Below, one piece after another: positions 1 to 64,000 of a DNA stretch of 64,000 nucleotides. Source of the stretch: Thermococcus bergensis (lineage in GTDB: Archaea > Methanobacteriota_B > Thermococci > Thermococcales > Thermococcaceae); assembly GCF_020386975.1 (NCBI RefSeq), contig NZ_JABFNK010000005.1:558001-622000 (forward strand). Reading direction: 5' to 3'. The notes beneath the pieces were generated by a model, which did not search any database, was not told the DNA's origin, and was given only the letters and a program-made list of their open reading frames with translations. The translations under genes and the position numbers were made by a program. Each line of letters opens with the position of its first letter. The stretch's first letter is position 1.

Positions 1-3000
1 AGACTTCAAAAACCGTATGCGAATTTAATCAAGCCCAACAAATGTGAAGCCTGTGGAAGCAGGAACGTTGAGCTTGACGTTGATAAGAGCACTTTCCTCA
101 ATTTCCAGAGCTTTAGACTCCAAGACAGGCCTGAAAGCCTTAAAGGTGGACAAATGCCCCGTTTTGTTGACGTAATTTTGCTTGACGACCTTGTGGATAT
201 TGCCCTTCCGGGAGATAGAGTGGTTATAACCGGAATTTTGAGGGTTGTTTTAGAGCAAAGGGATAAGAGACCAATATTCCGGAAGATAATAGAGGCAAAC
301 TATGTGGAGCAGTTAAGCAAGGAAATAGAAGAGCTTGAAATAACTCCGGAGGATGAGCAGAAGATTAAGGAGCTTGCAAAAAGGAAGGATATTGTCGATG
401 TAATAGTTGACTCTATTGCTCCTGCTATTTATGGAATGAAAAAGGAAAAACTCGGAATTGCCCTCGCGCTGTTTGGAGGAAACACGAAACAACTCCCAGA
501 TGGGACAAGGCTAAGAGGAGAGAGCCACGTTCTGCTTGTAGGAGATCCTGGAGTAGCTAAGTGTGTTGAATATAATACAGAAGTTGTGCTGTCGGATGGG
601 AGCATTAGACCGATCGGAGAACTCGTTGATGAAGCCATAGAAAAAGCAAAAGAACGCGGAACCTTTGGTGTCGTTGACGATGGCTACTATGCACCCATAG
701 ACCTCGAAATCTATGCCCTCGACGCTTCAACGCTGAAGGTTAGGAGAGTTAAGGCAAACATTGCATGGAAGAGAACCGCTCCAGAGAGAATGTTCAGGAT
801 AAAGACCGCTAGTGGGAGGGAAATAAAGGTAACACCAACACATCCTTTCTTCGTCTTTGATGAAGGAACCTTTAAGACAAGAAAAGCGGAAGAGCTAAAA
901 GTGGGAGATTTTATTGCAGTTCCAAGGGCCATCCCCGCAAATGGAAAACCAGTAAGCCTCAGTGAGGCACCCATTCAAAAACCAAAGACTGCAAAAAGTA
1001 GGCTAGTACTTCCAGAGTTCGCAGACGAAGAGTTCTGGTACATTGTTGGATTGATTACAGGAGAGGGGTACACCCAAAAAAGAGGCAGTAGTGCAACCCT
1101 TTACTTCACTAACAACGATGAAGAGCTGATAGAAAAGGTCAGAGAGTATCTAACCAAAATTGGGCTGACTCCAACCGTAAGAAGCCCTCACAAGGAGAAG
1201 AACGCACGCGAAGTCTATGTATCTAGCATTGAACTTTACAGTCTTCTTGAATGGCTTAAAATCTCCGGCAACTCTGCAGAGAAAAGGGTTCCACCTCAAC
1301 TGTTTAGTGCCAGGGACGTGGACATAAAGGCCTTCCTCAGAGGGTACTTTGATGCCGAGGGAACCGTTGATAAAAGAAGGCCTAAGATAACGGTTGTCTC
1401 TGCGTCAAAAGAGCTTGCCAAGGGTATACAACACCTGTTACTGCGGTTCGGTGTTAAGTCTCAGCTCCATGAAACCGTGAGTAGAGCAACAAATGGAAAG
1501 ATGGGTGAGAAAAAGACGTACTATCGGCTTTTTATAACCGGGGAAGACGCAGTAAAGTTCAGAGACATCATCGGATTCGGGCTCCAGAGAAAGATGGAAG
1601 TTCTTAAGAAAGTGACTCAGAATATCAAATCAAACACGAATGTTGATGTCGTTCCTGGCGTTAGCACTCTTCTCAAAGAACTTAGAAAGAGCGCTGGGCT
1701 CACTCAAAAGGAAATGGGGGTAAATCGTTCCACATATTTGCATTACGAGCGGGGGGATAGGTTACCCAGCAGAGAAAAGCTTGGGGTTATAGCCAGAACC
1801 CTCGAAACACATTTACCCAATTCAGAGGAAGTTAAAGTCCTCAAGCTCCTTGCCAGCTCCGACATATTCTGGGACAGGATAGAAGAGATAGAAGAGTACA
1901 AGCCAAAGCACCCGTGGGTATATGACCTTCAGATTCCTGAGCATCATAACTTCATAGCTAACGATGTCTTTGTTCACAATAGCCAGATACTCCGTTATGT
2001 GGCGAATTTAGCACCGAGGGCTATCTATACCAGTGGGAAGAGCTCAAGTGCTGCTGGTCTATGTGTTGCCCCAGACTCCCTCATAATAACAGAAAACGGC
2101 ACGTGGGAGATTGGAAAGCTCACTGAAGACTGGATTAAAGACATAGGAGCAATTCAATACTCCGAGGGTATTTATTACGCTCCATATCTCGGAGAGAGCT
2201 TCTCGTTCAGCGAAGGAAAAATCAAAAAATCGCCAATGAGCAAAGTGTGGAAACTAAAATCTCCGAGAGAGCTTATCATGTTAAAAACAAACACAGGAAA
2301 AGAAGTTATAACAACTCCCGAGACCCAATTGTTGGTATTCAAAGATGGCAGCTTCAAGTGGAAGAAATCTGAAGATATTCAGCAAGGGGATTATGTAGTA
2401 ACACTTAGAAAGATCGAAGTTGAAGAGAAACCGGTTTATGTTATCGAAATGCTCCAAGATCTTGATGAGCTCGTTTTATATGGGATTAAAAAAGATGTAA
2501 AAAGGTTAATTGAGAAAATAAGAAAAGAAAAATCCATAACAAAGAGAGAACTTGCAAAGATTCTTGGAGTAAATGAGAACATGCTATATCATAACTGGGT
2601 GAATGAGGGAGCAAGAGGCAATATTACAATGAAACACCTGAAGAAGCTCGTTGAGCTTGCAGAAGTGCCGCTTTCATCAATTCATCCCAGAGAGGTTGCT
2701 CTTCAAGATGGAAAAAGAATCAGAATACCCAAGCTCCTTGATGAGAAGCTTGCTTATTTTGTTGGACTAATTGCGGGAGATGGAGATGTATCCCGAGCAG
2801 GATGGGGAATTTCTGTGAGATTCTCTAACAGGAGCAGCGAAATGAGAAGAAAATTCAAGGAACTAGCTGAGTATCTTTTTGGAATAGAAGCTAAGGAAAA
2901 TGCGCAAGAGGATAGAGTTCCAGCAGTGCGCTTTCATTCAAAGGTAGTTGCTCATCTTCTCAAAAAGCTGGGCGTTCCACTTTCACCAAAGTCTGAAAAG

Positions 3001-6000
3001 GTAGATATTCCACCAGAACTCTTTGCAGCACCAAAAGAAGTCTTAGCTGCCTATCTCAGGGGAGTTTTTGATTGTGACGGAACTGTGGTTCTAAGAAAGA
3101 GAGGATCATCGTACATAGAGTTGGACACTACAAGTGAAAAGCTTGCTAAAAAGATTCAGCTGGCACTTCTTCGCTTTGGTATAGTCTCCCACTTAAGGAA
3201 GAGAAACAGAAAAGGATACGTTAGTGAGATAAACGGAAAAAGAGTTATTTCTAAACACGATAGATGGGAGCTCAAGGTATATGGTGAAAACATCATTCAC
3301 TTTGCGAGGGAAATTGGGTTTGAACATCCCGAGAAGAAAGCCCGCCTTGAAGAATTGGTTAGAAAGCTAAGAGCCTCAAAAAGAGACACTAACATCGACG
3401 TTGTTCCTGGTATCGGAGGCTTGCTCCGGAAGATAAGAACCTTCTATGGAATGGGCATTGAAGAAACCTACGGCACAAACTTTGGCTCCGCCATTGAGCA
3501 TGGACGTCCAATATCAAGAAGACTCCTCAAAAGGGTTCTTAGGAACCTTGAGAAAGCTGATATCGAGAGAGTTCCCGTCGAACTGCCCAATGGGCTCAGG
3601 GTTAGAATTGGTGAAGTTATAGAACCAAAAGAAATCGGGCTTAAGAGAGAAGAGTTTTACGAGCTGTTCAAGAGGAATAGAAGTAGAAAAATAGACTACG
3701 CACTCCTTGTAAAAGTTGCAAGAGCCCTTGCAGAGAGAGATGAAAAAGCGTACAGAGAGCTTGTCTGGATTTTAAGCGACGTGACTGCAAAGGAAATGGA
3801 GATACGCGAGAAAATAGAGTTCCTCAGAAAGCTTGTTAACTCGGAGTTGCTCTTTGAGAGAGTCACTGAGAGCAAGAGAATAAAAAGTCTTTACGAATAC
3901 GTCTATGATATCACCGTTGAAGGTTCCCACAGCTTTATTGCTAACGGATTCGTAGTTCACAATACAGCTGCCGCAGTGAGGGATGAATTAACAGGCTCTT
4001 GGGTATTGGAGGCTGGAGTTCTTGTTTTAGCGGATATGGGCATAGCATGTCTTCATCCAGATTCGAGAGTGCTTGTGAACGGCAAATACCTTCCAATAAA
4101 AGAGTTATTTAATGAGGCAAAGTCCTACAAAGCCAAATCTAACGGTGAGATAGTGGATATTCAGGAAGATACTTTCGAAGTTGTCTCATTAAACCTTGAA
4201 AGAATGAAAACTGGTAACTCTTTGGCCACAATCATCAGGAGGAAACAATGGAAAGGAGAACTCGTTAAGCTAAAATTCCGCTCGGGTAATGAACTCCTTC
4301 TTACCCCTGACCACTGGCTCATTGATGGTAAAACATTAGAATGGAAAGAAGCGGGAGAGTTTAAACCGGGTGATACGGTCGTTGCTCCTCTCAAACTCCC
4401 AGAGGTGAAGGAGAAAATCCACATCCTTGACATACTTCCTGAAAACTGGCGGGTTAAATTAACCAAGGAAGAAAAAGAAGAGCTAAGAAAAGAAGTTCTT
4501 AGAAGATTCAAGTCTATTGCAGAATTCAACAGGCACTACGGTATTTCAAAAGACTTCCTATCTGGGAGAGGAGCTATAAAGGTTGGCAAGTTCAGGAAAA
4601 TACTCAAAGATTTCGGCATTTACGAAAAATGGAAGAAGCGTCCCCTGGCTTATGGGCCATATTCAAGAAGAGAAAAGCTTAAGGTCGCATATATAACTCC
4701 AGAAATGGCCTATTTCTTTGGATTTCTGTACGGAGACGGGTGGATTCAAAGAATTGGAGATAGGGTAACACTGCGGATAACCCAATCACTTGTCAATGAA
4801 AAACAGCTCAAAAGGTTAAGAGAGAGTTTTGCATTATTTTATCCCAAAAAACTCAGAGAGTACAGGAGAACTACGTCGAGCATCTTGGCAGGGAACAAAA
4901 TCTCGAGTGAAAGCATAATCTTCTCAGTAAATTCTCCTCTTCTCGGCTACATCTACGAGTACCTCACAAAAGACAATCTAACGAACCTCTTTGGGCTAGA
5001 TGATGAGGCACTTAAAGCATTTGTTGCAGGGGCTCTGGACTCAGACGGTTGTGTATCAATAAAGCGGAGTGATAAAGGAGAAGTTGTCCACGTGGAATTC
5101 CTCCTATCTAATGATATCAGGAAAGATAATGCCTTTGCCATGCTCCTAAGGAGATTTGACGTGTATGCCAGAATTGTAAGAGACAAACGAGAAAACGTTA
5201 ATAGAATACAAATAACCTCTAGGGAGGACGTTAAAAACCTTTTAGAAGCTGTGAAATCTTACAGCATAAAGGTCAAAGAAATCCCTGAAGTTAAACGCCT
5301 TATATCGTCCAAAAGCGACAAATTGCCCTCAGAACCTGTCAAAGAAATTGCGAGGAGGATAAGAGAGGAAATACCAGCTTCAATTCTCCTGAAAAAAGGT
5401 CTTTGGAGTATTATCTATGAGTACTCCAAAGGCATCCGTGTTCCAACTAGGAAACAAATCCATAAACTTCTGGAGAGACTTTCGGATTATCTCAGCCCGG
5501 AAATAAAATTTAAGCTTGAAATCCTAGCAAGAAGAGACTACTTCCTTGACGAAATTGTGGAGGTAGGGAGGATACCATATGAAGGGCATGTTTACGATCT
5601 TTACGTGCCTGTTTATCATAACTTTGTAGCCGAAGGAATAATTGTGCACAACTGCATTGACGAAATAGACAAGATGAGCGATAGGGATAGGAGCTCCATA
5701 CACGAGGCCCTTGAGCAGCAGACCGTTAGTATATCAAAGGCGGGAATCACCGCGACGCTGAACGCAAGAACCACGGTTATAGCCGCGGCCAATCCTAAAT
5801 ATGGAAGGTTCAACAGGATGAAGCCTCTTCCAGAGCAAGTGGACTTGCCTCCAACACTTCTAAGCAGATTTGACCTTATATTCGTTCTTCTCGATGAGCC
5901 AGATGAAAAACTTGACTCTGAGATAGCCGAGCACATACTTAAGGTCAGAAAGGGCGAAGCTGAGGCAATTACTCCGAAGATATCCCACGACCTTATTAAA

Positions 6001-6531
6001 AAGTACATAGCCTATGCAAGAAAGAATATCAAACCGGTGCTCAGCAAGGAGGCAATGGAGGAAATCAAGCGCTACTATGTTAAGATGAGAAGAACAGTGG
6101 GGAGAGGAGGCGACGAGGAAGGAATTAAGCCTATTCCAATCACTGCAAGACAGCTTGAGGCCCTCATAAGGCTTAGCGAGGCTCATGCAAAAATGAGGCT
6201 CAGTGAGATTGTCACAAAAGAAGACGCCAGAGCTGCCATTGAGCTCATGGAGTATACACTTAGGAAAACGGCAATGGACGAAGAAGGAAACATTGATGTC
6301 AGCATCTTGGAGATTGGAAAATCCTCAAAGAAAATCAACAAGATGGACAAGATTCTCAATATAATAAAAGAGCTTCAGGATTTGGAAGACTACGGGGCCC
6401 CTAGGGAAGAGATAATAAAAGAGGCCAGCAAACACGGAATAGGAAAGAGTGAAGTTGAGAAAATATTGGAAGAACTCAAAGCGAACTCAATGATATATGA
6501 ACCGCGCTCGGGCTACTACAAAGTTTTGTGA
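1..6531 (+). CDS. mcm: Replicative DNA helicase MCM (Cdc21), 5'-truncated, with three inteins
   Basis: MCM forms the hexameric ring helicase that unwinds DNA at archaeal replication forks. The reading frame is open from base 1, so the N-terminus (roughly 150 residues) lies outside the window; the ATG at 154 is internal. Visible extein parts in order: the end of the zinc ribbon (CEACGS), the OB-fold segment ending [14 protein letters not shown], the Walker A motif GDPGVAK/SQ, the Walker B motif DEIDKM, the sensor-1 segment [11 protein letters not shown], the arginine-finger segment SRFDLIF and a C-terminal winged-helix domain. The extein in the window is about 534 residues; 1642 residues are intein. 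Each intein sits at or near an ATPase motif, so the helicase should be inactive until all three are spliced out. aIF2-beta follows 46 bases downstream. The intein boundaries are clear because the rejoined extein reads as normal MCM. Confidence 0.97.
562..1980 (+). mobile_element. MCM intein 1, in Walker A, with LAGLIDADG endonuclease
   Basis: This 473-residue intein splits the Walker A motif between GDPGVAK and SQIL. It starts with Cys (CVEYNTEV), has a block B of the TxxH type (TPTHPFFV), and ends HNFIAN...VFVHN with Ser as the first residue of the C-extein. Two LAGLIDADG endonuclease motifs are visible, [11 protein letters not shown] and [12 protein letters not shown]. Between the endonuclease and the C-terminal splicing block is a segment resembling an XRE-type helix-turn-helix ([20 protein letters not shown]), which may help target recognition. 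All splicing residues are present, so it should splice normally. Confidence 0.93.
2062..3963 (+). mobile_element. MCM intein 2, with LAGLIDADG endonuclease and atypical block B
   Basis: This 634-residue intein lies between SSSAAGL and TAAAVRDE, in the segment between Walker A and Walker B. It starts with Cys (CVAPDSLI) and ends IANGFVVHN, followed by Thr. The endonuclease motifs are [12 protein letters not shown] and [12 protein letters not shown]. Block B reads TPETQLLV where most inteins have TxxH, so the usual block B histidine is absent. A helix-turn-helix-like stretch ([20 protein letters not shown]) precedes the endonuclease, and another small basic helical domain follows it, which explains the large size. 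The splice junctions are confirmed by the continuous extein. Confidence 0.92.
4048..5652 (+). mobile_element. MCM intein 3, at Walker B, with LAGLIDADG endonuclease
   Basis: This 535-residue intein is inserted between LADMGIA and CIDEIDKM, directly in front of the Walker B acidic residues. It starts with Cys (CLHPDSRV), has block B TPDHWLID with the expected His, and ends [10 protein letters not shown] before a Cys +1 residue. The endonuclease motifs are [12 protein letters not shown] and [12 protein letters not shown]. All residues needed for standard class 1 splicing are present. Confidence 0.92.
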
Positions 6532-6577
6532 AAAGATTAATAAGGCAGAGATAGAACCTTATAGCGAGGTGAGAAAA

Positions 6578-7000
6578 ATGGAGTACGATTATTATGATTA
6601 TGAGAAGCTTTTGGAAAAAGCATATGACGAACTTCCCGAGAACGTTAAGCACCATACATCGAGATTTGAGGTTCCCGCTGCAATCGTGACAATTGAAGGT
6701 AACAAGACAATAATCGAGAACTTTAGAGACATTGCTGAGGCAATGAACAGGGATCCGAACCACCTGCTCAAGTTTATCCTGAGGGAAGTTGCCACAGCAG
6801 GTGTCTTGGAAGGAAGAAGGGTTGTGTTGCAGGGACGTTTTACCCCATACCTCATAGCGAACAAAATGAAGAAATACCTCAAAGAGTACGTCATCTGTCC
6901 CGTATGTGGCTCTCCAGACACGAAGATCCTCAAGAGAGATCGCTTCCACTTCTTGAAGTGTGAAGCCTGTGGTGCCGAAACACCAATAGAGCACCTCTGA
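6578..7000 (+). CDS. Translation initiation factor aIF2 beta subunit
   Basis: The beta subunit of archaeal initiation factor 2 is part of the GTP-dependent complex that delivers initiator Met-tRNA to the small ribosomal subunit. The 140-residue product has the standard layout: an N-terminal helix ([13 protein letters not shown]), a central alpha-beta domain ([18 protein letters not shown]) and a C-terminal C4 zinc ribbon with CPVC and CEAC pairs. The start at 6578 is chosen because GAGGTGAG lies a few bases upstream and the protein then begins [12 protein letters not shown] at the family's usual length; the frame extends further upstream into the MCM gene. It may be co-transcribed with MCM. 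Confidence 0.95.
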
Positions 7001-7063
7001 GCTCTTTTTCACTCTTTTATTTGTGTGCATGTATTCTTTTAGACATTTTACGACTATGAAAAT

Positions 7064-7075
7064 CCTTTTAAAGGG
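7064..7075 (+). promoter_or_regulatory. TATA-type promoter of the mmd operon
   Basis: CCTTTTAAAGG about 50 bases before the chosen mmdA start fits an archaeal TATA box. Transcription would begin near 7095, leaving a leader of about 28 bases that carries the GGGGG Shine-Dalgarno sequence in front of the ATG at 7124. Confidence 0.5.
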
Positions 7076-7123
7076 GTTTACAAACTACAACTTAGTTAAC
7101 CAATGGTTATGGGGGCAGCTCTT

Positions 7124-8692
7124 ATGACTATGGAAGAAAAAGTGAAGGAACTCTATGAAAAGAAGGAGAAAATTCTTAAGATGGGTGGAGAAGAAAAAAT
7201 CGCAAAGCAGCACGAAAAAGGGAAGCTTACAGCAAGAGAAAGAATCGAAAAGCTCCTTGATCCGGGAAGCTTCGTGGAGCTTGGAATGTTCGTAAAACAC
7301 CGCGGCACAGAATTCGGCCTCGACAAGATGGAACTGCCTGCAGATGGAGTTATTACCGGTTACGGAACCATCGATGGCAGGCTCGTCTTCGTCTACGCCC
7401 AGGATTTCACTGTTATGGGTGGTTCTCTTGGAGAAATGCATGCCGCAAAGATAAAGCGCATCATGGAGCTTGCTCTGGAAGCAGGTGCTCCGGTAATAGG
7501 TCTCAACGACTCCGGTGGAGCAAGAATTCAGGAGGGTGTTGACTCCCTTAAGGGCTATGGTGAAATCTTCAAGATGAACACGATTCTGAGTGGAGTGGTT
7601 CCACAGATTACTGCTATCATGGGTCCCTGTGCAGGTGGAGCAGTTTACAGTCCTGCTATAGGCGACTTTATTCTCATGGTCGACAATCCTGCAAGCTATA
7701 TGTTCATTACCGGTCCTCAGGTAGTAAAGGCCGTCACTGGTGTGGAAGTTTCTCCAATTCAGCTTGGTGGTGCAATGATTCATGCTCAAAAGAGCGGACA
7801 GGCCCACTTAATAGGCAAGAGTGATGAAGAAGTTCTCATGCTCATAAGAAAGTTGCTAAGTTACCTTCCATCAAACAACATGGAAAAGCCACCAAGATAC
7901 CCGACCAACGACCCACCCTTCAGAAAGAGTGAAAAGCTCTATGAGATAGTTCCCGACGATCCCAACAAAGGTTACGATGTGAGGCAGGTCATCTATGAGA
8001 TTGTTGATAGAGATGCCAACGGAAATCCGGATTTCCTCGAAGTACTTCCATACTTCGCTCCAAATGCAGTTGTGGGCTTTGGAAGAATGAACGGGCAGAC
8101 AGTTGGAATTGTGGCAAACAACCCAATCCACCTTGCTGGAGTTCTTGACATAGACAGCTCCGATAAGATTGCACGCTTTGTCAGGACTTGTGACGCCTTT
8201 AACATCCCGATAGTCACCCTCGTTGATGTCCCCGGTTACTTACCCGGAGTTCAGCAGGAATACGGTGGAATCATAAGGCACGGTGCAAAGGTACTCTACG
8301 CTTATTCAGAGGCAACAGTCCCGATGGTTACAGTAATCCTGAGGAAAGCTTATGGTGGAGCTTACTTAGCAATGGGAAGCAAGCACCTCGGTGCAGATTT
8401 TGTCTTTGCCTGGCCAACAGCTGAGATAGCCGTTATGGGTCCAGAAGGGGCAGCGAACATTATCTTCAGGAAGGAAATTGCCAGCGCAGAGAACCCAGAA
8501 GCGGTTAGACAGGAAAAGATAAGGGAGTACAGAGAGAAGTTCGCTAACCCATATGTGGCCGCAAGCAGAGGCTACATAGACGACGTTATCGACCCAGCAG
8601 AGACAAGAGGAAAGATTATCATGGCGTTGGAAGCTTTGGAGAGCAAGCGTGTAAAGCTTCCACCGAAGAAGCACGGCAACATACCGCTGTGA
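7124..8692 (+). CDS. mmdA: Methylmalonyl-CoA decarboxylase alpha subunit (carboxyltransferase)
   Basis: This is the cytoplasmic carboxyltransferase that moves the carboxyl group of methylmalonyl-CoA to the biotin carrier, the first step of a Na+-pumping decarboxylase. The 522-residue protein has the biotin-dependent carboxyltransferase fold: KQHEKGKLTARERI near the N-terminus, GGSLGEMHAAK, the acyl-CoA oxyanion-hole segments NDSGGARIQEGV and GPCAGGAVYSPA, and in the C-half VDVPGYLPG and KAYGGAYLAMGS. ATGs occur at 7103, 7109, 7124 and 7130; 7124 (MTMEEKVKEL) is preferred because GGGGG lies about 8 bases upstream and the promoter would leave almost no leader for 7103. It is followed closely by the other three subunit genes. 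Confidence 0.95.
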   Translation: MTMEEKVKELYEKKEKILKMGGEEKIAKQHEKGKLTARERIEKLLDPGSFVELGMFVKHRGTEFGLDKMELPADGVITGYGTIDGRLVFVYAQDFTVMGGSLGEMHAAKIKRIMELALEAGAPVIGLNDSGGARIQEGVDSLKGYGEIFKMNTILSGVVPQITAIMGPCAGGAVYSPAIGDFILMVDNPASYMFITGPQVVKAVTGVEVSPIQLGGAMIHAQKSGQAHLIGKSDEEVLMLIRKLLSYLPSNNMEKPPRYPTNDPPFRKSEKLYEIVPDDPNKGYDVRQVIYEIVDRDANGNPDFLEVLPYFAPNAVVGFGRMNGQTVGIVANNPIHLAGVLDIDSSDKIARFVRTCDAFNIPIVTLVDVPGYLPGVQQEYGGIIRHGAKVLYAYSEATVPMVTVILRKAYGGAYLAMGSKHLGADFVFAWPTAEIAVMGPEGAANIIFRKEIASAENPEAVRQEKIREYREKFANPYVAASRGYIDDVIDPAETRGKIIMALEALESKRVKLPPKKHGNIPL

Positions 8693-8702
8693 GGTGCGAG
8701 AG

Positions 8703-9092
8703 ATGGTCACAGTGGAGTTTTTCCTTGAGGGCTTTTATATTACCATTTTGGGTGTTGTGGTGGTTTTCCTAGTGCTGGCACTGCTCGCCTTGGCAATGTA
8801 CGGAATAGGCCATCTAGAGAAAGCGCTGATTGAAAGAAAAAAGCCTGTGGAAGTTAAGCCTTTACCCAAAGAAGAGAAAGAAGAAAAGGTCATCGCCGAA
8901 GAGAAGCCTTCAATTGAGCCCAAGAAGCTTGCTGTAATCACTGCTGCGGTTTTGGCCTACATAGCGGAGAAAAACGCCCAGCTCAGGCCTTTGCCGTTTA
9001 AAAAGAAACCTTCCGATGTTTGGCGTTTATATGGCGTCCAAACCCAACTTGAGGAAGTTGAGAACTTTAATTATGAAATGGGGGCATGGTGA
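8703..9092 (+). CDS. mmdD: Decarboxylase Na+ pump small membrane subunit (OadG/MmdD-like)
   Basis: A 129-residue protein with one N-terminal membrane helix (FYITILGVVVVFLVLALLAL), a charged Lys/Glu/Pro-rich linker, and a C-terminal soluble segment. This is the layout of the OadG-type subunit that anchors and assembles biotin-dependent sodium-pump decarboxylases. The position between the carboxyltransferase gene and the biotin carrier gene supports the call more than sequence identity does. The ATG at 8703 is preferred over the GTG at 8694 because GAGGTG (8691-8696) is its ribosome binding site. The stop overlaps the region of the next start. Confidence 0.85.
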   Translation: MVTVEFFLEGFYITILGVVVVFLVLALLALAMYGIGHLEKALIERKKPVEVKPLPKEEKEEKVIAEEKPSIEPKKLAVITAAVLAYIAEKNAQLRPLPFKKKPSDVWRLYGVQTQLEEVENFNYEMGAW

Positions 9093-9094
9093 TA

Positions 9095-9565
9095 ATGAAA
9101 GGTAAAGTTAAGGTCATTGTTGATGGCGTTCCCTACGAGGTTGAAGTTGAAGAACTCGGTGGCGGGAAGTTCAAAGTCAGTTTTGAAGGAGAAAGCTATG
9201 AAATTGAAGCCAAAGACCTTGGAATACCAATGGGTGCCCTTCAAGCTCCTTCGGCAGCTCCTGTTCAGGCTGGTGCTCCTGTCGCTACTCCTGCGCCAGC
9301 TCCAGCACCTTCAGCGCCGGTTGGGGTTTCTTCTGCTCCAGTGCCGGCTGGTGAAAATGTTGTTACAGCACCAATGCCGGGCAAGGTGCTTAGGATTTTG
9401 GTTAGGGAGGGTGATGAGGTTAAGGCTGGTCAGGGGTTGCTTGTGCTTGAGGCAATGAAGATGGAGAACGAGATTCCCTCTCCAAAGGATGGCGTTGTTA
9501 AGAAAATCCTTGTCAAAGAAGGAGACACCGTCGACACAGGTCAACCACTAATAGAACTCGGGTGA
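9095..9565 (+). CDS. mmdC: Biotin carboxyl carrier protein of methylmalonyl-CoA decarboxylase
   Basis: This 156-residue protein carries biotin between the carboxyltransferase and the membrane decarboxylase. The N-terminal part (KVKVIVDGVPYEVEVEELG) is followed by a flexible Ala/Pro linker of about 50 residues and a C-terminal biotinyl domain with the attachment motif EAMKMEN; biotin is joined to the Lys of AMKM. ATGs at 9086 and 9095 are possible; 9095 has better spacing from the GGGGG at 9080-9084. It overlaps or abuts the preceding gene's stop and is followed six bases later by the beta subunit. Confidence 0.95.
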   Translation: MKGKVKVIVDGVPYEVEVEELGGGKFKVSFEGESYEIEAKDLGIPMGALQAPSAAPVQAGAPVATPAPAPAPSAPVGVSSAPVPAGENVVTAPMPGKVLRILVREGDEVKAGQGLLVLEAMKMENEIPSPKDGVVKKILVKEGDTVDTGQPLIELG

Positions 9566-9571
9566 TGGAAA

Positions 9572-10705
9572 ATGGGGCTTGAACAGGCAATACTTGACTT
9601 CTTTGCCAACATAGGTCTCTTTCACTTAACAGTAGGAAATGTGATAATGATACTTGTCGGGTTTATCCTAATCTATCTGGCTATAAGGTATGAGATGGAG
9701 CCATTATTGCTGCTTCCGATTGGAGCAAGTGCCGTACTGGTAAATCTCCCGCTAACAGGCATTTTGAGCGCTGACCCACACCATCCGGGACTGTTCTACC
9801 TTATAAAGCACTACCTTATCGACACAGAGGTCGTCCCATTACTGATATTCTTTGGGCTTGGAGCAATGACAGACTTCGGTCCAATGATTGCCGATCCAAA
9901 GACCGCACTGCTTGGAGCAGCAGCACAGATTGGTGTTTTCGTTGCGATGCTTGTCGCGATTGCGTTGGGCTTTAACCTTCAGGAGGCAGCCTCGATAGGT
10001 ATCATAGGTGGTGCTGACGGCCCAACGACGATTTATCTAACTACAAAGCTCGCTCCTCACTTACTCGGTGCGACTGCAGTGGCTGCTTACTCCTACATGA
10101 GCCTTGTCCCGCTCATCCAGCCTCCCGTTATCAAGGCTCTTACAACCCCTGAGGAAAGGAAAATCAGAATGGAGCAGTTAAGACCAGTTTCAAAGAGGGA
10201 AAAGATACTGTTTCCAATAGCTTCAATGATAATCATCGGTCTTCTCGTGCCTTCAGCAGCTCCCCTAGTTGGAATGCTCATGATCGGCAACCTCTTCAGG
10301 GAAAGCGGTGTTGTTGAGCGTTTAAGCAAAGCCGCAAGAGAAGAGCTGATGAACATTGTTACAATATTCCTAGGGCTTGGCGTTGGTTCGACAATGCAGG
10401 CAGAGAGCTTTCTAACCTTAAGCACAATAAAAATCCTCCTCCTTGGTGTTGTGGCATTTGCTTCAGCAACAGCTGGAGGAGTATTGCTTGGTAAACTCAT
10501 GATGAAGCTCAGCGGTGGAAAGATAAACCCAATGATCGGTGCAGCAGGAGTTTCAGCAGTTCCAATGAGTGCTAGGGTTGTTCAAAGGATCGCTGCAAAA
10601 GAAGACCCCGGAAACTTCATACTAATGCATGCAATGGGACCAAACGTTGCTGGAGTTATAGGAACCGCAGTCGTAGCTGGAGTTCTGCTCTCAGTGCTTG
10701 GATGA
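9572..10705 (+). CDS. mmdB: Methylmalonyl-CoA decarboxylase beta subunit (Na+ pump)
   Basis: The integral membrane subunit decarboxylates carboxybiotin and couples this to Na+ export. The 377-residue protein has about ten hydrophobic helices, the conserved discontinuous segment [18 protein letters not shown], and the polar pore segment [18 protein letters not shown] shared with oxaloacetate and glutaconyl-CoA decarboxylases. It closes the mmdADCB operon. In fermentative Thermococcales the complex is thought to help conserve energy as a sodium gradient; that role is inferred from the family. A T-rich tract follows the stop. Confidence 0.95.
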
Positions 10706-10719
10706 TTTCTTCTTTTTTT
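10706..10719 (+). terminator. T-rich terminator after mmdB
   Basis: The stop codon is followed directly by TTTCTTCTTTTTTT, a run typical of archaeal intrinsic termination. It lies in the 79-base gap between two convergent genes. Confidence 0.5.
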
Positions 10720-10784
10720 ATTAAACTCCTCTGATGAATTTCATTTTTAATTGGATAGAAAAGTAAAAATCTGAGAAAAGAAGA

Positions 10785-12434
10785 TCACATCATGCCGGGC
10801 ATTCCGCCCATTCCACCCATGTCTCCTTCTCCGCCTTTGCCTTCGTTCTTTGAAAGCTTTGCAGCTATGACGTCGTCGATTCTGAGGATCATTATTGCAA
10901 CTTCGCTTGCGCTCTTTATGGCCTGCCTCTTAACCCTCGCTGGCTCAATGACTCCCCTCTCGAGCATGTCAGCTGGCTCTCCAGCGAAGACATCTACACC
11001 GATTGCTTTTCCTTTGTTCTTGTGCTCACTTATGGCCTTAACAAGGACATCTATTGTGTCAAGCCCTGCGTTCTCTGCGAGGGTCTTTGGAATGATCTTC
11101 AAAGCCTCGGCAAAGGCCTCAACTGCAAGCTGTTCCTTGCCTCCTACCTGCTTTGCAAACTCATCAAGTCTGATGCTAAGCTCAATCTCTGTAGCTCCTC
11201 CTCCTGGTAAGATTGCACCGTCTTCCATGACGTCCTTGACGACTTTGATAGCGTCTTCGAGGGCTCTTTCGACCTCGTCGACCACGTGCTCTGTTCCACC
11301 TCTGATGAGGATTGTGACGGCCTTTGGATTCCTGCAGCCCTCAACAAATATCATGTTCTCGCCAGCAACCTTCCTCTCCTCAACAAGCTCGGCATAACCA
11401 AGGTCTTCGCTTGTTAGGTCTTTGACGTTTGTGACGATCTTTGCACCTGTGGCCTTGGCAAGCTTCTCCATGTCGCTCTTCTTGACCCTTCTAACTGCCA
11501 AGATACCGTGCTTTGCGAGGTAGTGCTGTGCTAGGTCATCAATTCCCTTCTGGCAGAAGACAACGTTAGCACCTGTTGCGGCTATTTGCTCCACCATCTC
11601 TTGGAGCATTTTCTCCTCCTGCTCGAGGAATGCGTAGAGCTGGTCTGGGCTTGTGATGTTTATCTTTGCGTCTGTTTCGGTCTTTTTAACTTCGAGGGCA
11701 TCGTTGATAAGTGCAATCTTGGCGTTTTCAACTTTCTTTGGCATTCTTGGGTGGACTCTCTCCTTGTCGATTACGACACCCCTGATGAGCTGGGTGTCCC
11801 TTACGCTTCCACCCTCCTTCTTCTCAAACTTGATGTTGTCAATATCTACAACGTATTTGCCGTTAAGCTTCTCGGCAACCTGTTTAACTGCCCCCACAGC
11901 AAGTTTTGCCAAAAGCTCTTTGTGGCTTTCAGCATTCTTACCGGTTATTGAAGTTGAGGCTATTTTTATGAGGATTTCCTCATTGTCTGGTTCAACTGAG
12001 ATTGCCATGCTGTCAAGTATCTCTTGAGCCTTCTCGGCTGCAAGGGTGTAACCCTTAATAATTATGCTTGGGTGGATATTTTGATCTAAAAGCTCTTCAG
12101 CCTTTGCTAAGAGTTCTCCCGCAATTACAACGGCTGAGGTTGTTCCATCTCCGGCTTCCTTGTCCTGGGTCTTTGCGATTTCAATAATCATTTTAGCTGC
12201 AGGGTGCTGAACGTCTATTTGCTCCAAAATCGTTGCACCGTCGTTTGTGATGACTATGTCTCCAAGGCTGTCAACAAGCATTTTGTCCATACCCTTTGGA
12301 CCAAGGGTGGTTCTTACGGTCTCCGCTATGACTCTAGCGGCCAAAATGTTTAGTCTTTGGGCATCCCTTCCAACGTATCTCTGGGTTCCTTCGGGGAGAA
12401 TAACAACAGGCTGTCCACCTTGTCCTACCATCAT
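10785..12434 (-). CDS. Thermosome (group II chaperonin) subunit
   Basis: A 549-residue subunit of the archaeal double-ring chaperonin that folds proteins in an ATP-dependent manner. Seen in the sequence: the N-terminal strand [20 protein letters not shown], the ATP-binding segments [14 protein letters not shown] and NDGATIL, the catalytic GDGTTSAVV, and the flexible Gly/Met-rich C-terminal tail [10 protein letters not shown]. The start at 12434 is chosen because GGAGGT ends 7 bases upstream; the next codon is also ATG and cannot be excluded. A strong TATA box precedes it. Thermococcales usually carry one or two paralogues; which one this is cannot be settled here. Confidence 0.96.
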
Positions 12435-12480
12435 TTCAATTACCTCCGTTATGTTAAACAAGAACCTTTCGTTAGTACTC

Positions 12481-12489
12481 TATAAAAAC
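12481..12489 (-). promoter_or_regulatory. TATA box of the thermosome gene
   Basis: On the minus strand CGTTTTTATAGAG lies about 50 bases upstream of the chosen start, leaving a leader of about 25 bases that holds the GGAGGT site. This fits a strong archaeal promoter. No heat-shock regulator operator could be recognised with confidence. Confidence 0.6.
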
Positions 12490-12588
12490 GTTTCTACTTA
12501 AAAGGCTGAATTTGATGAAAAATTTTGAATAGTAGCCAATAAATGGGCAGAAGTTTTGCCTAACTTACAAAGAAGAGGAACGCAAAAG

Positions 12589-12598
12589 ATTATTAAAG
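12589..12598 (+). promoter_or_regulatory. TATA box of the IMPACT/YigZ gene
   Basis: GATTATTAAAG is centred about 26 bases before the ATG at 12620. That spacing predicts a transcript starting at or next to the start codon, that is, a leaderless mRNA; no Shine-Dalgarno sequence is visible. Confidence 0.5.
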
Positions 12599-12619
12599 AG
12601 TGTTTGTCCATTCTCTTCC

Positions 12620-13261
12620 ATGGAGGGATATCGGACAATTAGAGGGTTTGGGAAGGTTGAAAAGCTCTATGTGGATTCTCTCTTTATCGGCTATGCCATG
12701 CCAGTAAAATCAGAGAAAGAGGCCAAAGAGTTCATTAGAAAAGTCAAGGAAGCCCACGCAGATGCGACGCACAATGTTTCCGCTTATAGGGTTAGAGAGG
12801 GGAACACACTTCTCGTTCACTATGATGACGATGGAGAGCCAAGGGGAAGTGCCGGAAAGCCTGTTTTTAAGGTTCTTGAATACAAGGGTCTGGAAAACGT
12901 TGTGGTCGTTGTAACGAGGTATTTTGGCGGAACAAAGCTTGGCTATGGAGGATTGATAAAGGCATACAGCGAGACGGCAAGTGAGGCCCTTGAAAAAGCG
13001 GGAATAATAGAGGTCATCAAAAAAGAACCAATTGAAATAGTTTTTCCGTACAACCTTTACAACGCAGTTGAAAAAGCAATTGAAAAATTCGAGGCAGAAA
13101 TTTTCGAGAGAGAATTCAATGTCGAAGTCAAATTTGTGGCTGGAGTGTTGCCAGAGAAAAAAGAGGAGCTTATAAACTACCTCATCGAGATCACCAAAGG
13201 AAAAGCAAAAATAAGAGAGTTCCTAGATTTTGAGAGGGGAATCAGAAAGAAGAGAGATTAG
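12620..13261 (+). CDS. IMPACT/YigZ family protein (UPF0029)
   Basis: A 213-residue member of the IMPACT/YigZ family. The diagnostic region HYDDDGEPRGSAGKPVFKVL followed by VVVTRYFGGTKLGYGGLIKAY is present, with a C-terminal ferredoxin-like domain (residues about 135-205). Eukaryotic IMPACT regulates the translational stress kinase GCN2; the archaeal and bacterial role is not firmly known. The gene appears leaderless and ends one base before the convergent HTH gene. Confidence 0.85.
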   Translation: MEGYRTIRGFGKVEKLYVDSLFIGYAMPVKSEKEAKEFIRKVKEAHADATHNVSAYRVREGNTLLVHYDDDGEPRGSAGKPVFKVLEYKGLENVVVVVTRYFGGTKLGYGGLIKAYSETASEALEKAGIIEVIKKEPIEIVFPYNLYNAVEKAIEKFEAEIFEREFNVEVKFVAGVLPEKKEELINYLIEITKGKAKIREFLDFERGIRKKRD

Positions 13262-13657
13262 TCAGCTCTCCAAAGCATTTATCAGTTCCCTCTTGTCTGG
13301 TTTTTTAATAATGCCGAACTCCAAAGCATGTTGAAGAACAAACTCCGGAATCTCATTGTCAAAAAATGCCATTATCCCTTTCTCCGGTATGTAGAACGCG
13401 TAAACCCTTGTTGCTCTGCCTCCGCATTTCCCTCTTGCAACCATAAATCCCTTTTCGGCGTTTACTCTTACGATTTCCCACGAAAATGTCTCAGCTAGGG
13501 AAAAGAAAGCCTCAAAGAGCTTAGCTTTAGCCTCTTTCAAAGATTTGTTTACAGCCTGTCTTGAAATTCCAAGACTTTCTGCTATTTCTATCTCTCTCAT
13601 CCCTTTTGCCTTCATAGTCCAGATTCTTTCCATGCTTTCCGGGAGCCTAATCATCAC
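13262..13657 (-). CDS. Small helix-turn-helix DNA-binding protein
   Basis: A 131-residue protein with an N-terminal helix-turn-helix resembling sigma-70 region 4 or LuxR types (MREIEIAESLGISRQAVNKS, residues about 20-39) and a C-terminal alpha-beta domain of about 80 residues (RVNAEKGFMVARGKCGGRAT and following) of unknown ligand. It overlaps the end of the upstream membrane-protein gene by 11 bases, so the two are translated together and it is the third gene of an operon with two paralogous membrane proteins. It is a plausible local regulator, possibly of its own operon through the palindrome at 15040-15059; that link is inference. Confidence 0.7.
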   Translation of the reverse strand: MMIRLPESMERIWTMKAKGMREIEIAESLGISRQAVNKSLKEAKAKLFEAFFSLAETFSWEIVRVNAEKGFMVARGKCGGRATRVYAFYIPEKGIMAFFDNEIPEFVLQHALEFGIIKKPDKRELINALES

Positions 13658-14354
13658 TTAAAACCTCCATGATTGCTTTGATTGCTCTTTCCACTTTATC
13701 TCTGGGAGCGTTAGAGGTTAAGAGATATTTGCCTTTCTTTGTTTTCAAAACGATGTGGTCTTCAGTGTCGATATCGTATACTATCAAAAGAGTTATCATA
13801 GCTAAGACTGCTATCATTGGAATCATTTCTGCTTTACGAGTCTTAAGCCATAGAAGAAATGCACCAGCAATAGAAATAGCGACTGTTGCAAGAAGCTTAT
13901 GACGTGTTTTCCCAGTTGGTACTGCCATTGAGAGCAGTACAGAACTTGAGATTACAATTATCCCAAGGGCTCCCAGGTAATACCCCGGCAGAAGGTTCTC
14001 CGGAAATGTGAAATAACGGCATGACGCATAGACAAGTGCTCCGATGTAGGCGATTCCAATTATAGGGAAATGCCTTAAAAGAACACCCCTTTCCACTCTG
14101 TTCAGGATTAAAACCTCATCAATATCCTCCGCTCTGAGCTTTATAGGTAGCAACCCAAAGGCATACTTGAGAACTAAGGTTTTGTTTTCAATTTTGGCTG
14201 ATACTCCCCATGAAGCAAAGATAAGAGCCCAGCCAGTAATTCCCATCCACAATGAGGAGAATTCTATCCCTCCAAGTATCATCACAAGTGCAGAGATTGC
14301 CATTAGAGCTGGAACTCCGCTAAAATTTGATGGCCTAATGCCTTCAAGCTTCAT
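13647..14354 (-). CDS. Membrane protein, paralogue of the upstream gene
   Basis: A 235-residue membrane protein of unknown function. It has two hydrophobic hairpins near the N-terminus, a soluble beta-rich insert (KIENKTLVLKYAFGLLPIKL, then a short EDIDEVLIL segment) resembling a bacterial PH-like fold, several more membrane segments, and a C-terminal soluble strand region (HIVLKTKKGKYLLTSNAP). It begins MKLEGIRP like the gene upstream (MKLEDSWP) and shares its order of segments, so the two look like an old tandem duplication. The start at 14354 overlaps the upstream stop by 11 bases. Confidence 0.65.
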   Translation of the reverse strand: MKLEGIRPSNFSGVPALMAISALVMILGGIEFSSLWMGITGWALIFASWGVSAKIENKTLVLKYAFGLLPIKLRAEDIDEVLILNRVERGVLLRHFPIIGIAYIGALVYASCRYFTFPENLLPGYYLGALGIIVISSSVLLSMAVPTGKTRHKLLATVAISIAGAFLLWLKTRKAEMIPMIAVLAMITLLIVYDIDTEDHIVLKTKKGKYLLTSNAPRDKVERAIKAIMEVLSDD

Positions 14355-15018
14355 TTCTAACACCCATAAACATTTTGATAGCTTTTCTTCCATCGGGGCA
14401 TCCTATTACGATAATACCTTTTCCCACAGTATTGACAATTATGTAGTCGAATCTTGTCCAGAAAACGATAAACACGAGAAATACAATTCCAAGAAATACT
14501 CCAAGAACTGGGTTTTCACCAACTAAGGTGGAAAATATGGGAAGCAGCACTACAATACCCAAAAAGATTTTCCCGAAGTCTTCCCAAATTTTATAGATTG
14601 GAACAAAGAGATACAAGAAATAAGCAACATAAATGGCAAAAATCCAGAGAAAAAGGAGAGGGAATTCTCTCCATGGGGCTTTAATGAGGGTTATAATAAA
14701 GAGCAACACTACAAGTCCTGCATCTTTCCAGTTGTATCTAAATAATTTGGCCTCTCTGAGCTCATTCGCAAGCATTACCTCTTTGATTTCCTCAAAAGGT
14801 ATTTTACCCTTCCAGAAAAGATATTTTAAAACAAGCCCATCTTCTTTAATCTCTATACCCCTTCCCCTAGAGAGTGCAAGAAGAGTAAGTCCACCAAAAG
14901 TAAGCTCTACAACGCGGACTTGAAGAATTAAACTCGCAATCATTAGAGAATATCCCAATATTACAAAAATCCTTGAAACTCCTAGAGGGGTTATAGGCCA
15001 TGAGTCCTCAAGCTTCAT
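14344..15018 (-). CDS. Membrane protein of unknown function, first gene of a three-gene operon
   Basis: A 224-residue membrane protein. After two N-terminal helices comes a beta-rich segment (GIEIKEDGLVLKYLFWKGKI, then PFEEIKEVML) similar in character to a bacterial PH domain, followed by about four membrane helices and a short C-terminal strand region (DYIIVNTVGKGIIVIG). It is the first gene of an operon with its paralogue and an HTH protein. A TATA-like sequence and a palindrome lie just upstream. No function can be assigned. Confidence 0.65.
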   Translation of the reverse strand: MKLEDSWPITPLGVSRIFVILGYSLMIASLILQVRVVELTFGGLTLLALSRGRGIEIKEDGLVLKYLFWKGKIPFEEIKEVMLANELREAKLFRYNWKDAGLVVLLFIITLIKAPWREFPLLFLWIFAIYVAYFLYLFVPIYKIWEDFGKIFLGIVVLLPIFSTLVGENPVLGVFLGIVFLVFIVFWTRFDYIIVNTVGKGIIVIGCPDGRKAIKMFMGVRNEA

Positions 15019-15039
15019 TCACTTCACCATTGAATTCTT

Positions 15040-15059
15040 GTCAACCTATGTAAGTTGAC
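15040..15059. promoter_or_regulatory. Palindromic operator candidate GTCAAC-N8-GTTGAC
   Basis: A perfect 6-bp inverted repeat with an 8-base spacer. On the minus strand it lies 20-40 bases upstream of the 15018 start, about where transcription should begin if the TATA-like sequence at 15061-15070 is used, so a bound protein would block initiation. The HTH protein in the same operon is an obvious candidate ligand, by inference only. Confidence 0.45.
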
Positions 15060-15060
15060 A

Positions 15061-15070
15061 TAATATTTAA
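15061..15070 (-). promoter_or_regulatory. TATA box of the membrane-protein/HTH operon
   Basis: TTAAATATTA on the minus strand, about 45 bases upstream of the first start codon, immediately next to the palindrome at 15040-15059. A second, opposite TATA-like sequence (CTTTAATAC, 15095-15103) serves the divergent gene at 15138. Confidence 0.45.
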
Positions 15071-15137
15071 ACCTTTTGTCAAATGTTCGAGAAACTTTAA
15101 TACACTTACAAAACAAAATACAAGTGGTGTTGTGGGT

Positions 15138-15452
15138 ATGGAAGAGCCTAGGGTCTATCTCATTAAAGAAATTAAGAAGCTCAAGGAGTTCTTAGAGAAG
15201 GTTTCAGACTACAAACTGTTGGACATTGAAATAGAAAACAGAGCATCTCTTCTAGATGATATGCTCGAGAGTAAAGATGAAAAGCTTAAATATGCCATGA
15301 AAAAACTTGAGGAAAATGAGATCGATGAGGCCAAGCTGGTACTTAAAGAAGGAAATGCCTTGTTAGTGCTAAAAATTGAAGACGTTATCTCTATCAGGCT
15401 TGTATTTGAAGATGCTCATGGTGTTATTCAGGCACTTGAAATAAATGGGTGA
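15138..15452 (+). CDS. Small charged protein of unknown function upstream of Bud32
   Basis: A 104-residue, strongly charged protein with a predicted helical N-terminal half (EIKKLKEFLEKVSDYKLLDI) and a region LLDDMLESKDEKLKYAMKKL, ending in a strand-like VISIRLVFEDAHG. No family was recognised. It overlaps no gene but ends 5 bases before the Bud32 start, so the two are probably co-transcribed. The ATG at 15138 is preferred over the GTG at 15132 because GTGGTG lies 7 bases upstream. Confidence 0.65.
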   Translation: MEEPRVYLIKEIKKLKEFLEKVSDYKLLDIEIENRASLLDDMLESKDEKLKYAMKKLEENEIDEAKLVLKEGNALLVLKIEDVISIRLVFEDAHGVIQALEING

Positions 15453-15457
15453 AGCAC

Positions 15458-16123
15458 ATGAAGCTAATAAAACAGGGAGCAGAAGCAAAGATTTATCTGG
15501 CAGGCTTTGAGGAGCTTTACTTCCCGTTTAATGGGGAGAAAGTCATAATAAAACACCGCATACCAAAGCGTTATAGGATCAAGGAGATTGACGAAAAACT
15601 TAGAAAAGAGAGAACCGTGAGGGAAGCAAGAATCCTTCACCGGGCAAAAGAGTTTGGGGTTAATGTTCCCTACGTGTATGAAGTTGACCTAAAGGACATG
15701 AAAATAGTCATGGAGTACATTGAAGGTGAGAGACTAAAGGAACTGCTTGAGAGCATCCCGATGGAAGAGCGCCTAAAAATCTGCAGGGAAATCGGCAGGC
15801 AGATAGGAAAGCTCCATGAAGCGGGCATAGTTCACGGCGATTTGACTACCTCAAATATGATTTTCAGAGAAGGAAAGGTTTACTTCATTGACTTCGGTCT
15901 TGCCGAGTTCGATGCAACACTTGAAGCTCAGGGAGTTGACCTGCATCTCCTCAGAAGGGCTATGGAGAGCACACATTACAAGTGGTTTGAGAAGGGGTTT
16001 GAAGAGGTTTTAAACGGTTATGAAGAGATTAGAGGCACAGAAAAGAGAAAAGAGGTCGAAGCAAAGCTGGAAGAAATCGAGAGCAGGGGAAGATACAGGG
16101 GGAGGGGATGGATTACGGGTTAA
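15458..16123 (+). CDS. bud32: KEOPS complex kinase/ATPase Bud32
   Basis: Bud32 is the small atypical kinase of the KEOPS complex, which makes the t6A modification at position 37 of ANN-decoding tRNAs together with Kae1. The 221-residue protein begins MKLIKQGAEAKIYLA, as archaeal Bud32 does. The catalytic loop HGDLTTSNM and the metal-binding IDFGLAEFD are clear, and the C-terminus is Arg/Gly-rich (RGRYRGRGW). Start at 15458 follows GGTGA. The stop overlaps the convergent MutS-like gene by a few bases. It is a stand-alone gene here, not a Kae1-Bud32 fusion. Confidence 0.95.
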   Translation: MKLIKQGAEAKIYLAGFEELYFPFNGEKVIIKHRIPKRYRIKEIDEKLRKERTVREARILHRAKEFGVNVPYVYEVDLKDMKIVMEYIEGERLKELLESIPMEERLKICREIGRQIGKLHEAGIVHGDLTTSNMIFREGKVYFIDFGLAEFDATLEAQGVDLHLLRRAMESTHYKWFEKGFEEVLNGYEEIRGTEKRKEVEAKLEEIESRGRYRGRGWITG

Positions 16124-17817
16124 GCTTTAAAAGCCCTCCAAATTCTCTCAAAAATCTCCTTCTCTTTTCCGCGCTTTTTCTTTGCCAGTTTTTCCACTAT
16201 CAGCTCTGGAGTGCTCTTTCCAAGCTTTCCAAACTTGGGCTGTCTGTCCACTATCAGGTTGAGGTTCTCATCCAGGCCTTTAGCCTCAATACCGTCAACC
16301 CTTGCAAAGGGCAGCTCCCTCTTTAGGTCTTCCCCTAAATGCGAGACGATAACAACGTAAAAACCTTTTTCGTAGGCTATTTTCAAAAGCTCTCCAATAA
16401 TCTTAACTGCAGCACCGGGTTCCGTTATGGCTTCAAACTCGTCTATGAGGATTAACTTTTTGCCATCCCTTGTGAGCGAGCGTGCAAAGGCTTTTAGAGC
16501 CGTTTCAAACGCACCAGCCCCGTAAGATGAGCGCTTCCTTCTAAAGAAAAACAGCTCATCTAACGGCTCAACCCATGCTTTCTTTGCCGGAACCGGGAAT
16601 CCCATGTGGGCAAGGATGGCTATCTGAGTAATAGTCTCAAGCAGAGATGTTTTCCCACCACTGTTGGCTCCCGTTAAGATTACAATTCTTTCTCCATTCG
16701 TGCCTTCAAAGTTCGCGATGCTTCCAACAACATAGCTAATCGGCTGGGGATTCTCAATGAACAGATGCCTACCGTTTATAAAAGCGATTCCGCCGCTGGC
16801 AATTTCCGGAAAGACAAACCCCTTGGTGAATTCTTTCACAGCCCTCAAAAATTCAAGTTCGTAAGCCCTTTGGAGCTCTTCCTTTAATTTTGGGATTATG
16901 TGCTTTATTCTCTTTAGAATTTCACGGCTTGTCAGATAAGTTTCAACCTTTATCTCCCTTTCGAGTTCTGCCCTCAGGAATTCAACTGTCTCCGGAGAAA
17001 CTTCCACGGGATACAGGTTTTCTCTTGAAAACACTTCCACATCAAGGTTGAGCAGTTCACTGAGCCTCTCCTCGCTTTTCCGTATTTCTCCAAGGATTTC
17101 GTTTTCGACCTGAGAGAAATGGGAGAATATCGCCCCATAATTCCCGTCTTTCAGTTCCCTCAGGAATTCCAAAAGCTCCTTTCCGCTGAGGGTTAGGCTG
17201 AACTCCTTTAACCTTTCCTCAATTTTGGAGTTTAGCCTCTCTTCTTCGCGTCTAATTATCTCATCAAGGTTCTCAAGAAGTTCTTTCCTTTTCATAACTG
17301 GCTCAAGTTTTTTCAGTTCTGTCAGGATTTCTTCTGCAACGGAAGGAGAGTTTGTAAGCTTACCTATGGTAGCGAGGGCTTTGAGGGTTTCTCGATTTTC
17401 CCATAGTGGAAGTATGTAAAGCTCTGGGGCTATTTCACCAATGGAAAGCTCCACTTCAATTCCATAGCTATTGGTGCTCAGTATTATCTCATAACCTTCC
17501 TCTGGTTTTAGAGAAACATCGCAGATGTCGAGGCTTTTTGCCCTTTCGAACTCTTCCTCGCTGACTACAAGAAGCCTGTCGTGGAGATATTCCTTTCTGA
17601 ACCTTATTGGCTTTATCTTTGAAAGAACCGGCTTCAGATCATCTCTAATTTTTGAGAAGCCTTCCTGCAGATATCTCTGCCTTCTCAGTATTTCCTCCTT
17701 ATCATTCGTTAGGGAGAATTCTTCAAGATAGTTTAGGCTTTCTTTTAGCTGGACTCTCTTCTTTATCTCCTCTTTTATACCCCTGTATATCTCCCTCGCT
17801 TCACTGTTGAGCTTCAT
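16120..17817 (-). CDS. MutS-family ATPase (archaeal MutS5-like)
   Basis: A 565-residue MutS-type ATPase. The N-terminal two thirds are helical and charged, like the lever and clamp domains, and the C-terminal ATPase has Walker A TGANSGGKTSLLETI, the signature region RRKRSSYGAGAFETAL, Walker B KLILIDEFEAIT and the H-loop VVIVSHLGEDL. There is no mismatch-recognition domain I and no C-terminal Smr nuclease, so it is closer to MutS4/MutS5 and the Thermococcales MutS5-like proteins, which have been linked to recombination intermediates rather than to mismatch repair. Function here is inferred from the family. Confidence 0.85.
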   Translation of the reverse strand: MKLNSEAREIYRGIKEEIKKRVQLKESLNYLEEFSLTNDKEEILRRQRYLQEGFSKIRDDLKPVLSKIKPIRFRKEYLHDRLLVVSEEEFERAKSLDICDVSLKPEEGYEIILSTNSYGIEVELSIGEIAPELYILPLWENRETLKALATIGKLTNSPSVAEEILTELKKLEPVMKRKELLENLDEIIRREEERLNSKIEERLKEFSLTLSGKELLEFLRELKDGNYGAIFSHFSQVENEILGEIRKSEERLSELLNLDVEVFSRENLYPVEVSPETVEFLRAELEREIKVETYLTSREILKRIKHIIPKLKEELQRAYELEFLRAVKEFTKGFVFPEIASGGIAFINGRHLFIENPQPISYVVGSIANFEGTNGERIVILTGANSGGKTSLLETITQIAILAHMGFPVPAKKAWVEPLDELFFFRRKRSSYGAGAFETALKAFARSLTRDGKKLILIDEFEAITEPGAAVKIIGELLKIAYEKGFYVVIVSHLGEDLKRELPFARVDGIEAKGLDENLNLIVDRQPKFGKLGKSTPELIVEKLAKKKRGKEKEIFERIWRAFKA

Positions 17818-17850
17818 CTCTCGATAAACCCCTAACAGATTTTATAAACC

Positions 17851-18312
17851 CTACTCCTTTACCTTCTCAACGACTCTGATGTCTTCTATCTTTGTAAAAG
17901 GATACTGGCCACTCTCATCTTTCTCTACGGCTTTAACCATATCCCATATTGTGAGGAGCGCAACGCTGACACCTGTTAGCGCTTCCATTTCAACGCCCGT
18001 TTTGTAATATGCTCTTACCTCGCATGTTGCCTCTATGTAGTCTTCCCCAAATTCAAAGGATATATCTACCCCTGTGAGAGGGATTGGGTGGCAGAGAGGA
18101 ATAAGTTCAGGAGTCTTTTTTACGGCTAAAATTCCAGCTAGCTGGGCAGCAGCTATTACGTTTCCCTTTTTTGTTTTTCCTTCCTGGATTAGCCTTATGG
18201 TTTCCGGTTTTAGCCTTATCCTGCCCTTCGCAATAGCTTTTCTGAATACTACATCTTTGTGCCCAATCTCAACCATTTTTACGCCCTTTTCATCGACATG
18301 TGTGAGCTCCAT
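17851..18312 (-). CDS. moaC: Molybdopterin precursor synthase MoaC
   Basis: MoaC converts the MoaA product 3',8-cyclo-7,8-dihydro-GTP to cyclic pyranopterin monophosphate in molybdenum (in these organisms mostly tungsten) cofactor synthesis. The 153-residue protein has the family length and motifs: [13 protein letters not shown], the active-site [11 protein letters not shown], and [13 protein letters not shown]. It is divergent from the YbjQ gene; no other cofactor genes are adjacent. Tungsto-enzymes such as aldehyde:ferredoxin oxidoreductases would be the users. Confidence 0.95.
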
Positions 18313-18399
18313 TTTTTCACCCTTCTTATTATCCCAGAAAAGTATTTAAGCTTTAGAATACAACTTTACCTCGAAGTTCGAAGTATTGAGGTGATAGAT

Positions 18400-18729
18400 A
18401 TGGAAGAATTTCTTCTTTCCACAACGGAGTATATCCCGGGATATAAGGTTGTTAAGGTTCTTGGAATCGCGAGGGGAGCAACCGTTAGGGCAAAGCACCT
18501 TGGAAAGGATATACTGGCCGGCTTAAGGAATATTGCCGGTGGTGAAGTAAAGGAGTACACAGAGATGCTCGCAGAGGCTAGGGAGGTAGCCCTTGAGAGA
18601 ATGATTCAACATGCAAAGGAAATGGGGGCTAATGGAGTTATTGGGGTCAGGTTTATGACATCGGCAGTTGCCTCTGGAGCTGCAGAAATTTTTGCTTACG
18701 GGACTGCCGTCGTTCTTGAGAAGGAGTGA
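18400..18729 (+). CDS. YbjQ/UPF0145 family protein
   Basis: A 109-residue protein of the YbjQ (UPF0145) family, recognisable from TTEYIPGYKVVKVLGIARG near the N-terminus, the central YTEMLAEAREVALERM, and the C-terminal GANGVIGVRFMTSA. These proteins form ring-like oligomers of unknown function in bacteria and archaea. The start at 18400 follows GAGGTGATAG. The leader contains a TTCGAA palindrome (within CGAAGTTCGAAG, 18372-18383) that might be an operator, but this is weak. Confidence 0.8.
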   Translation: MEEFLLSTTEYIPGYKVVKVLGIARGATVRAKHLGKDILAGLRNIAGGEVKEYTEMLAEAREVALERMIQHAKEMGANGVIGVRFMTSAVASGAAEIFAYGTAVVLEKE

Positions 18730-18892
18730 ACCCCTGCATTTTTCGAGATACTGGCGGTTGGGTGCGAATTGTATCTCTTTGCCTTTTCTCATCCCCTTTT
18801 CGAAGGCTTGCCTGTATAGAACTATTGGGCTAGAAAACAGAAGGAATAGAATACTCCGCTCATTTTCACAGTTTCCGGTCTTTTCTTAGAAT

Positions 18893-19129
18893 TCACTGGT
18901 TCCCCCCGAGTCTGAAAAATAAGCTAACGGCCCCATAAAAGATCAAGAGTTTGAAGAATGTGGACAGATTTAAGTTCTCGCGGTTGCTGTGTCCGAGTGC
19001 CGCTGCTACACCTGCCGCGATTCCTGCTACCTGCCAGCTCTTAGTGAGGGATAGAAGCAGCAGAGGACCTCCGGAAATCAAAATAAACGTTAGTGCTGAA
19101 ATAGCGCTCTCCTGCAAATTTTTCCACAT
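18893..19129 (-). CDS. Small membrane protein (78 aa), last gene of the small-membrane-protein cluster
   Basis: An unrecognised protein with a hydrophobic hairpin (SAISALTFILISGGPLLLL, then VAGIAAGVAAALGH) and a third hydrophobic stretch near the C-terminus. GTG at 19141 and ATG at 19129 are possible starts. It belongs to a minus-strand series of eleven tiny membrane proteins between 18.9 and 22.9 kb. Confidence 0.55.
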   Translation of the reverse strand: MWKNLQESAISALTFILISGGPLLLLSLTKSWQVAGIAAGVAAALGHSNRENLNLSTFFKLLIFYGAVSLFFRLGGNQ

Positions 19130-19178
19130 TCCCCCTCGCACCCCGCTTGATTTGTTGTTCTATTTAAGGGATGCTCTT

Positions 19179-19379
19179 TTAAAGGAAGAAGTAGCCAATT
19201 ATTAGGCCTGCAATTAAGCCGATTCCTCCAATAATTTTCACCCGCGGATTCCTGGAAGTTGCTGAGAAGCTTGCCAGTGTAATAGCCGAGACCGCCGTGA
19301 ATATGGCATCTCTGCTTACTGCACCTATCAGCACCGTACCGAGGACTGGAACTGCGTAGTCAGTAAAGTTGCGCCTCAT
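19179..19379 (-). CDS. Small membrane protein (66 aa)
   Basis: Unrecognised; two to three hydrophobic segments (YAVPVLGTVLIGAV; FTAVSAITLASFSA; IGGIGLIAGLIIGYFFL). AGGTGAG is placed correctly before the ATG. The 15 bases around this start (GAGCTTACATGAGGC) are identical to those of the next gene upstream, suggesting that the translation-start region was duplicated. Confidence 0.55.
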   Translation of the reverse strand: MRRNFTDYAVPVLGTVLIGAVSRDAIFTAVSAITLASFSATSRNPRVKIIGGIGLIAGLIIGYFFL

Positions 19380-19390
19380 GTAAGCTCACC

Positions 19391-19606
19391 TTATCCATTT
19401 GTGCACTTTTTAACCTCTGGTAAAAAGAACTCGAGTATGTAGCCGAGCCCTGTGTATATTACCGTAAATATCAGAGTTGCCCCTATGAAGGCTGGCACCG
19501 AGTCAATAGGAAGGATATCAAGAAGAAACATGCTCCCAACTGTTCCCAGAGCCATTATGAAGCCGACTATAAGTAATCCAATGTACTTTCTCATTGATTG
19601 CCTCAT
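19391..19606 (-). CDS. Small membrane protein (71 aa)
   Basis: Unrecognised; a basic N-terminus and two hydrophobic segments (IGLLIVGFIMALGTVGSMFL; FIGATLIFTVIYTGLGYIL), then a short cytoplasmic-type tail (EVKKCTNG). GGAG precedes the ATG at 19606. An IS982-family element is inserted 42 bases upstream of its TSD-bounded start region, so expression from the cluster promoter is probably interrupted. Confidence 0.55.
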   Translation of the reverse strand: MRQSMRKYIGLLIVGFIMALGTVGSMFLLDILPIDSVPAFIGATLIFTVIYTGLGYILEFFLPEVKKCTNG

Positions 19607-19654
19607 GTAAGCTCTCCTCCATGTCCACAGTCCAAATCCGGTGATACATTAGCC

Positions 19655-20586
19655 ACCCTAGTTCCCATTAGATCGTTAGAGTTATAAGCACTTAAGTCTT
19701 TTGGTTGATTGGTGGTTGTTATGAACTTTCAGCAGGAAATCCTGATCATAAAATCCGAAATCTATCCGATAATCAGCAAACACTACCCGAAAAACACTCA
19801 CAGGGAAATAATCAGCCTCTACGACCTAATAACCTTCGCAATACTAGCACACTTGCACTTTAACGGAGTTTACAAGCACGCTTACAGAGTCCTAATCGAA
19901 GAAATGAAGCTGTTCCCCAAAATCAGGTACAACAAACTAACAGAACGCTTGAACAGGCACGAAAAACTCCTGCTCCTAGCGCAGGAAGAATTATTCAAAA
20001 AACACGCCAGAGAATACGTTAGAATACTGGACTCAAAGCCCATTCAGACCAAGGAGTTGGCCAGAAAAAACAGGAAGGATAAGGAGGGTTCTTCAGAAGT
20101 CATCTCTGAAAAGCCCGCAGTTGGGTTTGTTCCCTCTAAAAAAAGTTTTACTATGGGTACAAGCTGACCTGTTACTCTGATGGAAATTTGCTGGCTTTGC
20201 TGTCCGTTGATCCGGCGAATAAGCATGATGTGAGTGTTGTCAGGGAAAAGTTCTGGGTGATTGTTGAGGAGTTTTCTGGCTGTTTTCTGTTTTTGGATAA
20301 GGGTTACGTTAGTAGAGAACTTCAGGAGGAATTCCTGAAGTTTGGCGTTGTTTACACGCCGGTGAAGCGGGAGAATCAGGTTAGTAATCTGGAGGAGAAG
20401 AAGTTTTACAAGTACTTGTCTGACTTTCGCAGGAGGATTGAGACTTTGTTTTCGAAGTTTTCTGAGTTTCTTCTGAGGCCGAGCAGGAGTGTTAGTTTGA
20501 GGGGGTTAGCTGTCAGGATTTTAGGGGCGATTCTGGCCGTGAATCTGGACAGATTATACAACTTCACAGGTGGTGGGAACTAGGGT
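19655..20586 (+). mobile_element. IS982-family insertion sequence, copy 1
   Basis: A 932-bp element with 13-bp perfect terminal inverted repeats (ACCCTAGTTCCCA at the left, its complement at the right) and a 7-bp target duplication ATTAGCC at 19648-19654 and 20587-20593. The element is identical, by eye, to the copy at 41216-42147. It carries one transposase gene in two frames. It interrupts the cluster of small membrane proteins between the 107-aa and 71-aa genes. The family call rests on protein resemblance to IS982 transposases of Pyrococcus. Confidence 0.93.
19721..20583 (+). pseudogene. IS982-family transposase, split by a -1 frameshift at an A7 run
   Basis: The first frame runs from ATG 19721 to the TGA at 20165-20167. 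It ends shortly after FVPSKKSF. The second frame continues without an ATG as KFYYGYKLTCYSDGNLLALL through the 3' end at 20583. The switch point is a run of seven A (20138-20144): one more A, or a -1 slip, restores a single 288-residue transposase. Catalytic-type segments are ILDSKPI in the first part and LLSVDPANKHD and LFLDKGYVSRELQEEF in the second. Because both copies carry the same A7, the frameshift may be productive (transcriptional slippage or programmed frameshifting) rather than a dead mutation. Confidence 0.85.
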
Positions 20587-20707
20587 ATTAGCCCTGAAAT
20601 TTTTAATCTTTATGGTAATTTGTTACTACTCCACATATTTAATACTTTGCAGGATTTCTTAGTTTGAGTCCCGATAATGTTTCGCTGTGTACTGCTCCCC
20701 AGCTGTG

Positions 20708-21031
20708 CTAAGTCCCTATTATGAACGTTATCTCCAAGAGTAAGGCAACCCACGAGCCCGATACCAATAAAGCTCCGAGGTACTTTAATTGTTTCTTCTG
20801 CAGGGCGTTTGAGTTGTATATCATAGAAAGTCCTACGAATTGCAATATTGGTAATACCTTAGAAAGCCTTGCACCAAACAGAATGGTGCAAAAAACATAG
20901 CCTCCAAATGCAGCCAGTAAAGAGATAAAGTTCCTCAAAGCATTCCGTTGAGGGGAGAGGATTTTTTCGAGCTCCCCAAAAATCAAGATTGCATAAAAGC
21001 CTAAGAGCGCATACCACCACAGGAAATCCAT
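20708..21031 (-). CDS. Small membrane protein (107 aa)
   Basis: Unrecognised protein with about four hydrophobic segments (WWYALLGFYAILIFGELE; FISLLAAFGGYVFCTILFG; VLPILQFVGLSMIYN; YLGALLVSGSWVALLLEI). The largest gene of the small-membrane-protein series; GGAGGGGG lies 7 bases before the ATG. The downstream intergenic sequence now contains the IS982 copy. Confidence 0.6.
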   Translation of the reverse strand: MDFLWWYALLGFYAILIFGELEKILSPQRNALRNFISLLAAFGGYVFCTILFGARLSKVLPILQFVGLSMIYNSNALQKKQLKYLGALLVSGSWVALLLEITFIIGT

Positions 21032-21061
21032 TGCGGTTCCCCCTCCTGCAATACCTTCATC

Positions 21062-21307
21062 TCAGCTTTTGGGGTTTCTCTTGTTGGCACTTATGGTTTC
21101 GAAAATACCCGCAAGGGTCATCACTAATAGAGCAAAACCAAAAGAGGCTACCACAAAATCACTTATGGAGCGAACCATTGGCTTCTCGATTACTCCTGAT
21201 AATTGCCATACCAAGATTATTGAGGTTATAACCGCTCCGATCAAAAAACTAACCATTATCCTTCTGCTGTCGAAAACGCCACTTCCTATCTGTATATGAA
21301 GCTTCAC
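21062..21307 (-). CDS. Small membrane protein (81 aa)
   Basis: Unrecognised; two hydrophobic segments (IMVSFLIGAVITSIILVWQL; FVVASFGFALLVMTLAGIF) between short charged ends. Starts with GTG at 21307, six bases after GGAGGG. Closely packed between neighbours of the same kind. Confidence 0.55.
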   Translation of the reverse strand: MKLHIQIGSGVFDSRRIMVSFLIGAVITSIILVWQLSGVIEKPMVRSISDFVVASFGFALLVMTLAGIFETISANKRNPKS

Positions 21308-21335
21308 CGTATTCCCTCCCTTATATTTGTCATAG

Positions 21336-21578
21336 CTAGTCTAGGAGTGCTAACGTAAACGCAAACGCTGCCAGTATAGCCAGCAACGCATCTGTGACCC
21401 ACTCATTATCCCGTAAATTATCTTCTTTAAACACCATCACATAAGTAAAAGCCGCCAGTAGCGTAAAAACTACCCTTGCGAACCAATTTGCAAGTATCAA
21501 CCAAAAAGTGAATACTGCCGTTAAGACAATCAACCCATCCGTGAACCAGTCCCCGTCTGAGGATTTGTCCGCTCCCAT
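21336..21578 (-). CDS. Small membrane protein (80 aa) with an internal repeat
   Basis: Unrecognised. Two similar halves can be seen: DGDWFTDGLIVLTAVFTFWL and DNEWVTDALLAILAAFAFTL share the pattern D-x-W-x-T-D-x-L followed by a hydrophobic helix, so it probably arose by internal duplication. ATG at 21578 is preferred over 21596 because GGGGGTG lies between them at the right distance. Confidence 0.55.
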   Translation of the reverse strand: MGADKSSDGDWFTDGLIVLTAVFTFWLILANWFARVVFTLLAAFTYVMVFKEDNLRDNEWVTDALLAILAAFAFTLALLD

Positions 21579-21606
21579 TATGGCACCCCCTGACATTGCT
21601 ATAACG

Positions 21607-21846
21607 TCAGAACTTTGCCCCTCTCACTATACCTGACCGCTTCAATATAGCCGCCCCCAAGAAGTAAACAGCCAAAGTTGGGAGAAACACTGCTAGGGCC
21701 ACTTCTTTGGAGTTCTCCACTGTGTAACCACGAACCTTTGTCATGTAGAGGAAAATGGATATTGCCATAACTATACAGAGTGCATAGAGTGATAAAACTG
21801 CCTTTTTCTCACTTTCCACCGGTTGTTGCCCAGATACGCTTTTCAT
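21607..21846 (-). CDS. Small membrane protein (79 aa)
   Basis: Unrecognised; a soluble N-terminus (MKSVSGQQPVESEKK), then two hydrophobic segments (AVLSLYALCIVMAISIFLYM; VALAVFLPTLAVYFLGAAIL) separated by KVRGYTVENSKE. GAGGTG lies 6-7 bases before the ATG at 21846. Confidence 0.55.
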   Translation of the reverse strand: MKSVSGQQPVESEKKAVLSLYALCIVMAISIFLYMTKVRGYTVENSKEVALAVFLPTLAVYFLGAAILKRSGIVRGAKF

Positions 21847-21857
21847 TGCTCAACACC

Positions 21858-22133
21858 TCACGGTAGAATTAGAAATGCCAGTGAGGCTATAACTTCTGTT
21901 ATACCTGCGATTTTTAATATCTTCTGGTTTCTTGAGTTCAGGTAGAATACCATTCCCACAAACATCATTGCAACTGGATAAATGGGAAACTTGAAGCCAA
22001 ACCTGAGATAGGCGATGGCATAATATACAAGTGCCGCTAAGGAGGATACAAAAAGCGTCTTGTAGGCTCCCTGAACAGTTATAACCCCAACACCCATGAG
22101 GAAGAACAAGATTGCAACTGTGCTCTCAGCCAT
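21858..22133 (-). CDS. Small membrane protein (91 aa)
   Basis: Unrecognised; four short hydrophobic segments starting VAILFFLMGVGVITVQGAY and ending VIASLAFLILP. The start at 22133 follows GGAGGGGGC; the longer frame to 22217 overlaps the upstream 52-aa gene and is not favoured. Confidence 0.55.
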   Translation of the reverse strand: MAESTVAILFFLMGVGVITVQGAYKTLFVSSLAALVYYAIAYLRFGFKFPIYPVAMMFVGMVFYLNSRNQKILKIAGITEVIASLAFLILP

Positions 22134-22159
22134 CGTGCCCCCTCCACTAAAAACCAATT

Positions 22160-22318
22160 CTAAAGCATGATAAGTGCCGCAGAGGTTAATATTAGGGCGA
22201 GACCGGATACTGCCCATTTAGTAACGTCCTTTTTTGGATTGCGGAGTATGGTAATTCCAGCGCCAATAAGGAGCACTCCTCCAGCGGACATCAGTATTGA
22301 GGCAATTTTTTCCATCAT
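22160..22318 (-). CDS. Very small membrane protein (52 aa)
   Basis: A short gene that fits exactly in the gap between its neighbours. It starts MMEKIASILMSAGGVLLIGA and has a second hydrophobic helix (WAVSGLALILTSAALIML) reaching the last residue. GGTGG lies 6-7 bases upstream of the first ATG. The two-helix, positively charged loop layout (RNPKKDVTK between the helices) matches the other members of the series, which supports it as a real gene despite its length. Confidence 0.55.
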   Translation of the reverse strand: MMEKIASILMSAGGVLLIGAGITILRNPKKDVTKWAVSGLALILTSAALIML

Positions 22319-22367
22319 TTTTCCACCCCAAAGCGCTTATTCAACCTTCATTGTGGTTCCCTCTCAA

Positions 22368-22667
22368 TCATATGGAACTTAATAGCACAATGAGGAATAG
22401 GATAAAGTTCAGTATGGACAATACGCTCCATATCCTGTTTATCAACTCTGACTTTTTAAAAATCAAATCCTTATATCCCCATAGTAGCGTGCAGAGAAAT
22501 ATTGCGAAAGTTCCTCCCCATACAAACGACGAGTTAAGCTTAACCAGGAGAATTTCAGCGATTCCAGAAGCCAGAGCAGCGAAAATTAGTGGTTTAACGA
22601 CTATTCTCTTATAAGTCGCCATTAGGACTCCACAAGAGAAAATTAAAAACAAGCTAAAGACAACCAT
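22368..22667 (-). CDS. Small membrane protein (99 aa)
   Basis: Unrecognised; four hydrophobic segments (VVFSLFLIFSCGVLMATY; PLIFAALASGIAEILLV; FAIFLCTLLWGY; WSVLSILNFILFLIVLLSSI). ATG at 22667 is preferred over 22709 because GGAGGCGAG lies directly upstream and the longer version overlaps nothing informative. Confidence 0.55.
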   Translation of the reverse strand: MVVFSLFLIFSCGVLMATYKRIVVKPLIFAALASGIAEILLVKLNSSFVWGGTFAIFLCTLLWGYKDLIFKKSELINRIWSVLSILNFILFLIVLLSSI

Positions 22668-22711
22668 TTTTCTCGCCTCCTCAACTAATTTACGCCGCCA
22701 TCCCTCCAAAA

Positions 22712-22891
22712 TTAAATTTTTTCATCGAGCTGCGCGAACAGTACACCAGACATTATAACAATAAATCCGCTTGCGACCCATGGGAGTGCATCCCAATGAG
22801 GGTTTTTTAAGGCCTTTACCCCTGCAATCAGCCAAATAATCCCTCCAAGCGTTATCAATACTAGCCCTAACACTAACGTTTTCCTCCCCAT
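22712..22891 (-). CDS. Very small membrane protein (59 aa), first gene of the series
   Basis: Two hydrophobic helices (TLVLGLVLITLGGIIWLIAG; VASGFIVIMSGVLFAQL) flank VKALKNPHWDALPW. Like the 52-aa protein it has the helix, basic loop, helix layout. GAGGGT lies upstream of the ATG at 22891. It is the promoter-proximal gene of the minus-strand series; a TATA-like CTTTAAATAG lies about 55 bases upstream in the divergent region. Confidence 0.55.
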   Translation of the reverse strand: MGRKTLVLGLVLITLGGIIWLIAGVKALKNPHWDALPWVASGFIVIMSGVLFAQLDEKI

Positions 22892-23045
22892 TTGGAGACC
22901 CTCTGTGTTCTTTGCATTATGAATGATGTTAATACTATTTAAAGTTTTCTTAAATAGTTATAATCCATGAGTTTTTTAAATACTTTAAATTGTGGTAACA
23001 GTTTTAAATACCAGTTATTATAACAGGGAAGTAGGGGGTGAGAAT

Positions 23046-24017
23046 GTGCAAGCCATTAACATAGCAATGAAGGATTTTGAAATTAACGTTAGAACAAAGA
23101 AATTCCAAATAGTAATAGCTCTCTTTGCAATGATTTCCCTTGGAATGGTCTACAGCTCGAAGAAGCTTGGCGTGAGTGCAAGCTTATACAAAACGCCGTT
23201 TCAAATGCTCTTCTTATCGGGCTTTTCCAACGCGTTCAATTATTCAATAGCCCTGTTGAGCATCTTACTCGGGGCAACTGCAATAAGTGAAGAAGTCGAA
23301 AAAAGAACCCTTAGGTTGGTGGCTTCAAAACCGGTATATAAGGATGAAATACTCTTTGGCAAGCTTCTAGGGGGTTTGTTAACACTTAGTGTAGCCTTTG
23401 CATTGTTCTATATCTTAACGCTGGCTTTTGCGCTGATTTTGGGCGTTCCAATAACACCTCATGATTTGGGAATGTTTTTGATAACCTTTCCTTTCAGCGT
23501 GCTCTATGGGCTGGTTTTTTTGGCGCTAGGCTTGTTGATTTCAACGTCTATTAAAAGATCCAAAAATGCCATAATAATGGCGATTTTTATGTTTGCTTTC
23601 TTCAGCTTTTTACTTTCAATGATAGCGGGAATAGTGGCATTTGCAGTAGCCGGTTTGCCTCCGATTCCTGACCTCCCAGAAAACGCTGCAAATCTCAGCG
23701 AAGAAGAGCTTCAGGAGATATTTCTCAAAGACCCGGGATATCAAGAATGGCTGAGTGAGGTGGCCTCAACGACGGAAAAAATCCTTTATGTCTCTCCGAA
23801 TTACCACTACCAAGAGATCATCAGAATGTTCTTTGGGGGAAAGCCTCAGATTAGTGAGATAGTCTCGGCTTTTGTGTATAACCAGAGCATTGTGGAAGAT
23901 AGAAGCATTGAAGAGAGCCTGAGCCTCACGTGGCGAAACCTTGTGGTACTGGTTGTAATGTTCCTTCTGCCGTTTGCCCTGGCTTATGTAAGGTTCATGA
24001 AAGCCGACCTGAGGTGA
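23046..24017 (+). CDS. ABC-2 type transporter permease 1
   Basis: A 323-residue ABC-2 permease: a cytoplasmic N-terminus (MKDFEINVRTKKFQ), about six membrane helices, the family's cytoplasmic segment SEEVEKRTLRLVASKPVYKD after the second helix, and a 90-residue external loop before the last helix. GTG at 23046 is preferred because GGGGGTGA lies just upstream. It overlaps the ATPase gene by a base or so and forms an exporter with it; a second permease lies at 27144. The substrate is unknown. Confidence 0.85.
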   Translation: MQAINIAMKDFEINVRTKKFQIVIALFAMISLGMVYSSKKLGVSASLYKTPFQMLFLSGFSNAFNYSIALLSILLGATAISEEVEKRTLRLVASKPVYKDEILFGKLLGGLLTLSVAFALFYILTLAFALILGVPITPHDLGMFLITFPFSVLYGLVFLALGLLISTSIKRSKNAIIMAIFMFAFFSFLLSMIAGIVAFAVAGLPPIPDLPENAANLSEEELQEIFLKDPGYQEWLSEVASTTEKILYVSPNYHYQEIIRMFFGGKPQISEIVSAFVYNQSIVEDRSIEESLSLTWRNLVVLVVMFLLPFALAYVRFMKADLR

Positions 24018-24022
24018 TGCTG

Positions 24023-24949
24023 ATGTATGCGATTGAGATCGAGAACCTCGTAAAGAGATATGGAACTTTCACAGCGGTTGATGGGCTTACACTGAAAGTC
24101 GAGAAGGGAATCGTTTTTGGATTTTTAGGGCCCAACGGAGCGGGTAAAACCACAACAATACTCAGCATGCTTGGTCTTATTATGCCAGATGATGGCATAG
24201 TTAAGATTCTGGGACACGATGTGTTCAGGGAGCCCGTCAAGGTCAAGGAGAAAATAGGCTTTCTCCCGGAAAATACAACGCTCTACGAGGAGCTAACGGC
24301 TTGGAGAAACCTGGACTTCTTTGCAAACTTCTACAACTTCTCTAAAATGGAAAAAGAAAGGCGCATTGAAGAGCTGCTCAAGCTTGTTGGGCTCTGGGAC
24401 GTGAGGTACAGAAAAGTTAAAACGTTCTCCAAGGGTATGAAGCAACGTCTATTGCTTGCCCAGGCACTGATAAACGATCCGGAAGTGTTAATCCTTGACG
24501 AGCCGACAAGCGGGCTTGACCCCGAGGGTGCGTTTCTTGTCAAGAGCATTGTTAGGGAAGAGCACAAGAAAGGAAAGACTGTGTTTTTCTCCTCGCACAT
24601 ACTCAGCGAGGTTGAGGAACTCAGTGAGAAAGTAGGCATAATAATCAAAGGAAAACTCAGGGCTTTGGGAACTTTAGAGGAGATTAAAAAGCAGTTCATG
24701 GAGCTTGAAGGGTACGAAATAACCCTCGAGACAAAACAGCATCTCCCCAAGATTGACCTGCCCGGAATTACAAGAGTGGAATATTCCAGTAACAACAAAG
24801 CCATCATATTCGCAAAGGAGGACATCAGGGAGGAGCTATCAGAGTACCTCTCGAAAATGGGTGTAACAATCGTTAGCTTGGATATAGAAGAGCCAAGCCT
24901 GGAGGATGTATTCCTGAAGACCGTTTATAAAAGGAGTGATGAGGGATGA
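24023..24949 (+). CDS. ABC transporter ATP-binding protein
   Basis: A 308-residue ABC ATPase with Walker A GPNGAGKTTT, Q/E-loop region GFLPENTTLYEEL, signature FSKGMKQRL, Walker B VLILDEPTSGLDP and the switch His in SSHILSEVEEL. A C-terminal 70-residue domain is typical for ABC-2 drug/bacteriocin-type exporters. The ATG at 24023 follows GAGGTGAT. It sits between permease 1 and the NEW3 surface protein, in one operon with overlapping ends. Confidence 0.92.
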   Translation: MYAIEIENLVKRYGTFTAVDGLTLKVEKGIVFGFLGPNGAGKTTTILSMLGLIMPDDGIVKILGHDVFREPVKVKEKIGFLPENTTLYEELTAWRNLDFFANFYNFSKMEKERRIEELLKLVGLWDVRYRKVKTFSKGMKQRLLLAQALINDPEVLILDEPTSGLDPEGAFLVKSIVREEHKKGKTVFFSSHILSEVEELSEKVGIIIKGKLRALGTLEEIKKQFMELEGYEITLETKQHLPKIDLPGITRVEYSSNNKAIIFAKEDIREELSEYLSKMGVTIVSLDIEEPSLEDVFLKTVYKRSDEG

Positions 24950-27132
24950 GAAAGTCCTTCCTTCCGATTGTCTTGCTGTTGGTGCTCTTGACAGTTCCGA
25001 TGAACACTGGTCAAGCCCTAGGTGCTGACCAACCATGGGTTGAGATATTTGAAGGGAAGATTAAAATTGGAGAAAGTTTGAAAGTTGGGGACTACCAAGT
25101 TGAGCTAACGTTAAGCAAAGACCACTCCCCTTACATAATGGTCTATCAAGGAGAAGCCATTAGAGCGCTTGAACGGGCTGAATTTGGGGAGGTAATTGAA
25201 GTTGACAACCTTAGAATAGTCCCGGGCAGTTTTGATGGCGAGCGGATTTTTCTTGTAGTTCAATACATTCCTAAAGTCTACAAGGAGATAGCCCCGAAGG
25301 TGGGAGAGAGTTATACAGTTGATGGGTATACCTTTGAAGTTTTGAACATAACCAAAGAAGCGTTAACTCTCAAAATAGGTTCGAGTGAACACCTAATAAA
25401 GGACTCCGCATATACAATTCACGATAGGCTGGTGCTAGGGTATCTTGGTGGAAAACTTCGGGTGTATCTCATTGATGTAAACGTTGAAAGGATTCCGCAG
25501 GTAGAGTATGAAATCCACTATACCTTTGACGAGATAACCGTAAAAGCGGGAGAGGCTCTTGAGGTGCCCATTGAAGTCACTAACAATGATAACGAGGATA
25601 TAAGGTTGCCATTAAGAATACTATCTAAACCCTTGAACTGGGACGTCAGGTTGATAGATGCTCAGGAGGGGTATGAAGTTAGCGAAATAACCTTGAAAGC
25701 TTCAGAAAAACGATATCTGAATCTTGCCATCGACATCCCAGAAGAGGCGGGTGGCAGTAACGTAGTTAAATTTTCGATAGGAGAGGAGCTTGGAGAGGTT
25801 AAAGTCTTTGTTCAAAAAGTGGAAAAAATCGATGTAAAGCCTTCGATTCTGTTCATAGAATGCGAAGCTGGAGAAAAAGTTGGATTTCCGGTTGTGATAA
25901 CCAACTATGGCTCCGATAAAGTAGTAAACGTCCAGGTTTTAGAAAAACCGGAAGGCTGGGATGCATACTTTATACTTAACGGGGTGAGGGTTAGGTCTTT
26001 CCTTCTGCCTAGTTCAGCTTCTCAAGAACTTTCCATCATTGTTGAAATTCCGAGAAATGCGGAGCTGGGAAGCCATACTGTTAAAGTTGCAATAGATAAC
26101 GAGAGCTATTCATTCAACATGTTTGTTTACAAAACTTACAGGGGCGAAAAAGCAACGCTCTCCTTGACTGTAATTGACGATGAGGGTTCTCCGGTTTCTA
26201 GAGCAAAGGTTTATGTCAATAGAACTGTTTATTTCACCGAGACAACCGGGCGGCTTAGAATGGAGCTTGAACCGGGAAAGTATAGACTCACCGTAGAGAA
26301 AGAAGGATACTCAAATACTACGGAAGAAGTGGAACTGCTGGATGGAGAAGAAAAAAGTTTGACTATAACTCTTCAAAAGGCACCTTATTACTTTAGAGTC
26401 GAAATGGATACGAACACGCTCTCTGTAAGCTTTGATTACCAACCTGTCTATGAGATCAAACTCATTAACTCAGGAAAAGAAGACGATGAATACAGGTTAT
26501 CTTTAGCTGGTCTTCCCGGTGATTGGGCTTATAGCTTCCTTAGAGATCCCCAGAGCAACATTGGGGTCAATTCAATAAGTGTTGATAGTGGGGAGTCGAG
26601 ATCGATCTGGCTTAGAATTCTTCCCTCATTTAACGCACAACCAGGAACATACCATGCAAAGCTAATTGCTGAAAGCTCGTCTGGAATAAGGTTTGAAAAA
26701 GAGCTTGAAATTGAGCTCATTGGTAACTACGAGTTAGACGTCTCCTTGATGAACTACCTGCTATCTCTTCAAGCTGGAAAAGATAGCACAACCACGATAA
26801 TGTTGAGAAACCTCGGAAGTGCTCCAATAACAAACATTAACTTCGAAATAAATGCTCCGGAGGGCTGGAAGGTAGATATTTCGCCGGAAAGAATAGCCAA
26901 ACTTGATAGGGGAGAATATCAGGAGGTTATGCTGGTAATTCAGGTTCCCGAGACCACGCCTGCAGGGGAGTATAGGGTTGCAATAAAAGTGAAATCAGAC
27001 CAAACAGAGTGGGAGGATAGCATAAGGGTTAGGGTAAAACAAAGTTCAAGCTCGGCATATCTTGGAATACTGATACTCGCGGCTGCATTTGGGGCTGTAG
27101 TACTTATGATGCGTCGCATTGGAAGAAGATAG
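24946..27132 (+). CDS. Exported NEW3-domain surface protein with C-terminal membrane anchor
   Basis: A 728-residue protein with a signal peptide (SFLPIVLLLVLLTVPMNTGQ), several beta-sandwich domains of the NEW3/CARDB kind (LEVPIEVTNNDNEDIRLPLR; VGFPVVITNYGSDKVVNVQV; DVSLMNYLLSLQAGKDSTTT), a carboxypeptidase-regulatory-like domain (GSPVSRAKVYVNRTVYFTE) and a C-terminal membrane helix with basic end (ILILAAAFGAVVLMM then RRIGRR). It is translated with the ABC exporter (4-base overlap upstream, 11-base gap downstream), so it is probably an external partner of that transporter. Its ligand cannot be inferred. Confidence 0.8.
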   Translation: MRKSFLPIVLLLVLLTVPMNTGQALGADQPWVEIFEGKIKIGESLKVGDYQVELTLSKDHSPYIMVYQGEAIRALERAEFGEVIEVDNLRIVPGSFDGERIFLVVQYIPKVYKEIAPKVGESYTVDGYTFEVLNITKEALTLKIGSSEHLIKDSAYTIHDRLVLGYLGGKLRVYLIDVNVERIPQVEYEIHYTFDEITVKAGEALEVPIEVTNNDNEDIRLPLRILSKPLNWDVRLIDAQEGYEVSEITLKASEKRYLNLAIDIPEEAGGSNVVKFSIGEELGEVKVFVQKVEKIDVKPSILFIECEAGEKVGFPVVITNYGSDKVVNVQVLEKPEGWDAYFILNGVRVRSFLLPSSASQELSIIVEIPRNAELGSHTVKVAIDNESYSFNMFVYKTYRGEKATLSLTVIDDEGSPVSRAKVYVNRTVYFTETTGRLRMELEPGKYRLTVEKEGYSNTTEEVELLDGEEKSLTITLQKAPYYFRVEMDTNTLSVSFDYQPVYEIKLINSGKEDDEYRLSLAGLPGDWAYSFLRDPQSNIGVNSISVDSGESRSIWLRILPSFNAQPGTYHAKLIAESSSGIRFEKELEIELIGNYELDVSLMNYLLSLQAGKDSTTTIMLRNLGSAPITNINFEINAPEGWKVDISPERIAKLDRGEYQEVMLVIQVPETTPAGEYRVAIKVKSDQTEWEDSIRVRVKQSSSSAYLGILILAAAFGAVVLMMRRIGRR

Positions 27133-27143
27133 AGGGTTGGACC

Positions 27144-28133
27144 ATGAGGGAGATAGCCATAGCCCTCAAGGAATTTTACGTGGCAGTGAGGAGCAAACGG
27201 TTCATAGGAATCTTGGTATTTTATCTTCTCTTTGTTTTTCTCATGAACTACGCGCTCAGGGATGAAATGCTAAAATCAGCAGGTCAAATTGCAGTGGTTC
27301 CAGTCAGCACGATTTTTGGTGGGAGAGGAGAGATTATCCAAACTTCGGTTTCGCTCTCAATCTTCACAAACCTTGAAACCTTAACCGTCTTTGGAGCGCT
27401 CATCGGAGCAACTCTCGGAGCAGACTCGATAAATCGGGAGATAGAAGAGGGAACGATTAAGGTTTTATTGAGCCATCCTATATACAGGGATCAAATAATC
27501 AACGGCAAATTTTTGGGAAATGCTTTGGCTCTGGCACTGGTAGTCTTTATTGGCTATGTTTTTTCGATAGCTTACTTCCTGATAGTTGGGGTTCCAATAG
27601 ATGATGTGTCAATGGTTAGAGCAATCTTGGCAGCGGTGTTTACACTAATCTACATGCTCACGTTTTTAAGCTTGGGAACAATGCTCTCAGCCCTTCTTAA
27701 AAAACCTGAAACTTCGATGATCCTTGCCATAGTGCTTGCTCTCTTTTTAACTCTTATATACCCTGCAACAGCCGAGGTCATCGCGGGTAAAATAGTTGGT
27801 GAACAGCCATATTGTCCTCCACCAGAGATTAGACACCAAGAAGTAGCCCCTGGACGTGTGGTTCCAGTTTCTATCCCCTCTACATGCCCGGCTTTTGAGG
27901 AATGGCAAAATCGGCTTGAGATATGGAAAAAGAGACTCAAATTTTTAAGCCCAGCAAGCCATTACAGCTACCTTACGGTAGCATCCTTTGCGGGGGATGA
28001 ATTTGTCAATGATTATCTCCCAATAGGGGAAGCCCTTGCCTTGGCTCTCAACAACCTGGCAACATTACTTGTCCAATTCCTCTTGCCCTTCAGTATAGCC
28101 TACGCAAAATTCATGACAAGTGATTTGAGGTAG
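27144..28133 (+). CDS. ABC-2 type transporter permease 2
   Basis: A 329-residue ABC-2 permease resembling permease 1 in layout: REIAIALKEFYVAVRSKRF at the cytoplasmic N-terminus, SINREIEEGTIKVLLSHPIY after the second helix, and an external loop with two Cys (YCPPPEIRH, STCPAFEEW) that may form a disulfide. Two different permeases, one ATPase and a large external protein form a four-gene export operon. Confidence 0.85.
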   Translation: MREIAIALKEFYVAVRSKRFIGILVFYLLFVFLMNYALRDEMLKSAGQIAVVPVSTIFGGRGEIIQTSVSLSIFTNLETLTVFGALIGATLGADSINREIEEGTIKVLLSHPIYRDQIINGKFLGNALALALVVFIGYVFSIAYFLIVGVPIDDVSMVRAILAAVFTLIYMLTFLSLGTMLSALLKKPETSMILAIVLALFLTLIYPATAEVIAGKIVGEQPYCPPPEIRHQEVAPGRVVPVSIPSTCPAFEEWQNRLEIWKKRLKFLSPASHYSYLTVASFAGDEFVNDYLPIGEALALALNNLATLLVQFLLPFSIAYAKFMTSDLR

Positions 28134-28150
28134 AAAGGAAAAGTAAGGAC

Positions 28151-30967
28151 TCAACCCTTTGCAACCCCAATGGGTCTCATCCTTGCGACGAGGTTTGCTA
28201 TGCCTGCTTCGTGCACGACACTAACAACGTTATCGACGTTCTTGTAAGCTCCGGGGGCTTCCTCTGCTACAACTCTCATGCTCGCTGCCCTGATGTATAT
28301 TCCTCTCTGCATGAGCTCGTTTCTAAGCTTATCTCCCCTAAATTGCCTTGTGGCGGCATGTCTGCTCAAAACTCTTCCCGCACCGTGGCATGTGCTGCCA
28401 AAGGTTTCTTTCATTGATCCCTCGGCTCCAGCAAGCACATAGCTTGCCGTACCCATTGAACCGGGAATTAATACAGGCTGTCCTACATTGCGATAAGCTC
28501 TCGGCACAGCCTCATGCCCAGCGGGGAATGCTCTTGTGGCACCTTTTCTGTGAACTACAACTTTGACTTTCTTTCCGTCGACCTCGTGCTCTTCAACTTT
28601 CGCTATGTTGTGGGCAACATCGTAAACTATGCTCATTCCTAAGTCCTCAGCCTTTTGGTTGAACACTTCCTCAAAGCTCTCCCTTACCCAGTGGGTAATC
28701 ATCTGCCTGTTAGCCCATGCAAAGTTTGCCGCAGCTTTCATAGCGCTGAAGTACTTTTGCCCTTCCTCTGTCTGGAATGGAACGCTTACGAGTTCTCTGT
28801 CTGGCCATGGCACGTTGTATTTTCTGTTTGCCTTTTCCATGATTTTGAGGTAGTCACTTGCCACCTGATGCCCAAGACCCCTCGACCCGGTGTGCACCAT
28901 CACAACAACCTGTCCTTCAAATAGGCCGTATACCTTGGCGATTTCCTCATTGAAGACTTTATCAACCACCTGCACTTCCAAGAAGTGGTTTCCACTTCCT
29001 AGAGAACCTAATTGTGGGGCTCCTCTTTGCTTTGCTTTTTGGCTTACTGCATTTGGATCCGCTCCTTCCATTTTCCCGTTCTCTTCTAGATGCTCTAAAT
29101 CTTCCTTCCAGCCATATCCGTTATCCACAGCCCACTTTGCGCCATCTGCAAGAACATCATCCAATTGTGTCCAGTGAAGCCTAACCCTTCCCTTGCTTCC
29201 AAGTCCACTTGGCACGTTTTTGAATAGAGTATCGACGAGCTGTTTGATCTTTGGTCTAACTTCTTTCTCCGTTAAGTTCGTTCTAATGAGCCTGACGCCA
29301 CAGTTGTGCACTACTATACCATTTGCTATGAAGTTGTGGGCTTCGTGGTATACGCCGATGTCGTAGAGTTTCTTGGAGTCACTCTTTGTTCTGCGGACAT
29401 CTACAACGGGATCAAGAACAAAGCCACCTTCAAGTCCGTACGTCTTGGCAAAGCTCTCAAACTCAGGTAGGAGCTCAGCCAGTTTCCTGTTTCTCTTAAC
29501 CAGGTTGCTTTCTGAGATTTCTTTTGATGCCATGATTTTCCTTCTAAGATACTCCCCAAAGATCAACGCGTAGGGTTTATGAGAGGTGTATTCATAGCCA
29601 ATCTTGGAAAGGAACTTGTAAATCTCCTCCGTGTTGGAGTATATCACGAGACGGTACATTACTCTGTTGCTATATTCTTTGACTTTTCTGACGTGGGAAC
29701 TAATTCCAAATTCTGTCAGCAAATCTTTGACTGAATTAAGGAACCTGACAAGGCTCTCTTCAAGCTCCTTAGCCTTGACAGCAGTCAAGGATATCGTGTT
29801 TGGAGTGTATTTGTGATTGCTGGACATTAGCCTCGGTTTGCTTCCGTCCGCTCCAAAGAGGCCTGCGAGAAAGTTCCTCTTGACCCATTTTGGAGACTTC
29901 TTAATCCACTCAGGCACGTCGAAGTCAATCTCAGTCTTCTTGCCAACAGGAGCTCCCAATTTGATGAGAAGCTTTGAAAACGCTTTTGATGTCACTTTTA
30001 TTGAGTACTCTGTTCCTCTAGTCTCAAACTCGCCCCATGCTGTTTTGACTTTCTCGTTTCTTGTCCTTGTGTAAACTCTCGAAGCCTTGATATTGAAGTA
30101 AAAACCTAAATCTTTTCTCAACTCTTCCAGTCCCTTGCTGTCTCCATAGAAAACTGTGATAATTCTCTCTCTTCCATTCTTCTCGTGGTATATATCGAAC
30201 GATCCATCACCAATGAAGTATCCAAGAATTCTTGCCAGAACACCTATCCTTGGATCATCCATTCTCAAAGGAAGCAGACCCCTCTCTTCTAAGTACTTTA
30301 TCAGTTGCTTATCTTCATCTGCGAAATCTTGGTGGGTTAAAAGAACTTCCGTGCTGGGCTTCTCATATTCTACTCCCTCAAAGGGATAAACTGCAACTAA
30401 GTCCCCCGGTTCTAGCTCTTCTGCTATCTTATACCCATTCTCCGTCAACACTGGGTGATCTCCAGAAGCTTTAATGACTCTACCACTGGTGAGCCTTATC
30501 TCGTAAATCTCCTCGTCGCTGTCTCTCTCAGCAACCAACATAACCCTGGAGTGATCATTGTGACCCTCCTTGACATTGTAGACTTTGAGTGGAACCTCCT
30601 TGAACATCGTGGGTAAATCTTTGACCTTTATTCTGAACCCTAAGTCACTTATGACTTCGCTCTCTTCATGTAGGCAATTCACATCGTAACCCACGCCTCC
30701 GGGGCTTATAACGCCTTCTTTCACGTCAAAAGCCGCTACACCGCCGATTGGGAAGCCATAACCCTGATGACCATCAGGCATTACTATCGAATACTTATAA
30801 ATCCCCGGAAGCATAGCCACATTTGCGGCCTGTTCGAGAGTCCTATCCTGTCTCATTTTTTGGATTAGTGTATCATCTGCATAAACTCTCCCCGGCACTC
30901 TCATTCTTTTATCGAACTTCGGTATCTCCCACCTAATCTTGTCTATCCTCTTTAATGGGATTTCCAT
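28151..30967 (-). CDS. rtcB: tRNA-splicing ligase RtcB with an intein
   Basis: RtcB joins RNA 2',3'-cyclic phosphate or 3'-phosphate ends to 5'-OH ends using GTP and Mn2+, sealing tRNA exons after intron removal. The extein is about 480 residues, the family length, with [54 protein letters not shown] and the guanylylated-His segment [12 protein letters not shown]. The ATG at 30967 follows GGGGGTGAGG. An intein interrupts it directly before the metal-binding Cys of DVNCGVR. The archease gene, whose product activates RtcB, lies three genes upstream on the same strand, only 48 bases separating this gene from the preceding one. Confidence 0.96.
29303..30676 (-). mobile_element. RtcB intein with LAGLIDADG endonuclease
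   Basis: A 458-residue intein inserted between DVN and the metal-ligand Cys of RtcB. It starts with Cys ([10 protein letters not shown]), has a block B of the SGDH type ([10 protein letters not shown]), and ends [12 protein letters not shown] before Cys. Endonuclease motifs are [11 protein letters not shown] and [12 protein letters not shown]. The same insertion site is known in other Thermococcales RtcB proteins. Confidence 0.93.
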
Positions 30968-31015
30968 TCTCCTCACCCCCAAATTAAATAGCTCTCGAAA
31001 CTTTAAAAGATTGCG

Positions 31016-31420
31016 CTATTTGAGAGTTATCCTCCTTTCTTTTGGTACGTAGTTTTTGATTACACCGTCTTTTGCCTTCCCGCATCCGAGGTAGTACAGG
31101 CCCCATTTTAATATTATCCATCCTCTCACTTCAGTTGAGACTTTCAAGTCTTCTCCGCTCAGCCAGAGCTTTGCTTCTTTCTCTCCAACTTCAACAACGT
31201 TTTTCGTAGCTTTGGGACCGACCAAAAAGCTCCCTTCTATGGTAAGCCTTATCCCATCACTTTCGATTTTTCCAAAATAAACTCCCTTATCTGTGTGAGT
31301 CTTCGGGTCAAACTCACAGGGCTTATAAGCGTAAACCCTCCTACTCCCTTTTACTTCAAAAATTAAATCTGGTGCGTATCCGTATTGCTCTATCAGCATT
31401 TCTTTAACTTTTTTGCTCAT
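31016..31420 (-). CDS. PUA-like RNA-binding protein next to Trm4
   Basis: A 134-residue protein that resembles the C-terminal RNA-binding part found in some NOL1/NOP2/sun methyltransferases (IEQYGYAPDLIFEVKGSRR; GVYFGKIESDGIRLTIEGSF; WIILKWGLYYLGCGKAKDG). Here it is a separate gene that overlaps the methyltransferase stop by 4 bases (ATGA), suggesting a partner protein or a split version of a one-gene enzyme. The PUA-like call is from resemblance only. Confidence 0.6.
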   Translation of the reverse strand: MSKKVKEMLIEQYGYAPDLIFEVKGSRRVYAYKPCEFDPKTHTDKGVYFGKIESDGIRLTIEGSFLVGPKATKNVVEVGEKEAKLWLSGEDLKVSTEVRGWIILKWGLYYLGCGKAKDGVIKNYVPKERRITLK

Positions 31421-32331
31421 GGTTTTCTTATCTTCGCTACAAAGAACGCTTCCGTGTTGTTGTCCTGTGGATGAATGCGAAGACATTTTTTCACCTCCTC
31501 GGAATACTTCTTCCCTTCAAATTCCAAAACGGGTGGTGTTGATTTTAAGGGTAGATTGATTTTTTCAAGCTTGGCGTCAGTCTTGGAGAGGAGGTAGTCA
31601 ACGACTTCTTCGTTTTCAAGAGGGTCTATGGTACATGTTGAGTACACCAAAACCCCTCCGGGCTTTAGGGCTTTATACGCTGAGAGTATTAGCTTTTTTT
31701 GAATATTGGAGTAACGTATAACCTTCTTCATACTCCAGTCTGTTAAGAACTTGAAGCTTTTTCTTATCATTCCAACACTCGAGCAAGGCGCATCGAGGAG
31801 TATTTTATCAAATGTATTTTCAAATCTTGAGAAGTAAGTGCCGTCTTTGACGGTAACCCTCGCGTTGAGCACTCCAAACCGGTTTAGGTTTGCTATCAAG
31901 ACATTAGCACGCCATTTTTTTAGGTCATTGGCTATTATACACCCCTCATTTTTCATGTACTGTGCTATCTGTGTTGTTTTAGCCCCTGGAGCAGCCGCCA
32001 TGTCGAGGACGAGTTCCCCGGGCTTGGGGTCTAGGACAACGGGTGGTATCATTGATGATGCCTCTTGGGGAAAGACCAACCCAAGAGAGTACTCCACCAT
32101 ATCTCCGAATTCTCTGGTGTTGATAAAGAACCCTTCTTTTACCCAGGGAATAGGCTCAAGCTCATATCTCTCTTCCAGCCTTGCCTTTATGTACTCTAGG
32201 GGAGCTTTGAGTGTATTGATTCTTATACTCTGCCTCAAGGGGGCCATCATGAACTTCCAGAATTCTTCTCCATCGTCGAGTTTCAAATATCTCTCGTAAA
32301 ATGCTTTGTTCATCTTGACGACTTCTTCCAT
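31417..32331 (-). CDS. trm4: tRNA (cytosine-5) methyltransferase, archaeal Trm4 (NSUN family)
   Basis: A 304-residue S-adenosylmethionine-dependent RNA m5C methyltransferase. Motifs: SIRINTLKAPLE, SAM-binding LDMAAAPGAKTTQIAQ, motif IV DAPCSSVGMIRKS, and motif VI with the catalytic Cys, VYSTCTIDPLENEEV. The start at 32331 follows GAGGTGG. In Pyrococcus abyssi the orthologous enzyme methylates several tRNA cytosines and is kept specific by archease; the archease gene is directly upstream here, 9 bases away, which supports the same partnership. Confidence 0.93.
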   Translation of the reverse strand: MEEVVKMNKAFYERYLKLDDGEEFWKFMMAPLRQSIRINTLKAPLEYIKARLEERYELEPIPWVKEGFFINTREFGDMVEYSLGLVFPQEASSMIPPVVLDPKPGELVLDMAAAPGAKTTQIAQYMKNEGCIIANDLKKWRANVLIANLNRFGVLNARVTVKDGTYFSRFENTFDKILLDAPCSSVGMIRKSFKFLTDWSMKKVIRYSNIQKKLILSAYKALKPGGVLVYSTCTIDPLENEEVVDYLLSKTDAKLEKINLPLKSTPPVLEFEGKKYSEEVKKCLRIHPQDNNTEAFFVAKIRKP

Positions 32332-32340
32332 GTGACCACC

Positions 32341-32766
32341 TCAGATATCTGGGACAAGCTGTGCCATCCATCTCCCATCAGGGAGCTGCTCTATTTTCAT
32401 GTCATGGTAGGTTATGGCTTTGACTTCTTCCTTTGGCTCATGCTTTTCGCTCAGCTTTTCTCCATAGGCTTTTGCCTTGAGCTTGTACCCTTCTTCGGTT
32501 TTTTCTATTTTAACTTCAAAGTCCCTAAAAACCAGTCCTTCCGTGTCATGGAGGATAAGGAGCTCTTCGAGGAAGTTGTAGAGCAAAGAGTATAAATCTT
32601 CCCCCTCCACTTCCACTTCTCTCACTTCTTTCTTCTCAACTTTTTCTACGTTAACCATTACGTCAAAAAGAGCAATTGCAACGGCTTCAAAAGCCTCTTC
32701 AAGGGTATCCCCATAACCTCTTATCCCAATGTCAGCGGTGTGTTCATAGTGCTCCCACCTTTTCAT
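32341..32766 (-). CDS. Archease
   Basis: A 141-residue archease: [19 protein letters not shown] with the conserved metal-binding Asp/His region at the N-terminus, and [17 protein letters not shown] at the C-terminus. Archease stimulates guanylylation of RtcB and also modulates Trm4-type methyltransferases. Finding it as the first gene of a run containing Trm4, a PUA-like protein and RtcB ties both known partners to one transcription unit. Confidence 0.96.
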
Positions 32767-32822
32767 TCTCTCACCCGATAGGTTAATATTTCCCCAAGTT
32801 TATTAGGCTTTAGGGGGTTACC

Positions 32823-33695
32823 ATGAGGGAGATAACACCGAAGAAGATTATGGAAATGAAGGGAAAAGAGAAAATTACGATGGTGACTGCATACGATTAT
32901 CCATCAGCTCTTCTAGCAGATAAAGCCAAGATTGACATTATCTTCGTTGGAGACTCTATGGGGATGGTGGTCTATGGAGAACAGAACACCCTAAATGTGA
33001 CCATGGAGCAGATGGTTTATCACACAAGGGCGGTTGCAAAAGCCGTTAAGAGGGGGCTTGTATTGGCGGATATGCCATTTATGAGTTATGAAGTTAGCGT
33101 GGAGGAAGGCATGAAAAATGCTGCTCGGTTAATCCAGGCAGGAGCAGATGCGGTAAAGATTGAAGGCGGTTACGATCATAGGAAGCTAGTAAAGAGGCTT
33201 GTTAGGGCGGGCATACCTGTTATGGGGCATACTGGATTGACTCCCCAAAGGTACCTTCGCTTGGGAGGCTACCATATAACCGGGGAGACCGAAGAAGAAA
33301 TTGAGGAAATACTTAGGGATGCGAAGGCATTAGAAAAGGCAGGTGCTTTTGCTGTTGTTTTGGAGTTCGTTTTGGCAGATGTTGCCAAGTTGGTAACTGA
33401 GGAGGTCAAAATACCAACTATAGGAATTGGTTCCGGGCCTTATGTGGACGGGCAAGTTCTGGTATGGCACGATCTCCTTGGCGTCTATGAGCATGTGCCC
33501 CCATTTGTAAAGAAATACGCCGACTTAAGGAACATAATTCAGCTGGCGCTTGAGAATTACAGGGAAGATGTAAAAGAGGGCAAGTTCCCAAGCGGAGAAC
33601 ACTACTGGGAATTCCTCGATAAGGACGACTTTGAGAAAAAGAGGAGAAGAGTCGTAGAACGCCTATTAGGGGAGACATTTGATGAGGAAGTTTAA
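32823..33695 (+). CDS. panB: 3-methyl-2-oxobutanoate hydroxymethyltransferase PanB
   Basis: PanB makes ketopantoate from 2-oxoisovalerate with methylenetetrahydrofolate or an equivalent one-carbon carrier, an early step towards coenzyme A. The 290-residue protein carries the conserved [40 protein letters not shown] and [15 protein letters not shown] segments. The start at 32823 follows AGGGGG. It overlaps the next gene by 14 bases. Thermococcales use an archaeal CoA pathway in the later steps, so only this step is close to the bacterial one. Confidence 0.96.
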
Positions 33696-34740
33696 AGTCC
33701 GCGAAGAGCTCTTCACCCTTGAGGTACCGGGGGGATACGCGGATAAGATTGACCATGGCGCAGGGTTCCTCGATTGTTCCCTTGGCACAAATCCATTTGG
33801 AACTTCCGAGAGGGTAAAGGAGAGGTTGAAAAACTCAGAGATAACCCTTTCTGCGTATCCGGATGTGAAGTATACTTATCTCAGAAACGCCCTTGCGGAA
33901 TACTGGGGCATAGACGAGAACAGCATTTTCTTTGGCTGTGGAACGATGGGATGCTTTGAAAAGGTGAACAAATTTGTCATAAGCCCGGGCTCCAGGGTGC
34001 TTGGTATCTCTCCGCAGTATACAAGGTACATAAGTGACGTACTTGCCATGGGAGGTTCCTATGAATCGGTTTCCCTGAAAAAGGAAAACCGGTTTAAAAT
34101 CGATGTTGGAGAAGTTATAAATGCTCTCACTTCAGATTACTCCCTCCTTTACCTAGACAACCCTCACAACCCCACGGGACAGGTTTTAAGGCTTAAAGAA
34201 GTTGAGGAAATCGTTCAATATGCCGAGAGGAAGGGCGTTTTGGTTCTTGTAGATGAAGCTTACGGAGATTTTGTCGAAAAAGAAGAATCGGCAATAAACC
34301 TCGAGCATGATAATCTCATTGTCCTGCGCTCTTTTTCAAAAGGTTTTGGACTGGCGTCTATGAGGGTAGGCTATGCTGTTATAAAAAACCGAGAGCTTGG
34401 GGAGCTTTACAGAAAGGTGGATTTGCCGTTTCCGATAAGTACAATTGGAGAGATTTTGGCAGTTGAAGCACTTAAAGATCAAAAATTCCTCAAGGAAAGC
34501 AGAAAAAAGATAGCCTCCATAAAAAAGGAAATTATCAATGCTCTCAAGAAAAAGTTCCTGATAGCTGAGACCCACATGCAGACTCCAATAATGCTTTTGT
34601 GGGGCTCTGGAGATACTTACCACTATTTTCTTGAAAGGAAGATATCAGCTGTTAGAGGCTCAGCTTTTAGGTCGTTGGATGATTCTTACGTAAGGCTTCG
34701 AGTTCCAAAAAATGCCGATGAATTATTAGGCCGTCTTTAG
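33682..34740 (+). CDS. HisC-like class I/II aminotransferase
   Basis: A 352-residue pyridoxal-phosphate enzyme of fold type I resembling histidinol-phosphate aminotransferase and the CobD group: [42 protein letters not shown], and the Lys in [17 protein letters not shown] that should bind the cofactor. The 14-base overlap with panB suggests translational coupling and perhaps a role in the same pathway or in a branched-chain 2-oxoacid pool, but the substrate cannot be read from the sequence. The ATG at 33682 follows GGGGAG. Confidence 0.8.
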
Positions 34741-35571
34741 TTCACTTTTGATTCTGCTGACCATAAAGGTTCCAATGGTTATGAGCACAAACCCTACTAG
34801 GTGATATACTGTGAATTCTTCCCCAAGGAGGGTTGCAACTCCTATTGCTACTGCGGGAGCAGGTGTTATTATTGCCGTCGCTTTTGAGAGGTTTATCCGC
34901 TTTATTGCAAGGTACCATATCACTTGTCCAAATGAGAGTATTATGCCCTCTGCTACAGCAAGCTTTGAAAACTTAAGCCCAGAGGGGAATGCAAGCAAAA
35001 GAAGCAAAATTCCCCCAAAGGTATTTCTAAATGCTGCTATAAGAAATGGGTTGTATGGGAGTTTCTTTGCTATCACATGCCCGCTCTGCCAGAAGAGGGG
35101 GACTAGCAGGAGGAGTAAATCTCCCTTTCTTGGCACTATTGCTTTACCCTGTGTTATCACTAAAAATAGACCCACAAGGATTGAAAGTGACCAGAAGATT
35201 TGCCCTTTGGCTATTTTTTCCCTCAAGAAAACATATGCAAGAACAAACGAGAAAAGAACTTCTGCCCTTGTTATAAGGGAAGCATTTATCGCGGTACTTA
35301 GTCGAGCTCCATAAGAATAAGCGATATATGCCAGGGCAGTTCCAAACACCCCTACCAAAAATGCTCTTGGAATACACTGTGGATTTTCCTTTACCCCTTT
35401 CCAGCGGGATGTGAGTAAAACGATTGGCCAAAGGATTAAAGAAGCTATGAGGGCAGAAAATGCTGCAAAGCTAAGGGGGTTGGTTGGGTTTGCCTTAATT
35501 ACCACGGGTTCTATTCCATAAAGGAACATACCTAAAAAAGCCAGGAGAGTCCCCTCAGTCTCTTTGTTCAT
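34726..35571 (-). CDS. EamA/DMT family transporter
   Basis: A 281-residue membrane protein with ten hydrophobic helices in two EamA repeats of about 140 residues (GTLLAFLGMFLYGIEPVVIK begins the first, LVPLFWQSGHVIAKKLP the second). The family exports or imports metabolites and amino-acid derivatives. It overlaps the upstream PqqD-like gene by 17 bases, so the two are almost certainly translated together. The ATG at 35571 is favoured over the GTG at 35580 by GGTGG spacing. Confidence 0.8.
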   Translation of the reverse strand: MNKETEGTLLAFLGMFLYGIEPVVIKANPTNPLSFAAFSALIASLILWPIVLLTSRWKGVKENPQCIPRAFLVGVFGTALAYIAYSYGARLSTAINASLITRAEVLFSFVLAYVFLREKIAKGQIFWSLSILVGLFLVITQGKAIVPRKGDLLLLLVPLFWQSGHVIAKKLPYNPFLIAAFRNTFGGILLLLLAFPSGLKFSKLAVAEGIILSFGQVIWYLAIKRINLSKATAIITPAPAVAIGVATLLGEEFTVYHLVGFVLITIGTFMVSRIKSELKTA

Positions 35572-35893
35572 CCCATCCACCTAGGAGAATAAGGTTCCTC
35601 TTGTATAGCTCAAGGATAAAGGTTACAAGTCTCTCATACAATGGTTCGACATTTTCTCCAAATTTTTCCTTCATATTTTTCCCTATTTCTTCTATAGTTC
35701 TTGTGCCGTCACAGAGCTCCCATACGAAGACTCCTATTTCATCTAGTTCTAATCTTCTGTAGTCGCCATGAAGCTTTCTCGCAAGAAAATCCAGTTTGGA
35801 CGTCATGGGGATTAAGAGGTAATACTTTCCATCGATCTTTCTTAACTCGATTTCTTCATTTCTTTTGGGAATAAGCTTGAGATAATTCTCCAT
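35555..35893 (-). CDS. PqqD-like protein (possible orphan RiPP recognition element)
   Basis: A 112-residue protein whose C-terminal 70 residues match the PqqD winged-helix pattern: LELDEIGVFVWELCDGTRTI, then EEIGKNMKEKFG and a helix VTFILELYKRNLI. In peptide-modifying systems this fold binds the leader peptide of the precursor. No radical SAM gene or precursor-like peptide is seen next to it; its partner in the operon is an EamA transporter. The N-terminal 40 residues (LIPKRNEEIELRKIDGKYYL) form an additional strand-rich extension. The ATG at 35893 follows GGTG. Confidence 0.7.
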   Translation of the reverse strand: MENYLKLIPKRNEEIELRKIDGKYYLLIPMTSKLDFLARKLHGDYRRLELDEIGVFVWELCDGTRTIEEIGKNMKEKFGENVEPLYERLVTFILELYKRNLILLGGWDEQRD

Positions 35894-35940
35894 AACTCTA
35901 TTCACCAGCAGAAATGGGGTGAAGAAGTTTATAAGAGTGT

Positions 35941-36028
35941 TGGCGCCGGGGCAGGGATTTGAACCCTGGCGGGCTTAACGCCCACGGACTCTCCAGGCCC
36001 GCGCCTTCCCAGGCTAGGCTACCCCGGC
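35941..36028 (-). tRNA. tRNA-Ser (GGA anticodon)
   Basis: The minus strand folds into a tRNA with a 7-bp acceptor stem (GCCGGGG with CCCCGGC), a D stem GCCT/AGGC, an anticodon stem CGGGC/GTCCG with loop CTGGAGA (anticodon GGA), a long variable arm built on GGGC/GCCC as expected for serine, and a T arm CAGGG-TTCAAAT-CCCTG. The 3' CCA is encoded (35941-35943). It lies 17 bases after the S10 stop on the same strand with no TATA box of its own visible, so it is probably processed from the EF-1alpha/S10 transcript. Confidence 0.95.
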
Positions 36029-36045
36029 GCTAAAAATAATGAGAA

Positions 36046-36354
36046 TCATGAGACGAGCTCAATCTCAATAGTAACATCTTCAGGAACGCGAATTCTCATG
36101 ATTTGCCTCATAGCTCTCTCGTCAGCTTCAATATCGATGAGCCTCTTGTGAACTCTAAGTTCGAATCTATCAAAAGTTGCGCTTCCTTCCCCATCTGGGC
36201 TCTTTCTTGTGGTTATCCTTATTCTCTTTGTTGGCATTGGTATTGGCCCGCTCATTCTAACACCAGTTCTCTCTGCAATTTGCTTGATTTGATCTGTAAC
36301 CTCATTAAGAGCACCTATGTTTGTGCTCGCCAGTTTAATTCTCGCCTTTTGCAT
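36046..36354 (-). CDS. rps10: Ribosomal protein uS10 (S10p)
   Basis: The 102-residue small-subunit protein S10, beginning [10 protein letters not shown] and carrying ISGPIP-type segment [20 protein letters not shown] and the C-terminal [13 protein letters not shown]. The start at 36354 follows GAGGTGG; the longer frame to 36384 adds a non-conserved stretch. It follows EF-1alpha by 67 bases and precedes tRNA-Ser, the usual order in these archaea. Confidence 0.96.
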
Positions 36355-36421
36355 TTTTGCCACCTCTATAAGCTCTAATGACAAAACTAATAATATTAAA
36401 GGAAAAGGCTAGAGAAGGGCT

Positions 36422-37708
36422 TCACTCGCCCTTCTGGATGGATATGACCATACCAGCTGCAACTGTTTGACCCATATCTCTGATAGCGAATCTACCAAGC
36501 TGTGGTATCTCCTTAACTGGCTCGATGACCATTGGCTTGGTTGGTCTGAGGAGGACAATAGCTGAGTCACCGGTCTTTATGAATTGTGGGTTCTCCTCTA
36601 TGATGTTACCTGTTCTTGGATCGAGCTTAGCAAGGAGTTGCTCGAATCTAACTGCTACCTGGGTTGTGTGGGCGTGGAGGACTGGTGTGTAACCAACGGT
36701 AATTGCGGTTGGGTGGTTGAGGACGATAATCTGAGCCTTGAATGTGTCCTTTGGTCTGACGACTGTTGGTGGGTTTGTTGGGTGACCAGCAACGTCACCT
36801 CTCTTTATGTCGTTCTTACCAACACCTCTGACGTTGAAACCAATGTTGTCACCTGGGAGAGCCTCTTCAAGTGGCTCGTGGTGCATTTCAATGCTCTTGA
36901 CTTCACCCTGGATGGGCTTGTGGAAGATTGTTGATGCTGGCTCGAATATGACTACGTCGCCAACCCTAAGTCTTCCGGTTTCAACTCTACCGACTGGGAC
37001 TGTACCGACACCCTTAATTGAGTAGACGTCTTGGATTGGGATTCTAAGTGGCTTGTCAACTGGCTTTTCTGGCTCTGGGATCTGGTCAAGGGCCTCGATG
37101 AGTGTTGGGCCGTTGTACCAGGGCATCTTGTCGCTCTTCTTAACAACATTGTCTCCTTCCCAAGCGCTGATTGGGATAACTGGGAAGTTCTTGTAACCGA
37201 GCATTTGCAAGAGCTTTGTAACTTGGGCTGCAACTTCCTTGAATTTCTTCTCATCGTACTTGACCATGTCCATCTTGTTAATCGCAACAATTATGTGGCC
37301 GATACCGAGTGTTCTTGCAAGGAATGCGTGCTCCTTTGTCTGTGGCATGACACCGTCTGTGGCTGCAACGACGAGAACTGCAGCGTCAGCCTGTGAAGCA
37401 CCGGTAATCATGTTCTTAACGAAGTCTCTGTGACCTGGAGCGTCGATAATGGTGATGTACTTGTTTGGAGTCTCGAACTTGCTGTGGGCAACGTCAATTG
37501 TAATACCTCTTTCTCTCTCTTCCTTGAGTCTGTCCATAACCCAAGCGAACTTGAATGACTTACCCTTTTCACCCATCTGCTCGAACTTCTGGATGATCTG
37601 CTCTGGAATGTTGCCTGAATCAAAGAGCAATCTACCGATTGTTGTACTCTTTCCGTGGTCTACGTGTCCGATAAACACTATATTAACGTGTGGCTTTTCC
37701 TTTGCCAT
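36422..37708 (-). CDS. tuf: Elongation factor 1-alpha
   Basis: The 428-residue GTPase that brings aminoacyl-tRNA to the ribosome. G motifs: GHVDHGKST (G1), DVAHSKFET region (switch [11 protein letters not shown]), DAPGHRDF (G3), NKMD (G4) and the SAW motif (G5). Domains 2 and 3 follow at about residues 230 and 330. ATG at 37708 follows GGAGGTG. The TATA box at 37755-37764 and a nested inverted repeat upstream belong to its promoter region. Confidence 0.97.
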
Positions 37709-37754
37709 CTTCACACACCTCCAAAGTTATGCCTAACTCTAATCATCAAAGTGG

Positions 37755-37764
37755 GTTTTTAAAG
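37755..37764 (-). promoter_or_regulatory. TATA box of the EF-1alpha operon
   Basis: CTTTAAAAAC on the minus strand, preceded by AGAAAG as a plausible BRE, about 50 bases before the ATG. Transcription would start near 37735, giving a leader of about 27 bases that contains GGAGGTG. Confidence 0.6.
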
Positions 37765-37781
37765 CTTTCTCTAAACCTCAG

Positions 37782-37818
37782 CTCTCTCACGCGGGAAACC
37801 CGCATCTGTTTGAGAGAG
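37782..37818. repeat. Nested inverted repeat upstream of the EF-1alpha promoter
   Basis: An 8-bp outer arm (CTCTCTCA with TGAGAGAG) encloses a second inner hairpin (GCGGG-AAA-CCCGC). It lies just upstream of the TATA/BRE region, so it would be outside the EF-1alpha transcript; it might be an operator or a terminator for rightward transcription. No function is assigned. Confidence 0.6.
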
Positions 37819-37882
37819 CCTCATGAGTTCATGTTTGGATAAAACCTAGGGTTTAAAAAATTAACTAAAATTATACGGCTCG

Positions 37883-37930
37883 CTGTTAGAATAAGCTAAC
37901 GAATAATATCAGAAACTTTATCCTAACAGT
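37883..37930. repeat. Short imperfect palindrome at the left edge of the RiPP island
   Basis: CTGTTAGAATAA at 37883 is mirrored by TTTATCCTAACAG ending at 37929. A related palindromic stretch occurs at 42182-42239, on the far side of the island. They may be remnants of a small mobile repeat; the similarity (about 70 percent over 50 bases by eye) is suggestive only. Confidence 0.45.
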
Positions 37931-37936
37931 ATTTGA

Positions 37937-37949
37937 TGGGAACTAGGGT
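37937..37949 (-). repeat. Solitary IS982 terminal inverted repeat
   Basis: TGGGAACTAGGGT is identical to the 13-base right end of the two full IS982 copies in this window, but neither the rest of the element nor the other end is present nearby. It is most simply the remnant of a third insertion, located just past the 3' end of the peptidase-like gene. Confidence 0.6.
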
Positions 37950-37979
37950 TCATTTACATAAGCTCTCAATACCCAAAAG

Positions 37980-38558
37980 TTACTTTAATATTTCCACCAA
38001 AAACGCAATCTTATCATTGAAAAACGTATGAATGTTATGAGTCAAAAGTAACTTTAATAAGCTTATGGAGCATGTTTTAAGATTGGATGGATCTAATATT
38101 ATGACTTCGTTCTCTAAGCATATCTCCTTTTTTTCTAAAAATACTCCACATACAGCATGTGAAGCCTCAAAAACACTTTCTCCTTTGTGAAGAAGCAAAA
38201 ATACATATACTTCCCGTTCTGAGAATCCCAGTCCCCTCAATATAGAAGCCTCAAGAATAGAAATTTGAAGACAATTCCCGCATCTTTGGCCTATGGTATT
38301 TAGAGGATGCAACTCATTATTATCTTTAATTGTTATAGTTGGGATGTAGCATATTTCTTTCAGTAGGTCTCTATGTAGCTTTTGAAGTCCTTTTTTATCA
38401 TTCAACTTAATATTAGCAACCAGACGATTTGCAATATCGGGTATAATATACTTTGAAATCGCCAATGGAGGAACTTTGTAAAGTATTATTCTTTGACCAT
38501 TATTGCAAAGAATAACCCTACAAACGTCATCATGGAAGCCGCTAATATAGTCAACCAT
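37980..38558 (-). CDS. Transglutaminase-like Cys-His-Asp protein, putative RiPP leader peptidase
   Basis: A 192-residue protein (numbering from ATG 38558). The core has the order of a transglutaminase/papain-like fold: a Cys in RCGNCLQISILEASILRGLG (Cys96), His in ASHAVCGVFLEKK (His134) and Asp in VIILDPSN (Asp156). This is the triad layout of the B-type cysteine peptidases that cut leader peptides in lasso-peptide clusters. It is the last gene of the minus-strand cluster. The frame is open to ATG 38585; 38558 is favoured because GGAGGGTGG precedes it. Either way the gene overlaps the MFS gene by more than 70 bases, which is unusual; an internal non-ATG start (for example TTG) remains possible. 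Peptidase activity is inference. Confidence 0.6.
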   Translation of the reverse strand: MVDYISGFHDDVCRVILCNNGQRIILYKVPPLAISKYIIPDIANRLVANIKLNDKKGLQKLHRDLLKEICYIPTITIKDNNELHPLNTIGQRCGNCLQISILEASILRGLGFSEREVYVFLLLHKGESVFEASHAVCGVFLEKKEICLENEVIILDPSNLKTCSISLLKLLLTHNIHTFFNDKIAFLVEILK

Positions 38559-39661
38559 GGATCCACCCTCCACAGCGCTCCCCATATTACGGGAGCAAAA
38601 ATCCCAATTAAGCCGGGCAGAGTATTTAATGTGCCATAGGCAGTTGCTAAATACTCTTTTTGATGTTTGGAAGTATAAACGCTATATGCAATGTTTGAGA
38701 GAGCCTCTCCAAAGAGCCCACTTAAAGCCAAGAATATGAGAGAATACGTGGGTGCATATTTGCTTAGGAGAGCAAACAGAGTCATCGTTATGCTATCCCC
38801 GAGGATATCTACAATAAAGGTCTTTTTGGGGCTGAGATAGTCCACCATAAAGCCCGCTACGAAGTACGCTACCAATACGAAAAATCTCGAAGCAGAGAAA
38901 ACATTTACAATTACATCTGAATCGAGTTTCATCCAAGAGTCCAAGTAGGGATAAAGGAAAGTGTTGAAACACGAGCTGATAAATGCAGACAGACAGAAAA
39001 GGAGTGCTAACGGTGCGAGAGGGGTGTTTAACAGTTTTCTGAAGTCAGAATTTTTGATGCTACTTATAATGTTCTTCTTTATCTCTGATGTAACTCCATT
39101 TAATGGACGCTTTTTAGGAAGAGTTTCCACGAGCATCAATCGAAAGAGAGATAAAATAAATAACATCACTAACACGACGTACAAAACATATACAAAACCC
39201 AGCTTTTTAATTATCCAGTTCGTTAACATTGGACCAATAATCCATGCAACTGTGCTGGAGACATGAACCAATGAGAATACCCTACCCCGAATTTTTTCTT
39301 CTGTAGATTCAGCTATAAGTGCTGTAGTACCCGGACTAAAAAAGATTCCTATTGAGTGGAAGAGTATTAATGAAAGCATGATGGCGAGGGGATTTTTCAT
39401 TAAAAGCAGTCCAAGAGTTGGTATCATGCTAAAAACAGACAACACTGCCATGGGTTTTCTCCCGAGACTATCGGCTATTAGTCCTCCAGAAAAGGAAAAG
39501 ATTAAAGATAGGGCACCTGCTATAGACATTGAGAGTGCTAATTCAGAACTTCCCGCTTGATTGTTAACTAGTATAGGTAGGTATATGAAGAAATATGCTC
39601 TCACCATATTGATAGGAAAACCTGTTATTAGAATTATTAAGGGATTGTATTTGGGTTTCAT
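38486..39661 (-). CDS. MFS transporter of the RiPP cluster
   Basis: A 391-residue major facilitator protein with twelve hydrophobic helices, the loop 2-3 motif GGLIADSLGRKPMA and a long central cytoplasmic loop (ETLPKKRPLNGVTSEIKKN). It begins four bases after the radical SAM stop and follows GGTGATG. Its place in the operon suggests export of the mature peptide, or self-protection, but the substrate is not shown by the sequence. Confidence 0.8.
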   Translation of the reverse strand: MKPKYNPLIILITGFPINMVRAYFFIYLPILVNNQAGSSELALSMSIAGALSLIFSFSGGLIADSLGRKPMAVLSVFSMIPTLGLLLMKNPLAIMLSLILFHSIGIFFSPGTTALIAESTEEKIRGRVFSLVHVSSTVAWIIGPMLTNWIIKKLGFVYVLYVVLVMLFILSLFRLMLVETLPKKRPLNGVTSEIKKNIISSIKNSDFRKLLNTPLAPLALLFCLSAFISSCFNTFLYPYLDSWMKLDSDVIVNVFSASRFFVLVAYFVAGFMVDYLSPKKTFIVDILGDSITMTLFALLSKYAPTYSLIFLALSGLFGEALSNIAYSVYTSKHQKEYLATAYGTLNTLPGLIGIFAPVIWGALWRVDPWLTILAASMMTFVGLFFAIMVKE

Positions 39662-39665
39662 TTCA

Positions 39666-40733
39666 TCACCGTAACACTGAAGGATCTATAAATTCATGAG
39701 GAAACACTCCTTCCTCGAACAACTTTTGACATACTGGAAAGGACGCAGTAAATGATTTGTACTCTTCATATGCAAATGCCGGACAAATATTTGCACAGTA
39801 GCTCCTTAGAATACATCCGCTGCAAATTCCTTGAAATTCATCAGGTTTTACTCTACGAAGCTCTCCTAAAAAACCTCTGCCACTATACCATATGTCTCTT
39901 AGGCTCTCTTCTTTTATATTTCCTATCACAGTCTCTGGGTATTCAATTCCTATGCCACATAACGACACTCCTCCATCGGGTAAAATCCCAAGCATTTTTG
40001 TATAGTTGCATGCCATCCTTGAAATGTTTAGGTATCTCCTTCCGTATTTTGCGAGCAGATAATGAGGTACCATAGACCATATTTTGCCAGGATATTTATC
40101 ATATAGCTGGATTAAATACTCTATGAGTGTTTGGTATTGGGAGACAGACAGGGAAATATTATTATGCCTAGCTCGGCCTATTGGGAGTATTGGATTAAAT
40201 TTCACTGCCTTTGCTCCTAAACTCATAATTAAATCCGTTATCTCAAAAATGGAGTGTAAGTTGCGATTGAATACAGAAACTACAACAACTGGGGGTATAC
40301 CTAGATCTCTAAGTTTTGGTATTACATCTAAAACCCTTCTGTATACTCTCTTCCCATGCCTGAACGCATTAAATTCAACTTCTGAGGGAAAATCTAAACT
40401 TAAACTTATGTCGATCTCATATTTTGCGAGCTCTTTTAATAGGGGTGGAGTAATTAGGGTTCCATTGGTTTCCAGCACTGTTTTAACCTTGCTGTTGTTT
40501 GCGACTTTTATAAGGGTTATTGCTAGATCACTTCGCAAAAGAGGTTCTCCTCCAGATATAAAAAGTGTATCAAGACCTAAGTCCAAGGCCTCATTAAAAG
40601 CAATAAGAAAATATTTGTCTTCCAGTTCGACCATAGGATATGTTCTACTAGCATTTATCCAACAGTGCTCACATTGTAGGTTGCATGAACGTGTTAAATA
40701 TACATGCAATATCTCTAGGGGTGGAGCATTCAT
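39666..40733 (-). CDS. Radical SAM/SPASM peptide-modifying enzyme
   Basis: A 355-residue radical SAM protein. The N-terminal CX3CX2C cluster site is TRSCNLQCEHCW (Cys17, 21, 24), followed by the SAM-binding GGEPL (in FISGGEPLLRSDL). The C-terminal SPASM domain has the seven-Cys pattern for auxiliary Fe-S clusters: MACNYTKMLGILPDGGVSLC, then GICSGCILRSYCANIC and a last FPVCQKLFEEG. Enzymes of this design make thioether (sactionine, ranthionine) or carbon-carbon crosslinks in short peptides. It overlaps the upstream RRE gene by 4 bases (ATGA) and has GGAGGC six bases before its ATG. The small Cys-rich gene at 41066-41158 is the obvious substrate. Confidence 0.88.
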   Translation of the reverse strand: MNAPPLEILHVYLTRSCNLQCEHCWINASRTYPMVELEDKYFLIAFNEALDLGLDTLFISGGEPLLRSDLAITLIKVANNSKVKTVLETNGTLITPPLLKELAKYEIDISLSLDFPSEVEFNAFRHGKRVYRRVLDVIPKLRDLGIPPVVVVSVFNRNLHSIFEITDLIMSLGAKAVKFNPILPIGRARHNNISLSVSQYQTLIEYLIQLYDKYPGKIWSMVPHYLLAKYGRRYLNISRMACNYTKMLGILPDGGVSLCGIGIEYPETVIGNIKEESLRDIWYSGRGFLGELRRVKPDEFQGICSGCILRSYCANICPAFAYEEYKSFTASFPVCQKLFEEGVFPHEFIDPSVLR

Positions 40734-41038
40734 TCACATGCCTCCTTATCGTTTTGGAGAAGGCCTAACTTTGACAAATGTTTAATAAACTCTAAAATGT
40801 CTTTGGTTATTATTTCAATGTCAATTTCTTCGTCTATGTCTTTCTTTACGTAATTTGCAATCTCTTTTATAGTTAAAGAGCCATTACTGTACTTTAGGAC
40901 TAACTCCCCCATTTTATTAACCGTAAATATCCTTCCTGTAGAGTAATCATAGCATAATGCATAATCTGAATAAGAAATTATATGGAGTGGTTTTATTTTG
41001 GGCTTATAAAAAGGAGAAAATAGAAGAGACTCTTCCAC
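40730..41038 (-). CDS. PqqD-like RiPP recognition element protein
   Basis: A 102-residue protein with the PqqD pattern: a strand pair (YALCYDYSTGRIFTVNKMGE), a helix-turn stretch (LKYSNGSLTIKEIANYVKKD) and a C-terminal helix (ILEFIKHLSKLGLLQND). Stand-alone PqqD-like proteins bind the leader of the precursor and present it to the radical SAM enzyme. GTG at 41038 follows GGAGGT at 7 bases; an ATG at 41045 in another frame leads only to a 13-codon frame. It lies 27 bases after the precursor gene. Confidence 0.82.
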   Translation of the reverse strand: MEESLLFSPFYKPKIKPLHIISYSDYALCYDYSTGRIFTVNKMGELVLKYSNGSLTIKEIANYVKKDIDEEIDIEIITKDILEFIKHLSKLGLLQNDKEACE

Positions 41039-41065
41039 AGTTCATACCTCCGCTACTGCTTTACT

Positions 41066-41158
41066 TCACGTAACGCTAGGTCCGTTACAACAACCCCCTC
41101 CGGAACATGCCCTAACAATTTTGGTAAGTTCTTCTATTTTCGGCTTTTCATACTTCAT
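41066..41158 (-). CDS. Putative RiPP precursor peptide, 30 residues, Cys/Gly-rich core
   Basis: A very short gene read directly from the minus strand. The charged N-terminal part MKYEKPKIEELTKIVRA looks like a leader helix; the C-terminal part CSGGGCCNGPSVT has three Cys, four Gly and no charged residue, as expected for a modified core. GGAGGTG lies five bases before the ATG, one of the strongest ribosome binding sites in the window, and a PqqD-like gene with a radical SAM/SPASM gene follows at once. The cleavage site is unknown; the boundary near Ala17/Cys18 is a guess from composition. Confidence 0.8.
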   Translation of the reverse strand: MKYEKPKIEELTKIVRACSGGGCCNGPSVT

Positions 41159-41191
41159 CTAACCACCTCCGTTAGTTTTATAATTATTCTA

Positions 41192-41205
41192 TATTATTAT
41201 ATTTA
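41192..41205 (-). promoter_or_regulatory. Probable promoter of the RiPP operon
   Basis: The minus strand upstream of the precursor is very AT-rich (AAATATAATAATATAG). A TATA box here would start transcription near 41170-41175, leaving a leader that holds the GGAGGTG site. The IS982 copy begins about ten bases further upstream at 41216, in or next to where a BRE would lie, so the insertion may have changed promoter strength. A second TATA-like ATTATAAAAC (41174-41183) would start too close to the ATG. Confidence 0.4.
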
Positions 41206-41215
41206 TTTTTTTTGT

Positions 41216-42147
41216 ACCCTAGTTCCCATTAGATCGTTAGAGTTATAAGCACTTAAGTCTTTTGGTTGATTGGTGGTTGTTATGAACTTTCAGCAGGAAA
41301 TCCTGATCATAAAATCCGAAATCTATCCGATAATCAGCAAACACTACCCGAAAAACACTCACAGGGAAATAATCAGCCTCTACGACCTAATAACCTTCGC
41401 AATACTAGCACACTTGCACTTTAACGGAGTTTACAAGCACGCTTACAGAGTCCTAATCGAAGAAATGAAGCTGTTCCCCAAAATCAGGTACAACAAACTA
41501 ACAGAACGCTTGAACAGGCACGAAAAACTCCTGCTCCTAGCGCAGGAAGAATTATTCAAAAAACACGCCAGAGAATACGTTAGAATACTGGACTCAAAGC
41601 CCATTCAGACCAAGGAGTTGGCCAGAAAAAACAGGAAGGATAAGGAGGGTTCTTCAGAAGTCATCTCTGAAAAGCCCGCAGTTGGGTTTGTTCCCTCTAA
41701 AAAAAGTTTTACTATGGGTACAAGCTGACCTGTTACTCTGATGGAAATTTGCTGGCTTTGCTGTCCGTTGATCCGGCGAATAAGCATGATGTGAGTGTTG
41801 TCAGGGAAAAGTTCTGGGTGATTGTTGAGGAGTTTTCTGGCTGTTTTCTGTTTTTGGATAAGGGTTACGTTAGTAGAGAACTTCAGGAGGAATTCCTGAA
41901 GTTTGGCGTTGTTTACACGCCGGTGAAGCGGGAGAATCAGGTTAGTAATCTGGAGGAGAAGAAGTTTTACAAGTACTTGTCTGACTTTCGCAGGAGGATT
42001 GAGACTTTGTTTTCGAAGTTTTCTGAGTTTCTTCTGAGGCCGAGCAGGAGTGTTAGTTTGAGGGGGTTAGCTGTCAGGATTTTAGGGGCGATTCTGGCCG
42101 TGAATCTGGACAGATTATACAACTTCACAGGTGGTGGGAACTAGGGT
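41216..42147 (+). mobile_element. IS982-family insertion sequence, copy 2
   Basis: A 932-bp element, identical by eye to copy 1, with the same 13-bp inverted ends and a 7-bp target duplication TTTTTGT (41209-41215 and 42148-42154). It lies 57 bases upstream of the precursor peptide start and points away from it. Perfect identity of the two copies and intact target duplications point to recent transposition. Confidence 0.93.
41282..42144 (+). pseudogene. IS982-family transposase, copy 2, same A7 frameshift
   Basis: Same gene as in copy 1, with the first frame ending at 41728 and the second continuing to 42144. The frame break is again at seven A (41699-41705). Restoring one A gives SKKKFYYGYKLTCYSD across the join. 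See copy 1 for motifs. Confidence 0.85.
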
Positions 42148-42181
42148 TTTTTGTTAACTTTTAGTTGTTAACTTTTAGAAT

Positions 42182-42239
42182 ACTGTTAAGATAAGCTGAT
42201 GGGCAATACTAGAAGTCTTGCTTAATATTCTAAACAGTG
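42182..42239. repeat. Short imperfect palindrome on the right side of the RiPP island
   Basis: ACTGTTAAGATAAGC is mirrored imperfectly by the stretch ending ATATTCTAAACAGT. It resembles the palindrome at 37883-37930 in both arms. Just before it, TTGTTAACTTTTAG is repeated twice in tandem (42151-42178). The 300-base gap 42155-42461 otherwise holds no convincing gene. Confidence 0.4.
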
Positions 42240-42461
42240 AATTCTTAGGCATCAAAGGTAAATTTCCGAACGAATAGTGTCTATTGGGATTACTACACAA
42301 AATTCACGAAGCCTAGAATTCAAAGTTATTTTCTAACCTCAAACCAGCCCTCTCCTCTTAGCGTTTTTTCTTTCCAGCAGGGAAGTGTTATCTTTGAGTA
42401 TTCCAAATTTGGATCGTATACAACTACAACTTTATATACTTAAAATTTTTTAGACTCCAAA

Positions 42462-43304
42462 TTAGAGCAGTGAATAGACTTTGTACGCCCTAATCTGTCC
42501 TGTATAGAAATCTTTCACGTATACCGTTTTGTTTACCACTACTACCTCTCTTGGGGTGTAATTTAACCTCTTGCATGCAAGCTTTATTAAATTCTTAGTA
42601 TAAACGCACAGTCCTCTTTTTTCATTCCCCTGGGGATTCACGAAGGAATACACTACTGCAACATACTTTTCTCCAGCTCCTACTCTAACAAGCATTCTTA
42701 AATTTTCCCCTTTCCAAGGTTTTGCAGTCCTGATACCTTTTTCGAGTTTGTGCTCCTTTAGTAGATAAACATACCCCTCAGTAGTGGCAACATAGCTTAA
42801 ATCTCCTTTATCCTCAACGTCTGTTATTGATCCGGTTTTTGGGCAGAAATATCTGAAATTTCCATCTTCTACTTCAATCCAATAGACACACCCATCCCCA
42901 AGTATAATTTTCCCTTCATGATAAGACTCAAACCAGAGCCCCCTCCCAAGGTATCTTTCCCACTTTTTGTTCAATGCACTATCAAGAAAGACTATGTCAG
43001 TGCTGGGGGCATGAGGGTCTCCGGGATATCCAGCTATTAGGAGAACTCCCTCATGAAAGCAGAAGTATTCACCAAAGAACCCCTTAAGCGTGTATGTCTT
43101 CCCATTCACAGTAAAATTTACATAATTTTCCAGCCAGTTTCTCACTTCTTTAACCTCAATTTTTGCTGGACATTTCTCTAAATTTTCCTCTCCAAATTTG
43201 GGCATATTTTCGACTCTGGTTTCAATAATAATAGCCCTTGAGAAAAATACTGCATAGATTAGAAGAACAAGAACTGCTCCAAGGAGATACTTTTTAGGTC
43301 TCAT
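42462..43304 (-). CDS. Membrane-anchored extracellular protein of unknown function
   Basis: A 280-residue protein with a basic N-terminus and one signal-anchor helix (YLLGAVLVLLIYAVFFSRAI), followed by an external domain with several Cys (six to eight) and repeated short strand motifs (YVNFTVNGKTYTLKGFFG; GCVYWIEVEDGNFRYFC; GYVYLLKEHKLEKG) that recall a beta-propeller. The ATG at 43304 follows GGGGGTCTGAG. No family was recognised. It is divergent from the P-loop gene. Confidence 0.6.
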   Translation of the reverse strand: MRPKKYLLGAVLVLLIYAVFFSRAIIIETRVENMPKFGEENLEKCPAKIEVKEVRNWLENYVNFTVNGKTYTLKGFFGEYFCFHEGVLLIAGYPGDPHAPSTDIVFLDSALNKKWERYLGRGLWFESYHEGKIILGDGCVYWIEVEDGNFRYFCPKTGSITDVEDKGDLSYVATTEGYVYLLKEHKLEKGIRTAKPWKGENLRMLVRVGAGEKYVAVVYSFVNPQGNEKRGLCVYTKNLIKLACKRLNYTPREVVVVNKTVYVKDFYTGQIRAYKVYSLL

Positions 43305-43379
43305 CTCAGACCCCCACAAAGGCGTTCCAACCATATAGTTAATAACATCAAAACCCAAATATCTTTTGGTGACAAAGAA

Positions 43380-43973
43380 ATGGGCGTCTATATCTTTACC
43401 CCCGAAGATCTTTTGAGGTATGAAACCATAACCAAGGACCAGCTTGAAGTGATTAAAGATGCCATACTAAAGAAGGGAGATATTCTTGTTGTTGGGACAA
43501 GCAGAGCTGGTAAAACAAAGCTTATCGAGGCAATGATTCACCTGATTCCAGACGAATGGGAAATAGTGGTTGTTACTGCCTATGGCGAGTTTAAACCATT
43601 CAAGAAGAACATCCATGTGATAGACACTGAGTTCAATGAGAAGAGCACCAAGCAGAGAACTGAGGAAGTTATAGAGGAAATCAAGAAGCTTAATCCAGAT
43701 TACGTCGTTATAGACACCCTCCATACGGTCGACATTCCCTATCTATTGGACAAAATAATCGATGATTATCCACTTATAATTTCCTCCCTTGTTCTATCGA
43801 GGGACTTACTTGAGGAAATAAAACACTGGCTTAGAATAGACGACAAGACCCTTGCGAGGTTTGAGCTGGTTATTGAGTTGTATAGAGACATAAAGAGCGG
43901 CCTTAGAAGAGTGAACGCAATATACAGAGTTGTTCAAAAAGATGGAAAAATAGAGCTGGAAAAGATCGCTTAA
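43380..43973 (+). CDS. Stand-alone P-loop ATPase resembling secretion ATPases
   Basis: A 197-residue protein with an N-terminal helix region (YETITKDQLEVIKDAILKKG), Walker A VVGTSRAGKTKLIEA (residues about 38-52), a probable Walker B PDYVVIDTLH, and a C-terminal strand pair. The layout suggests a reduced VirB11/GspE-type or KaiC-like ATPase domain without other domains. No partner genes are next to it. The stop overlaps the convergent aminotransferase gene by four bases. Confidence 0.6.
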   Translation: MGVYIFTPEDLLRYETITKDQLEVIKDAILKKGDILVVGTSRAGKTKLIEAMIHLIPDEWEIVVVTAYGEFKPFKKNIHVIDTEFNEKSTKQRTEEVIEEIKKLNPDYVVIDTLHTVDIPYLLDKIIDDYPLIISSLVLSRDLLEEIKHWLRIDDKTLARFELVIELYRDIKSGLRRVNAIYRVVQKDGKIELEKIA

Positions 43974-45115
43974 ACCTTTGCCTTCAATTCTTCTATTACT
44001 TCTTTTAAGTTCTGGAGCATCTCCTCAATGTCCTCAAAGGTCATATAGCCCATGTTTCCAATTCTGAAGGTCTTCTCCTTTATGCCCTCACCGTAGCCCT
44101 TGGCAAGCTCGAATCCTCTCTCACGCATTGCATTGTATACCTGATCACCCTTTATGCCCTCTGGAGTAAGCACAGCTGTTATTGTTGGGCTTTCGTAGCC
44201 GGGTTCTGCCAGAATATCGAGACCAATTTCCCTAACTCCGTTTCTTATCATCTCGCTTCTCTTTCTGTACATTTCGAGCCACTTCTCTTTTCCGCCCATC
44301 TTCTCGATTATTCTAAGCACGACGTTTAAGCCAAACTCCTGAGGCATTGCTGGGGTCGAGGGTGGGCCCTGCTTTTCCTTCTGCACTTTTATATATCTTG
44401 GAATGTCAAAATACCATCCTCTCTCTTCCATTTTGTGGGCTATTTCAATAAATTCCTCGCTGAAGGCTCCAACGGCTAATCCCGGAGGCACACCAAAGGC
44501 TTTTTGGGAACTTCCAAAGACGACATCGATTCCCCACTTGGTGAACTTTATGTCAGCTCCACCCATTGCGCTAACAGCGTCAACGAAAACAAGCTTATCG
44601 TGCTCTTTTGCTACTTTAGCCAACTCTGGCAGTGGGTTAAGAACACCGGTGGAGGTTTCGTTATAGGTTATTGTGACGGCTTCAACATCAGGGTTTTTCT
44701 TTAAAGCCTCGTCGAGGTCTTCTGGCTTGACAGCCTTTCCGGGCTCGTATTCTAGGGTTACAGCTTTTCTTCCGTTGGTCTCTACAACCTGCTTGTACCT
44801 CTTTCCGAAAGCACCAATTATTGTCACAAGGACTTTTCCACCCTTAGAAACACCGTTTCTTATGCTTGCTTCCATTACTCCAGTTCCAGAGCTTGGGAAG
44901 AGAAGAACTTCCCCCTTCTCAACTTCGAGGAACTTCTTGAGCCTTTCAACTGTATCGACGTGCATTTGTTTGTATTCCTTAGATCTGTGGCTGAACATTT
45001 GAACCTTCATTATTTCAAGAACTTCAGGGAAGCAGGCAACTGGCCCTGCAGTAAAGAGTTTGTATTTTGGCTTTACTATTTCGTAAACCTCTTTATAGGC
45101 ATCTTCAAACTGCAT
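43970..45115 (-). CDS. Class V aminotransferase (alanine-glyoxylate / serine-pyruvate type)
   Basis: A 381-residue pyridoxal-phosphate enzyme of the class V group: KLFTAGPVACFPEVLEIM at the N-terminus, PSSGTGVMEASIRNGVSKGG, TYNETSTGVLNPLPEL, VDAVSAMGGADI and the cofactor Lys in FGSSQKAFGVPPG. Alanine:glyoxylate or serine:pyruvate transamination is the usual activity; the physiological pair here is not determined. It is a single gene between two unrelated ones. Confidence 0.88.
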   Translation of the reverse strand: MQFEDAYKEVYEIVKPKYKLFTAGPVACFPEVLEIMKVQMFSHRSKEYKQMHVDTVERLKKFLEVEKGEVLLFPSSGTGVMEASIRNGVSKGGKVLVTIIGAFGKRYKQVVETNGRKAVTLEYEPGKAVKPEDLDEALKKNPDVEAVTITYNETSTGVLNPLPELAKVAKEHDKLVFVDAVSAMGGADIKFTKWGIDVVFGSSQKAFGVPPGLAVGAFSEEFIEIAHKMEERGWYFDIPRYIKVQKEKQGPPSTPAMPQEFGLNVVLRIIEKMGGKEKWLEMYRKRSEMIRNGVREIGLDILAEPGYESPTITAVLTPEGIKGDQVYNAMRERGFELAKGYGEGIKEKTFRIGNMGYMTFEDIEEMLQNLKEVIEELKAKV

Positions 45116-45283
45116 GGTATCACCCAGTTGAATGACATTTCATGATTATAAAAACTTTAGCTTAACCATTGGTGGTACTACAAAAAATGAAGGAACCAGA
45201 AAAAGTTCTCAAGTAATCTCTCTGGCCCTTCTTTCTTTACCGGAACAAACATGCAATACCGGGCCCTCGTCAAAGACAAAACC

Positions 45284-45291
45284 TTTTATAT
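45284..45291 (+). promoter_or_regulatory. TATA box of the DUF2391-like gene
   Basis: CCTTTTATATGGG centred about 29 bases before the ATG at 45317. It implies a nearly leaderless transcript and argues against the longer frame starting at 45251, which would begin upstream of the promoter. Confidence 0.55.
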
Positions 45292-45316
45292 GGGTTCTCA
45301 CAACTTACATACTGCG

Positions 45317-45859
45317 ATGATGAATGAATCCAATGCTGAAGAGATGATTGACCCCAGAGTGGCTGAGCGTGAAAATATGGAAACTGAACTTAAAAAGCTA
45401 AATGAGAATATGACAAAGCTCTCCAGACAGGTAGATGAGATACAGGAGGAATTAGATAGAAAAAATCGGCCTGACAAACTCGGATGGGATGACGTGGTTC
45501 AAGAGATTATTGGTGCTATAACGTTTTCCATCCCGTTCCTTTTCACAGAGGAAATTTGGGAAATAGCCAAGACAATAGAGATATGGCGAACACTTGCCAT
45601 TTTTTTAATGACGCTCTTCGTGGCTTACCTGTTTATCTCAAAATCCAAGCTGTCGAACATAGAAAAAGAAGAGTGGCACCGCATACCCAAAAGGTTACTC
45701 ACGGTCACGACAGTCTCCTATATGACCTCTGTTCTCCTGATATACATTTACGGCATAAACAACATCGCCAACCTTTCTCTGGGGCAGTACATCAGTGCCA
45801 CGATCATTGTAAGTACTTTTGCCGTTATTGGGGCGATAGCGGTTGACCTTGTAAAGTGA
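45317..45859 (+). CDS. DUF2391-like membrane protein with N-terminal coiled coil
   Basis: A 180-residue protein: an N-terminal charged coiled-coil stretch (ELKKLNENMTKLSRQVDEIQ), then four membrane helices (EIIGAITFSIPFLF; IWRTLAIFLMTLFVAYLFI; TTVSYMTSVLLIYIYGI; YISATIIVSTFAVIGAIAVD). The four-helix part resembles DUF2391 proteins, whose function is unknown. ATG codons at 45317 and 45320 both fit the promoter. Confidence 0.65.
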   Translation: MMNESNAEEMIDPRVAERENMETELKKLNENMTKLSRQVDEIQEELDRKNRPDKLGWDDVVQEIIGAITFSIPFLFTEEIWEIAKTIEIWRTLAIFLMTLFVAYLFISKSKLSNIEKEEWHRIPKRLLTVTTVSYMTSVLLIYIYGINNIANLSLGQYISATIIVSTFAVIGAIAVDLVK

Positions 45860-46040
45860 ACAGCAAAATTGCAACTGCGTAAACTTTTTCAGCCCTTAAG
45901 GGGCTTTTATTTGGTCCTTATTTTTGTCAAAGGGCATCCTTCAACCATATAACTTTCATCCAGTACATTTTGCTTTATCTCTATGAGCGGTTCCATCAAA
46001 CTTAAAAAGCCCCCTTCTAAGCTTTGGTGGGTGGGAATTA

Positions 46041-47015
46041 ATGACGTTTTGGACAAGCGAGGACAACGTTGCTGGGAAAAAGGGAACTGCTCTCTATGTT
46101 ATTTTGCCTACAATCGGATGCTACAGGTATAGAATTGGAGAAGCATGTTATATGTGCTCATATCCTGTAGAGGCCCCTAAAGTCCCCAAGAGCCAGGAAG
46201 AGCTTGTAGAATACTTTAAAAAAGCTCTCAAAAAAATTGAAGGTAAAAAGGGTCCGATAGCAGTTAGGATTTTTACGTCGGGGAGCTTCTTCGATGAAGG
46301 AGAAGTTAAGAGAGAAACTAGAAGGAAAATCTTCTCTATACTGGCGGAGATGGATAATGTCGAGGAAGTAGTTGTAGAAAGCAGGTCGGAGCTCGTGAGA
46401 TATGATGCAGTTAGAGAGCTTGTTGAAATTCTTGGCGGGAAATACTTCGAAGTCGCCATAGGGTTGGAGACCGCGAATGATGATGTCGCGGACGTGAGCA
46501 TAAACAAGGGGAACACCTTTGAGGAGTTTGTAAGGGCAAGCGAGGCAATTAGAGAGGCTGGGGCCAACGTTAAAACGTACCTCCTCCTTAAGCCGATCTT
46601 TTTGAGCGAGAGGGATGCAATTGAAGATGTAAAGGAAAGTATAACGAAAGCTGTTCCATACACGGACACCTTTTCCATAAACGTGACCAATATACAGAGG
46701 GGAACAACCTACGAAAGGCTGTGGGAAAAAGACGAATACAGACCACCTTGGCTTTGGAGCGTTGTTGAAATATTGAAGTGGGCTAAAGAGAACTTCCCTG
46801 AGAAGAGGATTCTGAGCGACCCGGTAGGGGCTGGCTCAAAAAGAGGCCCCCACAACTGCCTCACCGACTACGACAGGACCATTGGAAAGGCCATAAAGAA
46901 GTTTTCAGCGACACAGGACTTGGGCTACATAGAGAACCTTAAGCCCGAGTGTAGAGAGGAGTGGGGGTACATAGTCGAGAACGGCCTCCTCGACTGGCAG
47001 CTGGTGACTTGCTGA
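46041..47015 (+). CDS. raSEA: Archaeosine synthase radical SAM subunit RaSEA
   Basis: RaSEA works with ArcS to turn the ArcS lysine adduct (preQ0-lysine base) at position 15 of tRNA into archaeosine. The 324-residue protein has the family's N-terminal WTSEDNVAGKKG, a Cys-rich cluster region (IGCYRYRIGEACYMCSYPVE), the SAM-binding area IFTSGSFFDEGEV, and a C-terminal PHNCLTDYDRTIGKAI and LLDWQ segment. GGTGGG precedes the ATG. The gene is alone here; ArcS is not in the window. A decayed copy of this gene lies 1.4 kb downstream. Confidence 0.93.
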   Translation: MTFWTSEDNVAGKKGTALYVILPTIGCYRYRIGEACYMCSYPVEAPKVPKSQEELVEYFKKALKKIEGKKGPIAVRIFTSGSFFDEGEVKRETRRKIFSILAEMDNVEEVVVESRSELVRYDAVRELVEILGGKYFEVAIGLETANDDVADVSINKGNTFEEFVRASEAIREAGANVKTYLLLKPIFLSERDAIEDVKESITKAVPYTDTFSINVTNIQRGTTYERLWEKDEYRPPWLWSVVEILKWAKENFPEKRILSDPVGAGSKRGPHNCLTDYDRTIGKAIKKFSATQDLGYIENLKPECREEWGYIVENGLLDWQLVTC

Positions 47016-47230
47016 CCTCCTCCCATCATTGGCGAGGGTTCATTTTAGCTCCTCACTAACGGCGGGGAGGTTTGAGGGGTCTCATTAAAACCCGCTGTTA
47101 GCGGGTTTCTCAACCCCTCGGGGAGGGTCTTCCCCCCGTTACCCCTACCTCCCGCTAAAGCAGGAAGGCTCGGGGTTATCGTTCAAACCCCATATTGGGG
47201 TTTCCAACTATTTGCGGCGGTTTTTAGAGG
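47013..47230 (-). ncRNA. Hairpin-rich right end of a TnpB-type element (possible omega RNA)
   Basis: Read on the minus strand, this stretch contains a stack of GC-rich hairpins: AAACCCC(A)-(T)GGGGTTT near 47200, AAACCCGCT-AGCGGGTTT near 47100 inside an outer GAGGGGT/ACCCCTC pair, and others. It ends GGGAGGAGGTCA at 47013, the kind of right-end sequence seen in IS200/IS605 elements, and follows a possible TnpB tail. This suggests a TnpB guide RNA (omega RNA) or its relic. Transcription is not shown. Confidence 0.35.
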
Positions 47231-47337
47231 ACGCTTAACAGCGTCATCCTCCCGGGAGCGGGAGGACACGTTGAAACCCCTCTTCTCATCGGGTTGTCTT
47301 TGAGTAGCCTTTCCAAGGCTTTATTACGCTTTTGAGT
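47224..47337 (-). pseudogene. Fragment resembling the C-terminus of a TnpB protein
   Basis: A 37-residue open stretch on the minus strand without a start codon, reading KALERLLKDNPMRRGVSTCP and ending PAPGRMTLLSVL at a TAA. It resembles the basic C-terminal tail that follows the zinc ribbon in archaeal TnpB. The rest of the gene is absent upstream, where stop codons occur. It supports an IS605-type origin for the hairpin region next to it. The resemblance is by memory and short. Confidence 0.35.
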
Positions 47338-47384
47338 TTAAAAGAGTTTCGATCATTTAATGGTCAAGTTTTCAGGTTTTGCAT

Positions 47385-47539
47385 CCCCGCCCTAAAGGGC
47401 AAGGCTTGAAAAAAGAAAAAGGTAAAGCTCTTTCTCAGATTTTCCTTTTCTTTAGACCTGGGCAGTCAAAGTGTCTGAAAAGATAAAGTAGTGGAGCTGT
47501 TTTTTTACTTCTTTGAAAGCCTCGTCCTTTAGGGCAGGG
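47385..47539. mobile_element. 155-bp inverted-repeat element without a gene (MITE-like)
   Basis: Its two 25-bp ends are inverted repeats of each other with 20 matches by eye (left contains GCCCTAAAGGGCAAGGCTT, right contains AAGCCTCGTCCTTTAGGGC). The inner 105 bases are AT-rich and code for nothing. The right end stops at the base before the SurE stop codon. The ends resemble those of archaeal IS200/IS605-type elements, so it may be a non-autonomous derivative of the TnpB element next door. Confidence 0.45.
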
Positions 47540-48322
47540 TCAGGTCTTTCCAAGGAGAATTCTCCGGAGCTCTTCAAAATCCACACTGGCAGTCATGTCA
47601 ATGTTTATGGGCGTAACGCTTACCTTTCTCTCGACCTTGAGTGCGTAGGCGTCCGTTCCCGGCTCAAATGTCTCGGTCTTCCTCCCGACTATCCAGTAGT
47701 AGGAGTATCCCCTCGGGTCTATCCTTTCCTCCACAGTAGGACAGTATCTCTTCCTTGCGAGGCGTGTTATCGTTATTTCCGTCTCCGGGGTTGCATCGCT
47801 CGGGACGTTTACGTTGAGCATGTCGACACCATCTGGAAGGCCCCTCCCAAGGAGGGCGTGGGCTGTCCTTTTAAGGAAGTACGACGCGACTGAGAAGTCT
47901 GTCCCTTCCCCCTCTCCAAGTGTCTTTCCCCATGCCACCTCAAGGCTTACGGCTATGCTTGGGATTCCATGAGTTGCAGCCTCAATGGCGGCTGAAGCAG
48001 TCCCAGAAACGGTTATCTCCGTGCTGAGGTTCTCGCCGAGGTTTATGCCACTAACCGCTAGATCAAAGTCCCCAAACCTCGCTATGGCAAAGATAACGCT
48101 GTCAGTTGGAGTGCCGTCTACCCCATAGGCAATCTTCGCACCCGGGACGTCTACGAGCTTTGCCCTTATAGGTCTGTGGAGGGTCATTGCCCTACCGCTG
48201 GCGCTCCTCTGGAAGAGTGGGGCAACCACATAGACCTCCCCAAGGTTAGAGAGGGCCTTCACAGCCGCCCGGATTCCATTTGAATATATCCCGTCGTCGT
48301 TTGTTACGAGTATCTTTGGCAT
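47540..48322 (-). CDS. surE: 5'/3'-nucleotidase SurE
   Basis: A 260-residue SurE nucleotidase/phosphatase: the metal-binding MPKILVTNDDGIYSNGIRA, the AYGVDGTPTDSVIFA segment, DLAVSGINLGENLSTEITVS, and SGTASAAIEAATHGIPSIAV. SurE removes phosphate from nucleoside monophosphates and is a general stress-survival enzyme. The ATG at 48322 is favoured over the long upstream frame: the protein then starts at the family's N-terminus, and a TATA box 24 bases upstream predicts a leaderless mRNA. Confidence 0.93.
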   Translation of the reverse strand: MPKILVTNDDGIYSNGIRAAVKALSNLGEVYVVAPLFQRSASGRAMTLHRPIRAKLVDVPGAKIAYGVDGTPTDSVIFAIARFGDFDLAVSGINLGENLSTEITVSGTASAAIEAATHGIPSIAVSLEVAWGKTLGEGEGTDFSVASYFLKRTAHALLGRGLPDGVDMLNVNVPSDATPETEITITRLARKRYCPTVEERIDPRGYSYYWIVGRKTETFEPGTDAYALKVERKVSVTPINIDMTASVDFEELRRILLGKT

Positions 48323-48341
48323 GATAAAAATTCGACTTCGC

Positions 48342-48351
48342 CTTTTAAAAA
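48342..48351 (-). promoter_or_regulatory. TATA box of surE
   Basis: GTTTTTAAAAGG on the minus strand, centred about 24 bases before the ATG at 48322. The spacing places the transcript start at the start codon (leaderless). Confidence 0.55.
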
Positions 48352-48395
48352 CTCTCACTTCCAATCCGCTCTGGGTGAGAGGAATAACATACCGG

Positions 48396-48581
48396 ACGAG
48401 TGAAGACAACGTGGCAGAGGCTCCACAGCTGTGGCGAGTGCGATAAAGCCATTGCAAGGGCAATTAGAGAATTCAAACACACCGGACATCGGGTTTTTCA
48501 AAAATATTGAGCACAACTTTTTGAGAGAGTGAGAATACATAAGTTTCCGAAGAACTGCTTGACTGGCAGATTCAAATATGA
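48396..48581 (+). pseudogene. Decayed, internally deleted copy of RaSEA
   Basis: Three pieces of RaSEA can be read in order but in different frames: TSEDNVA from 48396 (RaSEA has TSEDNVAGKK), then HSCGECDKAIARAIREFKHT (RaSEA has HNCLTDYDRTIGKAIKKF), then EELLDWQIQI followed by a stop at 48581 (RaSEA ends GLLDWQLVTC). The 260 or so residues between the first two pieces are missing. This is a remnant of a second RaSEA gene on the other side of surE. The rest of the gap (48590-48910) holds nothing recognisable. Confidence 0.7.
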
Positions 48582-48974
48582 TGACCACACAGAGCGTAGA
48601 GTTGGGACTTTGTGTTCTCAATGCTTGTTTTTTCTGTTGAAGTGTCGAGGGGGCATCTTTAATTATTGTTAGATGATGGGGTACATTTTGTGTCTAGGGT
48701 GATTTCTCTATCTGTGAACCTGACTTTGCAGTTATTAACCGTTGTTTAAATTGTACTCTGCCGTTGGCTTTACAAATGTAAACTTGAATCCCAAGAATTC
48801 CAAGCTATACTAGGACTGTTTGGTGATTGTTTTTGTACAATGTGGGCATGTTTGTTAGGCATTTCCTCAAAAAAAGCAACCTGGGGGCCGAACTTATCGA
48901 TAGATGAGAAAATTTTCGAAAACTTTAAATGCTTTACATACGTAAAAATACTTAGCAGATCGTGGGTGATGATT

Positions 48975-49232
48975 ATGGCAAATGTCGAAGTTAAAAAAGA
49001 TAACTATCTGGCCGTTGGAAGAACCGAAGCCGTAGAGATAAGTGTTGACACTTTCCTCTGCAAGGGATGTGGCATTTGTGTTGAACTGTGCCCAAGGAAG
49101 GTTTTCGAGTGGAGTCAGGAACTTAGTGAAAAAGGTGTCCACTATCCGATTCCAGTACATGCCGACAAGTGCGTAAAGTGCAAGCTTTGTGAGCTTCTCT
49201 GCCCGGACTTCGCAATAGCTGTTAAGTGGTGA
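48975..49232 (+). CDS. korD: 2-oxoacid:ferredoxin oxidoreductase, delta (ferredoxin) subunit
   Basis: An 85-residue two-cluster ferredoxin subunit: TFLCKGCGICVELCPRK and DKCVKCKLCELLCPD each give a CX2CX2CX3CP site for a 4Fe-4S cluster. It passes electrons from the thiamine-diphosphate enzyme to external ferredoxin. It is the first gene of a seven-gene oxidoreductase run; ATG at 48975 (MANVEVKKDN) follows GGTGAT. A TATA-like ACTTTAAATGC lies near 48922. Confidence 0.92.
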   Translation: MANVEVKKDNYLAVGRTEAVEISVDTFLCKGCGICVELCPRKVFEWSQELSEKGVHYPIPVHADKCVKCKLCELLCPDFAIAVKW

Positions 49233-49236
49233 GAAA

Positions 49237-50454
49237 ATGATAATCCGGGGGGACGAGCCCGACCAGATAGGGCTCCTAAAAAAGCTTTACCCAAAGGGAA
49301 ACTACTTCATGCAGGGTGACGAAGCTATAGCGTATGGGGCTCTTTTTGCCGGGTGCAGGTTTTATGCTGGCTATCCAATAACGCCCGCAAGCGAAATTGC
49401 CGAAACAATGGCGAGAGAGCTTCCGAAGCTTAGGGGATACTACATCCAGATGGAAGATGAGATAGGGAGCATAGCCGCTGTTGTTGGAGCATCCTGGACG
49501 GGACTTAAGAGCATGACCGCAACTTCTGGCCCGGGATTTAGCTTAATGCAGGAAAACCTTGGTTATGCAGTATTTACGGAGACCCCCTTGGTTTTAGTTG
49601 ACGTTCAAAGGAGCGGCCCTTCGACAGGTCAGGCAACAAAAGGTGCACAGGGAGATTTCTTCCAGGCAAGATGGGGGACTCATGGAGACCATCCAATAAT
49701 TGCTATTTCTCCAACGAGCGTGGAGGACAGCTTCTGGGAAACAATAAGGGCGTTTAATCTGAGTGAGAAATTAAGAATACCCGTGATTCTCCTTGCCGAT
49801 GGGATAATAGGGCACACGAGAGAGCAGATAAGAATTCCCGACCCAGAAGAAGTTGAGATAACCTATAGAAAGCTTCCTGCTAATGAAGAGGAGGCAAGGT
49901 ATCCATTTGGCGACATTCATGGGGACTTAATCCCTCCAATGCCGCTTTTTGGCAACGGCTACTTCACCCACGTTACGGGCTCTACGCATAAGGAAAACGG
50001 CCTAAGGGATGTTTACACGCCCGAGGTCCACGATCGCCTGGTTAGAAGGCTCCACAAGAAGATAGAAGTTCACGAGAAGGAAATCCAAAAGTGGGAAGAA
50101 TACTACACCGACGATGCAGAGATTCTGCTCGTGAGCTGGGGCGTAAGCGCGAGGCCATCGCTTGGAGCGGTAATAGAGGCGAGAAAGAAGGGAATAAGAG
50201 CTGGACTCATTGTCCCGAAGACCGTTCACCCGTTCCCGGGAAAGAGAATTAAGGAGCTCTCTAAGAAAGCTCACACGATTCTTGTGCCCGAGATGAACCT
50301 TGGGCAGATGATACTTGAGGTGCAGCGCTTTGTAAGGGAAGAAGTTCCAGTTATTGGCGTGAACAAAATAGGGGGAGTTCCGCTAACAGTAGAAGAAATT
50401 TTAAAGGAAATAGAAAGCTCAGCCGAGCGTTCTCGTCACCGTTCGGCGGATTAG
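49237..50454 (+). CDS. korA: 2-oxoacid (2-ketoglutarate-type):ferredoxin oxidoreductase, alpha subunit, set 1
   Basis: The 405-residue alpha subunit, with an N-terminal pyrimidine-binding-like domain (MQGDEAIAYGALFAGCRFYA, GYPITPASEIAE), the ATSGPGFSLMQENLGYA segment, and a C-terminal transketolase-C-like domain (EILLVSWGVSARPSLGAVIE). Together with beta, gamma and delta it oxidatively decarboxylates a 2-oxoacid to the acyl-CoA, reducing ferredoxin. In Pyrococcus furiosus the gene order delta-alpha-beta-gamma followed by a second alpha-beta-gamma is that of the 2-ketoglutarate enzyme region; the substrate is inferred from that. A 20-base C-terminal Arg/Ser-rich tail (SSAERSRHRSAD) is unlike the second alpha subunit. 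Confidence 0.9.
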   Translation: MIIRGDEPDQIGLLKKLYPKGNYFMQGDEAIAYGALFAGCRFYAGYPITPASEIAETMARELPKLRGYYIQMEDEIGSIAAVVGASWTGLKSMTATSGPGFSLMQENLGYAVFTETPLVLVDVQRSGPSTGQATKGAQGDFFQARWGTHGDHPIIAISPTSVEDSFWETIRAFNLSEKLRIPVILLADGIIGHTREQIRIPDPEEVEITYRKLPANEEEARYPFGDIHGDLIPPMPLFGNGYFTHVTGSTHKENGLRDVYTPEVHDRLVRRLHKKIEVHEKEIQKWEEYYTDDAEILLVSWGVSARPSLGAVIEARKKGIRAGLIVPKTVHPFPGKRIKELSKKAHTILVPEMNLGQMILEVQRFVREEVPVIGVNKIGGVPLTVEEILKEIESSAERSRHRSAD

Positions 50455-50507
50455 ATATTCATCATCGCTGAATAAAGTTGGTGTTTGGATATTTAAAGGT
50501 GATGTGT

Positions 50508-51371
50508 ATGTCAAAACCAATTCACACGAAGTATGAGATGATTAAGTACCTCCGAAAGGAGGCTCTCCCTACTGCCCTGTGTCCCGGATGTGGTGGTGGG
50601 ACTGTATTGAACGCCTTTGCGAATGCAGTGGATCAGTTAAAAATTGACCCCCGTGACTTAGTTGTCGTGAGCGGAATAGGGTGCTCGGCATGGATAGCTT
50701 CGCCGTACTTTCTTGCTGACACATTACACACAACACACGGAAGAGCAATAGCATTTGCAACGGGTGTTAAGGTGGGTTTGCCGGACAAAAAGGTTGTTGT
50801 TATAAGCGGTGACGGGGACTTAGCGGGAATTGGAGGGAATCATCTCCTCCATGCAGCGAGGAGAAACATTGACATAACTGTGATTCTGGTCAATAACTTT
50901 ATATATGGGATGACCGGCGGCCAGGTGGCACCAACGACTCCCTTCGGGGCAATTACCACCACAACGCCTTATAGGAACATTGAGCACCCGCTGAAAATAG
51001 CCGAGACTGTAGCTTCTGCTGGTGCATCGTATGTGGCGAGGTGGACTACTTTTCACGTTTATCAGCTGATAGAGAGCATAAAGAAAGCGTTAGCTACTAA
51101 GGGATTCTCGCTTGTTGAGGTAGTTTCCCAGTGTCCCGTGCAGTTTGGAAGGAGGAACAAGATGAAGACTCCAGCAGAGATGCTTCGCTGGTTTTCAAGG
51201 AATGCTGTCCCAATAAGCAAGGCAAAGAGTATGTCCCCTGAAGAGCTTGAGGGCAAAATTATCATCGGGGAATTTGTGAGTAAAGAAAAGCCTGAGTTTA
51301 CAGAGGAGCTTAACAGGCTTATCGATGAGGTTGCTCAATACTACGGGCTGGGTGGTGAAGATGCAGATTAG
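50508..51371 (+). CDS. korB: 2-oxoacid:ferredoxin oxidoreductase, beta subunit, set 1
   Basis: The 287-residue thiamine-diphosphate-binding beta subunit: LCPGCGGGTVLNAF at the N-terminus, the GDGDLAGIGGNHLLHAARRN cofactor motif with Mg2+ ligands (GDGD...N), and NNFIYGMTGGQVAPTTP. The ATG at 50508 follows GGTGATG. It overlaps the gamma gene by 11 bases. Confidence 0.92.
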   Translation: MSKPIHTKYEMIKYLRKEALPTALCPGCGGGTVLNAFANAVDQLKIDPRDLVVVSGIGCSAWIASPYFLADTLHTTHGRAIAFATGVKVGLPDKKVVVISGDGDLAGIGGNHLLHAARRNIDITVILVNNFIYGMTGGQVAPTTPFGAITTTTPYRNIEHPLKIAETVASAGASYVARWTTFHVYQLIESIKKALATKGFSLVEVVSQCPVQFGRRNKMKTPAEMLRWFSRNAVPISKAKSMSPEELEGKIIIGEFVSKEKPEFTEELNRLIDEVAQYYGLGGEDAD

Positions 51372-51873
51372 GATTGCGGGTATTGGAGGACAGGGGGTCA
51401 TTCTCGCGGGGATAATCCTTGGAGAAGCAGCTGCTATAGAAGGGCTCAACGTTGTTCAGACTCAAGATTATGGCTCTCAGAGCAGAGGAGGACATTCTAT
51501 AGCTGACCTCATAATCTCAAAGGAACCAATCTACGATTTAATGGTCACAAAGGCTGATGTTCTTGTTGCTCTCGCCCAGCTTGGCTATGACTCCACAAAG
51601 GACTCTCTTCGCAAGGATGGGATTTTGATAATTGACACCGACCTTGTGAAGCCTGATAGGGAGTATGTAGGCGCACCTTTCACAAGACTTGCTGAGGAAA
51701 AAACTGGCTTGGCTTTAACTGTTAACATGGTTGCGCTTGGTTATCTGGTTGCGAAAACAAATGTCGTAAAGAAAGAAAGTGTTGAAATGGCCATAAAGAG
51801 AAGAGCCCCCAAGGGGACGGAGGAAATAAACCTAAAGGCTTTTAGAATAGGTTATGAGGAGGGATTGAAATGA
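51361..51873 (+). CDS. korG: 2-oxoacid:ferredoxin oxidoreductase, gamma subunit, set 1
   Basis: The 170-residue gamma subunit, recognised by IRIAGIGGQGVILAGIILGE, VQTQDYGSQSRGGHSIADLI and the C-terminal KRRAPKGTEEINLKAFRIGY. It binds coenzyme A in related enzymes. The start at 51361 lies inside the end of korB; its stop overlaps the start of the second alpha gene by 4 bases. Confidence 0.92.
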   Translation: MQIRIAGIGGQGVILAGIILGEAAAIEGLNVVQTQDYGSQSRGGHSIADLIISKEPIYDLMVTKADVLVALAQLGYDSTKDSLRKDGILIIDTDLVKPDREYVGAPFTRLAEEKTGLALTVNMVALGYLVAKTNVVKKESVEMAIKRRAPKGTEEINLKAFRIGYEEGLK

Positions 51874-53027
51874 GATATCCATTTCCTGTAGGTGATGCAG
51901 ATTTTATTCAAGGCGATGAAGCCATAGCAAGGGCTGCCATCTTAGCCGGGTGCAGGTTTTATGCCGGCTACCCAATAACGCCCGCAAGCGAAATTTTTGA
52001 AGCAATGTCCCTTTACATGCCCCTTGTTGATGGGGTAAGCATTCAGATGGAGGACGAGATAGCTAGCATTGCCGCCGTGATAGGTGCCTCTTGGGCCGGT
52101 GCCAAGGCAATGACGGCAACTTCTGGCCCGGGCTTCAGCTTGATGATGGAGAACCTTGGTTATGCAATAATGACCGAAACCCCCTTAGTTTTGGTAAACG
52201 TCCAGAGAAGCGGCCCATCAACGGGCCAACCTACTTTGGCGGCTCAGGGAGATGTAATGCAGGCCATTTGGGGTACACACGGCGACCACAGCTTAATAGT
52301 CTTAACACCAGCTACAGTTCAAGAGGCCTTCGACATGACGATAAGGGCATTCAACCTTGCAGAAAAATACAGGACTCCCGTTATATTGCTGACGGATGCA
52401 GAAGTGGGACACATGAGGGAAAGAGTCTACGCTCCACATCCAGATGAGCTTGAGCTAGTTTACAGAAAGCTCCCCGCTAATGAGGAGGAGGCAAAGTATC
52501 CATTTGGCGACATTCATGGGGACTTAGTTCCCCCAATGCCAATCTTCGGGAAGGGGTATAGGACGTATGTTACGGGATTGACGCATGACGAAAGAGGAAG
52601 GCCGAGAACAGTTGATGCAGAGATCCATGAAAGGCTCGTAAAGCGCATAGTTGGTAAGATAGAGAACAATAAGAAGGACATCATTGATTATGAAACCTAC
52701 GGGCTGGAGGATGCCGATATTGCAATTGTGAGCTTTGGAATTGTTGCGAGGTCCGCTATGAGGGCTGTTAAGGAGCTCCGCAAGGAGGGCATAAACGCTG
52801 GATTACTCAAGCTCAACGTGCTCTGGCCATTCGACTTTGAGCTCATAGAGAAGATTGCTGAGAACGTAGACAGGATTTACGTGGCTGAAATGAACCTTGG
52901 TCAGCTTTATCATATGGTCAAAGAAGGGGCCAATGGAAAGGCGAAGGTTGAGCTCATAAGCAGGATAGGTGGCGAAGTTCACACTCCCGGAGAGATAGTG
53001 GAGAGAATTAAGAGGGATTTGAGGTGA
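51870..53027 (+). CDS. 2-oxoacid:ferredoxin oxidoreductase, alpha subunit, set 2
   Basis: A 385-residue alpha subunit, clearly a paralogue of korA (IQGDEAIARAAILAGCRFYA, GYPITPASEIFEA, ATSGPGFSLMMENLGYA, LPANEEEAKYPFGDIHGDLV shared). The parts that differ most are in the substrate-side loops after the GPS TG segment. It probably forms an enzyme with the following beta and gamma genes, taking a different 2-oxoacid, and borrows the delta subunit of set 1 because no second delta gene is present. Confidence 0.88.
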   Translation: MRYPFPVGDADFIQGDEAIARAAILAGCRFYAGYPITPASEIFEAMSLYMPLVDGVSIQMEDEIASIAAVIGASWAGAKAMTATSGPGFSLMMENLGYAIMTETPLVLVNVQRSGPSTGQPTLAAQGDVMQAIWGTHGDHSLIVLTPATVQEAFDMTIRAFNLAEKYRTPVILLTDAEVGHMRERVYAPHPDELELVYRKLPANEEEAKYPFGDIHGDLVPPMPIFGKGYRTYVTGLTHDERGRPRTVDAEIHERLVKRIVGKIENNKKDIIDYETYGLEDADIAIVSFGIVARSAMRAVKELRKEGINAGLLKLNVLWPFDFELIEKIAENVDRIYVAEMNLGQLYHMVKEGANGKAKVELISRIGGEVHTPGEIVERIKRDLR

Positions 53028-53032
53028 GGAGA

Positions 53033-53878
53033 ATGTATCTAAAGCCCAGCTATGAGATTAGGGACAAATACCTTAGAAAAGACATGCTTCCCACGATATT
53101 CTGCCCCGGATGTGGTATTGGGGCTGTTTTGCAGTACACCCTTAGGGCCATTGATGATCTCGGCCTAAACCAGGACGAAATAGTGTGGGTAAGCGGTATA
53201 GGCTGTTCCTCCAGAGTTCCCGGCTATGTGAACTTTGATGGTCTCCACACGACCCATGGAAGGGCATTGGCTTTTGCTACCGGCATTAAAATGGCAAATC
53301 CAGACCTCAAAGTAATAGCTTTTATGGGCGATGGTGATGCCGCAGCCATAGGTGGAAATCACTTGATTCACGCCATAAGAAGGAACCTAGATGTTACCGT
53401 TATTCTCGTCAACAACTTTACCTACGGAATGACGGGAGGGCAGGTGGCACCAACGACTCCAAAGGGTCTTAGGGGAACAACCGCCCCATACGGGAGCTTT
53501 GAGAATCCATTCGACATTGCTGAGCTGGCGGTTGCTGCGGGAGCGAACTACGTTGCAAGATGGAGCGTTTTCAACTACCTTCAAGGCATAAACAGCATAA
53601 AGAAGGCCCTGCAGAAGAGGGGCTTCACCTTGGTGGAGTTCCTATCTCCATGTCCAATAAGCTTTGGAAGAAGAAATAAGCTCAAAACAGCCCCGGAGCT
53701 CATAAAGTGGTATCAGAAGATAACTGTCCCCATAAGCAAAGCAAAGGACATGCCTCCTGAGGAGCTCGAGGGCAAAGTCGTCATCGGAGAATTCGTGGAC
53801 AGGGACAGACCGAGCTTGGTAGAGGAATACGAAGCCTACAAGAGGAGAGCAAAGAAAATAATGGGGTGGGAAGAATGA
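53033..53878 (+). CDS. 2-oxoacid:ferredoxin oxidoreductase, beta subunit, set 2
   Basis: A 281-residue beta subunit paralogous to korB: IFCPGCGIGAVLQYTLRAI, the thiamine-diphosphate motif GDGDAAAIGGNHLIHAIRRN, and NNFTYGMTGGQVAPTTPKG. ATG 53033 follows GAGGTGAGG. Overlaps gamma by 4 bases (ATGA). Confidence 0.9.
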   Translation: MYLKPSYEIRDKYLRKDMLPTIFCPGCGIGAVLQYTLRAIDDLGLNQDEIVWVSGIGCSSRVPGYVNFDGLHTTHGRALAFATGIKMANPDLKVIAFMGDGDAAAIGGNHLIHAIRRNLDVTVILVNNFTYGMTGGQVAPTTPKGLRGTTAPYGSFENPFDIAELAVAAGANYVARWSVFNYLQGINSIKKALQKRGFTLVEFLSPCPISFGRRNKLKTAPELIKWYQKITVPISKAKDMPPEELEGKVVIGEFVDRDRPSLVEEYEAYKRRAKKIMGWEE

Positions 53879-54435
53879 GGAAGGAAGTCCTTATAGGCGG
53901 CTTTGGTGGGCAGGGAGTTATACTGGCCAGCGTCATCCTTGGAAGAGCAGCGGCAGTCTATGAGGGTCTTTACGCAGTTCAAACCCAGGCTTATGGGCCG
54001 GAATCAAGAGGGGGAGCAAGCAGAGCTGAAGTTGTAATAAGTGACGAGCCAATAGACTATCCCAAAGCACTGGCTCCGGATTATGCAGTTTTGCTTTCCC
54101 AGCAGGCTTATGAGAAATACCTTCCTCTTGTAAAGAAAGGAGGCATCGTGATAGTCGAGAAGGACTTGGTTCCCAATAGAAATGAAGAGCTTGAGAAAAA
54201 TCTCAAAGTTTTTGCAATTCCTTTAACAGAAATAGCCGAAGAAACGACAGGGCTTAGCCTAACAATGAACATTCTAACCCTCGGACTCTTAGTTAAGCTT
54301 ACCGGTATTGTGAGCGAAGACTCCATAGAGAAAGCCGTTCTTGATTCAGTCCCTAAGGGAACCGAAAACATAAATCTAAGGGCCCTCAAAAAGGGCTTTG
54401 AACTCGGTGAAAAAGTCCTCAAGGGAGAGATTTGA
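53875..54435 (+). CDS. 2-oxoacid:ferredoxin oxidoreductase, gamma subunit, set 2
   Basis: A 186-residue gamma subunit: VLIGGFGGQGVILASVILGR, VQTQAYGPESRGGASRAEVV, and DSVPKGTENINLRALKKGFE. The third gene of the second set; no further delta-type ferredoxin gene follows. A T-rich stretch after the stop marks the end of the operon against the convergent Nfn genes. Confidence 0.9.
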   Translation: MRKEVLIGGFGGQGVILASVILGRAAAVYEGLYAVQTQAYGPESRGGASRAEVVISDEPIDYPKALAPDYAVLLSQQAYEKYLPLVKKGGIVIVEKDLVPNRNEELEKNLKVFAIPLTEIAEETTGLSLTMNILTLGLLVKLTGIVSEDSIEKAVLDSVPKGTENINLRALKKGFELGEKVLKGEI

Positions 54436-54475
54436 CTTTATATCTTTTATTTTACCAAAAAATAAAGTTAAAAAG

Positions 54476-55912
<1,437 letters not shown>

Positions 55913-56761
55913 TTAAATCACCCCCTTCTCCCTCAATTTAGCAAGGTATATTTCTCTCGCAAGTTTTTCCTGCTCCGCAAAGCGGGCGTTCCTCTTTATG
56001 GCGTCGTCCCAGTCTATCTTGTGTGCGTCCATCATTGGCCCGTCCCTGCATGCGAACTTTATCTCCCCATCGTAGAGAACCCTGCAAGAGCCGCACATGC
56101 CTGTCCCGTCGACCATTATCTGTCTCACCGTAACGATGGTTGGAATTCCGTAAGGTCTGGTTAGTTCGGCGAGCTTCTTAAGCGAACCGAGCTTTCCACC
56201 AGCAAAAACAATATCGACTTTATCCTGCTCAATGAGTTCCTTTAGAATGTCCAGATAGTGGCCTTTTCTCCCAACACTGCCGTCTTCTGTTGTGATGTAA
56301 AATTCATCGGCAACTGGCTTTGCGAGGTACTCCTCCGGATACGTGTTGGCCTTGTTCTCAAAGCTGTGGATGGCTATAGTGTAGTTGCCCGCTTCCTTCA
56401 TGGCCTTGAGTGTAGCATAAGCTTCTGCCTGAGCACATACCGCATCAGCTGCAAAAACCACGTTTCCATAGTGCTTAACTTCAATTGGCTTTCCAAGAGG
56501 GCCAGTTATGCTTAGAATTTCGTCCCCAACATGGAATTCGTGCCACAGCTTGAGGGTTGTGACGCCGTGTCTTCTTATGAACATCCCTATCTTGCCGTCT
56601 TTTGCGTAGTACACGGACATTGGAACTCTTTCCCCTTTTTCATCTGGAATCAAAACGACGAACTGTCCGGGCTTCCAGGATTTTGCTATATGAGGGGCCT
56701 CAACTTCCATAAAAAAGTCAATTGCACTCAGGTTCTCTTTTTTTGTTATCTTATACCCCAC
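55913..56761 (-). CDS. Nfn-type small subunit lacking the usual NAD-binding glycine motif
   Basis: A 282-residue ferredoxin-NADP reductase-like protein: FAD-binding region MSVYYAKDGKIGMFIRRHGV and a C-terminal 2Fe-2S site TGMCGSCRVLYDGEIKFACR followed by DGPMMDAHKIDW. Where NAD-binding relatives have GGGxGxAP at the start of the nucleotide domain, this protein reads FAADAVCAQAEAYATLKAMK. It therefore resembles the NfnII/Xfn type, for which no NAD(H) activity has been found in P. furiosus. Together with the large subunit it forms a heterodimer with an unassigned third substrate. Confidence 0.8.
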   Translation of the reverse strand: MGYKITKKENLSAIDFFMEVEAPHIAKSWKPGQFVVLIPDEKGERVPMSVYYAKDGKIGMFIRRHGVTTLKLWHEFHVGDEILSITGPLGKPIEVKHYGNVVFAADAVCAQAEAYATLKAMKEAGNYTIAIHSFENKANTYPEEYLAKPVADEFYITTEDGSVGRKGHYLDILKELIEQDKVDIVFAGGKLGSLKKLAELTRPYGIPTIVTVRQIMVDGTGMCGSCRVLYDGEIKFACRDGPMMDAHKIDWDDAIKRNARFAEQEKLAREIYLAKLREKGVI

Positions 56762-56915
56762 AATGCACCACCTTGTACATATGTTTTGGTTTGTACACTA
56801 TAGTTGGCAACTTCTGGTTTATAACTATTTTTTAAACCGAAGGTTAATAACTGAAAAAATTTTCAACTGAAATTGTCGCAAGGCTTATTTAGAAGGGGAC
56901 TTACTCTCATTTGAT

Positions 56916-57392
56916 ATGTTGATAAACAAAACAAAGGGCAAGACCTGGAATGGAAAAGTTAGAGTTGCGGATACGTTCTTTAGGAGATTTAAGGGGTTAA
57001 TGCTAAAACCTAACATAGACTATGCCCTCGTGTTTATCTTGCCAGCGGAGACAAGAATAAATGCCTCGATTCATATGTTCTTCATGCTCCAGAGCATAGA
57101 TGTCATCTTCTTGAACTCTTCCCGGGAAGTTGTTGACTTAAAAAGGGCTCGCCCGTGGAGGGTTTACGTGCCGAGAGAAAGCGCTAAGTACATAATTGAG
57201 GCTCCTCTGGGGGTTATCGATTATTTAAACGCCGAAATCGGAGACGAGATTGACTGGAAAGTTGAGGAAGAAAGAAAAGCAGCTCCCTCGCCTGCAGGAG
57301 CACTAAACAAATTGGGCATAAAGAGCTCAAACAGCACAATAAGCCTTGCAGAGCCCAAACCAAAACTCAAGGAAAGTTTTGAGAAAAGCTAA
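56916..57392 (+). CDS. DUF192 family protein
   Basis: A 158-residue protein with the DUF192 core: [40 protein letters not shown], and [20 protein letters not shown]. The archaeal C-terminal extension of about 40 residues (Lys/Pro/Ser-rich) is not conserved. Function unknown. A TATA-like sequence (near 56885) about 28 bases upstream of the ATG suggests a leaderless transcript. Ends two bases before the convergent Trm5 gene. Confidence 0.8.
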
Positions 57393-57394
57393 TC

Positions 57395-58387
57395 TCAAAA
57401 CACGGCAAAATCAATCGCGATGTTAAACTGATACGGAGCATACGGTCTTACCTTCCTTTTTTCGAGAACCTTCACGCTTTTTCCAAGCTCTTCTGCAGCC
57501 CTCTCTATCATTTCTATGTGTTCGTCAAAGAGGTTATCTTCGTGTGAAAATCCATAATAGTGGATAACTCCGCCTCTTTTGACGCTTATTATTGCTTCCC
57601 TTAGAAATTCGTGTGCAAACTTGGGGAGGTTCATTATCACACGGTCGGCTTCTATCTGGCCTGCCACCTTTCTCACGTCTCCAAGGATGGGAACAACGTT
57701 TTCAACTTTATTCAGCTTTTTGTTCTCCTCTAAATATCTTATTGCCCATGGGTTTATATCACACGCAAAAACAATCTTTGCCTTCTTTGCGAGGAGGATT
57801 GAATACGGCCCAACGCCTGCAAACATGTCAAAAATGACTTCTCCTTCTCTGGTCTTCTCAAAGACTCTCATTCTCTCTGTTGCAAGCCTTGGGGAGAAGT
57901 ACACTTTCGCAACGTCCAGTTTTAGTCTTATCCCATTTTCTCTGTGAACTGTCTCGGTTCTCTTCTCACCGGCAAGGTGTATGAGTTCCCTCACCCTGTA
58001 CTCCCCAAGAACCTTGCTTCCTTTTGCAAAAACAGCCTTTATATGTTTGTGTACCTTCAGTATTGCCTTTCCAATGTTTTCCCCATAGGGGAAGAGCTCC
58101 TCAGGAAGTTCTATTATAGCTATGTCTCCTATTATGTCAAAGGACGAGGGCAAGAGAGGAAAAAGTTCTTCTGGAATATCCACAACTTCCCGATAGCTTT
58201 GAGGTCGCCTGATTGCTTTTTCAAATGTTGTTTCAACTATTTCAAAGCCCTCTATTTTATCCTTCACTGGAAATATCACGAAATCCCCCTGATGTTTGAC
58301 TTTAAAGTTAATATCGAGCAGATTGAGCTCTAAGAGTTGTTTTCTTACTTTTTCAGCTTCTTTTTTTGGAACTTTTACCCCTCTCAT
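57395..58387 (-). CDS. trm5: tRNA (guanine37-N1) methyltransferase Trm5b type
   Basis: Trm5 adds the N1-methyl group to G37 next to the anticodon, preventing frameshifts. The 330-residue protein has an N-terminal D1-like domain (about residues 1-90), the SAM-binding FDMFAGVGPYSILLAKKA and CDINPWAIRYLEEN, and the catalytic NLPKFAHEFL motif; the length and N-terminal domain point to the Trm5b form. The ATG at 58387 follows GGAGGT. Confidence 0.92.
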   Translation of the reverse strand: MRGVKVPKKEAEKVRKQLLELNLLDINFKVKHQGDFVIFPVKDKIEGFEIVETTFEKAIRRPQSYREVVDIPEELFPLLPSSFDIIGDIAIIELPEELFPYGENIGKAILKVHKHIKAVFAKGSKVLGEYRVRELIHLAGEKRTETVHRENGIRLKLDVAKVYFSPRLATERMRVFEKTREGEVIFDMFAGVGPYSILLAKKAKIVFACDINPWAIRYLEENKKLNKVENVVPILGDVRKVAGQIEADRVIMNLPKFAHEFLREAIISVKRGGVIHYYGFSHEDNLFDEHIEMIERAAEELGKSVKVLEKRKVRPYAPYQFNIAIDFAVF

Positions 58388-58439
58388 CTTTCTCACTACC
58401 TCCATTAGATTGGTGCTTAAAAGGGTTTTGAGCGAAAAC

Positions 58440-58449
58440 TTTTTAAATA
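58440..58449 (+). promoter_or_regulatory. TATA box of tRNA-Glu
   Basis: TTTTTAAATA ends about 25 bases before the first base of the tRNA, the standard distance for archaeal tRNA genes. Confidence 0.65.
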
Positions 58450-58473
58450 CATCTCAACGTTAGGATATTGGAC

Positions 58474-58551
58474 GCCCCGGTGGTGTAGCCCGGTCAAACA
58501 TGCGGGCCTTTCGAGCCCGCGCCCCGGGTTCAAATCCCGGCCGGGGCACCA
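58474..58551 (+). tRNA. tRNA-Glu (TTC anticodon)
   Basis: Acceptor stem GCCCCGG with CCGGGGC, anticodon stem CGGGC/GCCCG with loop CTTTCGA (anticodon TTC), T arm CCGGG-TTCAAAT-CCCGG, discriminator A and encoded CCA (58549-58551). No intron. The minus-strand reading frame across it is a shadow. Confidence 0.95.
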
Positions 58552-58664
58552 TAAAAAACTTTTCTGAGAAAATTCCATCAAAACTCGCATGTGTTTTATG
58601 TTGTTTTGGGATGTCAGGCTTTCAGTATTTAAAAAGAAAAAAGAAACGAAACTCATCTAAGATC

Positions 58665-60692
58665 TCAGCTTGTTAAAAATTCTGCAAGCAGGTTTACATA
58701 ATCTTCATTTACTCCCTCTGAATACGTCAACACTTTCTCCCCTGTTTGGTACCTATCTTTTCCAGCCAGCACTATTACTATCTGCCCTCTCTCCCAGACG
58801 TCTCTCTTTATGAAGATTCCCTGTTTTCCGTTGATTACCTTTTCTTGTTCGTTCTCATCCAAGACCTGCTTTACGTATTCACCAACTCCATCATAGGCTT
58901 TGGGACCGCCGAGGATTATTATGATTTTATTCTTTTTGTAGGTTTCAAATTCTTCTGGCTTTGCCCTTGTTACCGTTGCTCCCATCTTTTCGAAGTGTTC
59001 TTTGATGTATTGCCCTTTTATGTTCCAGTCAATATCGTTGGATAGCACTGTTACTTGAACAATTGGCGCAAAAGTCTTTATTGGTTCAAAGTTTGATGCC
59101 CACTCCACAATGTCTTTTAGGGCCAGCAGCTCTTCTTCTCCACCAGCCTCTATTTCAAAGGAGATATAGACACTCCTTATCCCGTCTCCGCGGTATTTCT
59201 CATCCCTTGTTATAACTGCAGAGAGGTAATCTTTTGAAATGGCATCCAGGTTCACAATGTCCCTGTTTATTGCACTCAGCAGACGAACTCTCTCGATTAC
59301 CGGACGGTTGGGGGTTAGAGTCACTCCAGTGCCTCCTACTTGGAGTTGTATATCATCATCTGTAAACCTTAGATTTTTCAGGGCATCAACAAGCGGGAAG
59401 TCCAGTGCATATACCCCTCTGGCTGGTTTTGAATGACCGAATATTTTCTCTTGGAGACTGAAGAACTCCAGTATCTTATCCTTTTCTACGGTTTTCTTTT
59501 CTCTTATCGCATCTCTGGCGAAGTTTAAACTCTCTGGGGGTAAAATGTACTGCCATCCAAATGCAGAATCAGTCGCGTTGGAGAACTCAATGGATGAGAC
59601 ACTTTTTATGAGGCCTATGTTTTTGATAATGAGTCTCTCTGCAGAAGGAATGAACGGCAGTATAGTTGGGATTTCAAATATTGCATAGTTTCCATTTTCG
59701 GCACTTTCTTTTTTAGCTTCCTCTATTACTGGTAGGAGCTCAAAACCAAGCAATGTTGCTAGGCTTCCCTTTTCATAGGCATCAAATGTTCCTATATGGG
59801 AGATAGGCCCTATCTGGATCAGCTTCTCACCATCGTAAACAGCCCCGTCGAATAACGTTCCGTGAGTTGCGACTATCCCTGCGTTGTTTTCTCTAAGATA
59901 CCTGATTAAGCCTTGGACATCCTTAATCTCCCATCTTTTTAGCCATAGGTTGGATAAAATCACGACTTTAGGCTGAACTTCCTTAAGAGCAGTTGCAAGC
60001 TCTTCTGGGGAAACTATTGTGATATTGTAATACTGCGCGAGGTACTCCCAGTGGTGCCGTTTTAAGAATCTTGAATGATTGAGGAATGGCTTTACTCTAT
60101 CGAGCTCTTCTTTGTAGTCACTTAGATCCACTGGATATATCTCTGTTGCGTTGACAAGGAGTTCTATGTTCTCCGCTCCTTCCATGAAAAGCTCCTCTCT
60201 TACGGAGGGATCAACGATGAGCACGCGCTTCTCTGAGGGCTTTACGACAAAATATTTTCCAATGATACTCTCGCTTACATGACCTTCCTTATCTTTTACA
60301 GCTACCTTGAACTCCACTACACTCCCAGCTTTTTGTGAGGGGATAGTTGCTTTCCCGTAAAATGTCCTCAGGATTGCTGATCTGTTATATATCCTGCCGA
60401 CTATCGAATTGTATATTTCCTCGTTTTCATTTATGGTGGCGGTTTTTACTGGCCTTATCTGCCATTCACCGTAATTTATTCTATAATAGAAAGTGACTTC
60501 TTCAATGTCCAAATCCTCAATAACATAGAAATATGCAGTGTACTCCTCTCCTTCGGGTATTGAGAAGTACTTCGGGTAGGGGTTTCCGAGGATTACCAGA
60601 GACGGTTGTGGGTTTTCTATTAATACCTGCCCTACTGTAAAGTTAGACATAGCTAAGAGCAAAAATAGGGCGAGACTTAAAGCTTTCTTCAT
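58665..60692 (-). CDS. Large exported surface protein with S-layer-like C-terminus
   Basis: A 675-residue protein with a signal peptide (MKKALSLALFLLLAMSNFTV), an N-terminal Ig-like segment (YTAYFYVIEDLDIEEVTFYY), a middle alpha-beta domain that may fold like a glutamine amidotransferase (VVILSNLWLKRWEI; IVATHGTLFDGAVYDGEKL), and a C-terminal Thermococcales S-layer-type segment (IIIILGGPKAYDGVGEYVKQ; IVIVLAGKDRYQTGE). It may be an S-layer or cell-surface component; no enzymatic motif is certain. Confidence 0.65.
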   Translation of the reverse strand: MKKALSLALFLLLAMSNFTVGQVLIENPQPSLVILGNPYPKYFSIPEGEEYTAYFYVIEDLDIEEVTFYYRINYGEWQIRPVKTATINENEEIYNSIVGRIYNRSAILRTFYGKATIPSQKAGSVVEFKVAVKDKEGHVSESIIGKYFVVKPSEKRVLIVDPSVREELFMEGAENIELLVNATEIYPVDLSDYKEELDRVKPFLNHSRFLKRHHWEYLAQYYNITIVSPEELATALKEVQPKVVILSNLWLKRWEIKDVQGLIRYLRENNAGIVATHGTLFDGAVYDGEKLIQIGPISHIGTFDAYEKGSLATLLGFELLPVIEEAKKESAENGNYAIFEIPTILPFIPSAERLIIKNIGLIKSVSSIEFSNATDSAFGWQYILPPESLNFARDAIREKKTVEKDKILEFFSLQEKIFGHSKPARGVYALDFPLVDALKNLRFTDDDIQLQVGGTGVTLTPNRPVIERVRLLSAINRDIVNLDAISKDYLSAVITRDEKYRGDGIRSVYISFEIEAGGEEELLALKDIVEWASNFEPIKTFAPIVQVTVLSNDIDWNIKGQYIKEHFEKMGATVTRAKPEEFETYKKNKIIIILGGPKAYDGVGEYVKQVLDENEQEKVINGKQGIFIKRDVWERGQIVIVLAGKDRYQTGEKVLTYSEGVNEDYVNLLAEFLTS

Positions 60693-60801
60693 TATGAGAT
60701 CACCTATATTGTGTTATGCATTAACTGTATTTATACCTTCTTTAGCTTAGAGGAGGATAACTTTTTATACCCCGTTTTGGATAAATAATCCAGTGGTAAT
60801 C

Positions 60802-61800
60802 ATGAAGAAAATTGCCCTGCTAGTCCTATCATCAGTAGCCCTCATCCTTTTGGGGATAGCCGTTGGCCCAGTAAAGATACCTTTTCAAGATATTCTTTCT
60901 GCGTTCAGTTGGGATACTCTAAAGGGGGCATTTTTGGATCCAAACTCGCTTAATGGGAACAGCTACATTGTTCTCCAAATAAGATTGCCTAGGGTTTTAT
61001 TGGCGTACCTTGTTGGAGTAAGCTTGGCATCAGCTGGCACAGCTTCTCAGGCTCTCTTTAAAAACCCGCTTGCAGATCCGTATATAATAGGGATAAGTGG
61101 AGGAGCTGCAGTTGGAGCTTCACTGGCCGCTTTATATTTCCCCCAATATATGAGTGTTTTTGCATTGGTGGGTGCTTTCTTGGCAGTTGTTGTGGTGTAT
61201 AGGATTGCAAAGGTTAATGGTCACATCCCAGTGGACACGCTACTCTTGGCTGGAATCGCCTTAGGGTTTTTTACAAATGCTTTAACGTCTTACTTCCTCT
61301 ATGTGGGGAGAGACAGAATCCACAATGCGATCTTTTGGCTTATGGGGACGTTTAACGGATCCGATTGGGGAGACGTCAAAATGGTTTTGTTTTCGTGTGT
61401 GGTAGGAGTTAGTATTTTGCTTTTCAGCTGGAGGGAGTTAAATCTGCTCCTTTTAGGAGAGGAGAGCATTTCGATGGGGCTCGATATAAACCGCTACAGA
61501 AAAATAGTGATTGGTGTCATATCTCTTTTGACGTCTTTTGCCGTAGCTACCAGCGGGATAATAGGTTTCGTGGGTTTGATAAGTCCCCATGCCATGAGGA
61601 TAGTATTTGGCCCGAATCATAAGAGACTTTTACCCGCTTCGGCCCTTTTTGGGGGGACTTTAATGGTTTTTGCCGACATATTTGCCAGAATAATCCTAAA
61701 ACCAGCAGAAGTTCCGGTGGGAATTATTACAGCTCTCTTTGGAGCCCCGTTTTTCCTGTATCTCCTCATAAAGAAAAAGAGGGGTGAGCTGTTTGGATAA
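60802..61800 (+). CDS. BtuC/FecCD-type ABC importer permease
   Basis: A 332-residue permease of the BtuC/FecCD family with about ten helices: LRLPRVLLAYLVGVSLASAG (first letters IR in the sequence: QIRLPRVLLAYLVG), DPYIIGISGGAAVGASLAAL, and the coupling loop FVGLISPHAMRIVFGPNHKR. These importers take up cobalamin, heme or iron chelates. No periplasmic-type binding-protein gene accompanies it in the window, so the substrate is open. Translated just ahead of the ATPase gene, whose start lies inside its 3' end. Confidence 0.9.
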   Translation: MKKIALLVLSSVALILLGIAVGPVKIPFQDILSAFSWDTLKGAFLDPNSLNGNSYIVLQIRLPRVLLAYLVGVSLASAGTASQALFKNPLADPYIIGISGGAAVGASLAALYFPQYMSVFALVGAFLAVVVVYRIAKVNGHIPVDTLLLAGIALGFFTNALTSYFLYVGRDRIHNAIFWLMGTFNGSDWGDVKMVLFSCVVGVSILLFSWRELNLLLLGEESISMGLDINRYRKIVIGVISLLTSFAVATSGIIGFVGLISPHAMRIVFGPNHKRLLPASALFGGTLMVFADIFARIILKPAEVPVGIITALFGAPFFLYLLIKKKRGELFG

Positions 61801-62515
61801 GCTTGAGGTTAATGTGTCATTTTCCTATGGCGAAAAGCAGATTTTAAAGGATGTGGAGTTTTCAGCTAGAAAGGGAGAGCTTTTAGCAATTGTAGGGCCC
61901 AATGGTGCCGGGAAATCAACCCTTCTGAAATGTTTAGTTGGAATTTTAAAGCCTTCTGGATATGTCAGGCTAAACGGTTTGGATTTGTTAAGTTTAAAAC
62001 CCAGAGAACGAGCGAAGTACATTTCTTATGTTCCGCAAAGTTCGTTTCCAGAGTTTGCGTTTACAGTTGAAGAGTTTGTCGAGCTCGGCACGTATGCAAC
62101 TAGGGGCAGCGTGGAAGAAGCATTAAGAAAGGTGGGAATGTGGGAGAGAAGGAAAGAGCTTGTAACAAAGCTGAGTGGGGGGGAGTACCAGCTGGTGCTG
62201 ATAGCGAGGGCTTTAGCTCAGGGAAGTGATGTTATGTTGCTTGACGAACCAACTTCCCACCTTGATATCAATCACGCTCTCCGGATAATGAATCTTTTGA
62301 AGGGCATCAAAGACGAGAAAATCCTTGTGGCTGTTATGCACGACTTAAACCTTGCTTTGAACTATGCAGACAGGGTTGTAGTTCTAAATAAAGGGCAGAT
62401 TCAGTGGAGCGGCAAATCTTCCGCCCTAACCCCAGAGGTTCTGGAGGGGGTATATGGTGTAAAAGCGAAAATAGTGGATGTGGAAGGGCAGAGGGTAATT
62501 GTTGCTTGGGAATAA
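61793..62515 (+). CDS. BtuD/FhuC-type ABC importer ATPase
   Basis: A 240-residue ABC ATPase: Walker A GPNGAGKSTLLK, Q-loop YVPQSS, signature LSGGEYQLVLIARAL, Walker B VMLLDEPTSHLD, H-loop VMHDLNLALNYAD. TTG at 61793 is preferred because GGGGTGA lies 6 bases upstream; GTG at 61784 is the alternative. It partners the permease upstream. Confidence 0.88.
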   Translation: MDKLEVNVSFSYGEKQILKDVEFSARKGELLAIVGPNGAGKSTLLKCLVGILKPSGYVRLNGLDLLSLKPRERAKYISYVPQSSFPEFAFTVEEFVELGTYATRGSVEEALRKVGMWERRKELVTKLSGGEYQLVLIARALAQGSDVMLLDEPTSHLDINHALRIMNLLKGIKDEKILVAVMHDLNLALNYADRVVVLNKGQIQWSGKSSALTPEVLEGVYGVKAKIVDVEGQRVIVAWE

Positions 62516-62520
62516 AAAGT

Positions 62521-63036
62521 TTAAAGCTTTAGAAGGGTCTTCAGGCTGTCAGCGATTTCCTGCCTTATATGCTCCCTGTTCTCAGGTGTTAAAACGTAAA
62601 GCTTTCCGTAGTCCCTGAATCGCATGGCATAATTTCTGTGGACTGTCGCTAAAAGTGGTTTTTCGCTCTTAACAGCTTTTTCCACAGCTTCTGCAAACTC
62701 CCTGCTCTTGTATTCCATTGCACCGATTTCGTCGATTATTATGAGGTCTGCATCCTCAAGAGCCCTTTTTATTGCAGAGACCCCAACGCGGTTTAAATCC
62801 TCAAGATTCACAACGTACTTCCCCACTCTCGGATAGCCCTCTCCAACCCAGGCCAATATACCTTCTTCACCTGTGTCGAGGGCTTTAATTTTGAATCCAA
62901 CCCTTCTACCCTTTTCTCTCACTTCCTGTGTTATAAAGCCACCAATTTTTAAGTTGTAGGCTTTCAGTTCCTCGGCAACTCTTAGGGCGAGGGTTGTTTT
63001 GCCCACTCCTGGTAAGCCTGTGATAAAGATTTTCAT
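62521..63036 (-). CDS. Nucleoside-triphosphatase THEP1
   Basis: A 171-residue P-loop NTPase: MKIFITGLPGVGKTTLALRV at the N-terminus, GFITQEVREKGRRVGFKI, and Walker B LIIIDEIGAMEYKS. The THEP1 family hydrolyses nucleoside triphosphates slowly, biological role unclear. ATG at 63036 follows GGTGAG and gives the family length; the longer frame runs into the neighbouring gene. Confidence 0.9.
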   Translation of the reverse strand: MKIFITGLPGVGKTTLALRVAEELKAYNLKIGGFITQEVREKGRRVGFKIKALDTGEEGILAWVGEGYPRVGKYVVNLEDLNRVGVSAIKRALEDADLIIIDEIGAMEYKSREFAEAVEKAVKSEKPLLATVHRNYAMRFRDYGKLYVLTPENREHIRQEIADSLKTLLKL

Positions 63037-63092
63037 AAGACTCACCGAATTATAAAAAGAAAAGCAGAGGTTTAATAATTTGGTGCTGTATG

Positions 63093-64000
63093 TTATGGTC
63101 TGCTCGCTATTGGAGCCCCTATCCTTTCTCTCCATCTCTCTCTAATCATGAGCTTTTCCCCGTGGAATCTTTCTCTAACCATGTTTCTTAGCTGGTTGAG
63201 CAGCTGTTCGGCCTCTTGGTAGTTTCCTTTTTCATACGCCTCTCTTGCTTTCTCTAGCAGTCCTTTTTCCTCTGTCATATTGAGCCCAATGCTTTCAAAT
63301 CTTTCTATAATGCTGCTCAGTTTTTCTATTCTGACCCTAACCCTCAAAGTTTGATTTGTTTTCAGCGCCAGCTGTATTTGTTCGCTTGCCATTCTGATCA
63401 CACCTTCCGCGTGGGCTTTTGCAGCTATTGCCTGTCCGTAAGCTTCTCCGTAGTTTCCACTTTGATAAGCTTCCCTAGCTCTCTCAATTTCTTTAGTGGC
63501 AAGCTCTAAAAGTCTTTCCGCAGCCGGGAGCGTAGTAGTGCTGTTCTCCAACAATTTCCTAGCGAGTAATGTCTTATTTTCCGCAATTTCTATGGCTTCC
63601 CATACTATCTCTGCAGTTATGTTTGCCTGCTCGTCAGTAATGTTTGCCCTAACTCTGTTTCTTATTTCATTTCTAACTCTCTCGGTTATGTTTTCTGAAT
63701 ATGGTGTTTTTATGATCACCACTGATGTTACTCTGATTGTTGCCAGTATCTGGGTCTGGTTCTCGGTTCTGTTGGCGTCTACATATATGGGGAATGCCTT
63801 TTCAATCTCTGCCTTTTTGATAGCCCCTATGTCTCTTCCGTGGGCGATGACTATCTTAGTGCCCTCCAAGAGCTCTGGATAGTTCTCTAAAATGTACTGA
63901 AGCACCTGAATATTTGTTTCGTACCTGTCGTTGCCCCATATTCTGACCCATCCTATCTCCATTTCGTTTAGGTCATCTTCATAGTTTCTTGGCACTGCTG
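63093..64000 (-). CDS. Exported-type protein, C-terminal part (5' end beyond the window)
   Basis: The reading frame is open to the right edge, so the N-terminus is missing. The visible part begins with a segment resembling a cell-wall-binding or S-layer type motif (IWGNDRYETNIQVLQYILEN; GTKIVIAHGRDIGAIKKAEI) and then a helical region with repeated EAYQSGNYGEAYGQAIAAKA and EAYEKGNYQEAEQLLNQLRN segments, similar to tetratricopeptide-like or coiled-coil linkers. Several NxT/S sites suggest an external location. Function unknown. Confidence 0.65.
   Translation of the reverse strand, partial: AVPRNYEDDLNEMEIGWVRIWGNDRYETNIQVLQYILENYPELLEGTKIVIAHGRDIGAIKKAEIEKAFPIYVDANRTENQTQILATIRVTSVVIIKTPYSENITERVRNEIRNRVRANITDEQANITAEIVWEAIEIAENKTLLARKLLENSTTTLPAAERLLELATKEIERAREAYQSGNYGEAYGQAIAAKAHAEGVIRMASEQIQLALKTNQTLRVRVRIEKLSSIIERFESIGLNMTEEKGLLEKAREAYEKGNYQEAEQLLNQLRNMVRERFHGEKLMIRERWRERIGAPIASRP

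Follow-up and report, generated by a model that had tools for sequence, protein, structure and literature searches.

A probable mobile RiPP biosynthesis island with an ScmF-like radical SAM enzyme beside the EF-1alpha gene of Thermococcus bergensis

Five adjacent genes of Thermococcus bergensis are best explained as a mobile RiPP biosynthesis island, a reading to which we assign a probability of about 0.8. They lie within a stretch of 64,000 nucleotides, hereafter the window, in which the genes for a radical SAM enzyme, a precursor peptide, a recognition protein (RRE), an exporter and a candidate protease together form one 3.2-kb operon. This five-gene set very likely makes, cross-links, and exports a small Cys-rich peptide. 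The features of the locus are as follows.

37847..42550, no strand: block near-identical among four genomes (2 substitutions, IS982 excluded), the core of which is the inserted island (genome comparison, empty-site junctions)
37883..37933, plus: remnant of an IS6-type MITE at the left end, with the imperfect palindrome CTGTTAGAATAAGC...CTTTATCCTAACAGTATT (alignment to the G007 MITE)
37934..37950, plus: solo IS982-like terminus TGATGGGAACTAGGGTT (repeat analysis)
37980..38585, minus: Cys-His-Asp protein resembling transglutaminases and possibly the leader peptidase, 201 aa with an uncertain start codon (Transglut_core, triad, dN/dS)
38486..39661, minus: MFS transporter, presumed exporter/immunity, 391 aa (MFS_1, 114.6 bits)
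39666..40733, minus: ScmF-like SPASM radical SAM enzyme, putative peptide maturase, 355 aa (PF04055 and PF13186, ScmF profile, seven-Cys motif, clade)
40730..41038, minus: PqqD-type RiPP recognition protein (RRE), 102 aa (PF05402, structure model)
41066..41158, minus: putative precursor peptide MKYEKPKIEELTKIVRACSGGGCCNGPSVT, 30 aa (SD, YExPK motif, first of 667 window ORFs)
41216..42147, plus: IS982-family insertion sequence, transposase split in two frames (TIR, TSD, IS982 profile)
42180..42237, plus: right-end IS6-type MITE remnant ATACTGTTAAGATAAGCTGATGGGCAATACTAGAAG..., oriented as the left one (alignment to the G007 MITE)

The earlier note had described five minus-strand genes packed head to tail between 37980 and 41158, and on re-checking all five ORFs were recovered with the positions and spacing it gave. 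A 27-base gap separates the precursor from the PqqD-like gene, which overlaps the radical SAM gene by 4 bases; the MFS gene follows after 4 bases and overlaps the transglutaminase-like gene by 100 bases. Domain searches agree for the PqqD, radical SAM, and MFS proteins. The presence of a PqqD beside enzymes and transporters has been described as a strong indicator of a RiPP cluster (PMC7470986), and the RiPP reading already proposed for the locus is supported by the RRE model, the ScmF-like SPASM enzyme, and the leader motif of the precursor. With a precursor ORF carrying a leader, the RRE fold, and the SPASM radical SAM cysteines all present, the cluster very probably belongs to the broad class of RRE-dependent, radical-SAM-modified RiPPs. 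An orphan PqqD gene at 35555-35905 was rejected as a cluster member, as relatives devoid of the cluster retain this gene next to rpsJ/EF-1alpha.

The precursor ATG is preceded by the SD GGAGGTGG. We propose a division of the peptide into the leader MKYEKPKIEELTKIVRA and the core CSGGGCCNGPSVT, which contains three Cys. Its Y-E-x-P-K leader motif and CxGG...CCN core are common to precursors of unrelated radical SAM/PqqD clusters in other Thermococcaceae. Scored against these precursors, the 30-mer ranks first among the 667 window ORFs of 20-60 aa (42, the runner-up reaching 32), and its score was reached in 18 of 5000 shuffles. The pattern SD-ATG-YExPK, which was designed from these peptides, occurs seven times in 94 Thermococcaceae genomes, in all seven cases directly upstream of a radical SAM/PqqD cluster. 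No intact diverged homologue of the precursor from the same cluster was found.

The radical SAM enzyme matches the Radical_SAM domain with 77 bits and the SPASM domain with 31 bits (SPASM cut-off 21.5). It carries CX3CX2C at 17-24, GGEP at 61, and all seven SPASM cysteines (242, 259, 304, 307, 313, 317, and 335). Its top NCBIfam match is ScmF, with 171.8 bits against an equivalog cut-off of 400, and no NCBIfam equivalog cut-off is reached. In the phylogeny, it falls in a clade of four (support 97/93) with its nearest relative in the phylum, the ScmF-like enzyme of G102, whose gene belongs to an SCM-like cassette that also encodes a Cys-rich peptide resembling ScmA. This relative and the YExPK peptides of other Thermococcaceae answer a concern raised in the earlier note, that homologues might never be linked to a Cys-rich peptide. 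Its second concern was that the enzyme might fall in a family of non-peptide function. The profiles of the heme enzymes NirJ2 and AhbD do match over the full length with about 124 bits, as expected if the 30-aa ORF arose by chance and the substrate were, for instance, a heme precursor. However, ScmF scores 47 bits higher, the operon includes a discrete PqqD RRE, and the 30-mer combines the highest precursor similarity in the window with a strong SD; we consider this explanation very improbable. The solved-structure sequences nearest to the enzyme are PqqE and SkfB. The proximity of PqqE, together with the pairing of a PqqD with a SPASM radical SAM protein, recalls the logic of PQQ and would suit a pathway for a peptide-derived redox cofactor of the PQQ or mycofactocin type. 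Such a pathway is nevertheless improbable: the scores remain far from the respective cut-offs (PqqE 87/381 bits, mycofactocin maturase 73/265 bits, PqqD 22.8/46 bits), the core is devoid of a Glu-Tyr or Val-Tyr pair, the island contains neither further cofactor genes nor a dependent dehydrogenase, and the distribution of the cluster is accessory.

The PqqD-like protein matches PF05402 with 26.9 bits (cut-off 23.4), and its structure was modelled with a pLDDT of 84.7. The best Foldseek matches of this model are leader-bound lasso B1 proteins (5v1u, 5v1v, and 6jx3) and the PqqD 5sxy, followed by the RRE that forms part of the thioether-forming enzyme of 5why/5wgg. Judged by its model, the protein is a discrete RRE, and we regard its family membership, like that of the radical SAM enzyme, as established. 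The MFS gene has counterparts adjoining radical SAM genes at three other loci (L058, L062, and L106). The transglutaminase-like protein matches Transglut_core with 19.6 bits, under the cut-off of 23, and has a putative C105/H143/D165 triad. A PDB sequence search and lasso B2 profiles returned no match for it, and its single-sequence structure model (pLDDT 36.6) was uninformative. Among 396 archaeal genomes, strong matches were found only in those with the cluster or its remnants. Compared with G073, which has a diverged copy, the radical SAM and transglutaminase-like genes show equal dS of about 0.25 and dN/dS of 0.215 and 0.203, respectively. The two genes therefore travelled together and were kept, and both are under purifying selection. 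With a B1-like RRE and a transglutaminase-like Cys protein in the same cluster, a lasso-like system, in which these would act as B1 and B2, might be envisaged. This reading fails on the core, which has no ring-closing Asp/Glu, and on the absence from the island of an Asn-synthetase-like cyclase; with the B2 profiles also unmatched, it is hardly credible, and B1/B2-like leader handling remains as an analogy.

Returning to the island, the cluster block shows two substitutions in ~3.8 kb across four Thermococcus-type genomes, despite flanking DNA that diverges by a few up to ~25%. This suggests that the cluster passed recently between these species. Empty sites in relatives define the insertion, with a junction at 37876|42231 in G006, precise within 3 bp, and similar ones in others; a clear target duplication around the whole unit was not seen. 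Near both ends we identified MITE remnants, which align to the G007 MITE with scores of 52 (left) and 66 (right), the maxima of 300 shuffles being 33 and 34, respectively. The right one also shares a 24-base match with the end of a full IS6-type element (L070), where "IS6-type" is our reading of the L070/L107 transposase rather than a profile match. The means of DNA movement that we infer is that of a mobile island flanked by two IS6-type MITEs at a single site adjoining the EF-1alpha gene, and homologous recombination between the flanks would fit its spread at this one locus. The cluster is present in 4 of 13 genomes of the genus, and a fifth genome retains torn, degraded pieces (dN/dS 0.2). 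In a scan of genome contigs, the sole match was the near-identical 44_46 copy. Contamination was rejected as the source of the identity, since two single-contig genomes, which differ in the divergence of their flanks, carry the same block at an identical locus. A virus-borne cluster was likewise rejected, no relative being present in viral contigs, as was a plasmid-borne one: plasmid radical SAM matches are distant (28-30%), the best such locus, from Rhizobium, has neither a PqqD nor a small precursor in its gene list, and the transglutaminase-like and MFS proteins have no plasmid match.

The solo IS982-like terminus belongs to the near-identical block. The IS982 element itself is found only in this genome and is absent from the three other carriers. 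It lies upstream of the precursor, 50 bp from the start of that gene, has the TIR ACCCTAGTTCCCA/TGGGAACTAGGGT, and is bordered by the TSD TTTTTGT (41209-41215 and 42148-42154). The insertion may have changed or silenced the expression of the cluster in this genome. The "apparently complete" cluster of the earlier note is complete in its gene set, whose content was correctly described; this upstream element, the MITE ends, and the near-identity in four genomes had been overlooked.

We propose the following pathway. The 30-aa peptide would be the first product, its YEKPKI leader being gripped by the PqqD-type RRE and presented to the SPASM enzyme. By SAM radical chemistry, this enzyme would install at least one cross-link, most likely a Cys thioether, in the Cys/Gly core CSGGGCCNG. 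As a candidate leader protease, the transglutaminase-like Cys protein would then cut off the leader, much as lasso B2 proteins do. Export of the product would fall to the MFS protein, which presumably transports outward and may also confer self-protection. An extracellular action is most likely for the product, probably as an archaeocin directed against related strains. A RiPP with a non-antagonistic role, for instance as a signal, as a metal carrier, or as a substrate imported or cycled by the MFS protein, appears unlikely. Three Cys and Gly could indeed chelate a metal, the direction of MFS transport is unreadable from sequence, and gene content and domain searches reveal no evident dedicated immunity gene in the island; yet the patchy presence in the genus, the recent interspecies transfer, and the decay elsewhere are more in keeping with a conflict gene than with a housekeeping role. 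Tentatively, the product would be a bacteriocin-type RiPP of hyperthermophiles made by a new enzyme set, with an ScmF-like SPASM enzyme, a discrete RRE, a leader peptidase of a new transglutaminase-like family, and an MFS exporter. It would be encoded by an IS6-MITE-bounded island that swept several Thermococcus-type species via recombination at EF-1alpha and was hit by IS982 in its control region in one carrier.

Predicted archaeal radical SAM RiPP clusters have been listed, few products being known (PMC12144867), and the open-access library searched yielded no publication about radical SAM RiPPs from Thermococcales. Archaeal products of this type are still uncharacterised, and the cluster offers a testable system. 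That it is nearly identical in several species, although their flanking DNA has diverged, suggests that the product was recently under selection, and this opens the question of hyperthermophile weapons to direct testing. Its enzymes are expected to be heat-stable and of use in anaerobic radical SAM biochemistry.

Other Thermococcaceae clusters (G057, G031, and G153; G068 and G007; G012) also combine a PqqD, a SPASM radical SAM enzyme, an exporter, and a short Cys-rich precursor, with the YExPK leader in common in G057 and G153. Unlike the island, they encode radical SAM enzymes from other, deeply separated branches, and have ABC exporters accompanied by a 390-aa protein, or a pair of radical SAM enzymes, or a fused PqqD-radical SAM protein; the transglutaminase-like protein was not seen beside them. 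Lasso leader handling, by a B1 RRE and a B2 transglutaminase-like protease, resembles the present system through the match of the PqqD model to leader-bound B1 and a Cys-His-Asp protein in the same operon. It differs in its cyclase and acceptor Asp/Glu, and here the triad residues are accompanied by a sub-threshold Transglut_core score and unmatched B2 profiles. With SynChlorMet (SCM; NCBIfam TIGR04248-04252: ScmA, C, D, E, and F), the island shares a radical SAM enzyme nearest ScmF, a PqqD nearest ScmD, and a short Cys-rich precursor with a (Y)xxKPxxxxL-type leader; its relative in G102, which is of the same class, has an SCM-like set. A true SynChlorMet cassette was rejected because every score is under its cut-off (ScmF as above, ScmD 25.3 bits against 100), and MFS and transglutaminase-like genes replace the ScmC kinase-like gene and the second radical SAM enzyme (ScmE). 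Finally, sactipeptide and ranthipeptide systems (subtilosin AlbA, SkfB, CteB, and PapB) differ in that the RRE is here a separate protein, none of the AlbA, SkfB, StsB, and PapB profiles scores above cut-off (AlbA, StsB, and PapB far below), and known precursor families are unmatched. They have in common with the island an RRE with a SPASM radical SAM enzyme, a Cys-containing core, the 5why/5wgg RRE among the Foldseek matches, and SkfB among the nearest solved structures, and the three core Cys could possibly accommodate thioethers of the sactipeptide or ranthipeptide type.

The four genomes that carry the cluster are those of the window, G002 (which we take to be T. litoralis DSM 5473), G005 (MAG Thermococcales archaeon 44_46), and G012 (presumably T. 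sibiricus MM 739). The radical SAM protein is 100% identical (rounded) in these 4 of 13 genomes of the genus, and all four clusters lie at the same site, upstream of EF-1alpha, where the relatives G004 and G006-G011 have none. Over 37847-42550, excluding the IS982 element (~3.8 kb), only two substitutions separate the carriers, and their flanks diverge by a few per cent to ~25%, varying with the pair and side. Near-identity between the window and G012 extends to ~44.8 kb, whereas divergence from G002 begins at 42.55 kb. Such a pair-dependent length of the identical tract is consistent with recent transfer of the island by recombination in its flanks. At the empty site of G006, homology stops at 37876 and restarts at 42231, with a 3-bp gap. 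The island is bounded by imperfect palindromes of 50 to 60 bp, one at each end and both facing the same way. They align to a MITE of G007 and also to the termini of complete IS6-type elements, of which the window's genome has many copies. The features in and around the island are as follows:

35555-35905 (-): orphan PqqD-domain protein (45.8 bits), adjoining rpsJ and EF-1alpha
41216-42147: IS982 element lying 50 bp upstream of the precursor's ATG start codon, with target site duplication TTTTTGT
41270-42144 (+): IS982 transposase, in two frames split at a poly-T run (~41705)
42462-43358 (-): 298-aa membrane-anchored protein, adjoining the island

The IS982 insertion is found in the window's genome and in none of the three other carriers. 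It has displaced the upstream control DNA and left in place the Shine-Dalgarno (SD) sequence and an AT-rich promoter-like stretch. The split of its transposase may reflect a pseudogene, a programmed frameshift, or a sequencing error. The gene of the 298-aa protein is intact in some relatives, full of stops in G002 and G011, and fragmented in G004, which marks the site as a decay hotspot. The orphan PqqD protein, with no partner enzyme evident, is kept in most of the genus and occurs in many Thermococcaceae with or without a RiPP cluster.

The five ORFs of the earlier note and their spacing were exactly reproduced, and family searches bore out its PqqD-like (PF05402, above cut-off), radical SAM/SPASM, and MFS assignments. 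Its transglutaminase-like Cys-His-Asp protein does have C105, H143, and D165, ordered as in the transglutaminase-like triad, but the Transglut_core match is below cut-off. Among 396 archaeal genomes, this protein has strong matches only in the carriers and in G073, from another genus, where two contigs have fragments of its gene and of the radical SAM gene next to TnpB-type elements. Both show ~91% DNA identity to the window genes, with dS ~0.25 and dN/dS ~0.2, indicating purifying selection and equal age. The transglutaminase-like ORF is thus a real gene, travelling with the radical SAM gene.

The radical SAM protein displays CX3CX2C and GGEP motifs and seven SPASM cysteines (242, 259, 304, 307, 313, 317, and 335). 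It attains no NCBIfam equivalog cut-off. The nearest family is ScmF of the SynChlorMet (SCM) cassette (171.8 bits versus a 400-bit cut-off), followed by NirJ2/AhbD (124 bits); PqqE, mycofactocin, AlbA, and PapB profiles score far under ScmF. In a tree of 26 sequences, it belongs to a clade of four (support 97/93) with the ScmF-like enzyme of G102 (a relative of the same class), G098 L059, and G255 L058, which is followed by an MFS gene. The SCM-like set of G102 comprises ScmC-, ScmD-, ScmE-, and ScmF-like proteins and a Cys-rich peptide, MRPVYKPPMMVDLISPDKMVANTCSNGSGSDNSCSNGDDGGFVY, weakly matching ScmA (E = 0.002). Elsewhere in the class, at L065 (G098, 861-2541), a different transglutaminase-like protein, weakly similar to that of the window (E = 0.026), directly adjoins a SPASM radical SAM protein, with an HprK-like gene near.

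A structure model of the PqqD-like recognition protein (RRE), built on an alignment of eight PqqD proteins, has a mean pLDDT of 84.7. In the PDB, it most closely matches leader-bound TbiB1 (5v1u, 5v1v), PqqD (5sxy), and leader-bound lasso B1 (6jx3); next come the RRE-bearing enzymes TruD and 5why/5wgg (sactipeptide thioether formation). The model gives direct support to the predicted role in leader binding.

Scanning 94 Thermococcaceae genomes for PqqD proteins revealed several additional cluster types, several of them preceded by short ORFs that have a good ribosome binding site:

L104 (G057) 3814-7458, L105 (G031), L108 (G153): radical SAM, PqqD, 390-aa protein, ABC exporter
L106 (G068) 456-4243, L107 (G007) 4832-8347: radical SAM, PqqD, radical SAM, MFS
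L109 (G012) 3353-4957, L110 (G000 C4, window's genome) 3871-6507: fused PqqD-radical SAM and ABC exporter genes, precursor MEQTKPVYDMSLKVGGGIVEPYDKWCAQCLINIPLPF

The 390-aa protein has no Pfam match and looks ASKHA-like by eye. G057 encodes two different Cys-rich precursors in tandem, and the G068 precursor contains the module Y[IV]PPTI..R.GPICAPEAHW twice. In G007, the first radical SAM gene is broken and IS6-type and IS982 remnants flank the cluster. The fused cluster of the window's genome is a broken copy, apparently interrupted by insertion, near the ends of two contigs.

The Y-E-x-P-K-[IV] motif of the window precursor, MKYEKPKIEELTKIVRACSGGGCCNGPSVT, recurs in both G057 peptides (PEYELPKVRVLSEEGVQPEGCFGGSISDPCCND; SKYEPPKVISLSEDDCEPTGCPGGCINAQCCFD) and in one from G153; with the two of G057, the precursor also has a CxGG...CC core in common. 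Among 667 window ORFs of 20-60 aa, it ranks first in similarity to other precursors (42 versus 32 for the runner-up), a score attained by 18 of 5000 shuffles. Across the 94 genomes, there are seven occurrences of the SD-ATG-YExPK DNA pattern, all immediately upstream of a radical SAM/PqqD cluster; its reversed control gave three matches. As the pattern was derived from these same peptides, what is telling is that it matches nowhere else. The radical SAM proteins of the YExPK clusters lie on branches deeply separate from that of the window, so the common leader does not simply reflect recent copying of one cluster.

Most likely, the RRE would bind the leader YEKPKIEELTKIVRA, the radical SAM enzyme would form cross-links within the CSGGGCCNG core, the transglutaminase-like protein would cut the leader off, and the MFS protein would export the product. 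There is good support for the identity of the RRE and the radical SAM enzyme. That the cross-links would be thioethers is a reasoned guess, drawn from the class of the enzyme and the richness of the core in Cys, and the transglutaminase-like protein is a candidate leader protease on account of a weak match to the family, the triad residues it carries, and its linkage in the operon. Because of the patchy presence, recent spread, and decay, we favor an antagonistic role for the product, which might otherwise be a signal or metal-binding peptide.

Among the open-access papers searched, we found none on a radical SAM RiPP cluster of Thermococcales. Archaeal clusters of this type were predicted earlier (PMC12144867), and a radical SAM/RRE RiPP cluster is of a kind already known; what is new here is how the genes are combined, that the cluster falls outside named families, and that it spread recently.

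Follow-up and report, generated by a model that had tools for sequence, protein, structure and literature searches.

A candidate precursor gene for a radical-SAM-modified peptide in a recently spread cassette of Thermococcus bergensis

In the stretch of Thermococcus bergensis DNA analyzed here, 64,000 nucleotides in full length and hereafter called the window, a 30-codon reading frame stands in front of genes for a PqqD-like protein and a radical SAM enzyme. A preliminary description proposed that the frame encodes a peptide precursor whose cysteines would be joined to nearby residues by a SPASM enzyme, and that it may define a family of its own. The locus raises two questions: is so short a frame a gene at all, and what would its neighbors make of its product?

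A short frame with a charged leader and a cysteine-bearing core

The frame occupies positions 41066–41158 on the minus strand, exactly as first described, and its translation (window 41158–41066) is MKYEKPKIEELTKIVRACSGGGCCNGPSVT. Frame, Shine–Dalgarno, codon and motif analyses point to a 30-residue precursor composed of a probable leader (residues 1–17) and a core (C18–T30). The charged leader and uncharged, three-cysteine core of the preliminary description are both present. Eight leader residues are charged (K2, E4, K5, K7, E9, E10, K13 and R16), and residues 3–8, YEKPKI, form a YxxPxI motif; the last 13 residues, CSGGGCCNGPSVT, contain three cysteines and carry zero charge. Preceded by an alanine, the core is laid out as CSGG-G-CCNG-PSVT, and it is devoid of aromatic residues.

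The signals in front of the frame are unusually strong for this window. A Shine–Dalgarno sequence, GGAGGTG (41164–41170, minus strand; read from the sequence), ends 5 nt before the ATG, at the proper distance that had been claimed for it. This seven-base match is the sole case among the 1510 possible frames of 20–60 residues in the window, and the combination of a match of at least six bases with three cysteines in the last 15 residues likewise occurs in this frame alone. Markov-shuffled versions of the window produced a mean of 0.03 frames that unite a match of at least seven bases with three such cysteines. Codon log-odds amount to +4.3 in the proposed frame and are negative in the other frames tried, a weak test for 30 codons. 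Farther upstream, a candidate TATA box, TAAATATAA (41197–41206, minus strand), accompanied by an upstream purine-rich tract, was picked out by eye and from sequence only. In the window genome alone, a 930 bp IS982-family element (41217–42146, plus strand), whose transposase is split in two frames (41270–42144), sits upstream of the precursor, 58 bp from its ATG. Since the candidate TATA box was left in place by this insertion, the precursor promoter may survive it. A second IS982-family copy, also of 930 bp and 100% identical, lies at 19656–20585.

Searches of Pfam and NCBIfam with the peptide returned zero matches, and no described precursor family resembles it in these searches. ScmA (TIGR04252), the peptide model of the SynChlorMet system, did not match it at E values up to 10, and an ScmA search of genome G000 found none. 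Taken together, the 30-residue gene, liable to be missed by standard annotation, is very probably a real precursor gene, and we infer that it is translated.

The operon, its relatives and known systems

Five genes follow one another on the minus strand, in the order precursor, PqqD, radical SAM/SPASM, MFS and a 201-residue protein. Their successive spacing (a 27 bp gap, a 4 bp overlap, a 4 bp gap and a 100 bp overlap) makes an operon likely, and the downstream PqqD/radical SAM pair invoked in the preliminary description is real by Pfam and NCBIfam profile matches. The first partner (40730–41038, minus strand) is a PqqD-family RiPP recognition element (RRE) of 102 residues with a GTG start, matching PF05402 at 26.9 bits (cut-off 23.4); its best named relative is ScmD, at 25.3 bits and below the cut-off of 100. 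A structure model of this protein was built from one sequence and is of low confidence (pLDDT 57); its top five Foldseek hits are nevertheless to the lasso RRE TbiB1, in complex with leader peptide, and to 5why, a sactipeptide enzyme, none of them reaching E 0.001. VIA-align placed an unrelated Dsb protein first for the same model (Z 5.0), ahead of a lasso B1 protein (Z 4.0) and PqqD (3.9), a ranking that is not decisive.

The second partner is a radical SAM/SPASM peptide maturase of 355 residues (39666–40733, minus strand). Its ten cysteines are exactly those of a CX3CX2C motif (residues 17–24) and a complete seven-cysteine SPASM motif (residues 242–335). ScmF is its best NCBIfam match (171.8 bits, cut-off 400), and its further matches, among them PapB, AlbA, StsB, mycofactocin and heme-type models, do not come near their cut-offs either. 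In the PDB, sequence comparison links it to PqqE, to SkfB, to a cytosylglucuronate decarboxylase and to 5wgg/5why, a thioether-forming enzyme. The third partner, an exporter-like MFS transporter of 391 residues (38486–39661, minus strand), scores 114.6 bits with PF07690 and has Tet/MdtH-type matches. Three of the four partners are thereby placed in families. The fourth, the 201-residue protein (37980–38585, minus strand; start codon uncertain), which accounts for the 100 bp overlap with the MFS gene, is a probable transglutaminase-like cysteine peptidase: it scores 19.6 bits with PF01841, below the cut-off of 23, and Cys105, His143 and Asp165 stand, by eye, in the order of transglutaminase-like peptidases. 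Its structure model (pLDDT 37) was discarded.

A distant relative of this cassette is found in G113, a genome of the same class (L020 7121–9749), where a ScmA-like peptide ending in -GGFVY is followed by PqqD, a ScmE-like radical SAM gene and a ScmF-like radical SAM gene. The ScmF-like enzyme is 32% identical to that of the window, and the first radical SAM enzyme has a mycofactocin maturase as its top named match, in a near tie. A gene for an HprK-like kinase lies near the G113 cassette, at 4890–5735. Read from a GTG behind GGAGGTGA, the G113 peptide is MYKPPMMVDLISPDKMVANTCSNGSGSDNSCSNGDDGGFVY, with the pattern MYKPPMMVDL...TCSNG...SCSNG.... It shares with the window peptide both YxxPx[IM]x[ED]L in the leader and [AT]CS[NG]G in the core. 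The local alignment score of the two, 36, was reached by 65 of 20,000 shuffles, and among the 235 small frames of the G113 locus it is the G113 peptide with which the window peptide scores best. Each contains exactly two CxxG motifs (CSGG and CCNG in the window, CSNG twice in G113), an outcome expected by chance, given core composition, in 14% of shuffles of the window core and 3.5% of those for G113. The idea that the precursor forms its own family therefore holds insofar as no named family matches it, but it now has a distant relative in a similar gene order.

How, then, does the cassette relate to described systems? One of the closest is SynChlorMet (NCBIfam TIGR04248–TIGR04252: ScmA, ScmC, ScmD, ScmE and ScmF), which shares a short cysteine-containing peptide in front and supplies the best matches, ScmF and ScmD, of the window proteins. 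Those scores are far below cut-off, however, and the peptide has no ScmA match; moreover, neither ScmE, the second radical SAM enzyme, nor ScmC was found in the operon, which has the MFS and peptidase-like genes instead. The G113 peptide itself matches ScmA weakly (18.3 bits, cut-off 35). Over the phylum, the ScmA model gave nothing above cut-off, a scan that is uninformative because weak matches also appear in 7 of 14 control genomes. We read the window and G113 cassettes as distant branches of one group, G113 standing beside the SynChlorMet definition and the window outside it. By sequence comparison, the window cassette is distant to SynChlorMet, below all of its family cut-offs, with extra lasso-like features.

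Those features recall the front end of lasso peptide and LPP pathways, in which a B1 RRE acts with a B2 cysteine peptidase: the window likewise combines a discrete RRE with a YxxPxI leader and what is probably a cysteine peptidase (PMC13381572). Unlike lasso operons, it encodes a radical SAM enzyme, and a lasso cyclase (asparagine-synthetase-like) domain is absent from its four partner proteins; neither NCBIfam nor Pfam gave a match between lasso B2 models and the peptidase-like protein. SCIFF peptides and other ranthipeptides (CteA, PapA) also present a cysteine-bearing peptide to a SPASM enzyme. In that system CteB carries the RRE, whereas the window has a separate RRE protein. The window peptide has three cysteines rather than six, no CX3D motif and no match to these families in NCBIfam, so that the preliminary judgment of a non-SCIFF pattern stands.

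Distribution and recent movement of the cassette

The peptide is encoded in 4 of 115 genomes of the phylum, which are 4 of the 94 genomes of the family, and all four carriers, one of them a MAG (Thermococcales archaeon 44_46), belong to one genus. They are exactly the genomes that hold the full, intact cassette. Conservation of the peptide wherever the downstream genes are intact, on which the earlier proposal hinged, is thus found in all four, at 100% identity. The four peptide genes are identical at the DNA level, as are the Shine–Dalgarno sequence and some 50 bp upstream. From about 37,850 to 41,215 only two sites vary among the carriers, one at 40603, a difference of Ile (window) against Asn in the enzyme, and one at 38538, where the transporter and peptidase-like genes overlap. 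The flanks of the cassette are only about 85–95% identical (5–15% divergence), and the identical tract ends at a different point in each genome pair. The cassette site lies between the EF-1-alpha gene, with its SscA RNA, and the conserved sequence that comes next; in seven related genomes it is empty. The near-identical cassette, the diverged flanks and the seven empty sites together indicate that the cassette has moved recently across species lines, and its spread was probably accompanied by recombination in the flanks.

The base composition and boundaries fit an island. G+C is 36.9% in the cassette (about 37% over 37880–41215) and 44.0% in the window; together with the empty sites and the identity tract, this delimits a horizontally spread, unstranded island at 37880–42230, with approximate edges. 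The insertion point lies immediately beyond the SscA RNA. This RNA (RF00063, 65.7 bits) was located at 37731–37831 on the minus strand, a short way upstream of EF-1-alpha. A solitary IS982-type end, GGGAACTAGGG (37938–37948), lies at the left edge of the cassette, inside the stretch that the other carriers share without a difference, and is a possible relic of island mobilization. A composite-transposon origin was considered, and the second intact IS end looked for in this connection was not found.

A decayed copy outside the genus informs on the selective history of the cassette. G016, from another genus, retains two fragments at 91–92% DNA identity near two contig ends (L021 9626–10225 and L068 9175–9663): a frame-broken portion of the radical SAM gene, and the greater part of the gene for the peptidase-like protein, adjoining what looks by eye like IS200/IS605-type sequence. 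Neither the peptide nor PqqD was found in this genome. Against the window, the fragments show dS of 0.16–0.39 and dN/dS of 0.17–0.24. A ratio of about 0.2 shows that purifying selection acted on the enzyme and the peptidase-like protein during much of the divergence, part of which may postdate the decay in G016, and the same comparison supports the 201-residue frame as a genuine cassette gene.

Wider searches extended this distribution little. A radical SAM search of genome contigs recovered the MAG copy only; viral contigs gave none at first and then three remote matches of 20–28%. Plasmids yielded remote enzymes only, nearly all in Rhizobium, and none of the peptidase-like protein. A radical SAM gene on Rhizobium plasmids (L059 5890–9219) shares about 34% identity with the ScmF-like enzyme of G113 and lies beside uncharacterized genes. 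A profile of the two peptides was run over the phylum; apart from the five loci already known, no match was better than E 0.03. Five of its matches (L074, L075, L079, L084 and L085) were inspected and did not resemble precursors.

Putative chemistry and role of the product

We hold with strong confidence that the short frame encodes the precursor of a radical-SAM RiPP, and an outline of precursor, RRE, radical SAM enzyme and export, leaving ring sites aside, is quite likely. The leader supplies the first step of this outline. Discrete lasso-peptide RREs recognize the motif [Y/W]xxPx[L/V/I/F/A]; for LPP peptides, YxxP was shown to be indispensable to RRE binding, and it is the RRE that brings the precursor to a leader peptidase (PMC13381572). 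YEKPKI (Y3-E-K-P6-K-I8) fits this motif (PMC13381572). The discrete PqqD-like RRE would grip the leader through Y3-x-x-P6-x-I8 and hand the core on to the radical SAM/SPASM maturase, which would close Cys-to-carbon thioethers after hydrogen abstraction at an acceptor residue. The transglutaminase-like cysteine peptidase would then cut off the leader, and the MFS protein would export a product of 12–14 residues.

That the product carries thioether crosslinks at all is reasonably probable. The comparison that suggests where they would lie is streptosactin, a 14-residue sactipeptide with alpha-thioethers between Cys25 and Ser28 and between Cys31 and Gly34, each from a cysteine to the i+3 position (PMC8172795). 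Like the window system, this type II sactipeptide (GggA/GggB) combines a short core and unnested CxxS/CxxG spacing with a SPASM enzyme and a separate protease; it differs in being bacterial and regulated by quorum sensing, with a discrete PqqD not mentioned (PMC8172795). The window peptide and the G113 peptide each have two streptosactin-like i+3 spacings to glycine, and the likeliest rings would accordingly be Cys18–Gly21 and Cys23–Gly26, two unnested CxxG rings that leave Cys24 free. These particular rings are a tentative proposal from spacing. The preliminary description had named Asn, Ser, Val and Thr as acceptors, whereas the G113 peptide and the streptosactin comparison favor glycine at i+3.

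Among the alternatives, a radical-SAM RiPP of other chemistry survives best, as a possible though rather unlikely outcome. It comprises C-beta or C-gamma thioethers of the ranthipeptide type, C–C links, epimerization, and thioethers to Asn25, Ser28, Val29 or Thr30. All of these reactions are known from SPASM enzymes, and the mixed NCBIfam matches of the window enzyme would suit any of them. The core nevertheless makes some variants harder to sustain, since Tyr/Trp cyclophanes are unlikely in a peptide with no aromatic residue there and the CX3D of freyrasin-type peptides is absent; the CxxG common to both peptides also speaks for the glycine rings, although no point is decisive. It is improbable that the peptide is instead a metal-binder or the precursor of a redox cofactor for the producer rather than an exported antagonist. 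Metal binding is conceivable for the C18...C23-C24 pattern, cofactors such as PQQ and mycofactocin are likewise products of PqqD/SPASM pairs, and the G113 system, with its -FVY peptide terminus and the near-tied mycofactocin match of its first enzyme, leans the same way. Against this, the operon holds an exporter-like MFS gene and no oxidoreductase, and a recently spread cassette in 4 of 94 family genomes is unlike a core cofactor. It is very improbable that the frame is spurious or regulatory, for instance translated as a leader to PqqD, and that the true precursor lies elsewhere or does not exist: the frame has only 30 codons and its four copies give no substitution pattern, but it has the top Shine–Dalgarno sequence among small frames of the window together with three cysteines and an RRE motif, and G113 has a similar peptide with its own strong Shine–Dalgarno sequence ahead of PqqD.

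The preferred reading, a radical-SAM RiPP with glycine-centered thioether rings, can be carried through to a role. Mobility of the cassette between species fits an antagonistic or signaling peptide, and the picture in full would be of a short hyperthermophile sactipeptide with two CxxG rings, made by a lasso-type front end joined to a SPASM enzyme, spreading horizontally and used among Thermococcales as a weapon or signal that withstands heat; the conjunction of all these parts is unlikely to be right in every particular. Radical-SAM-modified peptides have already been predicted in archaea, and a 2025 survey, which characterizes lanthipeptides, sees the obstacle in how few archaeal products have been identified (PMC12144867). 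Here the precursor is pinned down with all of its partner genes in an operon of about 3.2 kb, small enough for in vitro reconstitution, and its recent passage from one species to another opens a role in competition to direct testing.
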